Virus record (IMG/VR): IMGVR_UViG_3300021962_000041
Coordinates: 1 to 64,000 of that record
From: a virus
Length of the DNA: 64,000 nt
Reading direction: 5' to 3' (one strand)
The notes beneath the pieces are model-generated. The model did no database searches and was not told the origin of the DNA. It worked only from the letters and a program-made list of their open reading frames with translations. The translations under genes and the position numbers were made by a program. How positions within the stretch are numbered: position 1 is the first letter of the stretch; the number at the start of each line of letters is the position of its first letter. This document shows, piece by piece, positions 1 through 64,000 of this stretch.

Positions 1-668
1 AATCTTGAAAAGTATTGACGGGGAAGTTTGTAGATGGACTGCCAGGTTGTGATAATCACCTGAGAGTCAGTTTCTCTTTCTTTTCCAGCGTATATTTTGT
101 GGCAATATGAACCCACGTCCCACCCATAATCTGCAAAGTCTTTATACATCTGCTCTACAAGGGATGTCGTTGGAACGACTATCAGAGTATTTTGTCCTTT
201 CTCAACGTAATATCTCACAATCGAATATATCATCAAGGACTTTCCAGAAGCAGTTGGAGATATCAACAACTTTCTATTGTGTCTTAAAGCGTCGTATACT
301 CCCTCAACTTGGTACTCACGGGGAGCATACTTACAAATAGAAGTCATATAATCTTTAACTCCTTCTTTTGAAATCATGTCGTTGACTTCGAAAGGAAGAC
401 CGTAGAATTTATTATTAATAAACTCATATGTATATTCGTGGTTCTCACAAAAACGGGTGAGTTTGTCTAGAAGACCAACGTAAATCTCACCAGTCTGTGT
501 ATTAAACAAACGTATTTTTCCGTCCCAGTGTCTGTTGCGAAACTGAGGCATGAATTTTGCTCCAGGCACGTCAAACGTAAATTGATCTGCTAGTTCGTAA
601 TAGACGTGTGGTTCTGCTTTTACCTGAAGATATACCTCATTCTTTTTCGATATAACCAAGTGTGACAT
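1..668 (-). CDS. uvsW: UvsW recombination/repair helicase, N-terminal part (cut by window edge)
   Basis: This reads as an open frame from an ATG to the window edge without a stop, about 222 residues. It matches T4 UvsW, the superfamily 2 helicase that unwinds branched recombination intermediates and shifts T4 from origin-dependent to recombination-dependent replication. The first ~110 residues form the substrate-recognition domain (HWDGKIRLF at about 48-56). A helicase core follows, with a Q-motif-like YAPREYQVEG and Walker A SPTASGKS at 137-144. The motif Ia region (VVPTTSLVEQM) and ITTWQS are also present. The DExH box and C-terminal RecA domain lie outside the window. It is the last gene of the leftward late block, directly after uvsY, and has a NATAAATA promoter 22 bases upstream of its ATG. 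Confidence 0.93.
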   Translation of the reverse strand, partial: MSHLVISKKNEVYLQVKAEPHVYYELADQFTFDVPGAKFMPQFRNRHWDGKIRLFNTQTGEIYVGLLDKLTRFCENHEYTYEFINNKFYGLPFEVNDMISKEGVKDYMTSICKYAPREYQVEGVYDALRHNRKLLISPTASGKSLMIYSIVRYYVEKGQNTLIVVPTTSLVEQMYKDFADYGWDVGSYCHKIYAGKERETDSQVIITTWQSIYKLPRQYFSR

Positions 669-689
669 AAGTTCATATCAATACAAAAA

Positions 690-697
690 TATTTATT
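690..697 (-). promoter_or_regulatory. T4-type late promoter AATAAATA upstream of uvsW
   Basis: The minus strand reads AATAAATA, matching the NATAAATA late-promoter form used by T4-like phages (recognised by gp55/gp33 with the gp45 clamp). It lies about 22 bases upstream of the uvsW ATG and just after the uvsY terminator. Confidence 0.55.
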
Positions 698-702
698 GAC
701 AT

Positions 703-727
703 AAAAAAGGGGGGTCAATTGAACCCC
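703..727 (-). terminator. Rho-independent terminator after uvsY
   Basis: On the minus strand a GGGGT/ACCCC stem around a TCAATTG loop is followed by CC and a T run. The uvsY stop codon lies inside the hairpin. Confidence 0.6.
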
Positions 728-1146
728 GCTTGAAACCGATGCCACTCAATTGCATTCTTGATTTGGTAAGTTCTATTTGAAATTGTTCTGATAACTTCCT
801 CAAGAAACTTAAGCATAATATCATAGTATCTAATTTTAAGATCTATTTTATTCAGTCTCTCATCGGCATCCATATGCCTCTGTAAGGCATCTTTATCTCT
901 AACCTTATATGGGAAAGGTTCTTCTTCATAGACCTCTATAGGTGCCTTTCCTGTATAGTAATTGTATCGTTCAAGTTTTACCTTGCTATGTGTTTCTCTT
1001 GCCTTCTCACGTAGCAAGGTAATCGTATTATAGATTGTATAATACTTTGCGTGTAGTTGAGGAATTTTTAAAGATTCATCATGTAAATTATCAGGATCAA
1101 TGACAGAATCTCTCTGCCACATCTCCTGAATTTCATCAAGATTCAT
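715..1146 (-). CDS. uvsY: UvsY recombination mediator
   Basis: This 143-residue protein has the length and layout of T4 UvsY (137 aa). UvsY loads UvsX recombinase onto gp32-coated single-stranded DNA. Visible matches are the MNLDEIQEMW start, the basic YNYYTGKAP segment at about 61-69 (T4 has DYYSGRG) and a C-terminal helix ending in WHRFQAGFN (T4 ends MRAFEAGK). It sits next to uvsW, as in T4. The start codon overlaps the stop of the upstream gene by 4 bases, which suggests coupled translation. Confidence 0.93.
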   Translation of the reverse strand: MNLDEIQEMWQRDSVIDPDNLHDESLKIPQLHAKYYTIYNTITLLREKARETHSKVKLERYNYYTGKAPIEVYEEEPFPYKVRDKDALQRHMDADERLNKIDLKIRYYDIMLKFLEEVIRTISNRTYQIKNAIEWHRFQAGFN

Positions 1147-1688
1147 AAGGGAATTCCGTTTGGATTGACAATATTATAGACAGTATACTTGAAAGTGACC
1201 TCTGCTGTAAAGTACTGGATGTCTGTTATCGTGGAATCAAATTCTAAAGAAGTTAATGAAGTTGGATATAAATCTTGAAATTTTACGTTTGCAATTACGT
1301 TGTAATTTGAATTTAAAATACTTAATGATCCATCACTATATTGCTCATTTAAATCTCTAAGACCATCCCGATTTGTAACTTGCTCTTTAAATTGTGCTGG
1401 AGTTTCTGGAAATCCTAGTCCAGTCAACCAATTATGAATTGCCATATAGTTTTCAAGATTTTCATCAACAAGAAATCTTAGACTAAAATCACCATAAGTC
1501 AATTTCTCTCCAGGAATATCAATATTTTTCAAATACGTTGTTTGAATTGCTGTACCAAGAACAATTTCTGGTATCCTGGTGGAATTGCAGAAAAATGAAA
1601 CCTTAGGATATTTTACTAAACTAAATTTAAATCCTACAGGAGATAAAAAATTTCTATTTTGTATTTGATTGCTAAATGCTGATGCCAT
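1143..1688 (-). CDS. Tail-tube-fold virion protein (gp19-like)
   Basis: A 181-residue protein whose shape follows the T4-type tail-tube fold. It starts with a GFKFSLVKYPKV strand. A paired-strand region (LTYGDFSLRFLVDENLENYM) and a helix with HNWLTGLG follow, and it ends with TSLEFDSTITDIQYFTAEV, which parallels the LQLDWDSNNEIQTFEVTL end of T4 gp19. It is distinct from the real gp19 at 7.4-8.0 kb. A second tube-fold protein next to uvsY may be a tube terminator or initiator, but which one cannot be told from sequence alone. It is tightly packed between uvsY and the small capsid-targeted protein. Confidence 0.6.
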   Translation of the reverse strand: MASAFSNQIQNRNFLSPVGFKFSLVKYPKVSFFCNSTRIPEIVLGTAIQTTYLKNIDIPGEKLTYGDFSLRFLVDENLENYMAIHNWLTGLGFPETPAQFKEQVTNRDGLRDLNEQYSDGSLSILNSNYNVIANVKFQDLYPTSLTSLEFDSTITDIQYFTAEVTFKYTVYNIVNPNGIPL

Positions 1689-1692
1689 TAGA

Positions 1693-1866
1693 TCACTTTA
1701 ATTGTTGAACTGTTTGCAAACTAAACTTAATTGGTGGTAATTTTTTACCTCCTCCAGATCTAGATGCATTTAATGCGGCTTGAGATTTTTGATCTAAAGG
1801 AATTGTCTGACGAGCATTAACGGGGTGATATTCTGCTTCTGAAATGAACTCTTTAAAGGTTTTCAT
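1693..1866 (-). CDS. Small protein with capsid-targeting-like N-terminus
   Basis: This 57-residue protein starts at the ATG of MKTFKEFISEA, which closely resembles the capsid targeting sequence of T4 internal proteins (MKTYQEFIAEA in IPIII). In T4 that peptide carries a protein into the prohead and is then removed by gp21 protease after an (I/L)xE site; FISE|A fits that rule here. The rest (EYHPVNARQTIPLDQ, then a basic SRSGGGKKLPPIKF) is small and basic, as in T4 internal proteins. An in-frame extension 24 residues upstream exists, but it would read back through the gp23 terminator, so the internal ATG is preferred. It lies directly downstream of gp23. Function is inferred from the N-terminus only. 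Confidence 0.6.
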   Translation of the reverse strand: MKTFKEFISEAEYHPVNARQTIPLDQKSQAALNASRSGGGKKLPPIKFSLQTVQQLK

Positions 1867-1884
1867 TTTTTTATTTCTATTTAG

Positions 1885-1912
1885 ATAAAAAAAGAGGGTC
1901 CGAAGACCCTCT
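1885..1912 (-). terminator. Rho-independent terminator after the major capsid gene
   Basis: The minus strand has an 8-bp perfect stem (AGAGGGTC/GACCCTCT) closed by a TTCG tetraloop and followed by seven T's. This is the clearest intrinsic terminator in the window and closes the highly expressed gp23 transcript. Confidence 0.85.
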
Positions 1913-1934
1913 GGTATGGAATTGTGATCCGTGA

Positions 1935-3326
1935 TCACATGAGGTTTGCAACCTTGACTCTTCTGTAGTAAACGTTTGAGTTTCTCTCCAGAACACCAGG
2001 ATTGGTGAGGGTAGCACCTTTTGCGAATGGGTTGGCAACAATTCCATAACGGGTCTTGAAGCCAATTTTTGGCTGGAAGGTGTTCTCGCCAACGGCACGT
2101 ACCATCTGTAGAGGTACATATGGGCAGTAGAAGATACCAGCGTCATAAGGTGAAGAACCCTTATAACCAACAACGTAGTACTGGTTAGCAGATACGTTAG
2201 CAGCGTATGGATCGATGTATACGCGGAACTTACCAGCAAGAACACCAGCGAAGGTGTTACCAGTGTCATCAACGTTCAGGTTAGCATTGAGTGCAGGGGT
2301 GTAATCGAGGACGCCAGCCATGGTCAGTGCTGAAGCAACGTCTGCTGAGCACATGATCATGTTGCCCTTCCCTCTACGAGTTCTTTGTGCGATTGCGTTA
2401 GCATCGCGCTCGATTTGGAAGATAAGACCCTTGAACTTCTCAACTGACCAACGACCATTGGAGTCAACGTCGAGGTCGAAGGTACCTGCGGTTGCGGTAT
2501 TGACGGTAGCGCCAGTTTCTGCAACGTTATAGATGGTACGAATAACTTCGCGGTTGATTTCAGCAAGAATCTCGCTTGAAAGAATGTTAGCGAGTTCTGC
2601 TTCTGCATTCAGACCATGAATTGCCTTCAGGTCTTGTGCAAGCTCGAGTGAGTACTCGGCTTTCAGAGCTCTTGACTTAGCAGTAACGGTGACTTTCTCG
2701 ATTGAGAATGCCATCTCGTTGAATGCACCACCAGTTTGGGTGCCGAGGTCTTCTGCGTCATCGGTACGCATACCCTGACCTACGTTGTAGGTAGTGCCGG
2801 TTGCGCTAGCGATTGGGTTGAGTAGACCAGGATTGGTTCCTTGCTGAGCAGTAGTACCAAGACCAACCGAAGAATCGGTGAATCCATCGGTAAGACCCAG
2901 AGCAGCATTCTGACCAGAGAATGCGGTATTTGCTTCATCATAGAATGCTTCAGCACCAGACTGATTGGTGTAGCGTGAACGCATTGCAAAGATGAGTCCA
3001 GTAGGTCCGTTCATTGGCTGAACGCCTGCGAGGTCATAAGCGACCAGGTTAGGCATTGCACGACGGATGAGGCTGATTAGAACAGGGTCGAAACCAGCGA
3101 CAGGTGATCCAGCATTTGCACTGAAACCAGGGGTTCCAGTTGTTTGAGTATTTACGGTTGGAGCTTCGTATAGAAACTCACGCTCTTCACGAAGAGCTCT
3201 TTCTTGGTTCTCCAGGAGAACGGCAGTTACCATTCTACGATGTGAATCTTTGATTGGATCAAGACCTTCGTAGTCTAGGAGGGGTGCCCACTTCTCCTGC
3301 AGATGTTCTTGGTTGAACATTTGCAT
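1935..3326 (-). CDS. gp23: Major capsid protein gp23
   Basis: 463 residues, the usual length for cyanophage gp23 (T4 521). It forms the hexameric head lattice after gp21 cleavage. Diagnostic features are the N-terminal helix EKWAPLLDYEGLDPIKDS (T4 has NKWKPLLEGEG), LLENQERALREEREFLYEA, whose LYE|A fits the gp21 (I/L)xE cleavage rule, and the core ending TRYGIVANPF. The start at MQMFNQ is backed by a GAGGT ribosome site 9 bases upstream; a second ATG two codons later is possible. It is preceded by scaffold and protease genes and followed by a strong terminator. Its codon use is richer in G/C-ending codons than the flanking tail genes, as expected for the most abundant virion protein. Confidence 0.97.
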   Translation of the reverse strand: MQMFNQEHLQEKWAPLLDYEGLDPIKDSHRRMVTAVLLENQERALREEREFLYEAPTVNTQTTGTPGFSANAGSPVAGFDPVLISLIRRAMPNLVAYDLAGVQPMNGPTGLIFAMRSRYTNQSGAEAFYDEANTAFSGQNAALGLTDGFTDSSVGLGTTAQQGTNPGLLNPIASATGTTYNVGQGMRTDDAEDLGTQTGGAFNEMAFSIEKVTVTAKSRALKAEYSLELAQDLKAIHGLNAEAELANILSSEILAEINREVIRTIYNVAETGATVNTATAGTFDLDVDSNGRWSVEKFKGLIFQIERDANAIAQRTRRGKGNMIMCSADVASALTMAGVLDYTPALNANLNVDDTGNTFAGVLAGKFRVYIDPYAANVSANQYYVVGYKGSSPYDAGIFYCPYVPLQMVRAVGENTFQPKIGFKTRYGIVANPFAKGATLTNPGVLERNSNVYYRRVKVANLM

Positions 3327-3374
3327 TGTACTTTACCTCTTTGGAAAATTTAGTTTGAACTTATAATCTAAAAA

Positions 3375-4538
3375 TCACTTTTTAGAAACTCTATTCAGAG
3401 TCTGAAGATATGATTCCATCAGACCAGAAACTGGTGCCGATTGCTCAGTTGTCTCTTCAGAAATTGACTCTGAATGATCTCTTTGAGTACCAGTTTTTGA
3501 TGGGAAATATGATTCCCTCAATGTTACTAGCTTCTCACGATAGTCTGCCTCACTTTCAAACTCAACATTTTCGGCAAGAGAAGCGAGTTTGTCCTTCTGA
3601 GAAAGTGCAAGACCCTCAGTGACTTCTGCAAAGATTACATCAGCAACTGACTCGGCTAATCTCCTATTAAGAGCAACATTTCTTTGAATTTGCTCGTTGA
3701 GTTTTTCTTCCATTTCATCAAGTTTATCTACCATGCTCTCGATTACATCATATCTATCTTCAGGGATTGTTACATAATGATCTTCAAAAAGACCCTTCAT
3801 TCCTTGTAGGAATGATTCTGTCATTTCAGTCTTAAGACCGTGCTCAACTGCGAGTTCGTTCTCTTGAATCCACTCGTCAGCAACATACTCAAGATAAGCA
3901 TCTAGTCTGCTGGTTAACTCTTCTCTAATTGATGCAACTTGCTCAACTAGAGACTCTTCGTATGAAGATTGAAGTTGCTCTTTGATTTCAGCAACTCTTG
4001 TTTTAATTGCTGCTTCAAAGATGGTGCGTGCTTTCTCTTGGAATTCCTCGGAAAGCTCTTCACCTTCAAGAAGGGCATTGACATCTTCTTCGATGTCAAA
4101 CTCTTCTTTCACTTCATCTTCATCTTCCTCTTCTTCTTTCTTGGCTTTTTTCTTGCCTTTTCCTTCTTCTTCCTCGTCTTCGTCGGCAGCTTCAGCAACT
4201 ACCTCTTCACCTTCCTCTAGCTCTTCTTCGTCAACAAGATCCTCTTCTTCGTCAGTCTCTTCCTTGACTGCACCAGAGGCAAGTTTTGCCATAGGATCTG
4301 CAGATTTTGCACCCTTGTTAACTACACTCTTGACTTGAGAAAGAGTTTTGCCAGGTGTGCCAAGTTTCGCTGAGTCATCAGTTGACTTGTAATTTTCTGG
4401 AGTAGGGCCGCCTAAATCTTCCCAACCACCACTTTGACCATCAGGAATACCTGTGGTTAGTTTGTGCATTGGTTCGGCAGATGCAGCTCCTTTGGTTACT
4501 ACGTTTTCCATTTCTTGTAAATTTCTACCAACGGACAT
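3375..4538 (-). CDS. gp22: Prohead core scaffolding protein gp22
   Basis: 387 residues. It forms the internal scaffold around which gp23 assembles and is later digested by gp21. Two copies of an N-terminal module are seen (MENVVTKGAASAEPMHKL near 10-27 and KSVVNKGAKSADPMAKL near 69-85). A very acidic Glu/Asp stretch with a Lys patch follows (about 93-150), then a long helical coiled-coil C-terminal half that resembles T4 gp22. The protein ends in basic RVSKK. It has its own TATAAATA late promoter and sits between gp21 and gp23 as in T4. The acidic repeats create long spurious frames on the opposite strand. Confidence 0.93.
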   Translation of the reverse strand: MSVGRNLQEMENVVTKGAASAEPMHKLTTGIPDGQSGGWEDLGGPTPENYKSTDDSAKLGTPGKTLSQVKSVVNKGAKSADPMAKLASGAVKEETDEEEDLVDEEELEEGEEVVAEAADEDEEEEGKGKKKAKKEEEEDEDEVKEEFDIEEDVNALLEGEELSEEFQEKARTIFEAAIKTRVAEIKEQLQSSYEESLVEQVASIREELTSRLDAYLEYVADEWIQENELAVEHGLKTEMTESFLQGMKGLFEDHYVTIPEDRYDVIESMVDKLDEMEEKLNEQIQRNVALNRRLAESVADVIFAEVTEGLALSQKDKLASLAENVEFESEADYREKLVTLRESYFPSKTGTQRDHSESISEETTEQSAPVSGLMESYLQTLNRVSKK

Positions 4539-4568
4539 TTGTTTAGATATTTAGATATAATCTATATT

Positions 4569-4576
4569 TATTTATA
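4569..4576 (-). promoter_or_regulatory. T4-type late promoter TATAAATA upstream of gp22
   Basis: A perfect TATAAATA on the minus strand, about 30 bases upstream of the gp22 ATG and just past the gp21 stop codon in plus-strand order. It matches the T4 late consensus exactly. Confidence 0.7.
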
Positions 4577-4578
4577 AA

Positions 4579-5229
4579 TTATAGATTTGAGATAAAATCG
4601 TTGAACAACTGAAGTTTATGCTCTTCTAATCTTTTCTGATCAACAAGAGTGTTAATTCTTCTTTGAGTTTGTTCTGCAATCTTCTCACGAAGAATGCCAC
4701 CTTCCCAAACCCACTCTTTACCTTCCATAATTCCCTGAACGAATGCATCAGGTGCGGAAGGATCTGCTACAATATCTGCAGCAGTTGCTAACATAAAGTC
4801 TTCACCAACAATTTTATGACCTTCATTGGTCATCTTGAGTGAACCAACACCACGGGAAGAAACCCCAAGAGTAACACCTTCTTTAATCAGAGATTCTGCA
4901 ATTTTGCCCATTGGAGTGGATAAAATTTGTGCTTTGCCAATAAAATTATTACCTTCACAAGTAAGAGAAATAATCTTATGTGATACACGATCAAGATTCA
5001 CTGTTGGACCATCGGGGTGACCCAGTTCACCAAGAGCACGACCTTTTTGAATAAAGTTCTCATCATATCTCTTTACCTCACGGGAAAGAGTTTCCATAGG
5101 ATACATTCTACCATTTCTGTTAGTAATGTTTCCTTGAAGGAATACCCCTTCAATATAACATCTCTTAGAAGATCCTTTGCCCTCTACAACAAATTCTACT
5201 TTTTGAATTTCTTCTGTGATGAGTTTCAT
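4579..5229 (-). CDS. gp21: Prohead protease gp21
   Basis: 216 residues, matching T4 gp21 (212 aa), the serine protease that matures the prohead by cutting scaffold and capsid proteins after (I/L)xE. Visible motifs are the NRNGRMYP segment at 37-44, GELGHPDG with the likely catalytic His71, and LGVSSRGVG with the likely nucleophile Ser124 or Ser125. These are typical of the herpesvirus-assemblin-like phage protease fold. It lies between the core protein genes and gp22, the standard T4 order. The ATG is one base past the stop of the upstream 88-residue gene, so translation is probably coupled. Confidence 0.95.
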   Translation of the reverse strand: MKLITEEIQKVEFVVEGKGSSKRCYIEGVFLQGNITNRNGRMYPMETLSREVKRYDENFIQKGRALGELGHPDGPTVNLDRVSHKIISLTCEGNNFIGKAQILSTPMGKIAESLIKEGVTLGVSSRGVGSLKMTNEGHKIVGEDFMLATAADIVADPSAPDAFVQGIMEGKEWVWEGGILREKIAEQTQRRINTLVDQKRLEEHKLQLFNDFISNL

Positions 5230-5230
5230 T

Positions 5231-5497
5231 TTAGTTTGTGAATGCTACTTTATTTGCTCTAATTGCGGTTGTTGACCAAATAACATCAGATGCTGACTTT
5301 GCTAAAAATTCAACAGATCCACCTGGGAGTTCAAAATAATTAGTTGAGGCAGCTCCAACTAGTGTACTTACACCAACTGTTACAATTCCTGCAGTATTAT
5401 TGTATAGTCTAACGCAAGTTGCATCAGTGATACTGGTAGCAGTACCGGCAGATGTTGCAGTATTTACTTGCGTCGCTACGATTTTTGTGATCATCAT
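5231..5497 (-). CDS. Conserved small cyanophage protein between gp67 and gp21
   Basis: 88 residues, beta-rich and Ser/Thr/Ala-rich, with NTATSAGTATSITDATCVRL near the N-terminus and ELPGGSVEFLAKSASDVIW near the end. There is no transmembrane segment. The gp67 stop overlaps two tandem ATG codons (ATGATGA), so it may start at either M1 or M2. T4 has gp68 in this position, but I see no clear similarity to gp68. The location among head genes suggests a head or decoration protein; the function is unknown. Confidence 0.75.
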   Translation of the reverse strand: MMITKIVATQVNTATSAGTATSITDATCVRLYNNTAGIVTVGVSTLVGAASTNYFELPGGSVEFLAKSASDVIWSTTAIRANKVAFTN

Positions 5498-5667
5498 TCT
5501 TCCTCGGATTCTTCTTCAGATTCATTTTCACCAAACATCGTTGATGCCACAACTGGGCGAAGAGAATCAACTTTCTCCGCAGCTTTTGCAAACAAAACTT
5601 CTTTAATACGATCAGAAATATCTGAAGGAGAAGCATCGGTTGCAATCAAATCGATAATATCTTCCAT
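5494..5667 (-). CDS. gp67: Prohead core protein gp67
   Basis: A 57-residue frame that starts with MEDIIDLIATDAS and ends in an all-acidic tail (NESEEESEEE). This is the layout of T4 gp67 (PIP), a minor prohead core protein with a helical N-terminus and acidic C-terminus that is degraded by gp21. Cyanophage gp67 proteins are similarly short. It lies between the portal and protease genes, the same position as in T4, and has a perfect TATAAATA late promoter upstream. Its stop overlaps the next ATG. Confidence 0.85.
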   Translation of the reverse strand: MEDIIDLIATDASPSDISDRIKEVLFAKAAEKVDSLRPVVASTMFGENESEEESEEE

Positions 5668-5692
5668 AAAAAGTTTAATATAGTTATACGAC

Positions 5693-5700
5693 TATTTATA
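5693..5700 (-). promoter_or_regulatory. T4-type late promoter TATAAATA upstream of gp67
   Basis: Perfect TATAAATA on the minus strand, about 26 bases upstream of the gp67 ATG. It overlaps the last codons of the portal gene. Confidence 0.7.
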
Positions 5701-7372
5701 TCTCGGCCTTTTTAGTGTCTTTTTGAACCTGAGCATCTGTTATTCCAGCATCTTTATTCATGTCTGGTTCTTGCGGAATATCCCCCATAAGACCGGAATC
5801 TCCTCCTGCTGGAAGTGGGGCTCCAGTTATTGGATCAACTGCATTTGGATCTGGAATAATTCCATCTTTAATTTCTTTTTTAATTTGATCATCAATTTCA
5901 ATAATTTCAGAATCAGTCTGACGTAACACTTTTCTACGAACGTAATTGACGGAAAAATACTTACCAATGTATGGTTCCATTGTTGCAAGGAGACCTAATC
6001 TATCATTCATCAGTTCACTTTCCTTTAATTCTGCAAACTGATTATCATATAAAAAGTCATATTGAATATGGTCACTAATATACTCCCAATCTTCTGGAGT
6101 AACAATATTCTTGAGAATCAATTGCGTTCTCAACATGTCATTGAAAAGATTTGCAAAACGCTTTCTTAAGCGACCCACAAACTTAGCAAATTTGAGTTCG
6201 TCACGAAGAATTTCAGAAGAACGACCTAGATTAAATCCACCATCAGAAGCAATTCTTGATTCTGGAACTCCAAGTGCTCTATAAAGTTTCTTTTGAAAAT
6301 ACTCAATATCAGCAAGTTCACCAAGGTTTTGACCGCCTGGGAGTGTAGTGATTTCAGTTCCTCTGCCACCTTCACGGCGAGGGAGCCAGAAATCTTCAAG
6401 CATACTCATGAATTTACGATCATCACGAACTTCACCAGTATTTGCATCATAAACCAGTTTGTTTCTGTAACGACTCATTACCTCTCTAAGGTATTGCTCC
6501 GCTTTTACCTTAGGTAGATTGCCCACATCGATGTAGAAAATTCTACGTTCTGGAGCACGGGACAATCTGTAAATTACAAGAGAGTCCTCAATCATTCTCA
6601 GCTGATTGAGTGCTTTAATTGCTTTATGGAGATATGAAAGAACTGTTCCTTTGTTTCTGTCAATCAATCCAGAACTGCAATATGCAATGGAATCTTTTGC
6701 AATTTTTATCGAATTTTTACTACTAGAACCACCAGCAATCATTCCAACTGGATAGCTTGGGGTTGGAGTGTATAAAAAGTATTCTTCAATCTCTGGTTGA
6801 TATATTGATTTTGGATCTCTTGCATAATCTAAAGAACTTCCGAGAGGCATTTTATTTTGCTTCTTTTCTTGCCTGACATACTTGATCTTCATAGGATCAA
6901 TGTATCTCAATTCTTTAATTCCTTCTTCTGGTTTATTAACGTCTATAACCTTTAGATAATAAAGACGACCATCAACATACCAATTTCTAAACATTTCATG
7001 ACTTTTTTTATCAAAATCTAAAATTTCTTTGATATACTTAAACTCATCTCTAATTTTAGATTTTAATTTATCGCTTGCATTTACATTTGATAATTCAATT
7101 TCTACAGGAGAATCGTAGAGATCACTAACAATTGCTTCGTTTACAACATCTTCAATGGCATTATCACACTCTGGGTGTAATGACATTTCACGATATCTTT
7201 TGATTAAATCGAATTCAGTCCTATAAACCCCTTCAATATCAACATAGGATCCATAAAATCCACTTGCAATATAATTATCAACCCCGTCCTCATTGGTTTG
7301 AGGAACGGGGGACATTACAGATTTAGGATTTTTTTGGGAGTCTTCAATAGAAAATCCAAAAAGTTTTGCCAT
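5696..7372 (-). CDS. gp20: Portal vertex protein gp20
   Basis: 558 residues, close to T4 gp20 (524 aa). It forms the dodecameric portal through which DNA enters and leaves the head and on which the prohead is initiated. Typical stretches are NYIASGFYGSYVDIEGVYRTE, RYREMSLHPECDNAIEDVVNEA, the clip region WYVDGRLYYLKVID, and RLSRAPERRIFYIDVGNLPK, the block used as a marker for cyanophage diversity studies. The C-terminal tail is acidic and proline-rich. A GATAAATA late promoter lies 27 bases upstream. Confidence 0.97.
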   Translation of the reverse strand: MAKLFGFSIEDSQKNPKSVMSPVPQTNEDGVDNYIASGFYGSYVDIEGVYRTEFDLIKRYREMSLHPECDNAIEDVVNEAIVSDLYDSPVEIELSNVNASDKLKSKIRDEFKYIKEILDFDKKSHEMFRNWYVDGRLYYLKVIDVNKPEEGIKELRYIDPMKIKYVRQEKKQNKMPLGSSLDYARDPKSIYQPEIEEYFLYTPTPSYPVGMIAGGSSSKNSIKIAKDSIAYCSSGLIDRNKGTVLSYLHKAIKALNQLRMIEDSLVIYRLSRAPERRIFYIDVGNLPKVKAEQYLREVMSRYRNKLVYDANTGEVRDDRKFMSMLEDFWLPRREGGRGTEITTLPGGQNLGELADIEYFQKKLYRALGVPESRIASDGGFNLGRSSEILRDELKFAKFVGRLRKRFANLFNDMLRTQLILKNIVTPEDWEYISDHIQYDFLYDNQFAELKESELMNDRLGLLATMEPYIGKYFSVNYVRRKVLRQTDSEIIEIDDQIKKEIKDGIIPDPNAVDPITGAPLPAGGDSGLMGDIPQEPDMNKDAGITDAQVQKDTKKAEI

Positions 7373-7399
7373 CTTATAAATTAGAACCGTTTATTCTAC

Positions 7400-7407
7400 T
7401 ATTTATC
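7400..7407 (-). promoter_or_regulatory. T4-type late promoter GATAAATA upstream of gp20
   Basis: The minus strand reads GATAAATAG, a NATAAATA match about 27 bases upstream of the portal gene ATG and overlapping the gp19 stop codon. Confidence 0.55.
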
Positions 7408-7975
7408 AGTTAATATCTGTGCCACCTGCAGCAGGACTATCACCAACAAGTGCTTCCCACCACTGAACTTGGAATTCTACTGTAAATTCCTCAATGGTAT
7501 CTGTGGTGTCATAAGACACATCAATTTGAGAAACATTGGTTGGGAAAATATCGTAGAACTTGTATCTTCTCAATACTGATCCGTCACGATCGAGTTGAGC
7601 AACTTCGGCTGGGGCAACATATGATGTTGGATCTGTTAAACCTTCAGCAGTTTGAACATTATTAATTTGGTTCATCCAGTTCTCAAATGCACTTCTTAAT
7701 TCAAAGTTAGTGTCATTCAGAACTGTAACTGTCCATGTATCAAATGTTCTGTCACCAGCAACTTTAAGAGTTCTACCTCTAAAGTTTACATCGATTGGTG
7801 TAACGTTTGATGCTGGAAGAGCGGCAGACTTAACTAAAAAGTTTGTGATGTCATTGTTAGCACCTGTTGGTCCACCTATTAAAGATGGAAATCCAATGTT
7901 AACTTCAAAGAGATTGCTTCTGGCACCACCGCCTCTTAGTCTAGCTTTAAAATCTGAAATTGTTCTTAATGCCAT
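7406..7975 (-). CDS. gp19: Tail tube protein gp19
   Basis: 189 residues. It is the main tail tube subunit, polymerising on the baseplate inside the sheath. It keeps the signature blocks of T4 gp19: SNLFEVNIGFPSL near the start, VNFRGRTLKVAGDRTFDTW (T4 has MNRKINVAGDRTFDDW), an ENWMNQIN helix, and the end block DIFPTNVSQIDVSYDTTDTI. It follows the sheath gene by 18 bases, as expected. Confidence 0.96.
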   Translation of the reverse strand: MALRTISDFKARLRGGGARSNLFEVNIGFPSLIGGPTGANNDITNFLVKSAALPASNVTPIDVNFRGRTLKVAGDRTFDTWTVTVLNDTNFELRSAFENWMNQINNVQTAEGLTDPTSYVAPAEVAQLDRDGSVLRRYKFYDIFPTNVSQIDVSYDTTDTIEEFTVEFQVQWWEALVGDSPAAGGTDIN

Positions 7976-7993
7976 TGTTAGATACCTCTAAAA

Positions 7994-10162
7994 TTAAACG
8001 GTTCCAATGATTTCTTCAAATGAGACACCAGATCTGGTGGCAATAAATGTTAGACCAATAAAGTTAATTGATCTTGCTGGTTTGATGAAGATATCAGCAA
8101 CAAATTCATTGTTGTCGATCACAGCAGCAGTGTTATTTGTTTCATCACAAATTAGTCTATACTCTTGAATTCCTCTCTTTGCTTGAACATCACGAAGGAA
8201 AGGATCTACAATATTTACAAAGTTTGCTCTCGTAGTTGCATCGTTAAATTCAAAGAGTTGATCTTTTGCAGCTGCTGAGATTGCATCTTCAAGATAGATG
8301 AAGAGTCTGCGAACGTTGATTCTATCGAATGCAGATGATTTTGCGAGTGCTGTCTTATCACCAAAGAGTACAATACCTGCACCAGGTGAGAAGATCACCG
8401 AATTAACTCTGTTTGAATAGAGTTTATCTCTTTGAGTTTTGCTTGGATTGTATGCAAGTTTAACTGCGTTCAGAATAGCACCTCTTGTGGTTCCTGCTGG
8501 AGAGAACCATGGGAAGTTGTTTGCGTCATTTCTGGCACATAGACCAGCGATGTCTCCATTCATTGGTACATATCTGAAAGTGTCTGCGAATTTATCGTAC
8601 ATGTACTTATATCCGCTATCAAATACTGCATATGATGAAGATGCTACTGGTGAATAGAAACTAATTACGTTTGTTGTAATTGTTTCTGGTGCATTTACCG
8701 TTACGGTACCTACTGAAGTATCGTTTAAGAAACCTAGTCTATATGGTGAAATAAATGCAATTGCATCCTTTCTTAGTTCAGCAACTGAAATAAGTTTATT
8801 TGCAATTGCCTGGCAGGTTTCTTTGGCATAATTTGCAGATCCCATTAAGAGATAATCAACATCATATTGCTCAGTATTTTCAAACAACTCATATCCAGTA
8901 ACAATGTTTGCTAACGTAGCAGTCATTGCGCCAGATGTAGAAATAGTAGATGCCCCATTATAATCTTTACCATCATTTAATGAGTATGATGCATTACCAA
9001 CACAAGCAAATGTAACATTTGCAGAAGCTTGATCCCAAGAACCATTTGCCAAAGGAGTCAGTGTATTTGCAGTGAATCCTGTGGTTGTCAATCCAGAAGG
9101 AGCTCCGCCAGCGTAAATATAATTTGATCCTGTTGCAATATACTTTCTCCAGTAAGAAGAACTACCTACAGAGAATTCAGAATCTTTTCCTTTTGAAAGT
9201 CCAATATGCTTCTCTAAGATACTACCAGCATTTCCTGTGATGGTTCCTTTATCGTCAATTACAACAACATGAACTTCATCAAATCTTGAATTTCTTCCTG
9301 TTGCAAATTCTGACGTTGCTGGTCTGTTTGCAAGATTTGTCCAAGATAGCGAAGAACCATTGGATAATGCAATTGTTTGTGCATCGAACCAATCAGATGC
9401 TGAAGAAGCAGTGCGGCTCGTTACTAGACCTCCACTTGTGCTGATTGCTACTGCAGTTCCTGAAGCAAATGTATAAACACCAGATGGTTGATATTCAACT
9501 GGAGTTTCTGTTCCTGCAGTAGAAACATGAGATAGGATCTTAACTGCGATTTGAGTTGTGCTTAAACCTGCAACGGCAGTTCCAACTCCAGTTACGATTC
9601 CTTTTAAATGTCCTGTTAAAGTTGTCGTAGTACCAGCTCCTGGAACTACAGCAGATAATGCCTGGGTTATACCCATACCAACTGTGATGTTCGCTGTAGA
9701 AACACCAATGATTTGATCTGCTAGTGCATCAATAATGCAGACTTTTACACCATTGGCCCAAGACCCAGGATTACGTGCGGCAAGAGTAACGCCTGTAATT
9801 GTGTTATCTTCATAACCTAAGTTATAATACTCTTCAAGGTTACGAATCTTAATGCTAGATGCTGATCCTACAAAAGCATTTTTTAAATCAGTACTATCTG
9901 CTCTAACAACCTGCAATGATCCACCATATGCAAGATATGATGATGCAACCATCCAATGCTCATAATGCTTATCTGTTGACGATGGTTCTCCGAAATTGGC
10001 TAGTAGATCAGACTCATTTTCTACTATTACTGGGAGATTGATTGGTCCTCTTGCAAATGGTGCAACAATTGCACCGATACCATCTGCAGTTGGATCAATT
10101 CTACCAACAGTTAAATCAACCTCTCTTACTACAAGTCCAGGAGATGCTAAATTTAGCGGCAT
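7994..10162 (-). CDS. gp18: Contractile tail sheath protein gp18
   Basis: 722 residues (T4 659). It polymerises around the tube and contracts on infection. The N-terminus reads LASPGLVVREVDLTVGRI and GAIVAPFARGPINLPVIVENE, typical of phage sheath proteins. The conserved C-terminal domain is present: INVRRLFIYLEDAISAAAKD, DPFLRDVQAKRGIQEYRLIC and FIKPARSINFIGLTF. The Ser/Gly/Thr-rich middle is the variable, surface-exposed domain. It is followed by gp19 and has a late promoter upstream. Confidence 0.97.
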   Translation of the reverse strand: MPLNLASPGLVVREVDLTVGRIDPTADGIGAIVAPFARGPINLPVIVENESDLLANFGEPSSTDKHYEHWMVASSYLAYGGSLQVVRADSTDLKNAFVGSASSIKIRNLEEYYNLGYEDNTITGVTLAARNPGSWANGVKVCIIDALADQIIGVSTANITVGMGITQALSAVVPGAGTTTTLTGHLKGIVTGVGTAVAGLSTTQIAVKILSHVSTAGTETPVEYQPSGVYTFASGTAVAISTSGGLVTSRTASSASDWFDAQTIALSNGSSLSWTNLANRPATSEFATGRNSRFDEVHVVVIDDKGTITGNAGSILEKHIGLSKGKDSEFSVGSSSYWRKYIATGSNYIYAGGAPSGLTTTGFTANTLTPLANGSWDQASANVTFACVGNASYSLNDGKDYNGASTISTSGAMTATLANIVTGYELFENTEQYDVDYLLMGSANYAKETCQAIANKLISVAELRKDAIAFISPYRLGFLNDTSVGTVTVNAPETITTNVISFYSPVASSSYAVFDSGYKYMYDKFADTFRYVPMNGDIAGLCARNDANNFPWFSPAGTTRGAILNAVKLAYNPSKTQRDKLYSNRVNSVIFSPGAGIVLFGDKTALAKSSAFDRINVRRLFIYLEDAISAAAKDQLFEFNDATTRANFVNIVDPFLRDVQAKRGIQEYRLICDETNNTAAVIDNNEFVADIFIKPARSINFIGLTFIATRSGVSFEEIIGTV

Positions 10163-10198
10163 CTTTGTTCTCCGTCTAGTTCAGAATTATTCTAGAAA

Positions 10199-10206
10199 TA
10201 TTTATT
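10199..10206 (-). promoter_or_regulatory. T4-type late promoter AATAAATA upstream of gp18
   Basis: NATAAATA match on the minus strand, about 37 bases upstream of the sheath ATG, in the intergenic space after the zinc-finger gene. Confidence 0.5.
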
Positions 10207-10245
10207 AAAAAGGTTACTTTCATTGGGGAAATGGTGCGTGAACAC

Positions 10246-10476
10246 TCACCAATCTGGATAATAAGAATCTGGTATATTTTTTATGTTATCTCTAGTTTTT
10301 GTAATTCTTTGTATTGTACAACTTTTACACTCATATGAGTATGATGAAGGAAGAGAACCTCTATCTTTTCTTGTCAGATAATAGTCTTCAATAAGATTTT
10401 TTATTCTTCCACATACTCTACATTTTCTCTCAAAAAATAATAAATGTTCTAATTCTAATTCTTTATCTAGATCCAT
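10246..10476 (-). CDS. Small four-cysteine zinc-binding protein
   Basis: 76 residues when started at MDLDKELELE. That ATG shares its A with the gp17 TAA stop (TAATG), which favours it over an upstream ATG five codons earlier. Two CxxC knuckles, CRVC near residue 19 and CKSC near residue 50, are separated by an HNH-recognition-like DYYLTRKDRGSLPSSYSYE segment, and together look like a treble-clef or zinc ribbon. Similar stand-alone CxxC...CxxC proteins occur in T4-like phages, some related to HNH nucleases, but no catalytic His-Asn-His is visible. The role is unknown; the position after gp17 suggests packaging or late expression. Confidence 0.75.
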   Translation of the reverse strand: MDLDKELELEHLLFFERKCRVCGRIKNLIEDYYLTRKDRGSLPSSYSYECKSCTIQRITKTRDNIKNIPDSYYPDW

Positions 10477-12122
10477 TAGTGATATTCCCACATATATGAT
10501 CTATCACCATATTCATCAGTATACCATCTATCTCCAGATTCATCTACAAAAGTTCCTACATCATCTAATCCATCAGCAATAAATCCAAATGGTGCCATGT
10601 CTTGCTCAATTTGATTTTTTTGTTCTTCATAGATTCTTTTACGAACATCATTGTCCGTCATTTCTTTAAAATAATCTTGGGCAACCAACCAAGAGAAAAT
10701 GACAAGACACATTGCCAGATCATCATTACATCCTTCTTCTGCTTCAAATGAATTGTGCTTTTGTGCAAATGTCGTTAACTCTGAAATAATTTCATAATCT
10801 ACTGTGAGTAACTTATCATCTTCCAATAAAGTCTTAAGATTAGAACATCCAAGTTTTTTAACAGCAGCAGTCATTCTCACACCAAGTTGAGATTTTTTAC
10901 CACTAAATCCAGATCCAACAATTTGACCAGCACGACCTCTCATTGCACACATCAGAACATTATCATACTCAAGATCAAAATGTAAAATATTTGCTACTTG
11001 ATCTCCAATATCATTAACTTCAACTAACAACCAAGCATCATTATAACCTTTTGCCACCTCATGAATAATACTTGGAAATAGCATCGGTTTGATTTCGTTA
11101 TTTCGATATTTTGCTACAACTTTATAGGGAAAGTTGGTAATATCAAAAACAATAAACGCTGAATAATCATTACCGAGTCCACGGGCAACGTCTACAGTAA
11201 TTAGATAATTATTTTCTTCTTTCGGATGCTCATAAACATCTAATCCAGCATTTCGTTTGATCGGATCTTCATAAACCAAATTCCTAAGTTTTGATGGATT
11301 AATGAGTGTATTAACAGAACCTAAAAATTCACACTCAAACTCAACCTTGAATTGTTGTTCAGACGTGTTTGCAATCGTCTGCTCCTTCCATGCAGTGTCC
11401 CTTCCGGGCACTTCAGACCAATGAACGTCTGTTGGTACATATTCGTTCTTCCCACGCTCTGAGTCGTGCCACATGCGGTAGAAGTGATTCATACCACGAG
11501 GTGTTGAAACTATGATGACCTTTGTGCTCTGTCCAGAAGAAATAGTAGGATAAACAGAGGCAAAGAAGTCATCAGCAATGTGATTCGGGATGAAAGCGAA
11601 CTCGTCAAGAAAGATGACATTATAGGATCCGCCTCGGACAGCAGATGACGAAGTAGAGTTAGATGAAATTTTGGATCCATTTTCTAATTCTAGCGATCCT
11701 TTGTTCCATGATATAATACCTTGTTGCATCCACTTGGGTAGATTCTCATAAGCAAGTTGTAATCTTCCCAGAAGATCCCTAGCAGTAGATGCTTTGTTGG
11801 CTAGAATAGCTATATTAACATTGTCGTTGAAAACCGCATAATGTAACAAATATGAAACACAAGTAGTTGATTTACCCGTCTGACGGGGCATCTTACAAAT
11901 ATTAAAACGATTCTTATGAAAATTTTCAATTAGTTTCTCTTGGAATGGGTACATGTCAAATGGCACCAGACCATGGTCAAGAGAAACAATCTTAATATAG
12001 TTCTTTGCAAAATAAACAGGATCTTCTTTGCACTTGAGGAATTCAATTACATTTTCCTCAGTGAACTCAATCTGGGTATTTGCTTTCTTAAGGTTTGGAT
12101 TGCCTAGGTAAACTTCACTCAT
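10476..12122 (-). CDS. gp17: Terminase large subunit gp17
   Basis: 548 residues. It is the ATPase-nuclease motor that packages DNA through the portal. The ATPase domain has Walker A PRQTGKST at 79-86 and Walker B plus catalytic Glu VIFLDEFA at 169-176, followed by the coupling motif IIVSTPRG. The RNase H-like nuclease domain has the first Asp in YLITVDVARGLGNDYSA, a second acidic site in WLLVEVNDIGD, and a late Asp in GCNDDLAMCLVI. It is intact, with no intein or insertion. The downstream zinc-finger gene overlaps its stop. Confidence 0.98.
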   Translation of the reverse strand: MSEVYLGNPNLKKANTQIEFTEENVIEFLKCKEDPVYFAKNYIKIVSLDHGLVPFDMYPFQEKLIENFHKNRFNICKMPRQTGKSTTCVSYLLHYAVFNDNVNIAILANKASTARDLLGRLQLAYENLPKWMQQGIISWNKGSLELENGSKISSNSTSSSAVRGGSYNVIFLDEFAFIPNHIADDFFASVYPTISSGQSTKVIIVSTPRGMNHFYRMWHDSERGKNEYVPTDVHWSEVPGRDTAWKEQTIANTSEQQFKVEFECEFLGSVNTLINPSKLRNLVYEDPIKRNAGLDVYEHPKEENNYLITVDVARGLGNDYSAFIVFDITNFPYKVVAKYRNNEIKPMLFPSIIHEVAKGYNDAWLLVEVNDIGDQVANILHFDLEYDNVLMCAMRGRAGQIVGSGFSGKKSQLGVRMTAAVKKLGCSNLKTLLEDDKLLTVDYEIISELTTFAQKHNSFEAEEGCNDDLAMCLVIFSWLVAQDYFKEMTDNDVRKRIYEEQKNQIEQDMAPFGFIADGLDDVGTFVDESGDRWYTDEYGDRSYMWEYH

Positions 12123-12139
12123 AATAAAACTCCTTTATA

Positions 12140-13414
12140 TTATCTTTGTTCCAACCAGTTAATAACTGCAAGTGCTGCTTTGTTAGCGTTAGGTGAAGCA
12201 CACTGAAGAGTGTAAATATCACTGATTGTTCCAATACCACTTCTACCAATCTGCAATGCTGCTTTTACATCAAGTTCAATCAAGTTGGCACCACCACCAA
12301 TAGTAAATCCTTGAAGAAGAACAACACCACCAGTAGCAGCAGTCGCAGTTGTATCAACTTGAGTGATTGCATCTGGGTTTGGGTGATTTATCCAATTGGC
12401 CCCAGTAAGAGTTGCATTTTCTACCAACCTCCAGAATACATTCGTGTTATCATTAGTTGCTACCTGTAGAGACCTTGGCAACACGATACCTGCCAGAGCA
12501 GTAGATTTCAAACGCAAACTTAAAACAGGATAGAATGTATTTGCTGATGACATTGTAGTGCCAGTAATAGGATTGGCATAACTGACAAGAGTTCCAAGTT
12601 TTTCTGGTTCACCTTCTTGGATCAGAGAATTAGAACCCTGATACATGTAATGTGTACCAGCAACACCAGTTATATTCTCCAATGAACATCTGATGGGTAA
12701 AAATGGAGTAGAACTCCAAGGTCTATCACCTACATTAGCAGTATTAATTGTATGGATAGTAATTTTTTCTCCATTAATAATCCAGTTAAATTTAATCTGC
12801 CCAGCACCATACCACTCATAGTCAAAATTGACCATCTGAATTTTTGTTGCATCAGCAGTCTGTTGTGACCATCCAGTGCCGTCTAATTTATCACCATTCC
12901 AATTATCTCTAGTAATTCTATTATCTGTGGTGATACCAGCAGTGGTATTACGAACTACACAAGAATATGTACCTCCATTATCCTCAAAGAAAAATCCATC
13001 AGTATCATTAAATAATCCGATTCTTCTGCGAATGCCAACAACAGGATTTTCAAATCGGATAGCAAATGATAATGATGATGCTCTTCCAGGAATGTATCTC
13101 ATTACACTCCTAGTCTGTCTGATTACTTTGCTGCCAGTGGTAACACCAACAGACATTGTGACATTAGAACTATCTGGGTTATGAACTGCAGAAGCAATTC
13201 CTACAATCCCAGTATCCCAGACATCAGACTCTAATCCATATTGGAAAGTATTAAAGAATACTGTCTGATATGGAGAAGTTTTTAATCTGTTTGAAGAATT
13301 AAAACTTGGTCTCCAATCAGTTTGTTCACCCCAACGATCTGCAATCTGAAAGACTTCAAAAAGTGTTCTTTCCTGATTTAGAAAGTCCTGCGTGTTCTTA
13401 TTCCACTGAGCCAT
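12140..13414 (-). CDS. Putative virion structural protein (lectin-like)
   Basis: 424 residues. The protein is beta-rich and Thr/Asn/Gly-rich with no membrane segment. The middle (RRIGLFNDTDGFFFEDNGG, then FDYEWYGAGQIKFNWIING) resembles concanavalin-like or laminin-G-like beta-sandwiches found in phage appendages. The C-terminus includes RSLQVATNDNTNVFWRLVEN. It ends in a TAATG-type overlap region with the gene upstream, so it is cotranslated with late virion genes. It is probably a surface or appendage protein; the exact role is unknown. Confidence 0.6.
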   Translation of the reverse strand: MAQWNKNTQDFLNQERTLFEVFQIADRWGEQTDWRPSFNSSNRLKTSPYQTVFFNTFQYGLESDVWDTGIVGIASAVHNPDSSNVTMSVGVTTGSKVIRQTRSVMRYIPGRASSLSFAIRFENPVVGIRRRIGLFNDTDGFFFEDNGGTYSCVVRNTTAGITTDNRITRDNWNGDKLDGTGWSQQTADATKIQMVNFDYEWYGAGQIKFNWIINGEKITIHTINTANVGDRPWSSTPFLPIRCSLENITGVAGTHYMYQGSNSLIQEGEPEKLGTLVSYANPITGTTMSSANTFYPVLSLRLKSTALAGIVLPRSLQVATNDNTNVFWRLVENATLTGANWINHPNPDAITQVDTTATAATGGVVLLQGFTIGGGANLIELDVKAALQIGRSGIGTISDIYTLQCASPNANKAALAVINWLEQR

Positions 13415-13725
13415 TAATCACTCCAACCTAATCTTTCTGGGCGATACCTTTGAGAACTTTTAATATTTAAAGAACTTGAATTTGATGGGTAAATATTATG
13501 AACAATGGCACCAGGATATTCTCCTTGAAGTTGTTCTGTGAGTTCATTCTTAGAGGGCATCATCCCTTCTATTTCTAATCTATATATTTTCCCTTCCCAG
13601 ACCACATCTGCAAAGTATGATTCTGCGGCAGGTTCTGGTTGGGAAGATCCTCCTACGTTTAGAGTTCCATTAAAATCACCATTGATAGTGATACTTTCTT
13701 TTAGAAATTGGTTAAAACTTTTCAT
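13414..13725 (-). CDS. Conserved protein with capsid-targeting-like N-terminus
   Basis: 103 residues beginning MKSFNQFLKES, again close to the T4 capsid-targeting peptide MKTYQEFIAEA. FLKES contains LKE|S, close to the gp21 (I/L)xE site. A short NGDFNGTLNVGG segment follows, then a compact alpha/beta part (YFADVVWEGKIYRLEIEGMMPSKNEL, with QLQGEYPGAIVHNIYP). It overlaps the next gene by one base. It could be a packaged internal protein or a head-associated protein; this is inference. Confidence 0.6.
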   Translation of the reverse strand: MKSFNQFLKESITINGDFNGTLNVGGSSQPEPAAESYFADVVWEGKIYRLEIEGMMPSKNELTEQLQGEYPGAIVHNIYPSNSSSLNIKSSQRYRPERLGWSD

Positions 13726-13728
13726 TGA

Positions 13729-15456
13729 TTAGCACTTCCAGCGACGACGGGCTTTGCAGATTGCCTTATCGGGATCTTTTGAGCAATCTATGTTATGCAT
13801 GTCTTGCTGCCCCTTAGAGCGGGAGCAGAAGGACTTTCTACGCTTAGCATCCTTGCTACCTGGTTTTGGATCTCCAGTTACAGCAGTCTTAAGTTTAGAA
13901 CCTGGGTTCTCACGGCGATATGCTTTGACTGCAGCAGGACTCATACCATCAGTTTTATCACTCTTATTGACGGATTGCCAATCCTCACTAAGTTCTTCTC
14001 TCCAGTTAGAGAATCTTTCCATTTTAATATTTGCTGGTTTTAATCCACTAGAAGATCCACCACGAATATGAACTTTTTCTCCAGGAGGAATCATTTTTTG
14101 AAGTTGTTTTGCTGCGGCAATGTCTGTTGCGGCAGATAATCTAACTTGTTCCTTAACACAATTTGGAACTATTTTTTCACCCTTTTTCTTCATTCCAACT
14201 TGCTTATAACCAACCCAACATTTTTCATTTACAACTGCTTGCATTTGATTTGGTCCAATAATATCAATAAATTGTGCAAAAGTTCTTCCATCTGCTGTTT
14301 GAATATCTAATGATTCATTATGTTCTCCACTTGACACATAATCTGCCGCAGTATCAAGATAGTCTGCTGCTTTTGTAATTTTTGATTGAACCCATGCTTC
14401 TAAATTACCTTCACCCTTTCCCATTTTCTTTTTTAATCTTTTTGCTGCAGCAACTATTGTAGATATTTCGGATCTTGCCATTGAATACTCATGATCCTTT
14501 TCTTCGTTGGCAGGATGAACCTGAGCAATACTAAATTTCATTTGATTATCAGTTAAACCCTGTGCTGGTTGTGAGTATGCTTCCCAAAACTTAGGACCAT
14601 ACTTACATTCAGATTGCATTTCATTCTTTTTACACGCTGGACAATATCTTACCATTTCAACTGATTCTGATTTATTTCCCCAATTAGCAGCACCTACTTT
14701 ACGACACTTGACAAGTGCTCCTGATGCATATGCACTTGGCCAAACACTATATCTTGACTTTACCTTGTTGTAGCAAGCATCTTTTTTACCACTACCTTTT
14801 CCTGGTTTGTCTTTTACTTCTTGCAGGTCCATTTCTTCTGTTCTAACATTTGTTGGTTTTGCACCACCAGACTTTTCTGGTTGATTTGGGTCTAATCTAT
14901 TCTTCCTTCTTCTCGCTGCTTCTTCCTCATCCTTTGAAAGTGCTCTCTTCATTTTTGAACTTCCACACTTTGGGGTTGATGTTTGCCCAGGTTGACGAGC
15001 ACAAGGTTTACCTGCCCATTTACCACCTAATTGAACCCATCCACTTTTACCATCAGAAGATTTTGATTTTCCAAACCAATCACGAAGACCTTCATCTCCA
15101 GATTTGGTTTCTTCTTTTACATCCTTAAATTTTTTGTGATGCTTTTTAGCATCTGCTTCCATTTTTTTCAAACGAGTATAGTAATCTGGAATTTCATCTA
15201 GATGTTGAAGAGCAATCTCCATCGCTAATTTATGATCCTTAGTGTGCTCATGTTCAATTGGTTCTCCCATATCCAGTTGCTTTTGAATGAAAGAAACTTC
15301 AAGACGATGCTTCTTTGCAATCTGTTCAACTGTCTTATATGGTTTTAATTTTTGCTCACTAAGTTTTTTCTTTTTACCTTGGCAATGAGCTTTCTGTGAA
15401 AATCCTTTTGGATTATCACAATCAATAGATCTTTTATATTTTTGCGACCAACTCAT
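13729..15456 (-). CDS. Modular Lys/Cys-rich protein of unknown function
   Basis: 575 residues, strongly basic and made of short modules joined by linkers. An N-terminal segment is IDCDNPKGFSQKAHCQGKKK. The IEHEHTKDHKLAMEIALQHL block looks like the domain known as DUF5661. GWVQLGGKWAGKPCARQPGQ is followed by a block with KKDACYNKVKSRYSVWPSAY (DUF5872-like). Later come a CWVGYKQVGMKKKGEKIVPN motif and a C-terminal KTDGMSPAAVKAYRRENPGS segment (DUF6321-like) ending in a Cys-rich basic tail. Domain names are from memory, not a search. Such proteins sit between gp16 and gp17 in cyanophages. DNA binding or a packaged role fits the charge but is inference. Confidence 0.6.
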   Translation of the reverse strand: MSWSQKYKRSIDCDNPKGFSQKAHCQGKKKKLSEQKLKPYKTVEQIAKKHRLEVSFIQKQLDMGEPIEHEHTKDHKLAMEIALQHLDEIPDYYTRLKKMEADAKKHHKKFKDVKEETKSGDEGLRDWFGKSKSSDGKSGWVQLGGKWAGKPCARQPGQTSTPKCGSSKMKRALSKDEEEAARRRKNRLDPNQPEKSGGAKPTNVRTEEMDLQEVKDKPGKGSGKKDACYNKVKSRYSVWPSAYASGALVKCRKVGAANWGNKSESVEMVRYCPACKKNEMQSECKYGPKFWEAYSQPAQGLTDNQMKFSIAQVHPANEEKDHEYSMARSEISTIVAAAKRLKKKMGKGEGNLEAWVQSKITKAADYLDTAADYVSSGEHNESLDIQTADGRTFAQFIDIIGPNQMQAVVNEKCWVGYKQVGMKKKGEKIVPNCVKEQVRLSAATDIAAAKQLQKMIPPGEKVHIRGGSSSGLKPANIKMERFSNWREELSEDWQSVNKSDKTDGMSPAAVKAYRRENPGSKLKTAVTGDPKPGSKDAKRRKSFCSRSKGQQDMHNIDCSKDPDKAICKARRRWKC

Positions 15457-15470
15457 TAGAATAAAAAGAA

Positions 15471-15887
15471 CTATTCTTTACTATTTAGAAAACCTTGTTT
15501 GAGTAGTTTTGACAATTCTGCAGTTGATCCAACAAATAGAGCATTATTAGTAACATTATTTGTAGTTTTTGGAGAATCCTCTTCGACTTCCTTCAATTTC
15601 TTTTGAAGATCAATTAACTTATCTGTTGTATCAGCAACATTCTTAATAAGTTGTCCCGCAACTTCGTATGCTCTAGGACTGCCACCTTCTCCAGCAAGTT
15701 CCATTATGCCGTTGATTGCTTCTTGACCTTTTTCAATTAAAGAATATAAGTTAGCACGAGTATACTCATAATCTTTTTGTATATCATTATTAGTGTGAGA
15801 CACATTTGTAATACTAGTGTCTTCTGTCTTTACAATCTCCGTTTCTACGTTTAAAGATTGACTGATTTTATCAAAACTATCACTCAT
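15471..15887 (-). CDS. gp16: Terminase small subunit gp16
   Basis: 138 residues (T4 164). It recognises concatemeric DNA and regulates the gp17 motor. The central helical hairpin (NLYSLIEKGQEAINGIMELA, then SPRAYEVAGQLIKNVADTTD, DKLIDLQKKLKEVEE) is the oligomerisation domain typical of T4-type small terminases. The tails are disordered and polar. It sits between gp15 and the gp17 group. Confidence 0.9.
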   Translation of the reverse strand: MSDSFDKISQSLNVETEIVKTEDTSITNVSHTNNDIQKDYEYTRANLYSLIEKGQEAINGIMELAGEGGSPRAYEVAGQLIKNVADTTDKLIDLQKKLKEVEEDSPKTTNNVTNNALFVGSTAELSKLLKQGFLNSKE

Positions 15888-15896
15888 AACAATTCC

Positions 15897-16739
15897 TTAA
15901 ATGTCTGTTTGTAGAGTTGGGCTATAAGTTTTTGAATCTGTAAAATCTTGCCATTCTTCATTGAAACCAAAATCATCATCTGGTTCTACGAATGGATCAT
16001 CTGCTGCTGTAACTTGTCCATCATTATTGTAATCTTGCAGTGCTTTTGGTGTTGCTGTATATCTTACCTCTCTCTTTGCACTTGCAACATTTGTAGTAGT
16101 TGCCATATCGACTTGAACTTTTTTGATAAGTCCTTCTGCATTTTCTGCAATAGCTCCAAACAAGTATGTTTTTGCTGTAAATTGTAGTGTATAGATTATT
16201 GCTCTCCTAGTAGAAAAATCTCCCTCATAATCATCTTGAAAACTAATACTGTCTAAAATAATCGGAATATCTCTTTTTTCCCCAATGGCATCCACTAGAT
16301 CAATTGTAATTGTAAATGATGGTTGAAAATATGGTAATATTTGCTCTACAATTTGAAGTGCATCATCATTCAATTTAGAAAGAATATTTAATTCAAATCC
16401 AATATTATATGGTACGGGCATAAAAACTTTTTTAAGAGTTTGCCCATCAACGGCTTTAAATGTTTGGGTTACCGAAGTTTTTCTAGTTGCATCATATGTA
16501 ATACTATTATGCTCAAATGACATTCTGGGTAATGTAATTTGATATGGTCTGTTTAAATCTTTTTGTTCGGTAATTCTTGCTAGAAACTTTTGAGCTGGTC
16601 CATAGTTTAATGGAACTCTAAGTTCACTTAAAACATTTGAATTTTCATCCTTATGTTTAATGTGAATGTCATTAAACAAAGTACCAAATCCAATTATAGT
16701 TTTTCTAATAATTTCGTGATAAAAATAATTTCCTAGCAT
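15897..16739 (-). CDS. gp15: Tail sheath stabiliser and completion protein gp15
   Basis: 280 residues (T4 272). It forms the hexameric ring that caps the finished tail and connects to the neck. It has the family start MLGNYFYHEIIRKTIIGFGT LFNDI, followed by VPLNYGPAQKFLARI, a strong match to T4 gp15 and its relatives. VPYNIGFELNILSK and DALQIVEQILPYFQPSF further mark the family. Its ATG overlaps the stop of gp14. Confidence 0.95.
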   Translation of the reverse strand: MLGNYFYHEIIRKTIIGFGTLFNDIHIKHKDENSNVLSELRVPLNYGPAQKFLARITEQKDLNRPYQITLPRMSFEHNSITYDATRKTSVTQTFKAVDGQTLKKVFMPVPYNIGFELNILSKLNDDALQIVEQILPYFQPSFTITIDLVDAIGEKRDIPIILDSISFQDDYEGDFSTRRAIIYTLQFTAKTYLFGAIAENAEGLIKKVQVDMATTTNVASAKREVRYTATPKALQDYNNDGQVTAADDPFVEPDDDFGFNEEWQDFTDSKTYSPTLQTDI

Positions 16740-18229
16740 TAATAAACTCCAAATGGATTATCCTGACTAAAATCAATAATATCTATTCCTGCATTTTCGA
16801 TTTCATCATTTTGGGCATATGGATCTTCAGTAATAAAATCATCATATTTTCTAACTACCCAAGAAGCACTCGATGCAGACCCTACAATAGATTCTCCTCT
16901 AATAAACTCACCAGATACAATTGATACTAATAATTGTTTACTATTTATATCCCAGTCTCTAACTCTTGCCTGAGCTCCAGATGTTGCACCAATGATAATT
17001 TCATTATACTGATAAGTCCCAACTCCAGCATTATTTGTAATTGCTGATGGTGGTGATATTGTAATTGTTGGTGAAATTAATCTTCCTAGATCATCATATT
17101 CTGGAGTATATCCATATCCAGCATCTCTTATACCTAAGGTGACTATTCCAACATTGGTAGTAGTTGAAATCCCTAATACATTAATGAGATTTGCCACAAC
17201 GACTGCGTTTGTTGATCCTATTCCAGATAAAGTTGGTGACACAGTAACAGATGGTATTGTAAAGTAACCCTTTCCAGAATTGGTAAGATATACGCTTGAT
17301 ATACCAATTAAACCAGTATCATTAATAATACATGTTGCTATAGCTCCAGATCCTTTGCCTGCAACACTTGTAAATGTCAACGTTGGTGGTTCGGTGTATC
17401 CGTATCCTGTATTAGTAATCAAAATTTCATATATTGAATATGCATCTCCAATAGAAGTTGTTATAGCAACTGCTTTTGCATTTGCTGCTGGAACACCAAC
17501 TGGTGATGTTGAAATAGAAACCACAGGAGGTTCTGTATAACCATTACCATCATTCAGCAATATAATTTTCTGAACATATCCAGATCCAAAAGTTGTTACT
17601 CCAACTTTTCCAACTGCAGTCTGAGCATAATCATCATCAATGAGATATAATGTTGTAGTAACATCCTTGATTAATTCATCAACTTCTGGTACAGAAGTAT
17701 CCATGATTTCATCTTCATATTCAAAGAGTTCACATATCAATTCATAAACGTATGTTTTACCCAATTGATAAAAAGGTTTTTCATGCTCTACAAATTTAAC
17801 TTCAAATAATCTTTGTCCAAGTGGAAAATATATCAAATCACCTTCTCTTGGTCTAATTACTAATTCTTCATCTTCGTCGTTATATAACAAATTTGGATTA
17901 TATATTGATGCCATGATTGGTCCAATAAATTCCTCAAACCTCTCTTTTGAAATAGTTAGAGTAACTTCATCTCTTAAAGAGACTCCAAATTTAGTCATGA
18001 TATCTCCAGCACCAGCATACCCTTCATAGTTGTTGACATATGCTTCAATAATAAAATTATCATCAAATTTAGATGATTGAACTTCTCTTAAGATCTTATC
18101 GGTTCTAATCATCTTTCTAGGAATATACATCACATCAAGACCATAGATCTTTAACTGTTCGTTTATTAGATCTTGGACAAGATTTTGCTCAGAAGATAAT
18201 CCTTGACTAAAAAATGGATTTAATGCCAT
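16739..18229 (-). CDS. gp14: Neck protein gp14 with inserted beta-repeat domain
   Basis: 496 residues against 256 in T4. It is a head-closure (neck) protein that joins the portal to the tail with gp13. The first ~180 residues are gp14-like (GLDVMYIPRKMIRTDKILRE and GDLIYFPLGQRLFEVKFVEH). The last ~50 residues (SQDNPFGVY end) also fit gp14. Between them lies a ~240-residue insertion built of repeats of the form GxGYTEPPxVxI, as in LNDGNGYTEPPVVSISTSP and ITNTGYGYTEPPTLTFTS. The same repeat type fills the giant protein. It probably forms a surface-exposed beta domain. Confidence 0.92.
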   Translation of the reverse strand: MALNPFFSQGLSSEQNLVQDLINEQLKIYGLDVMYIPRKMIRTDKILREVQSSKFDDNFIIEAYVNNYEGYAGAGDIMTKFGVSLRDEVTLTISKERFEEFIGPIMASIYNPNLLYNDEDEELVIRPREGDLIYFPLGQRLFEVKFVEHEKPFYQLGKTYVYELICELFEYEDEIMDTSVPEVDELIKDVTTTLYLIDDDYAQTAVGKVGVTTFGSGYVQKIILLNDGNGYTEPPVVSISTSPVGVPAANAKAVAITTSIGDAYSIYEILITNTGYGYTEPPTLTFTSVAGKGSGAIATCIINDTGLIGISSVYLTNSGKGYFTIPSVTVSPTLSGIGSTNAVVVANLINVLGISTTTNVGIVTLGIRDAGYGYTPEYDDLGRLISPTITISPPSAITNNAGVGTYQYNEIIIGATSGAQARVRDWDINSKQLLVSIVSGEFIRGESIVGSASSASWVVRKYDDFITEDPYAQNDEIENAGIDIIDFSQDNPFGVY

Positions 18230-18233
18230 AATA

Positions 18234-19070
18234 TCACCCTATCATGTCTAGTGGTGGTAGTTCATACTCTAGTGCCATTCTTTGCTTCAAATCTTGAAGT
18301 TCTCTTTCTGCATCATCGTATAATTCTCTTCCATTCAGTTCTATACCACCAGGAAGTTTAACTCCTCTAAATTTAATTAAATTTTGTCCCCACTGCTTTT
18401 TAATTAAGGCAGTTAGGTATTTTTTTAAGAAACTATCGTTATAGACTTTAGTAAAATTATTTGGATCTAGTATCCTATAGCATTCAAGAACAATCCAAGT
18501 ATCTTTTGATTTTGTATTCCAATCAATATCTAGATATAGTCTATTTTGTCTCTTATTAAATCTTACTTGTTTATCTGTTGTCAATAAAAAGTCAATATCT
18601 TCAAGATAACTTTTTACCATAGCATATTGTAATAGCTCAACTGAATTAAAATAATACAAATCATTTAAGAATAACTGATATTTGATGCTGAACATCCCAG
18701 CGGAAATTGAACTAGTGTCAAATTTAAAAACTTTTTCAACTCCAATAACCGAATCTGGTACTTGGATATAATTTGAGGATTCATAAAAATTAAAAGACGT
18801 ACTTGCTACCCCTACAGAAGTTCCAGATGTTGTTACAATACCAACCCCATCTGGCGCCTTTGCTCTTCCCCTATCCAAATCCGCTTGAGTTATCTTATAC
18901 TTCAAATACATTTTCTCCACACCATCAAAATGACGTTCGTGAAAATACTGCAGAGCATCATCAACTAAATCATCTATTTGTTCGTCAGCAACATTTATTT
19001 CTAAAACTGGTGCTCCAAGTTGCCTTAAGCAATAATCAATCAATCCTTGCCTTGTAGATGCTTGTGCCAT
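18234..19070 (-). CDS. gp13: Neck protein gp13
   Basis: 278 residues (T4 309). It is a head completion or neck protein that binds the portal. Typical features are the start TRQGLIDYCLRQLGAPVLEI, VADEQIDDLVDDALQYFHER near 27-46, and the end block YLTALIKKQWGQNLIKFRGV followed by PGGIELNGRELYDDA. It overlaps the upstream gene by one base and precedes gp14 by four bases. Confidence 0.94.
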   Translation of the reverse strand: MAQASTRQGLIDYCLRQLGAPVLEINVADEQIDDLVDDALQYFHERHFDGVEKMYLKYKITQADLDRGRAKAPDGVGIVTTSGTSVGVASTSFNFYESSNYIQVPDSVIGVEKVFKFDTSSISAGMFSIKYQLFLNDLYYFNSVELLQYAMVKSYLEDIDFLLTTDKQVRFNKRQNRLYLDIDWNTKSKDTWIVLECYRILDPNNFTKVYNDSFLKKYLTALIKKQWGQNLIKFRGVKLPGGIELNGRELYDDAERELQDLKQRMALEYELPPLDMIG

Positions 19071-19660
19071 CAGTAAAATCCTCCATCTATACTATCAGTC
19101 CAAACTGGAATATTACTTTCATTTGTTGTTAATAACAAATTAGTTGTTTGGATACCAACAGAAGGAGTTGCAGTTGCTACTATTTCTGCATTTGGTCCAA
19201 AATATGCAATACCATATGTGTTTCCAACACCAGCTTGTACAGTTGTAATACCAGTTAGTGCTATATTATCAACATGTAATGATTTCCATCTTTGAGATGG
19301 TGATCCCAAATCATATGTGTTATCTAAGTTTGGAACAATATTAGAATTAACTTCTCCAGTAAATACAATGTTATCTGTAGTTGTATTACCAAGTCCTAAA
19401 ACGCCACCATAAAAAATAGTATTACCAATAAATCTTGAAGTTCCTTCTACTTGAAAATCATTTTGAACATAAACATCATCCCAAAATGTTGTTACTCCCA
19501 GAAAATTCGCTGGTCCATCAACAGTTAAATCTGTAGTAGTTACAATCCCACCTGTAACATTAGACGCATTGATTGCAAGAATGGGTAAATCTGGAGCACC
19601 GAATGCTGTAATAACTTTTATTCTGTTTTCTTGCCCTATCCGTACCGGTATCCTAGGCAT
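19070..19660 (-). CDS. Putative fibre-like structural protein
   Basis: 196 residues. The middle holds NTYDLGSPSQRWKSLHVDNI, the motif typical of phage tail-fibre shafts (xLGxxxxRWxxLxVxN), and the preceding text is a series of short beta repeats (TTDLTVDGPANFLGVTTF, VEGTSRFIGNTIFYGGV). The N-terminus MPRIPVRIGQENRIKVI is probably the virion anchor. It lies just upstream of the neck genes, where T4 carries wac and gp12, so it may be a whisker or short fibre. One-base overlaps on both sides. Confidence 0.6.
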   Translation of the reverse strand: MPRIPVRIGQENRIKVITAFGAPDLPILAINASNVTGGIVTTTDLTVDGPANFLGVTTFWDDVYVQNDFQVEGTSRFIGNTIFYGGVLGLGNTTTDNIVFTGEVNSNIVPNLDNTYDLGSPSQRWKSLHVDNIALTGITTVQAGVGNTYGIAYFGPNAEIVATATPSVGIQTTNLLLTTNESNIPVWTDSIDGGFY

Positions 19661-19998
19661 CAGTAAGTGACTCCTTTTCTTACAAATACCATTCCTTCAA
19701 CGACCTTAGTTTTCTTTGAACCATCATCTAAAACCACATCATATACATATCTACCCTCTTTTAAAGTAGAAGTTTGATTAGCAGTTAAACTTATGGAAAT
19801 AACACCCTCACTAACAACTACAAAGCTCACAGCAAAACCAACTTTATTGGTGCTGTACGGATGTTTTCCTAATTTAGCTTCACCAGTAAAACCACTAAGA
19901 TTTAAAGCACTATTACCAGAACTACTAGCCAAAGTAAAAATTTGTTCGAAATCTGTCCCTGTATTAATTACTAAATTGTTAACATAAACAGCAGACAT
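19660..19998 (-). CDS. Conserved small structural protein
   Basis: 112 residues, almost all beta strand. DFEQIFTLASSSGNSALNLS and GFTGEAKLGKHPYST are followed by EGRYVYDVVLDDGSKKTKVV. This layout (a strand pair, a linker, then a YxYDVxxxDG hairpin) occurs in small phage baseplate or fibre-anchor proteins. It carries a CATAAATA late promoter just upstream and overlaps the next gene by one base. Exact role unknown. Confidence 0.6.
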   Translation of the reverse strand: MSAVYVNNLVINTGTDFEQIFTLASSSGNSALNLSGFTGEAKLGKHPYSTNKVGFAVSFVVVSEGVISISLTANQTSTLKEGRYVYDVVLDDGSKKTKVVEGMVFVRKGVTY

Positions 19999-20021
19999 TT
20001 TGAATACTTAAGTATTTAAAC

Positions 20022-20029
20022 TATTTATG
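20022..20029 (-). promoter_or_regulatory. T4-type late promoter CATAAATA
   Basis: NATAAATA match on the minus strand, about 24 bases upstream of the 112-residue structural gene. It overlaps the end of the previous small gene. Confidence 0.5.
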
Positions 20030-20204
20030 AATGATCTAGATTTAAATCAACCAACACCTCTTGTTGCTTCATATACAATTTTACATAAGATTTTGTCATA
20101 TTTCTAAGAAATTCTAAATCTTCACATCCATCAATTTCTCGACTAATTTTTTCATATTCAAAAAGTTTATTGACATCACTTAAAATAATTTTATTTGGAT
20201 CCAT
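20025..20204 (-). CDS. Small helical protein of unknown function
   Basis: 59 residues beginning MDPNKIILSDVNKLFEYEKI and continuing with a second helix (LRNMTKSYVKLYMKQQEVLV). It is predicted all-helical, with no membrane segment or metal site. A faint resemblance to the helix pair of NblA phycobilisome-degradation proteins is noted, but too weak to name it. Its ATG lies inside the last codons of the upstream gene (14-base overlap), a clear sign of coupling. Confidence 0.7.
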   Translation of the reverse strand: MDPNKIILSDVNKLFEYEKISREIDGCEDLEFLRNMTKSYVKLYMKQQEVLVDLNLDHS

Positions 20205-20391
20205 TGATCAACTCCCGTAATAAGGATTTAATTTCAGAAAGTTCTGCTTTGAGGTTTTCAATCTCATCTTTTTCTTTCTGCTTTTTATTTTTTATACTAA
20301 TGTACTTTGCATATTCTGCAGTATCACAATTTACAATTGCCCCAGTTTCTGGGTCACGATACAAATTTTTATGTCCTTCAACTCTTATCAT
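20191..20391 (-). CDS. Small coiled-coil protein
   Basis: 66 residues. The N-terminus NLYRDPETGAIVNCDTAEYA is a short beta hairpin; the C-terminal half (NKKQKEKDEIENLKAELSEI, then KSLLRELI) is a heptad-like coiled coil. This kind of protein is common in T4-like cyanophages between the tail and neck genes. Function unknown. It follows the 2369-residue gene by 10 bases. Confidence 0.75.
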   Translation of the reverse strand: MIRVEGHKNLYRDPETGAIVNCDTAEYAKYISIKNKKQKEKDEIENLKAELSEIKSLLRELINGSK

Positions 20392-20401
20392 AATTTATTT
20401 C

Positions 20402-23400
20402 CTATGCAAGTGCAATCGCTCTAAGATCTTTAAATCTTGGTGGATTTGCCTCATCTGTACTGCTCATAACAATTTTAATAATGAAAGCAGTAAATGGATC
20501 AACATCGTTAATTGAGAATTGATACTCAGAATATTGACCAACTGGGTTTGCAGCTACAAATGCATCTGCTCTTCCACTATTCAGTGCTGGATCAATAATG
20601 GTATCACCATATCCATCCCCATCACTATCTCTTAGGTTATCATAACCAGGGAATAATTCATAGGATTGTGTAATTTCGCTTGAATCTGGTCTGAATAATC
20701 TGTATAGAACTCTAAAATCTGCTGTTGATGGGCGATATGCACCTATTAAGACTTTAAGAGATGATGCAGGTTGTTTTAGTGAAATTTTCTTGGATATGTA
20801 TGCTGCTGTATGTGGATCATTTGTTAATTGATTTGATCTTCCATCAGTAACATAATTTTTAACTGGACTATTAATTCTAGTCCTTTGCAAAATAAGAGTT
20901 GTATTTTCTAGATCTAAAACAGGTGATAGATTTTTGTCATTTGATGACAAAGTAACTGCTAGAGTCAGAGATTTATTTCTAGGTAAAGCAGATAACCTAG
21001 CTGCTTCATTTATTGATGAACAAATTAATCTTGGTGTATTAAAACTATTTGGTTGATTTAGTTCAATACTTTCATAACCTTTGTCTTCAAATGATGTTTC
21101 TACTCCACCAGCACTAGTCCCACTCACTGTTCTAATCTCAGCTTTTACTCTAGTTCCTTCTCCAGGGGTTATAACATTTAATTGAGGTACAATAGTATTA
21201 AATTGTAAATTTTGTGACGCTCTTACCAAACTTCCACCTAAAGACTTTTGATCATTAAAACTTAATTGAGTGTCTCCACTTCCTCTATCTACTCTGGTAA
21301 ATTGTAAATAATATTTGTCAGTATCTTTTAAATTAGTCAAGGTTGCATTTGAAACCATATCGTGAGATTTATTTAATCTGTGTAATCCTACTCCATTCAA
21401 TTCATACTTATAAGCAATACTACCTACCGCATGATCTCTTGCTAAAGATCCATTTGTACCTCTAGTTCCAATTCCTAATGTATTATTTGCATTAACACTA
21501 TTATAGAAAATAACTTCGTTATTAACTTGAATATATCCAGTGGAAGAAGATTGACCTTCAAAAGTTGCGAATCCTGCAGTACTTGCAAGAGATACTGTAG
21601 TTGAATTTAATGTAATTGCCGCTGTCAATGTTACTGGAGTAGTGTTTGGTGCAATATTTGAAATGGAAACTTTATTGGAATCTTGAGTCATTCCATGATT
21701 TGGATGACTTACTTCAAATGTTGTACCCGTATATAAATCAGATAATACTGAGGAACTTCTTATTGTCGTATTTGCCATTGAAGTTCTTACATTATTATCA
21801 AAATAGACAAGAGGTGATCCTGCTGTAAATTCTTCACCAGAAACGTTTGATAAGTATAAAGTATCAATATTTGATAATCCAGCAACTGTTATTGTTGCTT
21901 TTCCACCCTTAGGAGTACTTAGACTGCTTGTAGTAATTCCAAGAACATCACCAACAACATATCCATTTCCAGATTGACCAGCACCAACATTTATTGATAC
22001 CGCAGAAACAACGTTGTTTGCAACTGTAACTACTCCTGTAGCACCAGATCCATTACCATTTATATTATAGAAACTGACATTAGAATATGTTCCATTAGCA
22101 AATCCAGTACCTACTCCAGTTAAGGTTAATCCCGAAACAGATCCTCCAACTTGCTCAATATATCCAAATGGTCCTGGATCACTACCTTCACTTACCTTTC
22201 TTCCGGTATTAAGAAGACCTTGCATTGTGGCATAATTTGCCTGAGATGATAGAACAGAAGTAATACCTACTCTCAGTTTTCTTGGCAGTGTTTTAATCGG
22301 ATTTAGATTTAAATCAGGTGTAATGTACGTTGTATTACTAATAGTTGGATTATAGAAATAAACTGTTCCAGTTTTATTAACAAAATTTGCTTTGTATAGT
22401 TTGAATTTCATATCTTCAAACTGATTGGCAGTCCATATTGTGCCGTTTTGAGACTTAAATAGACTTCCACCAATATACTGCTTTGTAACCAGAACACTTT
22501 CAGCATTTGGTAAAGACTGGGTGTTAACTGTTTTTTCACCCATTCTTGCAATCCAGCACTCATAATTATTTGAAGTTGGTGCTAGAACAACAATTGCATA
22601 TTCTCTATTTGGTTCAAGATAGATTGGGGATTGGAACTTTACATTGGTTGCAACTTCTGCATTTGATGAAACTTTAACCTGTGTGGGTTCTAATGGAACT
22701 CTGCAGAAATCTTGGACCATTGTGTTTGTTGGCGTTCCTAGTTCAACTGTTCTAAGTTCAACAAACACTTTTTCACTATCATCTTTGCTAGCAAAGAATA
22801 AATCTACAGAAGTTAAGAAAGCGCCAGTTTCATCTACTGTAAATGATTGTGCAAGAGGATCTTTACCACCTCTACGTGGTGGCGGTGGTGGTGGGGGTGG
22901 TTTTCTAACTGTAACTAGAGTTTGGGTATATACATCCACAACTCCACTTGCACTATAAGTTGTTTCTGCTGCGCTAATTAGTAAACTACCAGGAACATTT
23001 TGAGAATTACTTGAACTAGAAGTTAATTTAAATGCCCTAGTTCCAACTTGGAATCGAATTGCTGGTGGTGGAGTTGTAAGAGGATTTCTGAAGAATAATG
23101 CACCGCCAACATCACCCCAAGTGTCTGTAATTAAGCGAATGTCTGTTACTTGTGCTTGAGCACCACTAGACTCACCAACCAATACACAATCTCTAGCAAT
23201 TCTACCAAAGAATCTACCTTGAACTTCTTGTACTAAAGACCTAATATCAACGTTCAATACTGTTGAAGATGAAGTATAATTTGATGGTAAGGTTAATGAT
23301 TTATTGTATGGATTTAATGTAAATACTGTTTGCCATGAATTTGGATTATTAATATCACCTAACTTATGATTGGGAGCTGTCAGTCTAAATGTTATTATAT

Positions 23401-26400
23401 TTTCAGATCCCAAATAACCTTTAACTACTTCTCCAGTGCTGAATACACCAGAAATCATAGAGATTTCTATTAGTTTGGGAACAATATCAATACCACTAGA
23501 TCCATCAAAGAATGGATAATATCTTGTTAATGGTTTTAGTCCCCCTGCTGCAAATCCAACATTTCTAGATCTTAGATGAGTGTCTGGATAGCTACTTGTC
23601 TTAATCGTTTCGATATATGTTCCATTGTAAGAACCAGTAATAGTTCTTGTCCCACCATCAACAAAAACATCTCTAACCCAGTTATCTGTTGGTGGATGTA
23701 AAGTAATTCCACCATTAAATTCAATCATATTAAATGGGTTAACATTTTCTACCCTAGATGCTAATGGTTGTTCAATCCAACCAACCTCTGTATAATTTAA
23801 TGTAATTAAATCGCCAGTCTTTTTGACTGTTGATTCTAAAAGATTTAAGTCCGCATTAAAGTCTGCAGTACTATAGTCAGTTCCACTAGATAATGCTAAT
23901 TCTGGAGTAATTGAAAAATTCTGTATTGCTGGGACTAATTCTTGATTAACCGTATCAATTACTGCTTCTGCATCTGGATCACTCAACTCAATGAATGAAT
24001 TATCTTTAAAGTCATCGACAAAAAATCCAGTCTTAAATCTGCTCAGTCCATCAGCATCTTGAATTTGTAGAGATTTTGTATTTAATTCTAATAAACTCAG
24101 TGACGTTGTTGTTTCTAATGTTTTAATTCTATCTTCTAATTTACCAATGTCTCTCATGGTATAACGTCTATTATCCACCAACGTAACTGTTGCATCAGAA
24201 GTGTTATACAAATATGGTGGAAGATCTATGGTTGCTATGTCCATAGCTCCTTCGACATTTGTTGGTAGTTTTGGATCCAATGCTGGGACTCCCTGTACTA
24301 CCGAAAATTGACCAAGACTATTTAAAACAAGTAAGTCTTTTCTACCCAAATAATAATTATATGATATTAATGAACTTTCTCCTGGCGCAACAATAATTGC
24401 TGAATTAGTTCCAGAAGTAGCAAAGTTTCTGCTAGCAAAAGCAAAGGGTGATTGAGTTGTTGATGTATTCACAGAAACCATTGGTCTGAAATCCAACGTA
24501 TCTGTTGCTCTTGTTCCATCTGGTAAATATGGAACATCTTTGGTAAATCTTTCCGCTGGATATGATGAAACTACAAAAACATCTCCAGAATCTCCTGTAG
24601 GAACCTGATAATAATCAAAAATAACTAATAATTGTCTTGATGGGATAGAATCAGATTTTCTAACAATTTTAGAATAATCATAATATTGATCTTTTTGTCC
24701 TTTATCCAGAGTAAAATTATTTGTTACATCCAAATAAGATCCCTGGGTTATATTTTGCAAATTGGTTATAATTCCAGATTCTTCAAATGTACATGTTTCT
24801 CCAATAACAAATTTTTCTGTTGTAAGATAAACTATGTTAACTTCAGATGCTGATGGTATTTCTACAATTTGTGCTACTGCGCCACTTGAAGATCCAATTA
24901 TTCTTTCACCGACAATAGCAGATACTGTAAGATTTAGGCCAGAAATAAAAGTTAATTTATCAAAAACTGGTTTTACATTATTAAGTGATTCAAATACTTT
25001 AGTTACCTTAACTACATCAGGTCTGTTCAAAGATATTTCTTTATCTTCTATTCTTAATCCATAGTATGAGTTTTTAGTTAATCCATTTGTATCTGTAGAA
25101 ATTCCTGTTTGTGATTTATCTACAATAAGTTGACCAGCTCTTATGTAACTCTTTTGTTTGGCCAACATTGAATTTTTCACAAGAGTAACATTTATTGTTA
25201 CATTATTAGATTGTGCTGTTCTAAGACCATTAACTGTTAATTGAGTTCCATCACCTGAAATTGTAAATTGATCGCTTGATAGATCTTCAATTGCTCCATC
25301 TGAATAGTGAACAGAATATCTGTCAGCATCAAATGATTGGAAAAATGCACTTGTAATACCAACTGCAGATGTTGTCAGTGTTAATGTTCCACTAGCATTG
25401 GTGGACTGACCTGTAATTTGCCTTCTGAGTTGAATATTTGATGTTGAAAGATTTACTATACCTACGTTTTTATTACTTAATTTTGCATACAAACCTTGAT
25501 TTTCTTTGTTTAGAATCGTTGGAACACCCAATGTAGCAGTAACTCCTGTTACTGTTGAAACTGGCAATGCTCCACTACAAACATCCGTTACATCAGTTAC
25601 TGCTGCTAAAGTAATTGTTTTTAAATCTGCTGAAATTGAAGCGACTCTATTGAAAGTTTCTGTTCCAACACCAGCAATTTGATATCTAATGATTGATCCA
25701 ACTTTAACTAATCCAAAAGTTTTTCCTGGGCAACTCATTGCTCCAGCACTAGTGATTTGGAATTTATCACTTAAAATGAATCCAGGAATATTAGATCTTT
25801 GGAGTATTACATCTCCACCAAAATCTGTTTGAAATCCTGAAAATGTTGGATTGCAATCCTGCCATATCGATTTAATATCTTCTACAGAATATGCAGTTAC
25901 AGATGAAACACTTCTTGGAAATTCTTGAGTTTCATTAATTATTAATGCTTCCCCTACAATAAAAGTTCCAGAAGTCTGTATAAGGTTTATTGTTGTTCCT
26001 GCAGCAGCAGTTACTACATACCCAGATGCTCCACTACTTACACCTCTTACAAGCGATGTCGCGGGGCACTGAGTTGAGTTTAATGCCTGATTTACAGTTA
26101 AACTTACATACGTTTGTAAATCAAACAAGAACAAGTCCCATGAAGTTGCACCTGTTCTGTAAATATCATCTGTCAATCCAAAAGAATATACCCTTGCTTC
26201 ACCAATCTCAGTTCCATTTCCAGCGGTAGTGGAGTTTCTTCTTTGATTATAAAGTTTTACTTTATTATTATTGTTGTTTATTCCAAAAAATGGAGTGCCA
26301 AAAACATTATTTAATCTTAAAAGCGTACCAAATTCAAAAGGAATAAGTGCTCTTGGTACAAGTGCGGTTGTTCTTGGTTTTTCTACATCAACAATTGTGT

Positions 26401-27511
26401 CTGTTTGTTTTTCTATATCAAATCCCTTAACATATGCTCTTCCTGGAGAAATTTTTACAGACATTAAATTGTCCGACGGTGTTAATCCGTTTTGTGTTGT
26501 TTCTCCTGGTAAATAAGTACCTTCATTTGAAAGTCTGTCGTTTAAAGACTCTGTGACATTGACTAAAAACTTATCTACTGCATAATTTCCAGATTCTTCA
26601 AATGTTCTTTTTGCAAAATAATCTTTAACAATAGAGTATGTTGATTTATTCTGTAATTTTTTAACCAATCCACCATTTAATCTTAAAAGTTCTACAAAGT
26701 TTTTATCATCAATATCAGTTAGTGGTTTTTTGGTTAATGTTGTCGATATTTTTAATCTATCTGCACCAGGTGCTGCAAAGTTAGAAAATCCTCTTGCATT
26801 ATCATATAAATTTGGATCTTCTTTGATAGTGGTTATTTCTTCAGAAATATTCAAACCAACTCTATAGGATGGTTCATTTGTATATGGATCTAAAACAATT
26901 TTATCTGCCGAAACATTAACAAATGATCCTCTAATAAAATATACACCATCTGCAACTGCCGCAGCACAACCAATAGCGCAAGCGTCGGTTGCTATTAGAG
27001 TTGCTACAGTATCATCTTCATTTAATGTTGTATTTCCATAAGTAAATGCAGTTTCAGTTATTAACTCTTCTCCATCATCCAAAAACTTAATTGTATTATC
27101 GCTACCTGCGTTTAAATATTGAACAAATAATGTTAAATCAGTAATCTCACTAGAATCTTCTGGTGTTAAGTATGAATCTACTACTACGGATATTCCAGTA
27201 ATTGATCCTGTAAGTTTCTTACCAATTAATTGATCTGCATATAAAATTACGGGAATACCAAGATGCTCCGAATTTATTTTTATTGAATGATAATCTGAGA
27301 TATAAGTGATTCCACCAGGAATTACCATGGAACCATCTTTGAACATATGGCTGCCAAAAGACTCAATTTGATCTTGAAGGATCGATTGTAAAGTTGTTAA
27401 TTCTCGTGCCTGGATGGGGTATCCAGGTTTAAACAGAACTCTATAATAATTATTCTCTTTATCAAAATCATCATAATATGGATTAAGATTTAGATTAGTC
27501 TTTTGTGGCAT
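20402..27511 (-). CDS. Large virion structural protein (DUF4815-like N-terminus)
   Basis: 2369 residues. The N-terminus reads NPYYDDFDKENNYYRVLFKP, GYPIQARELTTLQSILQDQI, the signature of the DUF4815-type phage tail proteins (name from memory). About residue 1550 there is a run of eight prolines followed by RRGGKDPLAQSFTVDETGAF, a block shared by large cyanophage tail proteins. The long remainder is beta-rich with GxGY-type repeats. It is coded right after gp8, the T4 position of gp9-gp12, so it likely forms part of the outer baseplate or a host-contacting appendage. No Cys clusters or enzyme motifs were seen. Confidence 0.75.
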   Translation of the reverse strand: MPQKTNLNLNPYYDDFDKENNYYRVLFKPGYPIQARELTTLQSILQDQIESFGSHMFKDGSMVIPGGITYISDYHSIKINSEHLGIPVILYADQLIGKKLTGSITGISVVVDSYLTPEDSSEITDLTLFVQYLNAGSDNTIKFLDDGEELITETAFTYGNTTLNEDDTVATLIATDACAIGCAAAVADGVYFIRGSFVNVSADKIVLDPYTNEPSYRVGLNISEEITTIKEDPNLYDNARGFSNFAAPGADRLKISTTLTKKPLTDIDDKNFVELLRLNGGLVKKLQNKSTYSIVKDYFAKRTFEESGNYAVDKFLVNVTESLNDRLSNEGTYLPGETTQNGLTPSDNLMSVKISPGRAYVKGFDIEKQTDTIVDVEKPRTTALVPRALIPFEFGTLLRLNNVFGTPFFGINNNNNKVKLYNQRRNSTTAGNGTEIGEARVYSFGLTDDIYRTGATSWDLFLFDLQTYVSLTVNQALNSTQCPATSLVRGVSSGASGYVVTAAAGTTINLIQTSGTFIVGEALIINETQEFPRSVSSVTAYSVEDIKSIWQDCNPTFSGFQTDFGGDVILQRSNIPGFILSDKFQITSAGAMSCPGKTFGLVKVGSIIRYQIAGVGTETFNRVASISADLKTITLAAVTDVTDVCSGALPVSTVTGVTATLGVPTILNKENQGLYAKLSNKNVGIVNLSTSNIQLRRQITGQSTNASGTLTLTTSAVGITSAFFQSFDADRYSVHYSDGAIEDLSSDQFTISGDGTQLTVNGLRTAQSNNVTINVTLVKNSMLAKQKSYIRAGQLIVDKSQTGISTDTNGLTKNSYYGLRIEDKEISLNRPDVVKVTKVFESLNNVKPVFDKLTFISGLNLTVSAIVGERIIGSSSGAVAQIVEIPSASEVNIVYLTTEKFVIGETCTFEESGIITNLQNITQGSYLDVTNNFTLDKGQKDQYYDYSKIVRKSDSIPSRQLLVIFDYYQVPTGDSGDVFVVSSYPAERFTKDVPYLPDGTRATDTLDFRPMVSVNTSTTQSPFAFASRNFATSGTNSAIIVAPGESSLISYNYYLGRKDLLVLNSLGQFSVVQGVPALDPKLPTNVEGAMDIATIDLPPYLYNTSDATVTLVDNRRYTMRDIGKLEDRIKTLETTTSLSLLELNTKSLQIQDADGLSRFKTGFFVDDFKDNSFIELSDPDAEAVIDTVNQELVPAIQNFSITPELALSSGTDYSTADFNADLNLLESTVKKTGDLITLNYTEVGWIEQPLASRVENVNPFNMIEFNGGITLHPPTDNWVRDVFVDGGTRTITGSYNGTYIETIKTSSYPDTHLRSRNVGFAAGGLKPLTRYYPFFDGSSGIDIVPKLIEISMISGVFSTGEVVKGYLGSENIITFRLTAPNHKLGDINNPNSWQTVFTLNPYNKSLTLPSNYTSSSTVLNVDIRSLVQEVQGRFFGRIARDCVLVGESSGAQAQVTDIRLITDTWGDVGGALFFRNPLTTPPPAIRFQVGTRAFKLTSSSSNSQNVPGSLLISAAETTYSASGVVDVYTQTLVTVRKPPPPPPPPRRGGKDPLAQSFTVDETGAFLTSVDLFFASKDDSEKVFVELRTVELGTPTNTMVQDFCRVPLEPTQVKVSSNAEVATNVKFQSPIYLEPNREYAIVVLAPTSNNYECWIARMGEKTVNTQSLPNAESVLVTKQYIGGSLFKSQNGTIWTANQFEDMKFKLYKANFVNKTGTVYFYNPTISNTTYITPDLNLNPIKTLPRKLRVGITSVLSSQANYATMQGLLNTGRKVSEGSDPGPFGYIEQVGGSVSGLTLTGVGTGFANGTYSNVSFYNINGNGSGATGVVTVANNVVSAVSINVGAGQSGNGYVVGDVLGITTSSLSTPKGGKATITVAGLSNIDTLYLSNVSGEEFTAGSPLVYFDNNVRTSMANTTIRSSSVLSDLYTGTTFEVSHPNHGMTQDSNKVSISNIAPNTTPVTLTAAITLNSTTVSLASTAGFATFEGQSSSTGYIQVNNEVIFYNSVNANNTLGIGTRGTNGSLARDHAVGSIAYKYELNGVGLHRLNKSHDMVSNATLTNLKDTDKYYLQFTRVDRGSGDTQLSFNDQKSLGGSLVRASQNLQFNTIVPQLNVITPGEGTRVKAEIRTVSGTSAGGVETSFEDKGYESIELNQPNSFNTPRLICSSINEAARLSALPRNKSLTLAVTLSSNDKNLSPVLDLENTTLILQRTRINSPVKNYVTDGRSNQLTNDPHTAAYISKKISLKQPASSLKVLIGAYRPSTADFRVLYRLFRPDSSEITQSYELFPGYDNLRDSDGDGYGDTIIDPALNSGRADAFVAANPVGQYSEYQFSINDVDPFTAFIIKIVMSSTDEANPPRFKDLRAIALA

Positions 27512-27513
27512 TT

Positions 27514-29064
27514 TTAAAATTCCAGAATGATTTTAACGTCTTCTTTTTGTCGAGAATTTCTACTAATTGAGGGTCTATTGTCAATGTAAAGAATATCCCC
27601 CGATCCTTTATTTATCTCAGGAGAAGCAAGACCATTAGTAAATCTAGATCCTAAACTGATAATTTTAGTACCAGTTGGATTTGTGGTTATTCCAGTGAAT
27701 GAGGTATCAATTGAACCAACAAATCCACCATTTGTTGTCACTGGAGTTGCTGATGACAGAAAATCCAAAACTTTAGATGCAGTACCAACTCCAATATAAT
27801 CCGTTTGATCAAGATATGTTTGGTTAAAATATAATGATCTATCTCTAAAATATTTTAGAACCTTAGTCTCTTCGTCATATGAAGCAACATATCCTTTTGC
27901 AATACCTCCAGTTACATTTTGAGATACAATATCACCAATGTTGATTGATCCACTAGTTGAGGTAAATTTTATAGCGTATAATGAAGAAAATTCACTATCA
28001 GTATATGTATTTGTTGATCCGATAGAAGTTGGATTTTTTAAAACTGCTATCTGTGCAAATTTTGTATCTACTGGAAAATCTTTTGTTGAATCATCAAATC
28101 TTGCATAAATTAAAACTCTATCAGCACCCAGTTCTTTATATAGATCATATCCATGACCCTTTGAAGGTGGAATTATTGGAATTAACTTTGCAAAATTTGC
28201 GGATGCATTACTATTAATCGTTCCAAGATTTACAATTCCATAAGTATATCCTTTTCCACCAGCAGAAACTGTAGCATTTGTAATTTCTCCACCAACTACA
28301 TCAAGAATTACTTTTCCTCCTGTACCATCACCTAGAATATCAACTTCCTGACCTAATCCACCAGAATATCCAGAACCTCTGTTTGCAATATAAACTTTTT
28401 TAATTTGGTTGTTATTTACACTAGAATCTCCATTAGATCTCACAGCATCTATCTGACTATCAGTTGATGTGCTCCAATTATTTGGTAAAGAAATATACTC
28501 TGTAGAATCAAACTTAATAATATCATTAGGAGCAACTGTAAACAAATACTTCCAAAGATATCCATCTCCACTTTCACCTGCTCTAGAAGGTTCTAAAGTA
28601 GTAAATAGTGGTTGATCTTGCGATGCGTTGCCAGTGGTGTTTATTCCAGAAGATCCATTGTCAATACAAACGTAAACACCATAATTTTCATTCATTACAT
28701 AATAATTTGCATCATATAATCTTGTTGATTGCGTCACTGGAGATGGAAAATCAACACTATAATCGTGTCTATACATTTCATATCTAGTTCCTTTGCTCCA
28801 ATCAATTCTTCTTATAAGTCTCCTTACGTTCAAACTAGTTACTTTTTTGCCAAATAAAATAGTATCTCCAATATGATTAACATTATTAATATTGTCAAGA
28901 GGACTTGGAACATTTGTATTCCAAGAAGGAGTTCCACCAAACCCAACTCTTGTTGGGTTTGCTAAACCTAAAACAACATAATAAGAGTTGTTGGCATTAT
29001 CAACAGTCTCTACAAAATTATTCGCGTTTAAAATTCTAAATTGATCGGTTACAATAGCAGCCAT
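27514..29064 (-). CDS. gp8: Baseplate wedge protein gp8
   Basis: 516 residues (T4 334). It is the baseplate wedge component that joins gp7 and gp10. Matches to T4 gp8 are the N-terminal IVTDQFRILNANNFVET region (T4 AIVTSKFRTEKMLNF), RRLIRRIDWSKGTRYEMYR, the GDGYLWKYLFTVAPNDIIKF block (T4 GDGYVWEYLFEIPP), and the end DILYIDNRPSISRNSRQKED (T4 MIYMENRPPI...EEINILFTF). The extra length is a central insertion with GSGYSGGLGQEV-type repeats. Perfect TATAAATA promoter upstream. Confidence 0.9.
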   Translation of the reverse strand: MAAIVTDQFRILNANNFVETVDNANNSYYVVLGLANPTRVGFGGTPSWNTNVPSPLDNINNVNHIGDTILFGKKVTSLNVRRLIRRIDWSKGTRYEMYRHDYSVDFPSPVTQSTRLYDANYYVMNENYGVYVCIDNGSSGINTTGNASQDQPLFTTLEPSRAGESGDGYLWKYLFTVAPNDIIKFDSTEYISLPNNWSTSTDSQIDAVRSNGDSSVNNNQIKKVYIANRGSGYSGGLGQEVDILGDGTGGKVILDVVGGEITNATVSAGGKGYTYGIVNLGTINSNASANFAKLIPIIPPSKGHGYDLYKELGADRVLIYARFDDSTKDFPVDTKFAQIAVLKNPTSIGSTNTYTDSEFSSLYAIKFTSTSGSINIGDIVSQNVTGGIAKGYVASYDEETKVLKYFRDRSLYFNQTYLDQTDYIGVGTASKVLDFLSSATPVTTNGGFVGSIDTSFTGITTNPTGTKIISLGSRFTNGLASPEINKGSGDILYIDNRPSISRNSRQKEDVKIILEF

Positions 29065-29085
29065 TATACACTTAGCTTTTTTCTA

Positions 29086-29093
29086 TATTTATA
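29086..29093 (-). promoter_or_regulatory. T4-type late promoter TATAAATA upstream of gp8
   Basis: Perfect late consensus on the minus strand, 22 bases upstream of the gp8 ATG, in the short gap after the giant gene. Confidence 0.7.
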
Positions 29094-29099
29094 TTAGGT

Positions 29100-30416
29100 T
29101 TAATCAAGAAGTTTTCTAAGCGATCCAGTGCTTCTCAATCCATAATCTCTTCTTTCTATTGATGGGAAAGTTGATAATCCAGAATCAACTCTTAAACCAC
29201 TAACTGAAACACCGATTGCAACAGATCCCCTTACCAGAGGACTCAATTTACCCCAAGAGAATCTTCCAACAAAAGATCCAGACGTTGTTATTCCCGTAAT
29301 ATTACTATTTGATCTAATATTAGTGATTATTTCTGCATTAGTTGCAAATCTAGTAATACTATGTACATAGTAAATATTATTTAAGAATGTTGTTCCAACT
29401 CCAACGGGTGAAGCATCTCCTGAGTCTACCGAAGTAACTCCTCTACCAACATTTGTTTCCGTAACATAAATTGGATAACCAACCTGCAAGCTACTAAAAT
29501 CTCCACTGGTAATCTTAAGATTTAATTTAAGTGCCAGAGGATGTCCTCCCGTTCCACTGGTAGTTGTTATTCCAGTAACAATTCCAGCAAAACCTTCAAT
29601 AACACTAATATTCCTCACCCTTTCTTTTAGTGGAGCAGGTGTTGGTACCAAAACTTTTGGAGCAATTGTATACCCTAAACCTGGATTTGTTATAGTAATT
29701 GGAGTTGTCAATCTTCCATTAGTAATAGTTACTGTTGCGGTAGCTGTTGTTCCTATACCAACTCCAATATTTCGTGGGCTAGTAATTGAAACTGTTGTAC
29801 TAACTCCAGTATAACCAGATCCAGCATTAACAATGGTTAATCCAGTAACTCTTCCTGTGGTAGTATTAATAGTTGCAGTCATTGATCCAGTTGAATAACC
29901 AGTATCATACACTATTAATCCACCAACAGATTCTATAATTGTTGCGGAAGCATCTTCTTCATAATTAAAGAATCTTGCATCATCAACAAAAAGTTCAGTG
30001 GATGATGATGTAAAATCTTTTATAATTCTTGCAACTGGATAAATTTGAGATTCTAAAGAATCTCTAGTTTTATACACTTTTTCGCCATTAATAACTTTAT
30101 CAATTTTTTGCTTTTTCCATGCTATTTCACGATAATTATCATCATCTATACCCAGTCCAGCATAAATATTGGTTTCTACACTATCTGATGCTGCAACTAA
30201 AGTAATAGTTCTATCTTCTTGTTCCCTTGATGTTGCAATTCCAGAATATGCAGATAACTTAACACTATCGCCAATTTTTAAAGTTTCCTCTACATCTATT
30301 GTGACACTATCAGACTCTTTTGTTCCATTGTAGAAGAATATTGAGATATTATCTTCATATTCTGGCGCCTGAGTGAATGTGAATGAAGTACCACCTGTAA
30401 ATTCATAAGATTCTCC
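29100..30416 (-). CDS. C-terminal fragment of the giant gp7-position protein (separated by a frameshift)
   Basis: This frame continues the giant protein after a -1 shift. From the shift it reads PGESYEFTGGTSFTFTQAP, EYEDNISIFFYNGT, then GIDDDNYREIAWKKQKIDKV and KTRDSLESQIYPVARIIKDF, and runs to LRSTGSLRKLLD, about 438 residues. The first usable start in this frame is only a GTG at 30,077, with no good ribosome site, so independent expression is unlikely. The C-terminal text carries GSGYTGVSTTVSI-type repeats like the main part. It is read as the true C-terminus of the upstream gene, not as a separate gene. Confidence 0.75.
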   Translation of the reverse strand, partial: GESYEFTGGTSFTFTQAPEYEDNISIFFYNGTKESDSVTIDVEETLKIGDSVKLSAYSGIATSREQEDRTITLVAASDSVETNIYAGLGIDDDNYREIAWKKQKIDKVINGEKVYKTRDSLESQIYPVARIIKDFTSSSTELFVDDARFFNYEEDASATIIESVGGLIVYDTGYSTGSMTATINTTTGRVTGLTIVNAGSGYTGVSTTVSITSPRNIGVGIGTTATATVTITNGRLTTPITITNPGLGYTIAPKVLVPTPAPLKERVRNISVIEGFAGIVTGITTTSGTGGHPLALKLNLKITSGDFSSLQVGYPIYVTETNVGRGVTSVDSGDASPVGVGTTFLNNIYYVHSITRFATNAEIITNIRSNSNITGITTSGSFVGRFSWGKLSPLVRGSVAIGVSVSGLRVDSGLSTFPSIERRDYGLRSTGSLRKLLD

Positions 30417-33400
30417 GGGACTTGAAGAACGTTGTTGATAAAGATTAAGAGTAAATTCTCTAATTTTATTAATGATGATTCTGCATCTTTATCATTCGTT
30501 TCAAAACTCAATAATTTACCAGCAAAAGCAAGTGGGAATCTCTTTCTCACTCCATTTTGAAGTGGTTTGATAGAATCAATATAATCAAATTCTCCAAGTT
30601 CCCACGATGCCAATTGATCACTATAAGTTTGTAAAACTGTAATACTAAAATCATTTATTGGACTTGCCAGTCTAGAATCTGTGACTAGACCAACTGGTTT
30701 AAACACATCACCAACTCTAAATCCATATCCAGGTCTAGAAATACTAAAATTAGTTACTTGGAATAGAGAACCAGGTGCAACTGTTTTGGATGTAGGAATT
30801 GTACCAGTTGCAATAGTTGTTGTAATAATTCCAACAAAAGATCCTATCGCTGATGCAACGTTTGCACAATCTCCATTATTTGGAGTTAAATTAAATATGT
30901 CAGTTGTCGCATAAACACCAGCAGTTCCAGAAATATCACCGATAACTGTCGAATCAATAATTTGAGTCTCGTTTGTGTATACATTTGGTGGCTCAGTTCT
31001 AGATGTAGGAATTGTACCAGTAGAAATTGTAGTTGTAATAATTCCAACGAAAGAAGTAATTGCTGATGCAACATCCTGACAATCTGGGTTTGCTGGATCT
31101 GGTGCAATGGTTAAATCCTTATATTGAGTTGCAGTCGTCATTCCAGAAATAGTTACTGTTTCATTTCTCATGACTTGAATCATGATGTCTCTAGCTTGAT
31201 TGAAAGCATAGATTGATTGTGCTTCTTCTCCTGCCAGTAATGTTGGATTGGTTTTGTATATGTTAGCAGCATCCCAAACTTTGCTATTTCCACCATATCT
31301 CAAGTTATAAACAATAGTGTTTGTAACTGCCATAATATCATCTTTACATTCCTGATTTCCTCCAGGTATTGTAAAACCTGTATAGAATGCCAGCATTCTA
31401 CCTACTGCAATATCGGCAATAAATGTTCTATTTGCTATGATGAGATTTGATGCATCATAAAAACGACCAGAAACTATTCTATACTTAATAATTTCTTGGT
31501 TTCTCATTGCCTGAATAGCAAGATCTCTTGCTTCTCTAAATGCAAAAATCGCTTGTTGTTCTTCACCATATAATAGTGCTGGATTTATTCTGTATAAATT
31601 TGCAGCATCCCAGACTTTATCATTTCCACCAAATCTTAAATTATGCGTGATTGTTTTTAAGACTGATTTAATATCATCAACACAATCCGCAGTTCCAGTT
31701 GGGACAGAGAACGTTGGATAGTAAGATAACATTCTTCCAACAGCAACTTCAGCGATTAATTGCTTATTGCTGTCAATAAGATTTGCAGCATCATAGAATA
31801 CACCATCATAAGCAATATTATCATTTGCACCAACTTTAAGGGTTAATAAAGTGTTTAAACCACTATCTGTTGTAGAACCAAGTCCAACTCTTGATACACC
31901 AACAATTGGTAGATTTTCATAAGATGGTTCTTTGATGTTAATTATTGTGTTTGTAGCAGCATATCCAGTTCCTGAACTATTGATTGTAAATATAAGTGTT
32001 CCACCTGCACCGACAACAGCACTAATAGATCCAGAATTACCAGTTGGAGATGTAATTGCAATAGAAACTGGACCACCATAGTAACCAGATCCATAATTAT
32101 AATCTTTCCATTCAATACCAACAGAACATGATCCAAGTCCAGTGTAAGTATGTGGAATTGAAGAAATGCCACCATTAACAACAATTGTTGTTCCACTAGT
32201 TCCAGCTAAAGATCTAAATATACCTCCTTCTGGTCCTGCCCCAGGATATGGGAAGATATTTGTTGTAACACCTACCGTTGCAGTTCCTCCAGAAACATAA
32301 GTATGGTTTACTGTCGAAACACCTACATTCAAAACAATAGTAGTTCCAGCTGTACCAGCAATAACTCTATAAACATCAAAAGTTCCTTGGAGAGTATTTT
32401 TACTACTTTGTGGGTAAGCATTACCTAAAGTTCCAATTCCAGCAGGATATGGGAACCTTGTTGTTGAATAACCTATTGGATTTCCTGGACAAGAAAGAAT
32501 AATATTTGCTAATCTTACATATTTTCCTGCTTTTAACCCATGATTTCCATTAACTGTAATAGTTACTATTCCAGCATTTCTATCATAAACAAGTCCATTT
32601 ACATTAAATGTTGAAATTCCAGTCCATGAATTACAAGAAAATCTTAATCCAGAAAGTCCAAGTGGATCACCAACTCTCAGATTATGGGTACCATTCAACA
32701 CAAAAGTTGCAATTCCAGTTGCATTATCATAAGTTCCTGTAACTATTCCAAGAACTTTTGTTGGTGCAGAATATGTGCCAATAGCAACAATAGTTGATAT
32801 TCCACCTGAAGCGTTTGTGACAATTCCAATTTGAGCTGGATAAAGAGGTGCAAATCCAAGACCTTGTGTAGATCCGATTGAAATTATGACTCCACCTCTA
32901 GGAAGTTGATTTTGATTTACATCATCTGTGGAAATGATATTTTGTCCATTTGAAGAAGTAATACCGGAGAAAATAATACTACTAATCCCAATAGTACTAG
33001 AAAAATATGATGATGTATTATAACCAACTGCATATTGACTATAATCTTGAACTACATTATCATATGGTAATAATTCGCTATTTGGAACATATGATACTGG
33101 GGAATCAAATTGTTTAAAGGTATAAACATTATCTGGATTATTTGCCGTAGTTGGAGTCTGGAATATACCATTTAAGAATAAGAAAGCACTTCCAGTTTGT
33201 ATTCCTGTTGTATTAAGTCCAGAAACTGTTGTTGTATAAGTTCTTCCTACACCAGTTAAAGATGTTGAAATGTCATCAAATATTCTGTTTTTTGAGTAAT
33301 CTTTTCTGAGATAAACTCTTCCACCAAAAACTGCTCTAGGATATGGAACATTATTTGAATTTTTCTCAAGAGTTCCTTTTCCTGTCGGTGCAGATGTGAA

Positions 33401-36400
33401 GTAAATAATACTATTAGACCCTATATTGTAATTTCCACTATAAACTCTTACAGTACTACCAATTCCATGTGAAGTGCTAATAGATCCAAGATATGCTCTT
33501 GTAACTTCAATATTGGTATATGTGCCAAAACCAGTTACTTCAGCACCAGAAGTAGTTGCAAAACCAACATTAACAATTCTCATAATTTCATCATCAACTT
33601 TTATTGTTGAATCTGGAATAAAATCTCTAATGGTTCCAAGAGAGAGAATTGATGTAGAATCTCCAATCCCAGCTTGTAAGGTTGTGTTTACTGGAGTGAA
33701 TGCTAATGGATACTGAACTACCCCGTCAATTGTTATAAGAGTTTTTTCAAGTTTTGTGCTCATTTGAAGTTCATGAGCATTTCCAGATCCGAGACTTGTA
33801 AAAGTAACATAAATTCCAGCTAACGCATCAGATTGTCTAGTCGCTAATCTAAACCTATCTTCATCAATTCTAATTGCATACACTTCTGATGGTAAAATAT
33901 CAGTGCTAATTCCTGATTGAGTCAATGAAGTATTAATTCCAACCGCTGTAGATCCAATTCCTATAAAAGTTGATCCAGGGGTGTAAATTAATTTTTCGCC
34001 AGTGTTAAAGAAATGTCTTTCAATTGTAATTATTCCTGTACCTGGATTGAGGAAAGTTGTGCTAGATGGTGAAAACTTTTTACTAAAAATGGAAACACCA
34101 TCAGAAGTTAATTTAAATGTCGTTTTATTTGATCTTGAACCGTTGACTGCATTGTAAAAAAGTAATTCCATACTTTCTCTTAATTTACCATATTCTAGTG
34201 ATGGATAATTATTAGCAAAGTCACTTTCACTATAAATGACCTCATTGAAAGAACTGATTTGTAAAGTTGCAGTAATTCCAGGATCTCTATAGAATCTCAA
34301 TTCTGCTGGTGATGTTGAATAATCTACACCAAAAGTTCCAATACCAGATGTTGATCCAATTGAGACGAATGGATATTGTGTCATTACACAATTTCCATTA
34401 TTGTTTGCAACAAGAACTTGATGCAATGCACTTGTATTACCGTAAGATACTCTTACTAATGATTTTATAGTCGATACTTCAGTTTTATCAAATTTAAATA
34501 TTGAAGTGCTGGCGATAGAGACTTTTCTATAATCCGATTCAAATTTAAATGATCTCTCAGTGCCTTCAATTTGACCATTTAAAATAGATCTATAAGTTCC
34601 TACACCCACTGCTGTAGTACCAAAACCAACTACTCTACTTCTAACTACAACTTCTCCATTGTAAGTTGGATTTTCATAAGTTAAACTAAAAGTTCCAGCA
34701 TTTAAAGATGCCCTAAATGTACCTATTGGATTATATGAATTATTATCTACATTAATAGTATCAAAGAAATAATCAGATTGATAAGTATTTGTTCCATCAT
34801 GAGTTATATAAAGTTCAACAATATTTTTTATCTGCTCATTATTTTTAGCATAGACTTCGGCAGTCACATACATGGACTCTAATTTATTTGATTGAGCAGA
34901 AATAATCTCTGTTGTAATACCAATAGTTGCAGAATCCACTGATCCCGAAAGATTAATAAATCCAACATTAATTGTACCAATGCCAGTAGTATCAGCACCA
35001 AAATAAGTTTTTAAAATTTTGATATCATAATCAATATCGGTATAATTGGTTGGATAGAATCTAAGAGTTCTATCGCCAAATTCATTTACATATCCTTCAA
35101 TATCAACTGGTTGATCAGTTGTTGTAAAAATTGAAGATTTTTCAAATGTTATTAAATCAGTTGAACGCCCCTTAACAAGAATTACTTCTGTTGCCTGAAT
35201 GTTAGTTGATGCTGGATCAATGATTTGAATCAAAAATCTAGCAAACGAATCTTCAAAAATAGTTTCTATGTAAGGATTTAATGAAGATCTAGAATTTGAA
35301 AATTGTGGACTAATATCATCAATTTTAAGAACATTGTTTGTTCTACATTCAATGTATCCAGCTAATTTTCTATTTTTGAGTTTTATATCCTTAGTTCTAC
35401 CTTGGATAACATTATTATCAACACCCAAATCAAATCCATATATTGTATCTACACGATCTTCATTAATAAAATCAAATGTAGTTATTGACTCAACTGGTGT
35501 TACAGTTACTCCTGCTCCAGCAACATCTTTAACTTCAGTATCTGAGAAATTTTTTAATCCAACGGTGTGTAATAAAGAATTGACTGGGTTGATTAATTTT
35601 TCAAATTCTATTGGACTCTTTATTGTATATGATAAAGACTGATAATAATCATTATCTGGTAGAACTTGATAATCTTCGTTTAATTTGCCAATATTGTCCA
35701 ACCACCCAAGATCTTGCCTTGCAGAATAATTAATTTCAAAACGAGCATTATTATTAATAAAACTATCAACTCTTGCTCTAGTACCACTGAAAGTACCAAT
35801 AATTAAATCACCAATTTCTAATTCATATCTTCCAACAGATTTAATAAATGTTGTCCTATCCTCAGTAACAACTAAGTCAGTTTCAATATATTCTCCATTT
35901 GTAAAGACTAGCAACTTCTCACCAAGACTAAATTTTGTCGATCCAGTAATGACATCAAATCTAGGATAATCTTCATATCTAACAAAAGATGCAAATGTAG
36001 GGGTAGTAACTGCTATTCCAGCATTTGTTGTTATACCAGTTAGGTTAAATTCTAATTCTGCTGGGTTCGTATTTCTATATGCAGTGATATCATAAAATTT
36101 AAATTTGTTGTCAATTGCATTAAATCCATTTCCACTAGTTCCATATTTTTCAACACCTTCTACAAAAATCTTATCTCCAACATTTACAATATTTTGACTA
36201 TATCCAGCAATAGGTGTTTGAATAGTGCAAGTTACTATTCCTGTTGGTTGATCGTAGTCAACTTTACTAATAGTAAACCCATTAGTATTATTAACAGCAA
36301 ATAAAGTATGCTTAGAAGAATCCAAACCATTTGGAGCTTCAATAATATTAATTTTTCCTATACCAGAACCACCTACAGATGGTGTAATAATTCCATTATC

Positions 36401-39400
36401 TATTGCAATACCTTCAGAATTTGCCAGGATAAGATCTGGTGCTGATTGATAGTATCTACCTCCATATGTTATATCAATAGATTTTACAATATTTGTATCA
36501 AGTACAAAAAATGTTGATGGAACTAGTGCTTGTGGACGTAAAGTTACATCAGATGGATACTCAAATCCTGGATCAACAATTCTTACCTGATCAATTTTTC
36601 CTATCGTGTTAGATGTTGTATATACTTGAGCTCCTGTGCCATTTAGAGATTCAAATCCACTAATTACAGGTAGTTTCTTATAACTAACTCCACCCGATGT
36701 CAATGATAATCTACCAATCCCCCCACTAGCAGTTTTGGAAAATGTTGTATATGAACAACTCTCACATTGAGTACTTGAATATGAAGTTGATTCTGGAATT
36801 TTTGTTAAAGAAATTTTAAATTTATCATTAGTAACATCAAATACGGAATATCTACCATTATACAAACTATCAATATAACTTATCTTTGATGCATTGGTAA
36901 CATCTAAATCCGAAGTTGATATAAATCCAGATTTTTCTAATGCATAGAAAAATACCTGGGGCATTCCTGCATCATATCTGAGAGTTATTTTTGCATCGCT
37001 ACTAATTCCAATAGTTCCAACACCAGAAACTACAAAATTAGCAGTATTTCCAACGGATATAAATTCATTCTTAAATTGAGAATCATAATAGAATTTTAAA
37101 TTATATCCACTTAATGTAGAATCTTTTACATCAAATACAATATCATTATTTCTTACAATATTCAATTGTGGATTTATTAAAGATATTGTATGAGAAGTTC
37201 CACCAACAGAATTTATATTTACAATTGAAGGTGGATAAATTTTGTTATCGTATAAAGTTTCAGTAAGATTAAATGTATTTTCGTCTAAAACATAAACATA
37301 ATAATCACCAGTTTGTAATCCAGAAGCTACTGTGGTAACTGGTTTATAGTAAATTTTATCACCATTAGAAAATCCATGTCTTGCAATAGTAATACTATCC
37401 TTTGCAGTATTGATTCCCGATGAACTAAATGTGATCTGATTTACAAGTATTCTTTGACCTATCGTATCATACTTAAGTCTAATTGAACCAGATGTACCAA
37501 CACCAACAGATTGATTTGATTTAATATCTAAATTGATAATATCTCCATTTTTCAAACCATGGCTAGTTGATAAAGAAACCAAAGTTGTAACTCGATTTAC
37601 ATCAGATGTTACTTGAGTAAAGTCTGATCTAATTGCATAACCAAAATTATTTGACCCAAAACTAGCAAAAAATAGACCTTTAGTTGATGTTGTTAATCCT
37701 ACCTGGGTTACAATTCCAATATGATCATCAGATTGTTTTACAACGTAAAATGGTTCCCAATCTCCAGAACTTAAAATTGGAGTAGGACTATCAGCGGGAG
37801 TTTTTTGTACGAATAATGATGCTTCCCCTAGTGGTTTTTTAATTAAAACTTTTTGATTTGTTTGGAATGGGTGATTTGGGAGTCTAATACTTTGAATTGG
37901 AATTGAAGTAGTTCCTGTTAATTCGCCTATTCCAATAGTATAAGTAACAGATGTACTAAATCCAACTGAAGTACCAACACCTACAGATTCGGATGGATTG
38001 AAATAAACAATATCATTTACCTTTGATTCAAATTTTGGAGTTGATATTGGTAATGAGAAATAAGTTGGGACAAGTTCAACTTTTGCGGATAAAGTATGAG
38101 CATATCCAGATGTGTTACGAGTAACTCTTAAGATTTTTCGATCATCAAATTTATTGATAATCGTCATTGTCTCAGTTCCACTAACTTTTACAACATCACC
38201 AACATTCATATTTTCTGGAATACTAGAAACGTAAATATCAGTAATGACACCAACAATAGTTGTTGATGGAATTGCTTTATATAAAAATGTTTCTGATGTA
38301 GTAATTCCTACTTTATAATTTCTACCAAGAACATTCTTTAATGATGTGCTTATTCCACTTAAATATACGTTGTCAGATTGATTAAAACTATGTGTTGTTG
38401 AAATATAACCTTGAATTTCATTTTCACTTTTCCAGATTAAGATAACACCCTGATATTTCAATGTACTAGTTTCTACACTAGTTATTTCTCTTCCATTTAT
38501 CAAAGAAACTTGTGCCGAAGCTCCAGATCCGCCCGTATTATTATTATTAAAAATCGCAGCATCTCCAATTTTATAATTATCTCCAGCAGTAATAATATCT
38601 AATCTATCTACTGATCCTCTTAATACAGATTCTACAATTGATGTTTGGTTAATGAGTTCATTTGATTCAACAATAAAGTCACTACCAGAATATTGGTCAG
38701 ATGTATTGTATGGTAATGTATTTCTAATTATTTCAGTTCCTTTAAAATCATAATCTTGGTTAATAATATAAGTTTCGTCTAACAAATTAGACCTAAAAGA
38801 ATCACCAAGAAAATATGGAAATACTGGTTCAATTGTATTTGTTGTTGCATTTACTTTTAATGTCGTAAAGTATGCATATGTTCCTAATGGAAATTCTGGT
38901 GTCTTACAAAATCTTCCATTTGATTCATCTAGATCTCCAGAATCGTTATATGCATAATCTTCTATAAAAAATCCACTTGAAAAATCTGAAGGTCTATTAA
39001 TTATATTATTTGTATTCAATACATAACTAGAAGATAATAATTTTACAGGAGAATCATTCACTTGTGGATCTTCATAACCATATGGACCATAAATTGGATT
39101 GCCGTCCAACGCCCAACCAATTATAGGTGAGTGATCACTTCCATCATCATCAAAATATTGTGATCCTATATTTGTAGAATAACCAACAACACAATATTTT
39201 AAATTTGTTATAGATTTCTTTAAAATGTCTGCTCCATATCTGGCAAAAGTATTAACCCTAAGACTTCTAACAATAGGGTCTAGTGAAAGTTCAGATCCAG
39301 CTGATTTAACTGTTATACTAGTAGTATCTTGAACATAGTTCACACCAGGATTTATTACTATAACTTGTGAAATCGCATTGTTAACAATAACAGCTCTTAA

Positions 39401-42400
39401 TTTTGCACCAGTTCCTTCACCACTAACAACAAGATCTGGCGTAGAATAGTATTCTCTACCACCACTAAGGACTTGTACGGAATCAATTTTTCCATTTTTA
39501 ATATATGTCTTTAATTGTGCATCTTTACCTGTTTTTACTGTAATTAATGGTTTTTTATGTAAATTTAAAATACTAGAACCATAATTAGTTCCTGCCTGAT
39601 ATAAGTAAATATCATTTACAACCCCACGAATAATTGGAGTGGCAGTTATAATACCAGATATACCATCACGATATTTTACATTAACACTAATACTGATGGG
39701 TGGATATTCAAAAACTTGATATCCAGTACCTTTTGATTGAAACTTAATATAATTTTTTCGTTCATAATTTGAAGTTATTGTTCCACCGATTCCAGCATCA
39801 GCAAGTCTAAACTTATTATTAGTTATCTTAATAACTTGATATTGTTTAGAAGTAGATAATCCTGAAATTATAGTTGGAAGAGTTGAACCTACACCAACTG
39901 CTGCAGAATAAACAATTTTTTCACCATCATTGAACCCATGATTTACAAAGTTAATTGTATTATCACTAGTGGATATACCCGATGGAGAAACTCTTAATTT
40001 TCTATTTGAATATCCTTCTCCAGAGGATAAAACATCAATACGAGTTACAGTATTTGCAGATTCTAGAAGTCTGAATTTTTGGAATCCAATATTACTTGCT
40101 GTAGTAAATCCAATTGTGTTAATTCCAGAATTGAAATCCTTTTGGGTTCTATAAAGACGTATTGTTTTTGGACCTGTTGTTTGTGCATAATATACAGATC
40201 CATTTTCTAAGTATTCAGTCTTTATTCCAGTAGTATCATTAGATCCTCTAAATGTTCCGATACTTATTGGTGGACTACCATTTTTATCATAAACTAGTGC
40301 TTGACCAGATTTAATATTATGATCTTTCAAGAAACTTAAATCATCTAATGTTACATCCAATCCACCACCTTGTGTTGATGGTAAAGCACTAAAATCTAAT
40401 TCTCTATATCTTTTTGATGTTATTGGTTTTAAAATACACCCAGATCCATTTCCACCAGTTATTGTCACTGATACAGCATCATCAATATCAAAATCTTGAG
40501 GATCAACAAATACTTCTTTTACCGATCCAGTAACGACTGGTTGTACGAGTGCAGTAGTTCCAATTCCAGGAGAAGAAACCTCAATAAGTGGTGGGTTAAT
40601 AACATCATAATTTGAACCAGTATTTAAAATATTGACATCTTCTAAAGGTCCAAAATAAATTCTATCATTTGATTTATATGAATTTATTTCTACACCATTA
40701 ATTAATATACCAACAGTTTCAGCTTCCGTTTTTGTTCTAGTTGAACGTTGAATGTCTGGAAATAAAGGAAACTTTTTAAGACTTTTTTGTGGACCAATTT
40801 TTAAGTTATTTTGGAAAGATAATGTAAATGTATGGTTTCCAGTTCCCGTATCTAAAGTGCTAAATTCAATATAGTCGTCAGATGGGATGAAAGATCTTGA
40901 AGTATAAAGTTTGATTTTATTAGACTCTGCTAAAACTCTGACGTAATATAGACCTTCATCTAAACCAGGGATAGATTGATTTTCTGGTTTATAATAAACC
41001 TCATCACCAGTTATAAATGGAACACTAGTTTGGAATGATAATACAGAGTACTTTAATGTCGATGGATCATAATTTTGAACTCGATCACCATTTGCTTCTC
41101 CTAGTGAAATTGCAGATAAATTAGTTGTTATTGGGTATGATGGTAATGAATTTGAAGCAACATACATGTATTCATCATTTTCATTATATACATTTTGAAC
41201 GTCGGAAGTAATGACATTATTACCATATTGTATTTCCGCACCAGAACTTGTTGCTTTATTTAAATTTCTACGAATATCATACTCTTTAAGAGGATCTACA
41301 ATAAATCCAGATAGATTATTGAGAAGAATTTCTTTTGTTGACTTATTAATATTAGATACTATGGCGCCAGCATATTCAACAATTTGAGTATTTCTTCTCA
41401 AAATTTCAATTGTATCACCAACTTTGAGAGAAGATTTATCTATGTCAGAATAGAGTAAAAATGTACTACCAGAAATTCCTTTTACTTGATATCTAACCGA
41501 AGTATTGTATATCCATGTATTGGAGAAAATTTGCTTTTTAGTTTTAAATTGGTCAGGATTTTTTATTATTTCACCGAGATTTTTAACATAGATTACCTCT
41601 CCTTCATCGGTAAATGAAATATCTGATACTGGAACAAACTTTGATAGTACACCTGTTATTCTTACTTCTACTTTTTTTGTAAGGTCGCCATCTTCATAAC
41701 CATACATTACCTCATCAAATCTAATATCTTCTGCGGGTGATATTGCTGACGTTATACCACTACATCCTAAAAATTGATTAATTGTTTTATCAGTGTAAGT
41801 AATTGTATTTCCGCCACAAAATACCGTTCCTGATTTTGGAAACTCAACAGTAGAATCAACACTAATAACTTCTGATCCTACAGGAATATTTCCAATCACC
41901 CTTGTTTTTCCTGGAACAGTGAAAGTTCCTTCAATAAGAGCATTTTCACTAAATCCTACAAATAATGATAATTTGTAATATACTAGATTATTTTTTGATA
42001 TAATCTCAACCTCAGAAACAGATGCTTTTGTTGCAGGATCTGTTGATTTTCTAATGGTTTGTCCAACTAATTTTAATGGGTCTCCAGAAATTCTTTCTAC
42101 AAGAAGAGTTTCTCTTCTAATGTATTCTGCAGACGATGGTTTAATTAGATATTTTTCTAAATCTACTATTCTTGGAGTTACTCCATACAATATATTAAAA
42201 AGAATTCTAAAAGATTCTTTAGTTCCTTTAGATGCGTAAAAAGATCTAGCTTCCTTTATAAAATTACTAACATCTAAATTTTCAACAAAAGTTAATTCTT
42301 CTAGTCCAGGAGTAAGAGAATATTTTACTTTTTTATAAAACTCTTGTAAAAAGAGAGCACTGAGATTTTTTACATCAGAACCAGATTCGTGTGAAGATGC

Positions 42401-42838
42401 TTCAGATGTAGAAAAAACTAAATCATTTCTTTCTAATTCTTCGTAATAAGTTGTTATACCACTAAAACCACGTACACATCCAGTAAATGTATTGGTCGTG
42501 ATTCCAGAGTATGTAATAATTTCATCATCAATTTTTAATAGACCCCAATTTAATGGGAATCCTTTTGTGCTTTCTACAACGATTACATCAGATTCGCTTG
42601 TTACAGAACTTTCTAACGTTGTTTCACCACTTACTACTTCTGGAGTTAAATTATCCAGTTTTAAATATTGGTCTAAATTCTCTACAATATCAATTGATCC
42701 CCCAGGAATTTCCTGAGAAATGTAATATTGCTTTAAGAACTCAGCAGCTTTTGGAGATTCTGAAAGAATAAATTCTGGAAGTTGATTTTCTACAATTTGG
42801 TGAATTTTTACTCTCGTTTCAAATCCCGTTTTTATCAT
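30296..42838 (-). CDS. Giant virion protein in the gp7 baseplate position (4180 residues before a frameshift)
   Basis: One of the longest genes in such phages; joined with the following frame it would be about 4579 residues. It lies between gp6 and gp8, where T4 has gp7 (1032 aa), the wedge initiator. The N-terminus (RVKIHQIVENQLPEFILSES, PKAAEFLKQYYISQE, then FYKKVKYSLTPGLEELTF and FRILFNILYGVTPRIVDLEK) is a helical baseplate-type domain. The rest is an array of beta repeats (NTGSNYDVINPPLIEVSSPG and GEGYSNRKLRVSPSGIST styles) plus two copies of a helical module with GRMLSYYPTF / GRMLAFYTGF and YGEEQQAIFAFREARDLAIQ. It probably forms a large peripheral baseplate structure. The last 35 residues before the stop are out of frame. 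Confidence 0.8.
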   Translation of the reverse strand: MIKTGFETRVKIHQIVENQLPEFILSESPKAAEFLKQYYISQEIPGGSIDIVENLDQYLKLDNLTPEVVSGETTLESSVTSESDVIVVESTKGFPLNWGLLKIDDEIITYSGITTNTFTGCVRGFSGITTYYEELERNDLVFSTSEASSHESGSDVKNLSALFLQEFYKKVKYSLTPGLEELTFVENLDVSNFIKEARSFYASKGTKESFRILFNILYGVTPRIVDLEKYLIKPSSAEYIRRETLLVERISGDPLKLVGQTIRKSTDPATKASVSEVEIISKNNLVYYKLSLFVGFSENALIEGTFTVPGKTRVIGNIPVGSEVISVDSTVEFPKSGTVFCGGNTITYTDKTINQFLGCSGITSAISPAEDIRFDEVMYGYEDGDLTKKVEVRITGVLSKFVPVSDISFTDEGEVIYVKNLGEIIKNPDQFKTKKQIFSNTWIYNTSVRYQVKGISGSTFLLYSDIDKSSLKVGDTIEILRRNTQIVEYAGAIVSNINKSTKEILLNNLSGFIVDPLKEYDIRRNLNKATSSGAEIQYGNNVITSDVQNVYNENDEYMYVASNSLPSYPITTNLSAISLGEANGDRVQNYDPSTLKYSVLSFQTSVPFITGDEVYYKPENQSIPGLDEGLYYVRVLAESNKIKLYTSRSFIPSDDYIEFSTLDTGTGNHTFTLSFQNNLKIGPQKSLKKFPLFPDIQRSTRTKTEAETVGILINGVEINSYKSNDRIYFGPLEDVNILNTGSNYDVINPPLIEVSSPGIGTTALVQPVVTGSVKEVFVDPQDFDIDDAVSVTITGGNGSGCILKPITSKRYRELDFSALPSTQGGGLDVTLDDLSFLKDHNIKSGQALVYDKNGSPPISIGTFRGSNDTTGIKTEYLENGSVYYAQTTGPKTIRLYRTQKDFNSGINTIGFTTASNIGFQKFRLLESANTVTRIDVLSSGEGYSNRKLRVSPSGISTSDNTINFVNHGFNDGEKIVYSAAVGVGSTLPTIISGLSTSKQYQVIKITNNKFRLADAGIGGTITSNYERKNYIKFQSKGTGYQVFEYPPISISVNVKYRDGISGIITATPIIRGVVNDIYLYQAGTNYGSSILNLHKKPLITVKTGKDAQLKTYIKNGKIDSVQVLSGGREYYSTPDLVVSGEGTGAKLRAVIVNNAISQVIVINPGVNYVQDTTSITVKSAGSELSLDPIVRSLRVNTFARYGADILKKSITNLKYCVVGYSTNIGSQYFDDDGSDHSPIIGWALDGNPIYGPYGYEDPQVNDSPVKLLSSSYVLNTNNIINRPSDFSSGFFIEDYAYNDSGDLDESNGRFCKTPEFPLGTYAYFTTLKVNATTNTIEPVFPYFLGDSFRSNLLDETYIINQDYDFKGTEIIRNTLPYNTSDQYSGSDFIVESNELINQTSIVESVLRGSVDRLDIITAGDNYKIGDAAIFNNNNTGGSGASAQVSLINGREITSVETSTLKYQGVILIWKSENEIQGYISTTHSFNQSDNVYLSGISTSLKNVLGRNYKVGITTSETFLYKAIPSTTIVGVITDIYVSSIPENMNVGDVVKVSGTETMTIINKFDDRKILRVTRNTSGYAHTLSAKVELVPTYFSLPISTPKFESKVNDIVYFNPSESVGVGTSVGFSTSVTYTIGIGELTGTTSIPIQSIRLPNHPFQTNQKVLIKKPLGEASLFVQKTPADSPTPILSSGDWEPFYVVKQSDDHIGIVTQVGLTTSTKGLFFASFGSNNFGYAIRSDFTQVTSDVNRVTTLVSLSTSHGLKNGDIINLDIKSNQSVGVGTSGSIRLKYDTIGQRILVNQITFSSSGINTAKDSITIARHGFSNGDKIYYKPVTTVASGLQTGDYYVYVLDENTFNLTETLYDNKIYPPSIVNINSVGGTSHTISLINPQLNIVRNNDIVFDVKDSTLSGYNLKFYYDSQFKNEFISVGNTANFVVSGVGTIGISSDAKITLRYDAGMPQVFFYALEKSGFISTSDLDVTNASKISYIDSLYNGRYSVFDVTNDKFKISLTKIPESTSYSSTQCESCSYTTFSKTASGGIGRLSLTSGGVSYKKLPVISGFESLNGTGAQVYTTSNTIGKIDQVRIVDPGFEYPSDVTLRPQALVPSTFFVLDTNIVKSIDITYGGRYYQSAPDLILANSEGIAIDNGIITPSVGGSGIGKINIIEAPNGLDSSKHTLFAVNNTNGFTISKVDYDQPTGIVTCTIQTPIAGYSQNIVNVGDKIFVEGVEKYGTSGNGFNAIDNKFKFYDITAYRNTNPAELEFNLTGITTNAGIAVTTPTFASFVRYEDYPRFDVITGSTKFSLGEKLLVFTNGEYIETDLVVTEDRTTFIKSVGRYELEIGDLIIGTFSGTRARVDSFINNNARFEINYSARQDLGWLDNIGKLNEDYQVLPDNDYYQSLSYTIKSPIEFEKLINPVNSLLHTVGLKNFSDTEVKDVAGAGVTVTPVESITTFDFINEDRVDTIYGFDLGVDNNVIQGRTKDIKLKNRKLAGYIECRTNNVLKIDDISPQFSNSRSSLNPYIETIFEDSFARFLIQIIDPASTNIQATEVILVKGRSTDLITFEKSSIFTTTDQPVDIEGYVNEFGDRTLRFYPTNYTDIDYDIKILKTYFGADTTGIGTINVGFINLSGSVDSATIGITTEIISAQSNKLESMYVTAEVYAKNNEQIKNIVELYITHDGTNTYQSDYFFDTINVDNNSYNPIGTFRASLNAGTFSLTYENPTYNGEVVVRSRVVGFGTTAVGVGTYRSILNGQIEGTERSFKFESDYRKVSIASTSIFKFDKTEVSTIKSLVRVSYGNTSALHQVLVANNNGNCVMTQYPFVSIGSTSGIGTFGVDYSTSPAELRFYRDPGITATLQISSFNEVIYSESDFANNYPSLEYGKLRESMELLFYNAVNGSRSNKTTFKLTSDGVSIFSKKFSPSSTTFLNPGTGIITIERHFFNTGEKLIYTPGSTFIGIGSTAVGINTSLTQSGISTDILPSEVYAIRIDEDRFRLATRQSDALAGIYVTFTSLGSGNAHELQMSTKLEKTLITIDGVVQYPLAFTPVNTTLQAGIGDSTSILSLGTIRDFIPDSTIKVDDEIMRIVNVGFATTSGAEVTGFGTYTNIEVTRAYLGSISTSHGIGSTVRVYSGNYNIGSNSIIYFTSAPTGKGTLEKNSNNVPYPRAVFGGRVYLRKDYSKNRIFDDISTSLTGVGRTYTTTVSGLNTTGIQTGSAFLFLNGIFQTPTTANNPDNVYTFKQFDSPVSYVPNSELLPYDNVVQDYSQYAVGYNTSSYFSSTIGISSIIFSGITSSNGQNIISTDDVNQNQLPRGGVIISIGSTQGLGFAPLYPAQIGIVTNASGGISTIVAIGTYSAPTKVLGIVTGTYDNATGIATFVLNGTHNLRVGDPLGLSGLRFSCNSWTGISTFNVNGLVYDRNAGIVTITVNGNHGLKAGKYVRLANIILSCPGNPIGYSTTRFPYPAGIGTLGNAYPQSSKNTLQGTFDVYRVIAGTAGTTIVLNVGVSTVNHTYVSGGTATVGVTTNIFPYPGAGPEGGIFRSLAGTSGTTIVVNGGISSIPHTYTGLGSCSVGIEWKDYNYGSGYYGGPVSIAITSPTGNSGSISAVVGAGGTLIFTINSSGTGYAATNTIINIKEPSYENLPIVGVSRVGLGSTTDSGLNTLLTLKVGANDNIAYDGVFYDAANLIDSNKQLIAEVAVGRMLSYYPTFSVPTGTADCVDDIKSVLKTITHNLRFGGNDKVWDAANLYRINPALLYGEEQQAIFAFREARDLAIQAMRNQEIIKYRIVSGRFYDASNLIIANRTFIADIAVGRMLAFYTGFTIPGGNQECKDDIMAVTNTIVYNLRYGGNSKVWDAANIYKTNPTLLAGEEAQSIYAFNQARDIMIQVMRNETVTISGMTTATQYKDLTIAPDPANPDCQDVASAITSFVGIITTTISTGTIPTSRTEPPNVYTNETQIIDSTVIGDISGTAGVYATTDIFNLTPNNGDCANVASAIGSFVGIITTTIATGTIPTSKTVAPGSLFQVTNFSISRPGYGFRVGDVFKPVGLVTDSRLASPINDFSITVLQTYSDQLASWELGEFDYIDSIKPLQNGVRKRFPLAFAGKLLSFETNDKDAESSLIKLENLLLIFINNVLQVPENLMNLQVVLHSHSLRRQNMKIISQYSSTMEQKSLIVSQ

Positions 42839-42839
42839 T

Positions 42840-44747
42840 TTATCCCCTCTTTAGATCTCCGTTTGAATAGCTTGAAGTGACCTTAAATCCAACACCAGAT
42901 ATTTGTTCACCAGATGTGATTGTATCCTTAACCATATTTATGGTGGAATTGTCGATGTTAAAACTTAGATATAGATCCTTTAATCCAATAACATCATTAG
43001 ACTCTGGATATGCCTGAACTTCAACTACATTATTTGCCTCAATGGTAGAAGAGATATTCAAAGTATTTAATAGAATTTCACCCTTTATGTAATCTACAGA
43101 TCCTGCAGATTTAACCACAACTACAGGAGATCCAACATCTTCAGATTCTTTGACGATTGAAATGATACCTTTTCCACTGCCATCTGGGTTACCAGATGCA
43201 TCTTTATTAGGAATATCTGTAAGATATACTATGTCAGAAGATCCAATGATTGTAAACCCAGTACTTTTAATATTATATCCTTTTGGATCAATATGGAATT
43301 GATTTCCAAAGCACAACTCATATTGTGCATATTGATTTATCGATGCTCTTAGATTTCTTCTTACCTTAACTTTTGTAATATTCGAAGTTATTGCTTCGTC
43401 TACTGTGTCTATAAGTTTTACAACTTTACTATATCTAAATCTACCACCAAATTTATTTACATCTGATGATTGTGAGTATAAAGTAATCGAATTTAAAATA
43501 TTTGATTTTAAATTATCAATGCTTGATACTTTTGATGGATTATAATAAACATAAGAGTCAATCTCAACGAATAGAACTTGAAGATCTACAATAGATTGAT
43601 TAATTCCTGATAAACTATAATTTTTTAATTTAGAAAGAATTTGCCTCTTGTCAAAATCAGAGATAAAATCTCCATTTTTTGGTTTAATACTAATGATTAC
43701 ATTTCCATATTGAGGAGGATCTAATTCTTCTCCACCAACTATAGAAACTGATTCTGTATTTGGATATATTTCACGAATAATGGACTCATAATCTCTAGAT
43801 GTAACAGCACGATAATTTGAAGAGTATAATCTAGGTGCAAAATACTTGATAGAATCTACACTTTCAATATCACCACCATTGATCGATGGTTGAGTTGTTG
43901 TAACATTTATTGAAGTTGATGGTAAAATAACTTCATTTGATGATCCAAGAAGTCTACCAGAAAAATCAAAACTTCTTGCACCATTCCCATCAGCACCATC
44001 AGTAACGATATATGATGCAGTAATTACAGCGTTGTTTTCTAGTTTTTTACCGAAGATACCATCTCCAAATAACAATTGATATCTTTCATCTTTAATTTCT
44101 TGAATCAAATAAGTTTCAGATGTTGAATTAATATTTAAAATACTTGATGTTAAAGAATATTCTCTACCTTTTCCCAAATCTGCAACGGACTTTACATAAA
44201 CATTAATTGTTGATGTATCAATGTACGCATTATCCAATACAAATTTTTGATCTAAAGACCCATCAACTAGGAATTGATTGACCAAGTATGATCCCTGATA
44301 AATTGTGATGTCTTGAAATGTTGCAACACCATTATTAATGGTTGTTGTTATTGATTCTGGAATCGAAAACAGATACGTTGTATCATTAATACTTCCTACA
44401 CACACCAGACCCGCCTCTAGGGTGCATGTTGGAGATGTGCTTGATGTTTGTACCTGAAATGAAACGATTGCCTTAGAAGCAGTTCTAGAGCGAGGTACGT
44501 ACCCAATATTTCTTGCTAGTGCAACTACATTTTCTCTGAGAGTTGCAGAATCCAGGAAGGATTCGTTCACAATCATATTAGAGTTAAAAGCAGTTACGTA
44601 TGTGTTATACGCAAGAATATCAATCAGTACAGAAAGATTAGATCCATCAAAGTCAAAGTCAGTAAAATTTGAATTTGCTCTAATATAATCTTTGATGGAC
44701 TTCTTTATATTGTCATAATCTAGATTTGTAAATTGTGTAAAAGGCAT
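42840..44747 (-). CDS. gp6: Baseplate wedge protein gp6
   Basis: 635 residues (T4 660). It is the core wedge protein that forms the inner baseplate ring, homologous to P2 gpJ. The start is MPFTQFTNLDYDNIKKSIKD, and LSVLIDILAYNTYVTAFNSN with FLDSATLRENVVALARNIGY is the signature found in T4-like gp6. SSNYRAVTSRDYESIIREIY in the middle is the gpJ-like core. It starts one base after gp25, as in related phages. Confidence 0.95.
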   Translation of the reverse strand: MPFTQFTNLDYDNIKKSIKDYIRANSNFTDFDFDGSNLSVLIDILAYNTYVTAFNSNMIVNESFLDSATLRENVVALARNIGYVPRSRTASKAIVSFQVQTSSTSPTCTLEAGLVCVGSINDTTYLFSIPESITTTINNGVATFQDITIYQGSYLVNQFLVDGSLDQKFVLDNAYIDTSTINVYVKSVADLGKGREYSLTSSILNINSTSETYLIQEIKDERYQLLFGDGIFGKKLENNAVITASYIVTDGADGNGARSFDFSGRLLGSSNEVILPSTSINVTTTQPSINGGDIESVDSIKYFAPRLYSSNYRAVTSRDYESIIREIYPNTESVSIVGGEELDPPQYGNVIISIKPKNGDFISDFDKRQILSKLKNYSLSGINQSIVDLQVLFVEIDSYVYYNPSKVSSIDNLKSNILNSITLYSQSSDVNKFGGRFRYSKVVKLIDTVDEAITSNITKVKVRRNLRASINQYAQYELCFGNQFHIDPKGYNIKSTGFTIIGSSDIVYLTDIPNKDASGNPDGSGKGIISIVKESEDVGSPVVVVKSAGSVDYIKGEILLNTLNISSTIEANNVVEVQAYPESNDVIGLKDLYLSFNIDNSTINMVKDTITSGEQISGVGFKVTSSYSNGDLKRG

Positions 44748-44748
44748 T

Positions 44749-45150
44749 TTACCTTGTGCTTTCTAAGATGAACCTAAATTGTTGCTGTGGAAAATCTTGC
44801 CCAATAATGTCATATTGAATTGAAATTTCAAAGGTATTTTCATCAGGAGATGGTGTCACATATACCTTAACATTTTCAATTCTTTCTTCATATGTCCTCA
44901 AAGATGTTTTAATTTCCTCTTCAATCAGCAATGCTGAACCAACATCGACAAAATCAAAAAGTAATTCATTAACTCTTGAACCAAAATTTGGGTTAAAGAA
45001 TTTTTCAGATGGAATGGTTTCAATAATATTTCTCACAGAACGCTTTATTGCAGATTCATTCTTCAAGATCTGTAAATCTTTAGTGACAGGATGAGGTTCA
45101 AAAGATAAACTAATATCCTTAAATGTTCTTGATATTCTCTCTACTGCCAT
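44749..45150 (-). CDS. gp25: Baseplate wedge protein gp25 (lysozyme-like fold family)
   Basis: 133 residues (T4 132). It belongs to the gp25/W family that joins the wedges and nucleates the sheath. Signature stretches are SAIKRSVRNIIETIPSEKFF, NPNFGSRVNELLFDFVD (the NPxFG...LFE/D motif of the family) and YDIIGQDFPQQQFRFIL at the end. It opens the leftward structural block. Confidence 0.96.
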   Translation of the reverse strand: MAVERISRTFKDISLSFEPHPVTKDLQILKNESAIKRSVRNIIETIPSEKFFNPNFGSRVNELLFDFVDVGSALLIEEEIKTSLRTYEERIENVKVYVTPSPDENTFEISIQYDIIGQDFPQQQFRFILESTR

Positions 45151-45182
45151 TGGAGACTAAGATTTTCTTCATTTATTTAGGA

Positions 45183-45425
45183 TCATTTCCATGGAGATCC
45201 GTATGTTGGCTCAGTTCCATAGGTCCAATCATCATAGTCTTCATCGTTACGAATTTTTTCGTGTAGATCAGTTTGTTTCTTTAAATCATGCTTTGGTGCA
45301 GAATCGTGCATGACTTCCTGAATGATTCTTTTTGGTGGTGCCGAATCGTAATCAGTAATCAATTTTGTGGTTCCCCACATCTCTCTCATGTAATTTGAAT
45401 CTCTATCTGTAGGTAGATTTGACAT
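45183..45425 (-). CDS. Conserved small cyanophage protein upstream of gp25
   Basis: 80 residues, acidic and hydrophilic, with no membrane segment. MREMWGTTKLITDYDSAPPK and DEDYDDWTYGTEPTYGSPWK are visible. No catalytic or metal motifs. It is located at the head of the structural block, so it is probably a late protein. Its leader contains two hairpins. Function unknown. Confidence 0.75.
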   Translation of the reverse strand: MSNLPTDRDSNYMREMWGTTKLITDYDSAPPKRIIQEVMHDSAPKHDLKKQTDLHEKIRNDEDYDDWTYGTEPTYGSPWK

Positions 45426-45430
45426 TTTAG

Positions 45431-45480
45431 CTCCTGTTTTAGTGAATAAAACAGAACTTTTATGAAGGAGGTTGCTATCT
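45431..45480 (-). promoter_or_regulatory. Two hairpins in the leader upstream of the 80-residue gene
   Basis: On the plus strand CTGTTTTA(GTGAA)TAAAACAG, an 8-bp stem, is followed by AAGGAG(GTTGCTAT)CTCCTT, a 6-bp stem whose arms are a Shine-Dalgarno-like sequence and its complement. Neither hairpin has a T run on the minus strand. They may act as a 5' RNA stabiliser or as a processed junction after speD. Confidence 0.45.
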
Positions 45481-45494
45481 CCTTAAGTATTTAA

Positions 45495-45821
45495 CTACCG
45501 ATCAACTTCTCTAAGTCGATAGTTATCAGAATTAAGATATTTTAGCATTTCTAAGGCAATGAGTCTTGGGTTTCCTTCCCCGCAAGTGTACACATCAATT
45601 GCCAAACACCCATTTTCTGGCCAAGTATGGCAAGAAACATGACTTTCTGAGAGTGCAATAACAACTGTGCATCCTTGTGGAACAAAACAATGGGCAAAAA
45701 TGTTAAGAATTGTCATTTTTGCACGTTTAATACCACTCTCCATCGCTGCTTGGAGTGATATTGCATCATTTAAAAGAGCAAAATCTACGTCATACACCTC
45801 TAAGAGCAGGTGTTTACCCAT
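45495..45821 (-). CDS. speD: S-adenosylmethionine decarboxylase SpeD (auxiliary metabolic gene)
   Basis: 108 residues from the ATG at MGKHLLLEVYD; an upstream TTG is unlikely. It decarboxylates AdoMet for spermidine synthesis using a pyruvoyl group made by self-cleavage. The active-site string LSESHVSCHTWPENG places Ser60 (pyruvoyl precursor after Glu59), His65 and, in VYTCGE, Cys80. The Ser-to-His (5) and Ser-to-Cys (20) spacings equal those of the bacterial class (Ser63/His68/Cys83 in Thermotoga). It looks complete and active. speD is a known cyanophage auxiliary gene and here has a late-type promoter. Confidence 0.95.
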   Translation of the reverse strand: MGKHLLLEVYDVDFALLNDAISLQAAMESGIKRAKMTILNIFAHCFVPQGCTVVIALSESHVSCHTWPENGCLAIDVYTCGEGNPRLIALEMLKYLNSDNYRLREVDR

Positions 45822-45857
45822 TGAAAAGTATTCCAACTCAGTTTTTTCGCAAAAAAT

Positions 45858-46313
45858 CTATTTATTTCTTATTTTTTGGACCATCTCATAATCTTTTTCT
45901 AAAATTTTCTTCAAATATTCATCATCCCACAAGTCATAATAACTTGTCTTTGCCAAAATTTGTCTCATTTTGGTTAAAAATTGAGAATCTTGATATAAAA
46001 CTAAGTTATACTTGGCATTATTGGTTTGTACACCATTAATAAAACTATCTTCATCACGAAAATCATCAAAAAATTTGTATTTCGGGTACTTTTGATTTAA
46101 TTCTTCTATTTTTTGATATCCATAATCAATGTCTAGGTCATCTTCAACTACAAAAATAACGACACCAAACTCTTCATCGAGAGGTTTGATGTCGTTTATC
46201 GAGCAATTTACGATTTTATAAGTATTTGCTTTTGCAAATGGACAAATAGAATGACCTTTTAGATCTGGATGAGATTTTTTAATAATATCAATCCAGTTCT
46301 CTAGGTCTTCCAT
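45858..46313 (-). CDS. Conserved protein with CPFAKA motif (DUF1415-like, tentative)
   Basis: 151 residues. The N-terminal GHSICPFAKANTYKIV block has one Cys in a CPFA context, resembling the DUF1415 family (name from memory). An alpha/beta part (FGVVIFVVEDDLDIDYGYQK) and a helical end (DLWDDEYLKKILEKDYEMVQ) follow. The function of these proteins is not known. It is packed between speD and a 48-residue gene, with three bases between its ATG and the upstream stop. Confidence 0.6.
   Translation of the reverse strand: MEDLENWIDIIKKSHPDLKGHSICPFAKANTYKIVNCSINDIKPLDEEFGVVIFVVEDDLDIDYGYQKIEELNQKYPKYKFFDDFRDEDSFINGVQTNNAKYNLVLYQDSQFLTKMRQILAKTSYYDLWDDEYLKKILEKDYEMVQKIRNK
45859..45866 (-). promoter_or_regulatory. 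T4-type late promoter AATAAATA upstream of speD
   Basis: NATAAATA match on the minus strand, 38 bases upstream of the speD ATG, overlapping the stop of the preceding gene. It suggests that speD is transcribed late with virion genes. Confidence 0.45.
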
Positions 46314-46316
46314 ATA

Positions 46317-46463
46317 TTATTTTCCTTGCCCTCTATACTTTTTACGAGCCGAGTTACGCGAGGTAGCGGCATATTTAGTTCCACCACCATCTCCTTGCCG
46401 AGACTTTTTCGGCGGACCAGGAATATAAGAGCTTTTATTCAGACCTACCTTTGACTTTGCCAT
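46317..46463 (-). CDS. Small basic cyanophage protein (48 aa)
   Basis: Basic, proline/glycine-rich peptide that starts MAKSKVGLNKSSYIPGPPKK and ends SRNSARKKYRGQGK. Its composition (12 Lys/Arg, low complexity) suggests a nucleic-acid or ribosome-binding peptide, but that is inference. Very similar small proteins are common in T4-like cyanophages at this place. The start codon lies inside the upstream gene (29-base out-of-frame overlap). Confidence 0.75.
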   Translation of the reverse strand: MAKSKVGLNKSSYIPGPPKKSRQGDGGGTKYAATSRNSARKKYRGQGK

Positions 46464-46656
46464 TGTTTATAAGACTCCAGTGTTTTCCAATAATTTCAGT
46501 TTCTACTTCGTCAGGGTGTGGAGTACCTGTCTGATAATATTGAATTGACAGGTCCTCCATGATTTCGAAGTACTCTTCCTCTGTAAGATGAGTATAAATT
46601 TTACGCCCATTACAGAGGATATTATATTTTGTATCAGATAATTCTTGTTTTTTCAT
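46435..46656 (-). CDS. Conserved small cyanophage protein (73 aa)
   Basis: Started at MKKQELSDTKYNILCNGRKI, with the continuation YTHLTEEEYFEIMEDLSIQY typical of a small alpha/beta fold with a two-strand hairpin and one helix. A longer frame exists but would overlap most of the 3' end of the glycosyltransferase gene. Function unknown. It overlaps the next gene by 29 bases and the upstream one by 23. Confidence 0.75.
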   Translation of the reverse strand: MKKQELSDTKYNILCNGRKIYTHLTEEEYFEIMEDLSIQYYQTGTPHPDEVETEIIGKHWSLINNGKVKGRSE

Positions 46657-47386
46657 GACCAACACGAATGCGAGGATCGCACCAGATTTCGAAACCTGCT
46701 TCTTTTGCATCAAGGCAGAAAGAAACGTCTTCGCCACACATATCCTGAACTTCGCCACTTTCAAAGACTTGCATCTTAGGAGCAAACCAGGGATACTTCA
46801 TCTCAGGATGCTCAAAGACACCTTTCTTAATCAGAAGCCAACCAAATCCAGTGTAGTCAACAGTAAATGGTTTGCGACGCTTTGAGATACTTTCAGTCGT
46901 TTCATGATTCATTACACCACCATTACTACGGAAATCATCTTCTTCTAACCAGTGAGCAACAGATGTGGTCACACCATCTTCCGTTGCATACCAACCAGCA
47001 GCAATATCCTTTTCCATCAGAACAAGTTGCCAGAACTTATCAGTATTGAAAACAATATCACTATCAATCCAAAGTTGCCAATCATAAGGCAGTTTTCCAT
47101 CCCAGGGAACTTGATCTGGTCCACGGAGAACGTTTGCGCCAAGACACTTACAACGTGCAAAATTAACCATCGAGGAATAATCTTGCGAAATTTGGATGCT
47201 AGCGCCAGCTTGTACCAAGTCAAAGCACATCTGCACGAAGCTTTTTAAGTAAGTGTAAGAAACACCACGCCCAGGGAGACAAAACACAATGGTCTTACCT
47301 CTTACCAATTCTCTGGCTTTATCATAGTCCCACTCTTGTTCTGTTGTCTGCGGGGCTTTTGCTTTTACAGTAAATCCTTTAGCCAT
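46634..47386 (-). CDS. Glycosyltransferase-like protein (GT-A fold)
   Basis: 250 residues. The fold marks are KTIVFCLPGRGVSYTYLKSF (nucleotide-binding start), a DxD motif in WQLWIDSDIVFNTDKFW near residues 105-112, and an acceptor-side FTVDYTGFGWLLIKKGVFEH block. MCGEDVSFCLDAKEAGFEIW with conserved GEDVxFC near 217-223 is usual in GT-A enzymes. Similar genes occur in many T4-like cyanophages; they may glycosylate virion proteins or DNA, which is unproven. It has a strong sigma70 promoter of its own, so it is probably expressed early or middle. Confidence 0.75.
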   Translation of the reverse strand: MAKGFTVKAKAPQTTEQEWDYDKARELVRGKTIVFCLPGRGVSYTYLKSFVQMCFDLVQAGASIQISQDYSSMVNFARCKCLGANVLRGPDQVPWDGKLPYDWQLWIDSDIVFNTDKFWQLVLMEKDIAAGWYATEDGVTTSVAHWLEEDDFRSNGGVMNHETTESISKRRKPFTVDYTGFGWLLIKKGVFEHPEMKYPWFAPKMQVFESGEVQDMCGEDVSFCLDAKEAGFEIWCDPRIRVGHEKTRII

Positions 47387-47408
47387 AATAGAATGCGTTT
47401 ACTTCAGT

Positions 47409-47437
47409 ATCATACAATATTATGTAGTGGTTGTCAA
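47409..47437 (-). promoter_or_regulatory. Sigma70 promoter TTGACA-N17-TATGAT
   Basis: On the minus strand the perfect -35 box TTGACA is followed, after a 17-base spacer, by TATGAT. It lies about 23 bases upstream of the glycosyltransferase ATG and marks the switch from the late block to host-polymerase transcription. Confidence 0.8.
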
Positions 47438-47607
47438 TTACTCCGTTCTGTAATGATAACCTCATTACCTTCTAGGGCAATCCGAACTTCCGTGTCTTCG
47501 TACCACTCTAGTTCATTGATTATCTCTTCAGGTATTGTTATAAAATACTCCCCCGTTATTGGATCGACTTGTACGGGCACAAATTTATCTCCGGAATTTT
47601 TTCTCAT
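47434..47607 (-). CDS. AbrB/MazE-fold small protein
   Basis: 57 residues starting MRKNSGDKFVPVQVDPITGE. The pattern VQVDPITGEYFITIPEEIIN, followed by WYEDTEVRIALEGNEVIIT, is the swapped-hairpin layout of the AbrB/SpoVT/MazE DNA-binding family. It might repress phage or host promoters. An upstream in-frame extension exists but is basic and unlike the family. It overlaps the promoter of the glycosyltransferase gene at its 3' end. Confidence 0.7.
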   Translation of the reverse strand: MRKNSGDKFVPVQVDPITGEYFITIPEEIINELEWYEDTEVRIALEGNEVIITERSN

Positions 47608-47725
47608 ACTATGAAACTTATTTTTAATCTTATATATGGGGAAAAAATTTTTAAGTCGGGTGGAACATTTTGATCGCTTTCGTAACACTTTGTAGGTTAG
47701 GGGGACCCATCGATTTTATACGGGG

Positions 47726-47757
47726 GCGCCCCGCCCGAACCAACGGGACGGGGGCGC
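47726..47757 (-). repeat. GC-rich hairpin downstream of the 65-residue gene
   Basis: Inverted repeat GCGCCCC/GGGGCGC with an inner CCCG/CGGG stem. It follows the small gene ending at 47,783 on the minus strand. There is no T run, so it may be an RNA-stabilising or factor-dependent end rather than an intrinsic terminator. Confidence 0.5.
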
Positions 47758-47782
47758 TGCTGCTGCACGAACGAAGGGGGCG

Positions 47783-47980
47783 TCACCCCTGCTGCGTGAC
47801 CCACCCGCTCACGGGGCAGCCCTTATAATCGCCAGCGTGTGCCTGGCGGAAAGTCTCAGTCCAAATGGTAGCGGGGTGACCCACGGGGGCGGTGATGGCG
47901 TTAAAGTTGCTGCCGTCGTTGCGGTAGGCGACCCACTCAAGGGAGCGGGTGGAGAGGCGGGAAGCGGGGGAGAGGCGCAT
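47783..47980 (-). CDS. Hypothetical protein in GC-rich segment (65 aa)
   Basis: Starts at MRLSPASRLSTRSLEWVAYR and contains VGHPATIWTETFRQAHAGDY near the end. No family recognised. The base composition is much richer in G+C than the neighbouring phage genes, which points to a recent bacterial or host origin. It shares a 28-base leader sequence with the 105-residue gene upstream, so it is probably a real gene, but the evidence is moderate. Confidence 0.45.
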   Translation of the reverse strand: MRLSPASRLSTRSLEWVAYRNDGSNFNAITAPVGHPATIWTETFRQAHAGDYKGCPVSGWVTQQG

Positions 47981-47988
47981 CGGGTCAG

Positions 47989-48016
47989 GTCGTTTGATCT
48001 GAAAGAATTCTACAGG
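47989..48016 (-). repeat. Leader repeat copy A
   Basis: 28-base sequence containing CTGAAAGAATTCTACAGG, ending 9 bases upstream of the 65-residue ATG. 25 of 28 bases match a copy in front of the 105-residue gene. On the minus strand it includes TAGAAT, possibly a -10 box. Confidence 0.6.
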
Positions 48017-48018
48017 CA

Positions 48019-48043
48019 ACCCCCCACCGAATCGGCAGGGGGT
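48019..48043 (-). repeat. GC-rich hairpin ACCCCC/GGGGGT
   Basis: Inverted repeat with an inner CCGA/TCGG stem, placed between the 45-residue gene and leader repeat A. It is probably a structured 3' end or leader; no T run follows. Confidence 0.5.
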
Positions 48044-48060
48044 GTGCGGTTGTCAGAGTG

Positions 48061-48198
48061 TCACCAGATCACGGGGTTGCCCTGAAGATCGGTTACATTG
48101 CCCTGCTGATCATCTTGGGCAATTGATTCAAGAATCCGCAGGATTTGCTCTCCGTTGTTACCTTGCTTCAGGAGAGAGATTGCCAGGGATTGAGTCAT
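48061..48198 (-). CDS. Small conserved protein (45 aa)
   Basis: Starts MTQSLAISLLKQGNNGEQIL and ends DLQGNPVIW. The first ~30 residues form an amphipathic helix pair with a KQGNNGEQILRILE pattern seen in short proteins of marine cyanophages and Synechococcus. No catalytic residues. The ATG is 57 bases past the end of the 105-residue gene. Function unknown. Confidence 0.65.
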   Translation of the reverse strand: MTQSLAISLLKQGNNGEQILRILESIAQDDQQGNVTDLQGNPVIW

Positions 48199-48255
48199 GA
48201 TGAAAAAGGAAAGTGTACGGGTGGCAGTCTTTAAAGGCGCTGCCGTTCCTGTTAA

Positions 48256-48573
48256 TCAGTTCAGACGCATTCCAGAAAAGAAAGGAATTGTGCCATAATC
48301 TTTAGAGCAGAAGAACCACTGAAAGTTCTTCTGAAAGATACCTTCACCAGGGCAACCATGCTCAGAAAGAATAGCATTCAAACGGGATTTGGTAGTGTTA
48401 GAACGCCACCCACCATCGAACAATTCGATCCAGGTTTCACCAATTCGGGCGATCAGATTGCCGTGCAGGTAAACATCAGAAACGTTGGAGCAGTTGATAA
48501 CTTCGGTGTTTGCCATCTTGAAATCTTTGCCAGCGGTGATGGCAGCATTCATCAGACGTTCGATCTTACGCAT
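48256..48573 (-). CDS. Conserved cyanophage protein with NTTKSRLNAIL motif
   Basis: 105 residues. MRKIERLMNAAITAGKDFKM is followed by the beta strands VSDVYLHGNLIARIGETWIE, then GGWRSNTTKSRLNAILSEHG and FFCSKDYGTIPFFSGMRLN. This arrangement (helix, LHGNxIA hairpin, TTKSRLNALL helix) recurs in cyanophages and cyanobacteria as a family of unknown function. A GGAGGGG ribosome site is close to the ATG. It shares a leader repeat with the 65-residue gene. Confidence 0.8.
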   Translation of the reverse strand: MRKIERLMNAAITAGKDFKMANTEVINCSNVSDVYLHGNLIARIGETWIELFDGGWRSNTTKSRLNAILSEHGCPGEGIFQKNFQWFFCSKDYGTIPFFSGMRLN

Positions 48574-48584
48574 GGGAGGGGGGT

Positions 48585-48612
48585 GTCGTATGAACTGAAA
48601 GAAGTCTACAGG
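48585..48612 (-). repeat. Leader repeat copy B
   Basis: Second copy of the 28-base leader (with CTGAAAGAAGTCTACAGG), 11 bases upstream of the 105-residue ATG. It differs from copy A at 3 positions. Confidence 0.6.
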
Positions 48613-48639
48613 GTCAGTCCCTGATGATGTCGGCGGTGA

Positions 48640-48662
48640 GTGCCAGTGCGTCAGCTGTCACA
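48640..48662 (-). repeat. TGTGCCA-type hairpin element
   Basis: GTGCCAG ... CTGTCAC, a 7-bp stem with one mismatch. It is a member of the dispersed hairpin family of this region and lies in the gap after the 62-residue gene. Confidence 0.5.
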
Positions 48663-48732
48663 TGGCGGAGCGGTTGCAGGGGGTGCCAGAATATTGTCAC
48701 CAGTGCCACCGCTAGGATTGCTTTCCCTAAGG

Positions 48733-48921
48733 TCACAGAATGACGGGGGCAAAGGGTTTGTGAAGGATGCCATAATCTTCGATGGATTGATCTAAGATAG
48801 CATCGATTGCTTCATTGATACGCTTCCAGGAATTAATCGGAGCGACAACATCCTGACAGGTTTTCTTCCAGGATCCGTTAACTTTAACCACAACAGACTT
48901 GGTGAGAGTTTGTTTGATCAT
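48733..48921 (-). CDS. Hypothetical protein (62 aa)
   Basis: Starts MIKQTLTKSVVVKVNGSWKK and continues DVVAPINSWKRINEAIDAIL, an alpha/beta layout with one long helix. No recognised family. A TATAAT box with a TTGATC -35 lies about 145 bases upstream, giving a long leader that contains a hairpin. It is probably real because it fills the gap on the coding strand, but I have no independent support. Confidence 0.55.
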   Translation of the reverse strand: MIKQTLTKSVVVKVNGSWKKTCQDVVAPINSWKRINEAIDAILDQSIEDYGILHKPFAPVIL

Positions 48922-48966
48922 GGTTTGTGAAGTAATGGGGTGAGGGGTGCCCTTAGTTCCCCCGTT

Positions 48967-48982
48967 GTGGCAGTTGTGCCAC
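48967..48982 (-). repeat. Small hairpin GTGGCA/TGCCAC
   Basis: 6-bp perfect stem with a GTTG loop in the leader of the 62-residue gene. It is related in sequence to the TGTGCCA family but with the arms in the opposite order. Confidence 0.4.
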
Positions 48983-49063
48983 TTCCTAGAGCAAGTGAAG
49001 GATCTTCCCCAGGGACCTGTCCGATGGCGGGTGGTTTCTCTGGGAGGGTTCGCTTCTGAAGTA

Positions 49064-49091
49064 ATTATAGGGGGTCAGGGAGGCAGATCAA
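49064..49091 (-). promoter_or_regulatory. Candidate sigma70 promoter TTGATC-N16-TATAAT
   Basis: A perfect -10 box with a partial -35 box on the minus strand, just after the nucleotidyltransferase-like gene and its hairpin. It would drive the 62-residue gene. Confidence 0.45.
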
Positions 49092-49097
49092 CGGGGT

Positions 49098-49123
49098 GTG
49101 TGCCACCTCTTCAACTGGCACAC
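49098..49123 (-). repeat. TGTGCCA-type hairpin holding the stop codon
   Basis: Perfect 8-bp stem GTGTGCCA/TGGCACAC with a 10-base loop. The TGA stop of the 305-residue gene lies in the loop. Confidence 0.7.
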
Positions 49124-50028
49124 TGAAAGCGTCCGTTGTTGAAGTTAGCATTAGAAAAGACCTCACGATTGACCAGTTTGAACATACCAAACTCATTGGT
49201 CATCACATAACCTTCGGCGTCGATTCTGTTGCCGTAAAGGTATGCTGCAGGACCATCATTGCGGCAGAGGTACAAACAATCATCTTTGATTGACTTCACC
49301 AATGCCCACAAACGCAGCAGGTTAGCATCACAATCAAAGTCATCAGGGTTGATCTCTTCACCAGCACGAATGCAGGCATTAATCTGCTGTTTGATCTTTG
49401 CCGCTTCCTTATCAGTTACGAACTCACAGGCAGTAGACATTTGACGGGCAAAGTCGCACACTTCCTTAACATCATCAAAGCAGCAGGGATTGCCACTCCG
49501 ACTCCAAGGATCGTGCTGAATGTATGCTTGGGGTTTGACAAATTTCACATAAGGTGTATCCGTGATGATAAAGTTCATCGGATACGCTACAGCATCACGA
49601 AGATCATTCTCTGCAATGTAGTAAGTATGAGGAGCAACAATAATCTTCTCAGAAACTACCTCAGGGAACTGATAAGTGAGCGTGTTAGGAGTATACTCAG
49701 TATCGCCACCAAAACCAATAAAATCGCCTTGAAAGATACCGTTTGAATGAGGCAACCAATCAAAACAAGCGTGCAGAATGTTTGCAACCTGCCCTGCATG
49801 ATTTTGATCGATTTCATCATGAGAATGATTGATCTTGATTTTAACTTTGTTGAACACAGATTTGGTGCCAACGAAGAACTTACCATTGGCGGGATTGATA
49901 CCCCAGACGATGGCAGGTGCGCCGTCAATCTTAACACTCATGGTGCCAGGATTCACGAACCAATCCAGAACAGAAAGATCACCCGTCAGGATGGTATCTT
50001 CAGGGTGTTCGAGGTGTGTGTTTTTCAT
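49111..50028 (-). CDS. Nucleotidyltransferase/ligase-motif protein
   Basis: 305 residues started at MKNTHLEHPEDTILTGDLSV. It carries the hallmark motifs of covalent nucleotidyltransferases (DNA/RNA ligases and capping enzymes). Motif I KIDG is at 33-36, in MSVKIDGAPAIVWG. A motif III-like FQGDFIGFGGD is near the middle, motif IV EGYV at 272-275 and motif V FKLV at 283-286. It lacks a recognisable OB-fold C-terminal domain and is therefore short. Cyanophages often carry such a protein without a known role. It could be an RNA ligase, or a distant enzyme that forms a lysyl-AMP adduct. It is the largest gene of this accessory block. Confidence 0.7.
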   Translation of the reverse strand: MKNTHLEHPEDTILTGDLSVLDWFVNPGTMSVKIDGAPAIVWGINPANGKFFVGTKSVFNKVKIKINHSHDEIDQNHAGQVANILHACFDWLPHSNGIFQGDFIGFGGDTEYTPNTLTYQFPEVVSEKIIVAPHTYYIAENDLRDAVAYPMNFIITDTPYVKFVKPQAYIQHDPWSRSGNPCCFDDVKEVCDFARQMSTACEFVTDKEAAKIKQQINACIRAGEEINPDDFDCDANLLRLWALVKSIKDDCLYLCRNDGPAAYLYGNRIDAEGYVMTNEFGMFKLVNREVFSNANFNNGRFQCAS

Positions 50029-50070
50029 GCTGTTAGTATGGCACGGAATCAGGCGGAGCACAAGGGGGTG

Positions 50071-50094
50071 TGTGCCACCTTGTCAACTGTCACA
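50071..50094 (-). repeat. TGTGCCA-type hairpin at a gene end
   Basis: TGTGCCA ... TGTCACA, a 7-bp stem with one mismatch. The TGA stop of the 57-residue gene is within the arm. Confidence 0.6.
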
Positions 50095-50263
50095 GGAAGG
50101 TGGAAGGATCCCCGTAGTCTCCGACAATGTTACCGAAGCAGTCACGGATCTCAGCGTATCCGAACTCCTCAGAGAGGTCCAGGCAAATCAGCATGGCACG
50201 ATCCAGATCGGTCGTGGTCTCATTCTGCTCAGGGGCAGAGGGGCAAAGGATTTCGTAAGTCAT
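50090..50263 (-). CDS. Small conserved cyanophage protein (57 aa)
   Basis: MTYEILCPSAPEQNETTTDL is followed by ALICLDLSEEFGYAEIRDCF-like text (LICLDLSEEFGYAEIRDCFG), an alpha/beta fold ending in a DYGDPSTFL tail. No enzyme motif. A TATAAT box lies 7 bases upstream of the ATG, so the transcript would have almost no leader. The stop codon is part of a hairpin element. Confidence 0.7.
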   Translation of the reverse strand: MTYEILCPSAPEQNETTTDLDRAMLICLDLSEEFGYAEIRDCFGNIVGDYGDPSTFL

Positions 50264-50353
50264 GCAGACATTATAGGCACGGGGTCGGACGCTTTGGGGG
50301 CAGCAGTGGACACTCCGCCAACTGGCACAGCGAAGCGGCCGCCCTGGGTATAA

Positions 50354-50527
50354 TTAATCCTCCAGAAGATGCGGGTAGTATTCTTCTACCTCTGCGATCA
50401 ATTCTTTATCCGAATAGTTATCATAACTCTCACTCATAGAATCATACAAACACGCCATCATGGTTTTGATGTCCATATCATCCAGGATTTGCTGAATGAG
50501 TTGATCTTGGAGTTCAGAACGATTCAT
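50354..50527 (-). CDS. Small acidic helical protein (57 aa)
   Basis: MNRSELQDQLIQQILDDMDI, then YDNYSDKELIAEVEEYYPHL. It is acidic and all-helical, with no Cys or metal motifs. It belongs to a set of short acidic helical proteins in cyanophage accessory blocks. The ATG is one base past the upstream stop, so the two genes are probably cotranslated. Confidence 0.7.
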   Translation of the reverse strand: MNRSELQDQLIQQILDDMDIKTMMACLYDSMSESYDNYSDKELIAEVEEYYPHLLED

Positions 50528-50528
50528 G

Positions 50529-50705
50529 TTAGTTGTTGTTGAAAAGTGCGGTGATCTTGTCTGCGATAGAGTAGTAATCCTCTACAGGATCCTGTTCTTC
50601 ATCTTCACAAAATTGAACATTGTTAGAAACAAGATTGAAGATCAAATCCCATTCAGATTGTGTAAAGAACTCTTTGACTGCGTGCTTACCAACAGCGTCA
50701 TTCAT
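50529..50705 (-). CDS. Small acidic protein (58 aa)
   Basis: MNDAVGKHAVKEFFTQSEWD is followed by FNLVSNNVQFCEDEEQDPVE and a helix DYYSIADKITALFNNN. The EWDLIFNLVSNNVQFCEDEE stretch recurs in cyanophage small proteins. Role unknown. Confidence 0.7.
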   Translation of the reverse strand: MNDAVGKHAVKEFFTQSEWDLIFNLVSNNVQFCEDEEQDPVEDYYSIADKITALFNNN

Positions 50706-50712
50706 GATGGTT

Positions 50713-50847
50713 TCAGTAATCGTAGTTGGAGTTGATGTAAGATTCTACATTGAACTTCTCATCTTTCTCCCATTCTTCTTTATACTCAATCACGTCGAAG
50801 ATCTCACCAGGAGCATCAGCAATCTCAGACCAGAGTTCATCAAACAT
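50713..50847 (-). CDS. Small acidic protein (44 aa)
   Basis: MFDELWSEIADAPGEIFDVI, then EYKEEWEKDEKFNVESYINS. An upstream in-frame extension lacks an ATG, so this ATG was chosen. It is acidic and Trp-rich, resembling the neighbouring small proteins. Function unknown. Confidence 0.65.
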   Translation of the reverse strand: MFDELWSEIADAPGEIFDVIEYKEEWEKDEKFNVESYINSNYDY

Positions 50848-50916
50848 GGTGTGTCTCTCAGGAACAAAGTTAGTATGGCACGAACTGGGGGGCATCGCAA
50901 CCCCCCTTGTACCAGT

Positions 50917-51144
50917 TCAGAGATCGTCCATCATCTCATTGATCTCAATCCCATCAATCTTAGGATCATCCCAACGGCAACCATCTGGGGTCTCTTTGCT
51001 ACCACAATCACGAAGCAATTGCACTAATTCTTGATAGTTACTGCAGGTCTTGGCAGCATCATACAAACCCTCATCATTTCCGATCCAGAGTGCAACATTC
51101 CACGTTTCCCAGTTTGCCCAACCGTTGTAAGTTGCAGTGCTCAT
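50917..51144 (-). CDS. Conserved protein with YNGWxNWETWNVALWI motif
   Basis: 75 residues. YNGWANWETWNVALWIGNDE is a signature found in small proteins of many phages and some bacteria (DUF7249 by memory). The rest is helical (YDAAKTCSNYQELVQLLRDC) and acidic. Function unknown, although its spread across unrelated phages suggests interaction with a common host target. Confidence 0.8.
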   Translation of the reverse strand: MSTATYNGWANWETWNVALWIGNDEGLYDAAKTCSNYQELVQLLRDCGSKETPDGCRWDDPKIDGIEINEMMDDL

Positions 51145-51205
51145 CGGTGTCCTTCAGGTGAACGAATGTAATGTAGAACGGATCAGGGAGAATGTCTAGG
51201 GGGTG

Positions 51206-51229
51206 TGTGCCAGTTCTCAGATTGGCACA
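51206..51229 (-). repeat. TGTGCCA-type hairpin holding the stop codon
   Basis: Perfect 7-bp stem TGTGCCA/TGGCACA with a 10-base loop containing the TGA stop of the 63-residue gene. Confidence 0.7.
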
Positions 51230-51408
51230 AGCGAATATTGATTAATCATAATGTCACGTACATTTTCACGATCGAAGCTATCGCCAGCAAAATCTGCACC
51301 CGAATTAATATACTGAATGGTGGCTTCGATGATCATAACATCCGTGGCACCCATGTCGTAGATACCACCAGGACCATAGAAAGATCTCACGTACTGAACG
51401 AAATTCAT
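51217..51408 (-). CDS. Small conserved cyanophage protein (63 aa)
   Basis: MNFVQYVRSFYGPGGIYDMG is followed by AATIQYINS-type helices (MIIEATIQYINSGADFAGDS) and FDRENVRDIMINQYSLVPI. The YVxSFYGPGGxYDMGAT string recurs in cyanophages. Its ATG shares a base with the upstream TAA stop. Confidence 0.75.
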   Translation of the reverse strand: MNFVQYVRSFYGPGGIYDMGATDVMIIEATIQYINSGADFAGDSFDRENVRDIMINQYSLVPI

Positions 51409-51542
51409 TACACAAACTCCGCAAGGTAGTAATCAAGGGGCAGCTCAAGTTCTGCTGCTTTCTGTTCCCATTCATCCCATTCTTCAGGGGACGCATCATT
51501 CAGGAAATCTTCCCGAGTATACTCAAATGCAGGACCACACAT
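51408..51542 (-). CDS. Small acidic protein ending YYLAEFV (44 aa)
   Basis: Started at MCGPAFEYTREDFLNDASPE. Its last 17 residues, KAAELELPLDYYLAEFV, match KAAELEVTVDYYISEFV at the end of the 60-residue protein at 57.4 kb, so the two are diverged copies of one C-terminal module. The upstream in-frame extension lacks an ATG near a ribosome site. Function unknown. Confidence 0.65.
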   Translation of the reverse strand: MCGPAFEYTREDFLNDASPEEWDEWEQKAAELELPLDYYLAEFV

Positions 51543-51544
51543 AA

Positions 51545-51739
51545 TCAGATCACCGAAACGTTGACTTCTTTGATGTTCAAACCACAGAGTTGGTTGTATA
51601 CTCGCTTGCTGATAATGTCGCAAGCATTCTTGAGTTTTGAACGCTCATACCAAATTGTACACAAACCATCGTAGGTTTCGACACGAATTCGAATGTCTTT
51701 CACGAAGCAATTCCCGACGACGAATGTAGAATATCCCAT
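51545..51739 (-). CDS. Small conserved protein (64 aa)
   Basis: MGYSTFVVGNCFVKDIRIRV, then YERSKLKNACDIISKRVYNQ and NIKEVNVSVI. It has a beta-beta-alpha-beta layout. The C-terminal EVNVSVI echoes DVNVSIKDY in the 52-residue protein just upstream. Function unknown. Confidence 0.65.
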   Translation of the reverse strand: MGYSTFVVGNCFVKDIRIRVETYDGLCTIWYERSKLKNACDIISKRVYNQLCGLNIKEVNVSVI

Positions 51740-51761
51740 CAGGTGGGCAATTGCAACTAGT

Positions 51762-51789
51762 CTTGTGACAGTTCAAAAAGTGGCACAAG
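51762..51789 (-). repeat. TGTGCCA-type hairpin between genes
   Basis: CTTGTGACA/TGGCACAAG, a 9-bp stem with one mismatch and a loop of ten bases. It lies between the 52- and 64-residue genes. Confidence 0.55.
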
Positions 51790-51852
51790 ATCGGTTGAAT
51801 TCCGATGATCTTCGTGCTAATAGGGAATTATATCATTATCAATAAGATCTTG

Positions 51853-51888
51853 TTATTGAGAATCAATAAGGACTAGTAATTGAGAATA
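51853..51888. repeat. Two TTATTGAGAAT-like repeats
   Basis: TTATTGAGAAT and TAATTGAGAAT, 13 bases apart. The same motif is found in inverted orientation and again directly at 52,532-52,586, so these repeats flank the palindrome array. AT-rich surroundings. Confidence 0.45.
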
Positions 51889-51912
51889 AGATCCAATGTT
51901 CGAACTGTCACA

Positions 51913-52071
51913 TCAGAAGATATCGCTGTAATCTTTGATGCTAACATTGACATCCTCATCACCTTCTAGGTGTAGGAGTTCACGCCAATTAATACCTTCT
52001 AGTTCTAGATCTTCATAACACATAAGATCTAGTGTAACTCGTACCATGCGCTTTGCGTGTGTGGTAGGCAT
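51913..52071 (-). CDS. Small conserved protein (52 aa)
   Basis: MPTTHAKRMVRVTLDLMCYE is followed by LEGINWRELLHLEGDEDVNV and ends SIKDYSDIF. It has a beta-alpha-beta layout; proteins with a VTLDVxCYxDL...NWRxLL pattern recur in cyanophages. It has a good sigma70 promoter (TTGCAT-N17-TATAAT) about 25 bases upstream and is the first gene downstream of the palindrome array. Confidence 0.7.
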   Translation of the reverse strand: MPTTHAKRMVRVTLDLMCYEDLELEGINWRELLHLEGDEDVNVSIKDYSDIF

Positions 52072-52095
52072 AAGAATCTCGTGTATGTGTACTAG

Positions 52096-52124
52096 ATTAT
52101 ATCATGCATAATGACGATATGCAA
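52096..52124 (-). promoter_or_regulatory. Sigma70 promoter TTGCAT-N17-TATAAT
   Basis: Perfect -10 and good -35 boxes with optimal spacing on the minus strand, in front of the 52-residue gene. It overlaps the last codons of the Asp/Tyr-rich gene. Confidence 0.7.
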
Positions 52125-52251
52125 GCGTTTCGTAATCTTGCCCATCTCGTGCATAATCCTCGTCGAGATCTGCATCTTGTGCATAATACTCGTCGAGATC
52201 GTATGTGTAATCTGATGCGTATGTATAGTCGAGATCGTAGTCGTCGTACAT
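52102..52251 (-). CDS. Asp/Tyr-rich repeat protein (49 aa)
   Basis: Starts MYDDYDLDYTYASDYTYDLD and ends DYETLAYRHYA. It consists of near-repeats of DLDEYYAQ/DLDEDYAR and is very acidic. The repeat codons are exactly the ATCTCGACGAG palindromes of the regulatory array, so either the gene grew from the array or the array is constrained by both roles. A small acidic, DNA-mimic-like protein is possible, but whether it is translated is not certain. Confidence 0.45.
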   Translation of the reverse strand: MYDDYDLDYTYASDYTYDLDEYYAQDADLDEDYARDGQDYETLAYRHYA

Positions 52252-52411
52252 AATGCTCGTCGAGATTTGTGTGATGCTTATGTATTGTAGCATAAAGCTC
52301 GACGAGATTGCAAGCCCTTATGATGCACACGTCTCGTCGAGATTCATGATAGTATATATACACTCTTGTCGAGATTTATGTGCTTCTCGTAACATAAGTC
52401 TCGTCGAGATT
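52159..52411. repeat. Array of about eight TCTCGWCGAGA palindromes
   Basis: Copies of the 11-base palindrome (CTCGTCGAGAT on the plus strand, some CTCGACGAG or degenerate) are centred near 52,164, 52,194, 52,228, 52,261, 52,302, 52,337, 52,370 and 52,404. The spacing is 30-41 bases, mostly 33-35. Copies at 52,228 and 52,370 carry one or two changes. Several are followed on the minus strand by a TATG. The array overlaps two promoters, which fits an operator array for a dimeric repressor or activator. Confidence 0.8.
52284..52313 (-). promoter_or_regulatory. Sigma70 promoter with a palindrome in the spacer
   Basis: TTGCAA-N18-TACAAT on the minus strand, with TGC before the -10 (extended -10). 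The spacer contains CTCGTCGAG, one unit of the array. Binding of a protein there should block polymerase. Confidence 0.6.
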
Positions 52412-52437
52412 CTAGCACGAACTTATAAGAATGTCAA
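52409..52437 (-). promoter_or_regulatory. Sigma70 promoter TTGACA-N17-TAGAAT
   Basis: Near-consensus promoter on the minus strand. The first array palindrome starts within the -10 box, so a bound protein would sit at the start site. It would drive the accessory genes of block A. Confidence 0.75.
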
Positions 52438-52676
52438 GGTCTGGGAATTTCTGGGCGTCCCCGGGGGTTGACAAACTGCGCGTCTTATGATACGCTGGCA
52501 AAGGTTGCAATAAGAACCAGTATTTTCTTACTATTCTCAATAAAACCTTTTATTTATTCTCATTTACAAAACGCTTATTGAGAATCACCAAATATTTAAT
52601 CTCACAATAACAATCATAACTATCTAAAATAACATATAAGATATATACAATAATTAAAGTGTTATCTAAAATATAA
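52412..52676. other. AT-rich intergenic region without a gene
   Basis: About 265 bases between the palindrome array and the plus-strand endonuclease. It holds a GC-rich CCCCGGGGG block, the promoter above, and three TATTCTCA/TTATTGAGAAT repeats at 52,532-52,586. The last 90 bases are very AT-rich and form the leader of the endonuclease. I see no coding frame and no tRNA. Confidence 0.5.
52532..52586. repeat. Inverted TATTCTCAATAA / TTATTGAGAAT repeats
   Basis: TATTCTCAATAA, ATTCTCATT and TTATTGAGAATC. The outer pair is an 11-12-base inverted repeat with a 31-base gap. It matches the two copies at 51,853-51,888. Confidence 0.5.
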
Positions 52677-53486
52677 ATGTCCCAAGGAATCATCTACCTC
52701 ATCATCAACAAACAAAACGGACACAAATACGTTGGACAAACCACCCAAGGAATGAATAAAAGGTGGCAACAACATATACAAGAAGCATTGCGAATGAGTG
52801 ATAAACCACTACATCGTGCTATGCGTAAGTATGGCAATCACAACTTTATGATTAAAGAAATAGATGAGTGTGATGAAAGTTTATTAGATGAAAAAGAACA
52901 ATATTGGATAGAACAATATAATACCTTTGAAAGTGCAGAAGGTTATAATGCAACAAGTGGTGGAAGTCGTCCAATCTTTAGTAATGAAACAAAACAAAAA
53001 TTAAGTGAAATAGCATCTAATAGAGAAAGAACAGAAGAAGAAGTTGCTAATATAAAAACTGCTTTAACTGAAAAAGCAAAAGAAAGAAATTGGGGATTCT
53101 TAACTGATGAGAACAGAGGTAATGGTAAACACTCTGGCATCAAGATACAAGGACTGAATATCGAAACAGGTGAAATAAGAGAATGGGATAATGCCCGTGA
53201 TGCTGCAGAAGAAGTTGCTGGTGATCGTAATAAGAACAGCAATATCTTATTAAGTGCTAAGAAAGGATATAAGTGTTATGGTTATAGATGGAAACTACTT
53301 GAACAAAAGAGTAAGAAAAAAGCAGTCAAAGCAGTTAATAAAATAACATGGCAGGAACATCATTTTGAAAGTATTGCCGATGCGATTAGAAAAGTTGGTG
53401 GTAATAGCAGGGGGACTGGACTAATTAAATCATTAAGAAGTAATGGACGTTATACTTGGAAAGGATTTATGTGGTTTTATATTTAA
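52677..53486 (+). CDS. GIY-YIG homing-type endonuclease
   Basis: 269 residues and the only clear plus-strand gene. The N-terminus reads GIIYLIINKQNGHKYVGQTT, the GIY-YIG strand pair, followed by the conserved Arg in KRWQQHIQEA. Further on are YGNHNFMIKEID and the metal-binding Glu region in LLDEKEQYWIEQYNTFESAE. FSNETKQKLSEIASN is a NUMOD3-type DNA-binding repeat, and two NUMOD1-like segments (IREWDNARDAAEEVAGDRNK, HHFESIADAIRKVGGN with RYTWKGFMW) follow. It looks intact. It is free-standing between blocks A and B, opposing the local direction of transcription, as expected for a mobile gene. Confidence 0.92.
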   Translation: MSQGIIYLIINKQNGHKYVGQTTQGMNKRWQQHIQEALRMSDKPLHRAMRKYGNHNFMIKEIDECDESLLDEKEQYWIEQYNTFESAEGYNATSGGSRPIFSNETKQKLSEIASNRERTEEEVANIKTALTEKAKERNWGFLTDENRGNGKHSGIKIQGLNIETGEIREWDNARDAAEEVAGDRNKNSNILLSAKKGYKCYGYRWKLLEQKSKKKAVKAVNKITWQEHHFESIADAIRKVGGNSRGTGLIKSLRSNGRYTWKGFMWFYI

Positions 53487-53493
53487 ATTAAAA

Positions 53494-53513
53494 AACCTCC
53501 TAAAAAGGAGGTT
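53494..53513 (-). terminator. Rho-independent terminator after the zinc-finger gene
   Basis: AACCTCC/GGAGGTT stem with a six-base loop; on the minus strand it is followed by a T run. It lies between the convergent endonuclease and zinc-finger genes, so it probably stops leftward transcription before the endonuclease. Confidence 0.75.
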
Positions 53514-53520
53514 CTGATGA

Positions 53521-54327
53521 TTATGATGTTTTCTTTGGTCTACCTCTCTTCTTTGGTTTTGGTTGCTCTTCTTCTACCTCTTCATGAACAGTTTCAAGAG
53601 TATTCAATGCAATCTCATCAATAATAGAATCAATCAATTGTGCTGTTTCTGTATCCTCTTCAGTCTGTGATGATTCTTCTTCCTCTAATGTATCTGGGTC
53701 AATACCTTGTGCAATTAGACGCTCTCTTTCCATCTTTCTCCACATTACTAATTCGGGAGAATCATCCTGTAGAGCAACATGATCAACAAAACCTACACTT
53801 TGCATTTCCTGTTCTGCAACCATTTGACGATGTGCTAATACCTCTTCCTCAGTATAATTGGGTTCTTCAGGTGTTGGATCAAACTCCCACATTGAACCAT
53901 TCCAATACCAATACAATGTACGACTATCAGGTTCTGGCATTGTCCATTTATACTTTGTTCCTAATTCCTTTTGATGTGGGAATCGTGGGCGATCAATTTC
54001 TGGATCTGGATTCAGAACCTTTTCCTTAACTTGTTCAAATCCAGATTCTAACCAATCCTGTTCACTAATTGTCCATTTCTCAATAGGACATGATTCTAAT
54101 GAGAACCTTACCTTATAAGCAAGGAAACATCCACAATGTCTACAACGTCCTTGTTTACCATCAAAGTAAGGACATTCTCTACAAATATCTAAACGTTGAT
54201 TTTGAATCTCTTGACTCACAAACAACTTTTCATGTCCATTGGCAAATGCTTCTTTAATCACTTCAAATGTGAACTTTGCCAGATTCTTACCTTGTTCTCC
54301 TAATGAAGGATATTCCTGTTCAGCCAT
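53521..54327 (-). CDS. Zinc-finger protein with C-terminal RGRP tail
   Basis: 268 residues. A cysteine domain near 49-80 (LDICRECPYF, then CRHCGCFLAYKVRFSLESCP) fits a small zinc domain like DUF6171 (from memory). The middle has a Trp-rich YWYWNGSMWEFDPTPEEPNY block and the C-terminus is acidic, then basic: EEEQPKPKKRGRPKKTS with an AT-hook-like RGRP. Proteins of this kind occur next to tail fibre genes in cyanophages. It may be a chaperone or a nucleic-acid binding protein. It follows the adhesin gene and ends at the terminator. Confidence 0.65.
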   Translation of the reverse strand: MAEQEYPSLGEQGKNLAKFTFEVIKEAFANGHEKLFVSQEIQNQRLDICRECPYFDGKQGRCRHCGCFLAYKVRFSLESCPIEKWTISEQDWLESGFEQVKEKVLNPDPEIDRPRFPHQKELGTKYKWTMPEPDSRTLYWYWNGSMWEFDPTPEEPNYTEEEVLAHRQMVAEQEMQSVGFVDHVALQDDSPELVMWRKMERERLIAQGIDPDTLEEEESSQTEEDTETAQLIDSIIDEIALNTLETVHEEVEEEQPKPKKRGRPKKTS

Positions 54328-54369
54328 GTTGTTTGAATAAAAAATGCACGTATACTAATTATAACACAA

Positions 54370-55494
54370 TTATTGATAAAGTCCTTTGATATTCGTCGTT
54401 GATCCACTGACGGTGTAGTTACCACCTGTGATTGCTCTTCCTGCAGTTCCACCATTAAATGCTCCAGTACCATTAGAATTATTACCCCAGTCTGCACCAT
54501 TGGATCCTCTTTCACCATCAAATCCATTTCCACCATAAGTTGGGCAACCACCTGGGGATCCTGAAGTTGGTCCTTCTGATTGTCCTAATGTTGCAGAATC
54601 AGTTCTTGTTAAAGTATAACCCTGACCATTTCCTCCTCCACCACCAGCACCACCAGGGGCACCAGGAACTGAAAAGACTTGTGCATATTGGCATTGACGA
54701 TAATACCAGTAATAAGTCGGTCCTTTGAAATACTGGGCACAAACACCATTATTAATACAACCATAGTCTGCAGTGGCACCTGCATTACATCCAGGACAAT
54801 TGTTACAACTCTGTCCAGTGTTCTGATTATAATAGGTCGTACATTGTCCAGATGTTCCTGTTGATCCTGCGGCACCTCTGGATCCACCAGCACCACCAGA
54901 CCAGATTCTGGCAGATCCTCCTACAACAATTTCAACTGGTCCACCAGATGGTGAATTCACATATAATGCAGGTCCGCCATTATTACCAGTTCCACCACCA
55001 CTGCTCTTTAATGCACCAGTTCCTCCCTGACCATAGATAAATCCATTCACCAGAATTTGTAAATTATAGGCAGTCGCATTGAATGATGCGGCATAGGCAC
55101 CCGTCGAAACATTACCACAAGTACCTTCAATGAAGATTCTTTTTTTAATGTTCTTTGCCAGATTGTTATTCCAATATGTTGATGCCTCTAAATTAATACC
55201 ATTCGCAGATGGTGTGGATACACTATTCGCATCCGTTCCACTTTGAATAATATCATAACGCTTAATCGAATAACGGAATTGTTGCGTCTTCCAGTTTGTC
55301 TGTGTTGATGTAATGGCTTCGTTTTCAGTGCAGTTCGGTACAACAGGATTCGTATTATTAGTTGAAAGTATTCTCAATAATTCTGATGCAGAAATCGGAC
55401 CAGGATTAACTGGTTGTTGGAAATCAGTTCTTAATGATGAAAAACTAATTGGACCAGATGAATATAATGGTGTTGTTGATATGGCAACTGACAT
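54370..55494 (-). CDS. Glycine-rich tail adhesin-like protein
   Basis: 374 residues. The N-terminus (SFSSLRTDFQQPVNPGPISA, ELLRI) is a conserved short anchor in cyanophage tail fibre proteins. The middle and end hold several glycine tracts (GGTGNNGGP, GGAGGSRGAAG, GAPGGAGGGGGNGQGY) separated by Tyr/Cys-rich loops, as in the polyglycine sandwich of T4-type gp38 adhesins. A cysteine-rich CNNCPGCNAG loop is unusual. It probably binds host receptors at the tip of a fibre. It should be the most variable part of this block. Confidence 0.7.
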   Translation of the reverse strand: MSVAISTTPLYSSGPISFSSLRTDFQQPVNPGPISASELLRILSTNNTNPVVPNCTENEAITSTQTNWKTQQFRYSIKRYDIIQSGTDANSVSTPSANGINLEASTYWNNNLAKNIKKRIFIEGTCGNVSTGAYAASFNATAYNLQILVNGFIYGQGGTGALKSSGGGTGNNGGPALYVNSPSGGPVEIVVGGSARIWSGGAGGSRGAAGSTGTSGQCTTYYNQNTGQSCNNCPGCNAGATADYGCINNGVCAQYFKGPTYYWYYRQCQYAQVFSVPGAPGGAGGGGGNGQGYTLTRTDSATLGQSEGPTSGSPGGCPTYGGNGFDGERGSNGADWGNNSNGTGAFNGGTAGRAITGGNYTVSGSTTNIKGLYQ

Positions 55495-55518
55495 CGAAAT
55501 AGAAGAAGATTCTTTTTG

Positions 55519-55794
55519 TTATTTAGAGTCTGTCTTCTTCAATTCAGTATAAGGTACACGTCCAGTCTCATGATACATTACCATGTCATACTTGAACTTA
55601 CATTCTAATGGTTTCTGATTACACATCTTCAATGTTTGATTGATGGTGCTTTCGGTATAGGCATTCGATCCTAATGCGAATCCTACAATACCAACTAGAA
55701 CCAGTGCAGGATAATACACCAGTTTGCTTTTCACTGAAACACTGGTACGATTTCCGAGTTCAGGTAACCCAACTTCTGTACGTGTTGTTCCCAT
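55519..55794 (-). CDS. Small membrane protein (91 aa)
   Basis: A single hydrophobic segment, LVYYPALVLVGIVGFALGSN, near 26-45 follows a polar N-terminus. The rest is a short soluble tail with two Cys (MCNQKPLECKFKYDMVMYHE). It is probably inserted in the inner membrane with the C-terminus outside. No family recognised. It follows the adhesin gene in plus coordinates by 25 bases. Confidence 0.65.
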   Translation of the reverse strand: MGTTRTEVGLPELGNRTSVSVKSKLVYYPALVLVGIVGFALGSNAYTESTINQTLKMCNQKPLECKFKYDMVMYHETGRVPYTELKKTDSK

Positions 55795-55806
55795 AATGAT
55801 GCGTCC

Positions 55807-56040
55807 TCAATGTTGTAAAAGATTGCGGTTTGTTTTGTTTGTTTGTTTCGTTTGTTCTTGTAGTAGATAACCTGGTACTTCATAATGATCATTCCAATGT
55901 CTTACGACCCCTGCGATAATAAAACAATTAGTAAGAAGATAAGAAAGGAATATAAAAGTCCGTACACCAGCAATGTGGTCTGCCTCTCTGTCATTTTTCG
56001 TTGCCTTCTCCCCAAGTGCTTTCGCCCATAATCTCCACAT
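55807..56040 (-). CDS. Conserved membrane protein MWRLWAKALGEK (77 aa)
   Basis: Started at MWRLWAKALGEKATKNDREA. The next segment, VRTFIFLSYLLTNCFIIAGV, is a single transmembrane helix, followed by a VRHWNDHYEVPGYLLQEQ tail. Proteins with this N-terminus are common in T4-like cyanophages. The start region lies inside the upstream gene in a different frame (50-base overlap). Function unknown. Confidence 0.75.
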   Translation of the reverse strand: MWRLWAKALGEKATKNDREADHIAGVRTFIFLSYLLTNCFIIAGVVRHWNDHYEVPGYLLQEQTKQTNKTNRNLLQH

Positions 56041-56284
56041 ATTTTTTCTCTTCTTCATGGACAGATTCTCTTGATTTTACATAGGTCAATTCATTCCATT
56101 GATTATGATAACACAGCACCATCAAACGATCATTGCGATGAATGGAACATGCCTCATAGTTTTCTTCATTTTTTGGTTTGACTCCAATCTCAATTGTAAT
56201 GTACTTCTTATCCTTGAAATACACCCATCCTTCAATATGAGGTTTCCACTTTACATAATGATTGACTTCGGGAGTATAACTCAT
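55991..56284 (-). CDS. Conserved small protein (97 aa)
   Basis: MSYTPEVNHYVKWKPHIEGW is followed by KKYITIEIGVKPKNEENYEA and a polar C-terminus rich in Glu and Lys (SRESVHEEEKKYVEIMGEST). Beta-rich and soluble. Members of this group occur next to the MWRLWAKALGEK protein. The ATG overlaps the upstream stop by four bases. Confidence 0.7.
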   Translation of the reverse strand: MSYTPEVNHYVKWKPHIEGWVYFKDKKYITIEIGVKPKNEENYEACSIHRNDRLMVLCYHNQWNELTYVKSRESVHEEEKKYVEIMGESTWGEGNEK

Positions 56285-56562
56285 ACAAATGCAGACTCAA
56301 GTGGCGTTTGCTTTGGTATCATAGCAGAATATGGAGTTGTTTGTGCTATACTAACAGCGTTCCCGACCTTGCTGGAATTAATTGGGGCATAATAGGTTCG
56401 GGTCTTGGTGTTGTAGAACCCCCAAATAGAACGGACAGGATTGCCCCCATTATAATCAAAATGAGTGCAGTTCCAAATCCAAATAGAAATGACATTTCGT
56501 TTGAACTCTTCATACTCATAACGATAACCTTCGGGTGCTTGATGTGGGAATTCAATAGTCAT
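56281..56562 (-). CDS. Conserved small protein (93 aa)
   Basis: Started at MTIEFPHQAPEGYRYEYEEF; an ATG two codons upstream is also possible. RNVISIWIWNCTHFDYNGGN and RSIWGFYNTKTRTYYAPINS follow, a beta-rich fold typical of this cyanophage family. No catalytic motif. It overlaps both neighbours by a few bases, so it is part of a coupled small-gene chain. Confidence 0.75.
   Translation of the reverse strand: MTIEFPHQAPEGYRYEYEEFKRNVISIWIWNCTHFDYNGGNPVRSIWGFYNTKTRTYYAPINSSKVGNAVSIAQTTPYSAMIPKQTPLESAFV
56346..56495 (-). CDS. Possible overprinted membrane peptide (49 aa)
   Basis: In another frame of the 93-residue gene, MSFLFGFGTALILIIMGAIL plus SVLFGG would form a clean transmembrane helix, followed by a proline-rich tail. 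It starts with ATG and has a stop, but no strong ribosome site. It may be accidental hydrophobicity; kept at low confidence because the gene chain is dense and overlaps are common here. Confidence 0.2.
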   Translation of the reverse strand: MSFLFGFGTALILIIMGAILSVLFGGSTTPRPEPIMPQLIPARSGTLLV

Positions 56563-56854
56563 CACCATATTCTAAACCAGATTCGGCATTCATCAATTCG
56601 ACAGTTGTTTGATACCCTTTGGCAATGGTCAGTTCATGAGTCTTTCCGATGTCTTCCAGTGCTTCAACATCGAACTCTGGTGCAGTGATCCAACTAAAAC
56701 CTTTGCCAAAAGTGTTATCGGGATTGACCACATACCAATGGCAAGCAGTATCAGGAACGAAAACAGAACATTTCTTCCAGTCATTGTCCCATTGTGGTAC
56801 TTGTACAAATGATAGTGCGGCAAATAGAAAACCGAAAAGACTCAGAAACATCAT
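56552..56854 (-). CDS. Secreted or membrane-anchored small protein (100 aa)
   Basis: MMFLSLFGFLFAALSFVQVP is a signal or anchor segment. The rest, with a CSVFVPDTACHWYVVNPDNT loop that contains two Cys and a soluble TAPEFDVEALEDIGKTHELT part, probably lies in the periplasm. It overlaps the upstream gene by four bases. No family recognised. Confidence 0.7.
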   Translation of the reverse strand: MMFLSLFGFLFAALSFVQVPQWDNDWKKCSVFVPDTACHWYVVNPDNTFGKGFSWITAPEFDVEALEDIGKTHELTIAKGYQTTVELMNAESGLEYGDDY

Positions 56855-57009
56855 TCACAAAGATAAACTTTTAGATACTCTGGATTGATACCACCAGCAA
56901 GCAATGTATTTAGAATTTCATCGCATTGTTCTTTGGTGACACCATCGGCAACTGCTTCCCAACCTCCAGTATAATTCTGAAGGATTTTGTAACGTGGTTC
57001 TTCTGTCAT
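56851..57009 (-). CDS. Small conserved protein (52 aa)
   Basis: MTEEPRYKILQNYTGGWEAV is followed by ADGVTKEQCDEILNTLLAGG and ends INPEYLKVYLCE. It has a beta-alpha-beta layout; the pattern GWEAVAxGxTKEQCDE is familiar from small cyanophage proteins. Its stop overlaps the ATG of the next gene. Confidence 0.75.
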   Translation of the reverse strand: MTEEPRYKILQNYTGGWEAVADGVTKEQCDEILNTLLAGGINPEYLKVYLCE

Positions 57010-57011
57010 GA

Positions 57012-57257
57012 TCAGGTCAGGAAGATGTCAATGACTCGGGACTCTTCATCCTCGGCAAGTGCAAACTTAGGTGCCTTGACAATGTTAGGCATCACGCGAT
57101 CTTCATATTGTGGATCAAATGGATTGGTTTCACCTTCATCAAAATTAGTCAGAAGATCAAAACACTCCTGATCATTTTCGGCAATGACACTAATCATTCC
57201 ACCATACTCGGAGGAAGGAAACGGAACCCAATAATCAACAAGATAAATGTACTTCAT
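57012..57257 (-). CDS. Conserved protein MKYIYLVDYWVPFPSSEYGG (81 aa)
   Basis: Start chosen at MKYIYLVDYWVPFPSSEYGG; an upstream in-frame extension is weak. GGMISVIAENDQECFDLLTN follows, and the C-terminal part (KFALAEDEESRVIDIFLT) completes an alpha/beta fold. This family is widespread in marine T4-like cyanophages but has no known function. Confidence 0.8.
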   Translation of the reverse strand: MKYIYLVDYWVPFPSSEYGGMISVIAENDQECFDLLTNFDEGETNPFDPQYEDRVMPNIVKAPKFALAEDEESRVIDIFLT

Positions 57258-57270
57258 TTGTTTTTCTAAA

Positions 57271-57441
57271 TTACTCCTCAATTTTAGATGAATGAGTCAG
57301 ATTTGTCAACTGACGTTGTAGTTCAACTTTTACCGAAACCAGATGACCATACATAAACTTTTGATACTCATTATCCTCAATCAAAGAGATAATGTTATCA
57401 ATCTGCATCAGTGCAAGAATGAGTTTTGTCTGTTCACTCAT
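57271..57441 (-). CDS. Small helical protein (56 aa)
   Basis: MSEQTKLILALMQIDNIISL, then EDNEYQKFMYGHLVSVKVEL and a QRQLTNLTHSS tail. Two long helices, as in other phage small proteins of this type. Its ATG overlaps the stop of the upstream gene by four bases. Confidence 0.75.
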   Translation of the reverse strand: MSEQTKLILALMQIDNIISLIEDNEYQKFMYGHLVSVKVELQRQLTNLTHSSKIEE

Positions 57442-57620
57442 ACAAACTCTGAAATGTAGTAATCAACAGTTACCTCAAGTTCTGCTGCCTTGGTCTCAAA
57501 ATAACTTTGAGTGTACTTACGTGCAGCCTCACGTCGTACATAGTTTTGGACTTCAACATCAGCATGTTTCATAAAGTCCTCAAAAGCAGTCATAAACTGC
57601 TTGATGTCTTCATCGTTCAT
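57438..57620 (-). CDS. Small acidic protein ending YYISEFV (60 aa)
   Basis: Started at MNDEDIKQFMTAFEDFMKHA. The C-terminal KAAELEVTVDYYISEFV matches the end of the 44-residue protein at 51.4 kb, so these are paralogues. The middle YVRREAARKYTQSYFETK is helical. It overlaps both neighbours. Function unknown. Confidence 0.7.
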   Translation of the reverse strand: MNDEDIKQFMTAFEDFMKHADVEVQNYVRREAARKYTQSYFETKAAELEVTVDYYISEFV

Positions 57621-57747
57621 TTGCACATCCAATGGTTTGACAATAATAGGACTCAAACATACGATTGTCACGTTGAATTAACCAATAGTTATAACTCAAC
57701 ATGCCAATCGCAATCAATGCACCATAAAACACATACTTCCGTGTCAT
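57610..57747 (-). CDS. Small membrane protein (45 aa)
   Basis: MTRKYVFYGALIAIGMLSYN has a single hydrophobic helix, followed by a YWLIQRDNRMFESYYCQTIG tail with two Cys. The N-terminal positive charges predict a cytoplasmic N-terminus. It overlaps the next gene by 11 bases and the upstream one by one base. Confidence 0.7.
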   Translation of the reverse strand: MTRKYVFYGALIAIGMLSYNYWLIQRDNRMFESYYCQTIGCANER

Positions 57748-57995
57748 CAGCAAGCACCTGCCATAGGATTGACATTCTTGACTTCAGTGTTGAAACCAGT
57801 CACTTCCCAACCCATACCAATACGCTCATCCATTTCACGCTCAAACTCACGCTTGGTGATGCACTTGTAAGACATAGCATCAACACCACGGAACTTGAGC
57901 ACCTTGAACATGTGACGGGTGCTATCTTTGACAGGATAGTAATCCACAGTCATGGAGGGTTTGCCGTCGATCTTGGAGAAGGTGGAGAGTTGCAT
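57747..57995 (-). CDS. Conserved protein (82 aa) with its own promoter cassette
   Basis: MQLSTFSKIDGKPSMTVDYY is followed by VKDSTRHMFKVLKFRGVDAM and a helix FEREMDERIGMGWEVTGFNT. A beta-rich front and helical back; no known family. It has a TATAAT box and leader nearly identical to that of the 52-residue gene at 59.5 kb. Confidence 0.75.
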   Translation of the reverse strand: MQLSTFSKIDGKPSMTVDYYPVKDSTRHMFKVLKFRGVDAMSYKCITKREFEREMDERIGMGWEVTGFNTEVKNVNPMAGAC

Positions 57996-58000
57996 GGGGT

Positions 58001-58028
58001 GTTCCCTTGACTACCTTAGTATTATAGG
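58001..58028 (-). promoter_or_regulatory. Promoter-leader cassette, copy 1
   Basis: A 28-base block with GTTCCCTTGACTACCTTAGT plus the -10 box TATAAT on the minus strand. It lies just upstream of the 82-residue gene. 27 of 28 bases match the copy at 59,598. Confidence 0.6.
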
Positions 58029-58232
58029 TCAGAAGGACGGCACCACGTCGTTCCGTAGACCAGTTTGCGAACTGTCCATCTGCTCGAACATGGTGTAAAG
58101 TTTGTTATACAATGCTGGCACACTTCCATATTCCCGTGCAATTTGATTTTCCTCACGGAGATTCAGTAACTGCAGTGCAGATAGAATTACACCAATTTCA
58201 TGAACATTCAGTTGTACATTTGTTTCTGTCAT
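58029..58232 (-). CDS. Small helical protein (67 aa)
   Basis: Started at MTETNVQLNVHEIGVILSAL; the longer frame would overlap the secreted protein gene. LQLLNLREENQIAREYGSVP and ALYNKLYTMFEQM form helices of a family seen in other cyanophages (pattern AREYGSVPALYNKLYT). Function unknown. Confidence 0.75.
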   Translation of the reverse strand: MTETNVQLNVHEIGVILSALQLLNLREENQIAREYGSVPALYNKLYTMFEQMDSSQTGLRNDVVPSF

Positions 58233-58237
58233 TGTTT

Positions 58238-58627
58238 TCAATCCCAACTAACATTTTGAACAAGAAAACCAGGCATTACATAAGTCCATGCTCCAGTTTC
58301 ATTACTACCACCAACTTTATACTCCCACTTGTACTCAAACTTATTGTGACTATCCCATGTCACATATCCTTTCTCCTTGTCAAATCGTCCTTTGATCGTC
58401 AAACCATGTTTGTTAGAGAAAATGTTACGAGTGCGAAGCGCACCACCAGTCTCACGGGTTTCTACAACTTTACAGGTGTCGGGATACGTTTGAAGTCCTG
58501 CTTCAAGCAGACAAGGAGTTTCATATACAAATGGACGATACACCTTGGGTTTAACTGGTGCAGGTGCAGTTTGTGCAAATGCTGGTGATACCAATAGCAA
58601 CGATGCGATTAGAAAAAACTTTTTCAT
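58238..58627 (-). CDS. Secreted protein with signal peptide (129 aa)
   Basis: MKKFFLIASLLLVSPAFAQT is a clear signal peptide with an AFA|Q cleavage site. The mature part has two Cys (ETPCLLEAGLQTYPDTCKVV, likely a disulfide) and beta-rich text (FEYKWEYKVGGSNETGAWTY). It is probably exported to the periplasm by the host. It overlaps the RlpA-like gene by four bases, so the two may act together on the cell envelope. Confidence 0.8.
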   Translation of the reverse strand: MKKFFLIASLLLVSPAFAQTAPAPVKPKVYRPFVYETPCLLEAGLQTYPDTCKVVETRETGGALRTRNIFSNKHGLTIKGRFDKEKGYVTWDSHNKFEYKWEYKVGGSNETGAWTYVMPGFLVQNVSWD

Positions 58628-58938
58628 CCAACTACCCTCCAACATACGGTCGCGTTTCCTTGTTTTGTAGAGGCAATGTGAGTAAATGCAGAATAACTCA
58701 AGTCAAGATCAGCATGAGAATAAGGACCGCGATCATTGATTCTTACGATTACCTGTTTGAGATTGTCTTGGTTTGTAACTCTAATTTTAGTTCCCATAGG
58801 TAGGTAAGGGTGAGCAGCAGTCCAACGATAAGCATCAAATCGTTCTCCATTTGCGGTAGTTTGTCCATGAAATCCATCACCAATTCCATAGAATGTGGCA
58901 ACTCCGCAAGTAAGACCAGCAATCAGTGTTTCAATCAT
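58624..58938 (-). CDS. RlpA-like double-psi beta-barrel protein
   Basis: 104 residues started at MIETLIAGLTCGVATFYGIG. It matches the RlpA/expansin-like double-psi barrel: ATFYGIGDGFHGQTTANGER, then TAAHPYLPMGTKIRVTN and the hallmark VIVRINDRGPYSHAD with the conserved Asp of NDRGP, ending DLSYSAFTHIA. RlpA proteins cut denuded peptidoglycan glycan strands. The phage protein lacks a SPOR domain and has only a short hydrophobic start. It may help in lysis or in remodelling the wall. The activity is inferred from the family. Confidence 0.85.
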   Translation of the reverse strand: MIETLIAGLTCGVATFYGIGDGFHGQTTANGERFDAYRWTAAHPYLPMGTKIRVTNQDNLKQVIVRINDRGPYSHADLDLSYSAFTHIASTKQGNATVCWRVVG

Positions 58939-59129
58939 TGTTTGATCTTGAGTTCCCAAACATCACGACTCAGAGATTGAATGGCAGAATTGATACTACC
59001 ATCCAGAGAGTGAACTTTATACTCAAGTTCACCCAGTTGGCGATACAGGTTGAGACACATCAGAGTATTGGCGGCAATACCAACAATGATGGACCAACCA
59101 ACAACTTTCTCAAGATTTACATCACTCAT
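58935..59129 (-). CDS. Small membrane protein with coiled-coil tail (64 aa)
   Basis: MSDVNLEKVVGWSIIVGIAA has a transmembrane helix near 11-31 (with NTLMCLNLY), followed by a helical YRQLGELEYKVHSLDGSINS, SAIQSLSRDVWELK tail. This topology resembles phage spanin- or holin-like accessory proteins. Placed next to the RlpA-like gene, a role in lysis is possible but unproven. Confidence 0.65.
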   Translation of the reverse strand: MSDVNLEKVVGWSIIVGIAANTLMCLNLYRQLGELEYKVHSLDGSINSAIQSLSRDVWELKIKQ

Positions 59130-59283
59130 TTTCATCAGGGGCAAAAGCAAGTTCAAGATAATTATAACCGATTACCTTTCGTCCTTGATGCGAATCGGTA
59201 TCGATCTTTACACCTTCGCTTTGAAGTTTATCAAGGCGACGTGCAGTTGATTCATTCAGTTTTGCAGTCCAATAGTAACTCAT
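59122..59283 (-). CDS. Small conserved protein (53 aa)
   Basis: MSYYWTAKLNESTARRLDKL is followed by QSEGVKIDTDSHQGRKVIGY and ends NYLELAFAPDENE. Soluble alpha/beta. It overlaps the membrane protein downstream by eight bases and the gene upstream by four. Confidence 0.7.
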   Translation of the reverse strand: MSYYWTAKLNESTARRLDKLQSEGVKIDTDSHQGRKVIGYNYLELAFAPDENE

Positions 59284-59435
59284 GAGATTCCTCCTGTTTT
59301 GTTATATTCTATCATAGAACGCCGTGCAGCGTAAGCCTCAAATTCAGATGGGAATGATGCAATGGTCCGACCATTATCTGCCCAGTACAGATACCAACGT
59401 CTGGCAAACTGTTTGATAAGAATTGGTTTGTTCAT
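59280..59435 (-). CDS. Small conserved protein (51 aa)
   Basis: MNKPILIKQFARRWYLYWAD, then NGRTIASFPSEFEAYAARRS and a basic end. The pattern of a beta hairpin followed by a helix is like small phage inhibitors of host enzymes, but no specific family is recognised. It overlaps both neighbours by four and one bases. Confidence 0.7.
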   Translation of the reverse strand: MNKPILIKQFARRWYLYWADNGRTIASFPSEFEAYAARRSMIEYNKTGGIS

Positions 59436-59593
59436 CAGTCCTCAGGATAAAGTTTCCAACCATCGGGATAAAGTCCCATCTCTTCACAACGCACCTCATA
59501 AGCAATACGCTGTAAGCAAAGCAGATCCATCGATTCAACTGCTTTCATGATAGAGCGGCGAATCTGCTTGTCTTGAATGGTGTCGGTGACCAT
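59435..59593 (-). CDS. Small helical protein (52 aa)
   Basis: MVTDTIQDKQIRRSIMKAVE is followed by SMDLLCLQRIAYEVRCEEMG and ends LYPDGWKLYPED. It is helical and has two Cys. It has the second copy of the promoter-leader cassette, with a TTGAGA-N16-TATAAT promoter. It starts the small-gene chain that runs down to the adhesin. Confidence 0.7.
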   Translation of the reverse strand: MVTDTIQDKQIRRSIMKAVESMDLLCLQRIAYEVRCEEMGLYPDGWKLYPED

Positions 59594-59597
59594 TGCG

Positions 59598-59645
59598 GTT
59601 CCCTTGACTACCTTTGTATTATAGGGCAAAAGAAAGGGGTCTCAA
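59598..59645 (-). promoter_or_regulatory. Promoter-leader cassette, copy 2 (TTGAGA-N16-TATAAT)
   Basis: 28-base block (27/28 identical to the copy at 58,001) with a TATAAT box, plus a good -35 TTGAGA that the first copy lacks. It drives the 52-residue gene. Confidence 0.65.
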
Positions 59646-59652
59646 CGACCCC

Positions 59653-59675
59653 TGTGCCACTTGTTCAACTGTCCA
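59653..59675 (-). repeat. TGTGCCA-type hairpin near the methylase stop
   Basis: TGTGCCAC ... TGTCCA, a degenerate copy of the hairpin family with the methylase TGA stop in the loop. Confidence 0.45.
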
Positions 59676-60567
59676 CCTTCACGATCAGGATCTCATGGGA
59701 TTCTTTAGTATTGCCCCCACCAGACAGGATTCGATTGTCACCAATACGTGTCTCTCCTAATTGATAGGAATAGTGCCATTCTGGGAAATACTGATCAAAA
59801 TCTTTGTAGTATTCACGGATCGTCTCACAATTGTTATAAGACAGGATAAAACTGCCTTTGTGATTGTGCAGCAGATCTCTCAGTGTTTCATGATCAAAAC
59901 CAGTATGATGCACGTCAATGTTGCAGTTGGGATACATTCCCTTCAGCATTTTGTTATCAGAATCCTTATCCAAATAGTATGGTGGATCCAGATACAGGAG
60001 ATCACCAGAATGTTCTGGGATTACATCAACAAACGATGCCTTCTCTACGTGCAGATCCTTATTGGTATATGCTCTGATGTTGTGGACCATCTTATCCCAT
60101 TTAGTCTGACTTTCATAGATCTTACTCATCCAACCCAGATACATCGGTCCATAGGACAGGTTATGGTTGAAGTAATAGTATGCTGCAGCAGTCAGATCAT
60201 CCAGTTGGATTGAATCACGCTTATAATAATCAGTGTGCCAATCTTTCAGCATATCCTGAGTATACTGCCACTGCAACAGCAACTCTTTGATTTCAGCATA
60301 TTTTTCCTTGGTAGGAGTCAACTCCTGAAGTTTATCTGCCAACTCATTAGGAGAAGACAGAAGAACATTCCAGAAGTTGACCAGAGCATCAAAGATGTCG
60401 AACCCATAGACAGGAATGCCAAGTTCAGATGCCCATTTTGATTCTAAACTACCTCCACCAACAAATGGTGAGATGATACGCTGGGGATATGGAAGTCTAG
60501 GAATATATTGAGTGATAAGTTTGTATGCCTTTGACTTACCACCAGCATAACGGAGAGGTGTTTTCAT
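59665..60567 (-). CDS. dam: DNA adenine-N6 methylase, D12 class (Dam-like)
   Basis: 300 residues (Dam is 278). It transfers a methyl group from AdoMet to adenine N6 in DNA. Motifs: RYAGGKSK at 6-13, motif I SPFVGGGSLE at 33-42, the motif II region PVYGFDIFDALVNFW, the catalytic DPPYYL at 194-199, and YNNCETIREYYKDF near the end. All elements of an active D12/MethyltransfD12 enzyme are present. The target site is not known (GATC in Dam relatives). It overlaps the DGQHR gene by four bases, so the two are one transcript. Confidence 0.93.
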   Translation of the reverse strand: MKTPLRYAGGKSKAYKLITQYIPRLPYPQRIISPFVGGGSLESKWASELGIPVYGFDIFDALVNFWNVLLSSPNELADKLQELTPTKEKYAEIKELLLQWQYTQDMLKDWHTDYYKRDSIQLDDLTAAAYYYFNHNLSYGPMYLGWMSKIYESQTKWDKMVHNIRAYTNKDLHVEKASFVDVIPEHSGDLLYLDPPYYLDKDSDNKMLKGMYPNCNIDVHHTGFDHETLRDLLHNHKGSFILSYNNCETIREYYKDFDQYFPEWHYSYQLGETRIGDNRILSGGGNTKESHEILIVKVDS

Positions 60568-61529
60568 AGACGGGGATCTGAGAACTTACTTGAAATCTTG
60601 ACTGCATCAGCAATAGTTTCTTTGCCAATGCGATAAGCAGAGGCAAAGTTTTGTGCTTCACAATATTCTGCATATTTTTCTAGAATAAAGTATAGCACAT
60701 AACGATTAGATTTCCTATCAGTAAATGGTTTCACCAAACCATCTTGTGAGATAACCATAGGAAGAACTTTAGTCACATAATCATAAAACTTTAGTTTTTT
60801 TCCATTTGTGAGAGTGTCAATAAATTCTTGAAGTAGAACCATTGAACGAAGTGTAGTACCATTTACGTGTTCGGCATTGGGAAATAATTTTTTCCAGAGT
60901 CTAAACCCCTTCAAAATTTTATCAAAATTGTCACTGCTATAATCAACAGTCATAAACCAAAATTGATAAAATCCTTTTAATTCCAGTGCATCGTCTTCAG
61001 TAGAACCAAAAGATCCATCCACAATAAGATTCAAAGATAAAAGAACTTCCTGAACCCAAATTGCTTCTGGTTCTTTCCAAATAACACCTGCACGAATTTC
61101 TTCCAGTTTTGAAAGTTTTTTCCTGAAAGTATTGAGTTCGGTAAAGACCTTTGCTTCTGCCTCTTCACATTGTTGAAGATCATAATTTTCAGGGTGCCTA
61201 ATAATACAGCACATATATGGATCTTCAACTTCACTTTGAAGATACTTGATTCCTTTATGTTGTCCATCAATGATTCTTGAACCACGTTCCGATTCAGGCA
61301 GAGAATCTGGACGAATGGCAATCACCATCGGAAGAAGTAGTGACCAATTCATTTGTCCCTGCTTTTTTAACGAAGATGCAGAGATCAATCTTTGGTATTT
61401 TTCGTCTGGTATAAGTGACAGCACCTCAGTGCGTGTTAATTCTTTATATTCTAACTTGGCACCTATCGCACCAATTGGTACGTTCAAATAGGAGAATTTT
61501 TGGGCAAGTTGCCCTAAAGTGCTAGACAT
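60564..61529 (-). CDS. DGQHR-domain protein (DndB/ParB-like)
   Basis: 321 residues. IIDGQHKGIKYL with DGQH at 88-91 is the DGQHR-type motif, followed by CEEAEAKVFTELNTFRKKLS. It shares this domain with DndB, the regulator of phosphorothioate modification, and with ParB-like nucleases. ISASSLKKQGQMNWSLLLP upstream resembles the N-terminal ParB/DndB strand-helix. The C-terminal half (FYQFWFMTVDYSSDNFDKIL, KVLPMVISQDG) is helical. Its pairing with an adenine methylase suggests a role in DNA modification or its control. Strong ribosome site AAGGAGG eight bases before the ATG. Confidence 0.75.
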   Translation of the reverse strand: MSSTLGQLAQKFSYLNVPIGAIGAKLEYKELTRTEVLSLIPDEKYQRLISASSLKKQGQMNWSLLLPMVIAIRPDSLPESERGSRIIDGQHKGIKYLQSEVEDPYMCCIIRHPENYDLQQCEEAEAKVFTELNTFRKKLSKLEEIRAGVIWKEPEAIWVQEVLLSLNLIVDGSFGSTEDDALELKGFYQFWFMTVDYSSDNFDKILKGFRLWKKLFPNAEHVNGTTLRSMVLLQEFIDTLTNGKKLKFYDYVTKVLPMVISQDGLVKPFTDRKSNRYVLYFILEKYAEYCEAQNFASAYRIGKETIADAVKISSKFSDPRL

Positions 61530-61560
61530 AATCGATGCCTCCTTGGCATAGTTTTGTGTT

Positions 61561-61617
61561 TGTATGCACTACTTTGTGCATACAGATATTATATATGAAA
61601 TTTTTCCTATTTGTCAA
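61561..61617 (-). promoter_or_regulatory. Sigma70 promoter TTGACA-N18-TATAAT with palindromic operator
   Basis: On the minus strand TTGACA and TATAAT are separated by 18 bases. Immediately downstream a 9-bp perfect inverted repeat (TGTATGCAC-N6-GTGCATACA) lies at the likely start site, followed by AAGGAGG. The -35 box overlaps the TGA of the upstream nuclease-like gene. This is a regulated promoter for the DGQHR and methylase genes. Confidence 0.8.
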
Positions 61618-62321
61618 GCAGGAACAACATCATATGGCAGGTTTTCCTGCAGGAAGGGATACAATCCCTTAGAACGCACACCATGATTCATAGAACCACA
61701 GTGCTTGCCACCACGAACCTCAAGATAAAAGATCTCTTTGTCTTCTGCACGAACAACAACCTTAGCACCCTTTGTCACATACACTTCGTAGTCTGAATTG
61801 ACATACAGATTGATAACATCTTTCATATCATAGACCAAAGCATCAGAAGTGTTGCTCTTCAGTACAACCAACTTGTTAGCATCATAGTTATCGGTAAAGA
61901 CTTTCTCCAGAACCACACGGAAATTGTCTTTATTCCGCAACCATTCGGCAGCATTCAATGCACCAGCATAAAATGCATCAAACAGGTTAGTATCAATCAT
62001 GTTCTTGTTGTCACGCTTGAATGATTTGTGAGCGTGAGCAGCAAATTGATACTGATAAAGAGGATTATTGGTGCCATAAACAAGCGCAGAACGCTCAAGT
62101 CTAGAGAGCAAAAGTTGAATATTATTCGCAGCGCCCTTGACAGAATAACGATTATCTTCACAGATAACATCAGGTTTCTGTGTGCCACGGACAACATATT
62201 CAATGCTGCCAAGACGTTCTGCAAAGACTTCTTCTTTTTTATGTCCACGCTTTTTCACATGGGATGCAACCTCATGCGTGGGAGCGTGGCGGGAACCATC
62301 GTAACCTTGAATGATTGTCAT
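61614..62321 (-). CDS. Putative PD-(D/E)XK-type nuclease
   Basis: 235 residues, no named family. The region RGHKKEEVFAERLGSIEYVV then TQKPDVICEDNRYSVKGAAN followed by NIQLLLSRLERSALV has the alpha-beta-beta-alpha order of restriction-type nucleases. PD at 49-50 and SVK at 59-61, with Ser in place of the usual Asp/Glu, recall enzymes such as Cfr10I; Glu residues in the preceding helix could supply the missing acid. The C-terminal segment FYLEVRGGKHCGSMNHGVRS may contact DNA. It is coded next to a DNA methylase, as in restriction-modification systems. The assignment is inferred, not proven. Confidence 0.5.
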   Translation of the reverse strand: MTIIQGYDGSRHAPTHEVASHVKKRGHKKEEVFAERLGSIEYVVRGTQKPDVICEDNRYSVKGAANNIQLLLSRLERSALVYGTNNPLYQYQFAAHAHKSFKRDNKNMIDTNLFDAFYAGALNAAEWLRNKDNFRVVLEKVFTDNYDANKLVVLKSNTSDALVYDMKDVINLYVNSDYEVYVTKGAKVVVRAEDKEIFYLEVRGGKHCGSMNHGVRSKGLYPFLQENLPYDVVPA

Positions 62322-62357
62322 AGTAAGTACGGATTCGTAACTTTGTTTACCTTGTTA

Positions 62358-62834
62358 TTATACTGCCTGCATCAGACGATTGGGGAAGCAATGTGACACT
62401 TGTTGAACTGGCACATTCAATTCGTCAAACAAATACTCCAGATATAGTGTTTCTTCTTGCTCCCGTGCCTCTATTTCGTGTGCTTGATGCCAATAGTCCA
62501 CATTTTCCATGCATTCTTTACCATAATACATTTTTCCGCTTCGCAACCGCAGTGAACCGACTACCCACTGCCGTAGATGGGTCAGTTCATGTAAAAGAGT
62601 TTTTATATACAACTCCTCCTCCATATGGGTGTTCAGTTCAATCAGGAAGTGACGGGGGCGATAGGTTTCACCCACAACGTCACAATACCCATAGACACAC
62701 TCACGATTCAGACCACGATGCACAATATCCACCGTGATCTTGTGGCGGGGAAAGAACTTATTCAGAAACCAAGTGGTAACATCCTCGCAGACCCGCTTGC
62801 GATAACCATATCCAGAATGCGTGATGTAAGACAT
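62358..62834 (-). CDS. SprT-like zinc metalloprotease
   Basis: 158 residues from MSYITHSGYGYRKRVCEDVT. The zinc motif HELTH at 82-86 is followed by LRQWVVGSLRLRSGKMYYGK and a helix with HEIEAREQE at 119-127, whose Glu or His would be the third ligand. This resembles the SprT/Spartan type of small metalloprotease. Spartan removes DNA-protein crosslinks, so a DNA repair role is possible. The end of the gene contains a hairpin element in its coding sequence. A TATAAT box overlapping its stop may drive the next gene. Confidence 0.8.
   Translation of the reverse strand: MSYITHSGYGYRKRVCEDVTTWFLNKFFPRHKITVDIVHRGLNRECVYGYCDVVGETYRPRHFLIELNTHMEEELYIKTLLHELTHLRQWVVGSLRLRSGKMYYGKECMENVDYWHQAHEIEAREQEETLYLEYLFDELNVPVQQVSHCFPNRLMQAV
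62390..62417 (-). repeat. TGTGCCA-type hairpin inside the metalloprotease gene
   Basis: AATGTGACA/TGGCACATT, a 9-bp stem with one mismatch. It lies in frame near the 3' end, coding for NVPVQQVSH; the loop lacks the TGA found in other copies. Confidence 0.55.
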
Positions 62835-62896
62835 TGACCCCAGTGCAGAAACCAAATGAACGAAGAAACAAACAGGAGTTTTTCTTTAGTAGTCAT
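62762..62896 (-). CDS. Possible small hydrophobic protein (44 aa)
   Basis: MTTKEKLLFVSSFIWFLHWG followed by a polar tail. It starts two bases after the upstream stop and overlaps the SprT gene start by 73 bases in another frame. The hydrophobic N-terminus could be a membrane anchor. No conserved family is recognised, so the call rests on spacing alone. Confidence 0.35.
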   Translation of the reverse strand: MTTKEKLLFVSSFIWFLHWGQCLTSRILDMVIASGSARMLPLGF

Positions 62897-62898
62897 GA

Positions 62899-63354
62899 TC
62901 AGCGAGCGTACAAATAACCACCTGCCCAATCAGCATTCTCAAGCAACCATTCACGATCACAGATCAGGCGCAGATCGTAGCGAACACCCTTCGCAGGAGA
63001 CTTCCAAGATGCAGACTTATACACTTGACCAGTCTTTTTATCTACAAAAGCATGGACAGAGCGGGAACCATTAGCAACCATAATGATTTTGTGGTACTTA
63101 CGACCTGTTTCAGGATAGAACTCATAACCACAATTGCCGTTCTTCAGGTCTTGAATGCAATCCTTGTGATAGGCAATACCAGTTTCAGTGTTGCCTTCCA
63201 GGCGCTTCAGAGCACTTTCGTGCATCTTGATGCTGTAATCAATGAAGTTCTGGCGGAGTGCCTCACAAAGGGCATAGGTGTGCCCCAGAACTGCCTCTGC
63301 GATGTTCTTCCGTGCCTCTGCTTGGGCGGAATACTCAGCGAAGGTGGTCGTCAT
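62899..63354 (-). CDS. Conserved cyanophage protein (151 aa)
   Basis: Started at MTTTFAEYSAQAEARKNIAE. A long helical N-terminal half is followed by YHKIIMVANGSRSVHAFVDK with KTGQVYKSASWKSPAKGVRY, a beta-hairpin domain that recurs in phages. No catalytic site. The WKSPAKGVRYDLR string is a familiar mark of small proteins from marine phages. It has a TATAAT box about 20 bases upstream. Confidence 0.75.
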   Translation of the reverse strand: MTTTFAEYSAQAEARKNIAEAVLGHTYALCEALRQNFIDYSIKMHESALKRLEGNTETGIAYHKDCIQDLKNGNCGYEFYPETGRKYHKIIMVANGSRSVHAFVDKKTGQVYKSASWKSPAKGVRYDLRLICDREWLLENADWAGGYLYAR

Positions 63355-63407
63355 TGCTTGGTTGCGTATGTGCTTATTATAGCGGCACCTAGGCACCGCT
63401 GGGAGGG

Positions 63408-63533
63408 TCAGTATGCCAGTTCAGAATCTGGCACCCAGTAGTCGTCAGACTCCAGGTATCCCATCCAATCTTTAGGATCGGAATCATACAGGGCAATTTC
63501 CCGCAGTTCATCAATCAGTTCAGACAGATCCAT
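63408..63533 (-). CDS. Small acidic protein (41 aa)
   Basis: MDLSELIDELREIALYDSDP is followed by KDWMGYLESDDYWVPDSELA and a final Tyr. The last residues are coded by a hairpin element of the TGTGCCA family. It is acidic and helical. A TGCTATAAT extended -10 promoter is 25 bases upstream. Confidence 0.7.
   Translation of the reverse strand: MDLSELIDELREIALYDSDPKDWMGYLESDDYWVPDSELAY
63414..63433 (-). repeat. TGTGCCA-type hairpin, in-frame copy
   Basis: TGCCAG/CTGGCA, a 6-bp perfect stem in the last codons of the 41-residue gene; the TGA stop directly follows the arm. Confidence 0.5.
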
Positions 63534-63557
63534 GAGAAGTTCCTCAACTACTTGATT

Positions 63558-63566
63558 ATTATAGCA
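63558..63566 (-). promoter_or_regulatory. Extended -10 promoter TGCTATAAT
   Basis: TGC plus a perfect TATAAT on the minus strand, about 24 bases upstream of the 41-residue gene. Its leader (GTTCCTCAACTACTTGATTA) is a diverged relative of the cassette at 58,001 and 59,598. Confidence 0.5.
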
Positions 63567-63568
63567 GA

Positions 63569-63982
63569 TCAAACTGCTAATGCGCCAGAGGGGATTTCAA
63601 CAACTTCAGGAAGTTTTTCCACAAATGTATTCATGTTGTAGCATACCCATTCACCATTGCGGAAGATATAGTGATACTCTTCACCATTATCAGGGAGAAG
63701 ATACTCACACAGGTCAGCATCAAGACGAGGAGGGCATTCATCACCACGCTGAGAATAGTATTGAGGACCATAAACACCCTTCACATCAGTATCATCCCAA
63801 CGTTCATCAGTCCAGCAGCAGGACATATCACCACCATCAATCAGTTCGGCAGCAAGAGAACGAGAGTTGTAATGCGTGGTCAGAATGCGACCCAACCACT
63901 CAGGGTAACCATCCCAGTGGTGATACACAGAAAGCACAGAACCATCTTTGAGTTCAATACCAATGCGAGAGCGGGTTGCCAT
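63569..63982 (-). CDS. Conserved protein MATRSRIGIE (137 aa)
   Basis: MATRSRIGIELKDGSVLSVY is followed by HHWDGYPEWLGRILTTHYNS, then PQYYSQRGDECPPRLDADLC and EYHYIFRNGEWVCYNMNTF. The SRIGIExxDGSVxSxYxHWDGYPEW pattern is a widespread phage and plasmid family of unknown function. It is complete in this window; the promoter lies outside. Confidence 0.85.
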   Translation of the reverse strand: MATRSRIGIELKDGSVLSVYHHWDGYPEWLGRILTTHYNSRSLAAELIDGGDMSCCWTDERWDDTDVKGVYGPQYYSQRGDECPPRLDADLCEYLLPDNGEEYHYIFRNGEWVCYNMNTFVEKLPEVVEIPSGALAV

Positions 63983-64000
63983 TGGGGCGTCTGTCGATTA

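Follow-up and report, generated by a model that had tools for sequence, protein, structure and literature searches.

An array of palindromic operators over the promoters of T4-like cyanophages appears, from its sequence and distribution, to be a switch, not described before, that controls a block of small genes. The array itself is real and is conserved in relatives, and it is almost certainly a regulatory element that binds a protein. I read it, with some confidence, as a multi-operator site at which a dimeric, probably cooperative and probably phage-encoded repressor would shut early promoters.

The array and its conservation in cyanophages

The window analysed here is a stretch of 64,000 nucleotides, positions 1 to 64,000 of the 114,868-base IMG/VR record IMGVR_UViG_3300021962_000041 (G000). 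The repeated site is dyad-symmetric, TCTCGWCGAGA, with the extended form AATCTCGWCGAGATT. A sequence-only reading of the window had counted about eight copies, and eight are confirmed at 52158-52409: seven differ from the word at no more than one position, and the remaining, degenerate copy differs at two (Table 1). Their start-to-start spacings are 30, 36, 31, 42, 35, 32 and 35 bases; the regular array described earlier thus stands, with the upper end of its range corrected from 41 to 42. The central W is oriented alike in seven of the eight copies, one operator being reversed. Six instances of the core CTCGWCGAGAT exist in the full 114,868-base record, all of them within the array, which is also the record's sole match in a de novo search for clustered palindromes. 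When the surrounding 2 kb was simulated 1,000 times with a second-order Markov model, no cluster of more than one site arose. An Rfam search returned nothing significant, and the word was not found described in the literature searched (open-licence papers only). One literature match, from DLP6, was rejected as a predicted terminator.

Table 1. Features of the array and its surroundings, in window coordinates.
Feature	Position	Strand	Remark
57-aa SpoVT-AbrB/MazE-fold protein	47434..47607	-	candidate regulator; same strand, about 4.5 kb downstream of array
PHROG 12516 ORF	51913..52071	-	function unassigned; first after D/Y-rich ORF; conserved array neighbour
Promoter-like P3, TTGCAT-N17-TATAAT	52096..52124	-	overlaps last codons of D/Y-rich ORF
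Conserved 49-aa acidic D/Y-rich ORF, MYDDYDLDYTY...LAYRHYA	52102..52251	-	three operators and P3 -35 inside
Operator copy CCTCGTCGAGA	52158..52168		within D/Y-rich ORF, D-L-D-E codons
Operator copy ACTCGTCGAGA	52188..52198		within D/Y-rich ORF, D-L-D-E codons
Degenerate operator copy TATAGTCGAGA	52224..52234		two mismatches; within D/Y-rich ORF
Operator O2 GCTCGTCGAGA	52255..52265		42 bp from O1; 3 bp before ATG of D/Y-rich ORF
Promoter-like P2, TTGCAA-N18-TACAAT	52284..52313	-	O1 in spacer
Operator O1 GCTCGACGAGA	52297..52307		within -35/-10 spacer of P2
Operator copy TCTCGTCGAGA	52332..52342
Operator copy TCTTGTCGAGA	52364..52374
Operator copy TCTCGTCGAGA	52399..52409		abuts -10 of P1
Promoter-like P1, TTGACA-N17-TAGAAT	52409..52437	-	last base is edge of copy 52399-52409
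Divergent promoter-like TTGACA-N17-TACGCT	52468..52496	+	conserved; points away from array; TATAAT in some relatives
AT-rich zone	52530..52670		beyond divergent promoter; position conserved in relatives

Paired words 18-34 bp apart were found in at least 120 IMG/VR contigs, against a single contig for a scrambled control palindrome of the same composition in the same scan. Named carriers among T4-like cyanophages are S-SRM01 (three arrays), P-SSM2 and S-T4; the fragment AG-345-L05 also has an array, and S-SKS1 has two exact sites. The array was not found in Bellamy, S-SM2, S-SCSM1, S-PM2, B23, S-CREM1, S-SZBM1 or S-RSM4. It lies upstream of the neighbouring PHROG 12516 ORF in 64 of the 68 loci anchored on that ORF, which are the closest relatives, so that this fraction is not a family-wide rate. 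The operator letters are near-constant across very diverged phages and hosts. Searched for in relatives, as the earlier reading had proposed, TCTCGWCGAGA clusters are conserved upstream of the small-gene block with their spacing and spacer position kept, and the operator idea therefore stands.

Across 119 distinct arrays the site spacings gather around 24, 32 and 42 bp, and gaps separate these groups. Their periodicity power is about 72-80 at periods of 9-10.5 bp, an interval within which the exact period is not sharply defined, compared with a jittered-null maximum of 25. Conserved dyads at helix-like spacing fit a dimeric or cooperative binder. The operator reading suggested at the outset is strongly supported by the conservation of the word, the spacing and the position in promoter spacers in many diverged relatives.

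Some array-like records call for separate mention. In S-T4 (NC_048049.1) the array appears twice, near the two ends of the record (2747-2934 and 174316-174503), which suggests redundant ends in the assembly. S-CAM7 carries, upstream of the same neighbour gene, ATACTGCGCAGTAT-like repeats with spacings of 33, 21 and 34 (L252:2105-2290), and a second small set of them near 56.9 kb of its record. These are possibly an operator of changed specificity, and I treat them as a lead only because the stringent palindrome scan missed them and a pattern scan gave no relatives. L588, considered as an array with a coherently changed operator, was rejected as a mix of degenerate sites.

Promoters and the coding copies

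The three leftward sigma70-like promoters proposed earlier are present with the elements claimed for them (Table 1). The same-strand small-gene block into which they point leads to a glycosyltransferase-like gene (T4-GC 102), SAM decarboxylase, gp25, gp6 and gp7. P-SSM2 and S-SRM01 have the same gene order after the array, and the position of the array ahead of the block leading to gp25/gp6 adds to the support for the operator reading. Copies do lie under and between the promoters, as the sequence-only reading held, but the three leftmost are not intergenic: they fall inside a 49-codon minus-strand ORF (52102-52251) that it overlooked.

Of 72 distinct upstream regions from relatives, 71 have a sigma70-type promoter whose spacer is occupied by a site, and the spacer around this O1 equivalent is 17 bp long in 58, 18 in 11 and 16 in 2. 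The -35 of these P2-like promoters is TTGCAT, TTGCAA or TTGACA, the -10 is TATAAT in 40, and O1 and O2 are 39-43 bp apart in most relatives. In well-studied repressors a dyad between -35 and -10 blocks polymerase. P3 has its -35 in the conserved tail of the ORF and its -10 after the stop codon, and both elements are kept in 59 of 75 distinct sequences of relatives. Relatives also carry further arrays between genes, before two other small genes, with no recognisable sigma70 promoter (S-SRM01, L008, L031, L045, L082 and others). Thus, simple promoter occlusion does not explain all arrays, and the promoter-less ones may act as roadblocks or looping sites.

The D/Y-rich ORF (full product MYDDYDLDYTYASDYTYDLDEYYAQDADLDEDYARDGQDYETLAYRHYA) belongs to a family present at 105 of the 126 loci examined, with annotated counterparts in P-SSM2 (PSSM2_098, T4-GC 94) and S-SKS1 (SWZG_00191); Sf-CH5 has a similar ORF, ending LQELAYKHYAC, and no array. 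Because its members differ in length in frame, and R, H and Y codons show synonymous variation in their third base, the ORF very likely encodes a real protein. Within its DxDE motif the leucine codon is CTC in 60 of 72 cases and CTA in 11 (background 15% and 12%), the second D is GAC in 80% (background 30%), and E is GAG in 94% (background 41%). These codons are forced to the operator spelling, which means that selection on the coding copies also acts at the DNA level. A conserved small protein whose codons serve as operators as well represents an unusual overlap of selection.

Other elements recur around the arrays. Four hairpin-like repeats, TGTGNCAGTT-N-GTGNCACA, occur at 49099-49122, 50071-50094, 51764-51787 and 62392-62415, where chance predicts none, and relatives have similar hairpins within their second-type arrays. 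On the opposite strand a GIY-YIG endonuclease gene (52677-53486, +) adjoins the array, a related gene holds the same divergent place at about 26 other arrays, and the arrays of S-SRM01 have HNH genes close by. Some arrays are flanked by a gene (L064:2445-2915 and relatives, family 29) that matches the anti-restriction family phrog_36653 (E 4.5e-14) and scores below cut-off against ArdA. From such matches, part of the array-linked block may serve counter-defence.

Candidate binder and proposed mechanism

What, then, might bind the array? Genome comparison left an AbrB-like protein of 57-63 aa as the only plausible regulator common to all array-bearing phages and mostly missing from array-less ones. 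Swapped-hairpin dimers of the AbrB/MazE type recognise dyad DNA, and autorepression is common among them. The gene was found in every array-bearing complete genome tested, its counterparts being PSSM2_102 in P-SSM2 and gp185 in S-SRM01; Bellamy and SynMITS9220M01 gave no match, and S-SM2 and S-PM2 only a weak one. Of the 21 arrays for which 7 kb of sequence or more was available, 18 have the gene on the same strand, 3.7-9.5 kb further downstream. Among loci that were anchored on T4-GC 102 and extended 5 kb or more upstream, 13 had both array and gene, none the array alone, 10 the gene alone and 13 neither, a co-occurrence that is confounded by clade, since the split follows clades.

The family scores of the window's protein fall under the cut-offs for both PF04014 (21.2 bits against 24.7) and TIGR01439 (12.6 against 28.3). 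Its structure model (pLDDT 78.7) has MazE, AbrB and SpoVT as top PDB fold matches, at probabilities of 0.97-0.99 but E values of 0.03-0.2. A PDB sequence search with the AbrB-like profile gave no meaningful match, and a plasmid search found no AbrB-like homologue. The role remains a lead because the protein is acidic (pI about 4.2), because Sf-CH5 and ACG-2014f have the gene where no array was found, and because operator and protein do not covary, both protein subtypes occurring with the same operator. At this point the protein is the best single candidate for the binder, and I put it forward tentatively.

The near-constancy of the operator could equally mean a constant host factor. A host transcription factor shared by Synechococcus and Prochlorococcus would then bind the word, and the multi-site phage version would tie transcription to the state of the host; host PhoB, which binds cyanophage promoters, is a precedent (PMC10976474). 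I consider this unlikely, as a search of 84,980 species genomes gave no palindrome pair in any cyanobacterium, its 42 matches look scattered and chance-like, and array-less cyanophages of similar hosts manage without the word.

A phage-encoded repressor would work as follows. Before it builds up, the near-consensus promoters would fire on host sigma70. A dimeric DNA-binding protein would then recognise the dyad AATCTCGWCGAGATT, and with copies about 2.3, 3 or 4 helical turns apart, bound dimers could cooperate or loop the DNA. O1 fills the spacer of P2, the main leftward sigma70 promoter, a neighbouring copy abuts the -10 of P1, and O2 and the copies within the first ORF are placed just beyond the predicted start site. 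With these operators occupied, RNA polymerase would be kept off and elongation halted, so that the promoters of the small-gene block before gp25 would be closed. Should the binder be the AbrB/MazE-fold protein, whose gene lies downstream and points the same way, the result would be a negative feedback loop. The sites, their conservation, spacing and promoter position, and the selection on the coding copies as DNA are seen in the sequences; early timing, repression, cooperativity and a binder encoded by the phage are what I infer.

T4-like cyanophages are very abundant in the sea. In T4 itself, transcription is redirected by MotA and AsiA once the early phase is over. Neither motA/asiA nor T4-like middle promoters are present in T4-like cyanophages (PMC5780444). 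A conserved array over sigma70 promoters would explain, in a concrete form that can be tested, how some of them shut down a block of early genes, and the operator array provides a DNA bait with which the regulator could be found.

Alternative readings and known systems

The array might instead belong to a replication origin, its operators being iterons for an initiator and the neighbouring divergent promoter and AT-rich zone an R-loop primer, as in T4 oriF/oriG. The plus-strand element at 52468-52496 had gone unnoted in the sequence-only reading. In relatives it is followed by a conserved CGCTAAACTCACAAGACC-like stretch and then the AT-rich zone, and the pair, TTGACA-N17-TATAAT-like element and AT-rich zone, is kept also in the array-less Bellamy, S-SM2, SynMITS9220M01 and Sf-CH5. 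The array moreover precedes gp25/gp6, and roughly the corresponding part of the T4 gene order contains origins, oriF adjoining gene 25. However, a change in GC skew is absent at the array in this record, S-SRM01, P-SSM2 and S-SKS1, one operator runs opposite to the rest, promoter spacers contain operators, and some relatives have several arrays per genome. The iteron set offered earlier as an alternative is thus weakened by the absent skew switch and helped by the divergent promoter and AT-rich zone that adjoin the array; on balance I regard an origin as improbable. The segment 52468-52670 could itself be a small RNA or a transcription-primed origin. An ambitious combination of these ideas is a phage-encoded cooperative nucleoprotein switch at one to three arrays per genome that would turn sigma70 early transcription off, run by the AbrB/MazE-fold protein from the same operon in place of MotA/AsiA, with the divergent promoter and AT-rich zone making the same hub a transcription-primed origin. 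It is a long shot; if true, the end of early transcription and the onset of replication would be linked at a single site.

Alternatively, the word could be mainly a coding or RNA feature, either D-L-D-E repeats or leader-RNA sites for a translational regulator, with the upstream copies as decayed coding repeats. Three copies are coding, and the promoter-less arrays of relatives stand just before start codons. However, codon choice is forced to the operator spelling, five copies lie upstream of the ORF, one of them in the P2 spacer and outside the P2 transcript, and helix-like spacing has no evident meaning for RNA. This makes the reading very unlikely. MerR-type promoters have long spacers of 19-20 bp. 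Activation of that type, with a dimer bound between -35 and -10 raising rather than blocking transcription, would account for the spacer dyad but is also very unlikely, since 58 of 71 spacers measure 17 bp and none is over-long, the -10 is near consensus, and many flanking copies would be unexpected.

The reading as a repressor-bound operator array can be set beside several known systems. Host PhoB boxes, including those at S-PM2d promoters, are likewise regulator sites before cyanophage genes, but they differ in sequence, answer to a host regulator and form no array (PMC10976474). The candidate protein resembles the SpoVT-AbrB/MazE swapped-hairpin regulators by fold match and weak family scores; unlike them it falls below the curated cut-offs, is acidic and has no identified toxin partner, and its DNA binding is putative. 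The iteron cluster of T4 oriE, located ahead of gene 6, is likewise made up of short repeats at even spacing, but shares neither sequence nor dyad with the array, and was rejected as a relative because the repeats found near oriE are 24-base coding repeats of gene 5. Mycobacteriophage L5 stoperators are, like the present operators, many copies of one repressor site, some of them off promoters. Stoperators are asymmetric and scattered over the L5 genome, whereas the operators described here form palindromes grouped into one to three arrays. Finally, the temperate repressor operators of the lambda OR/OL type share with the array several dyads, helix-related spacing and a position within or against the promoter core. 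The array differs in belonging to T4-like cyanophages, which are regarded as lytic, in having a candidate repressor only, and in extending to as many as eight copies over about 250 bp, three of them inside coding sequence.
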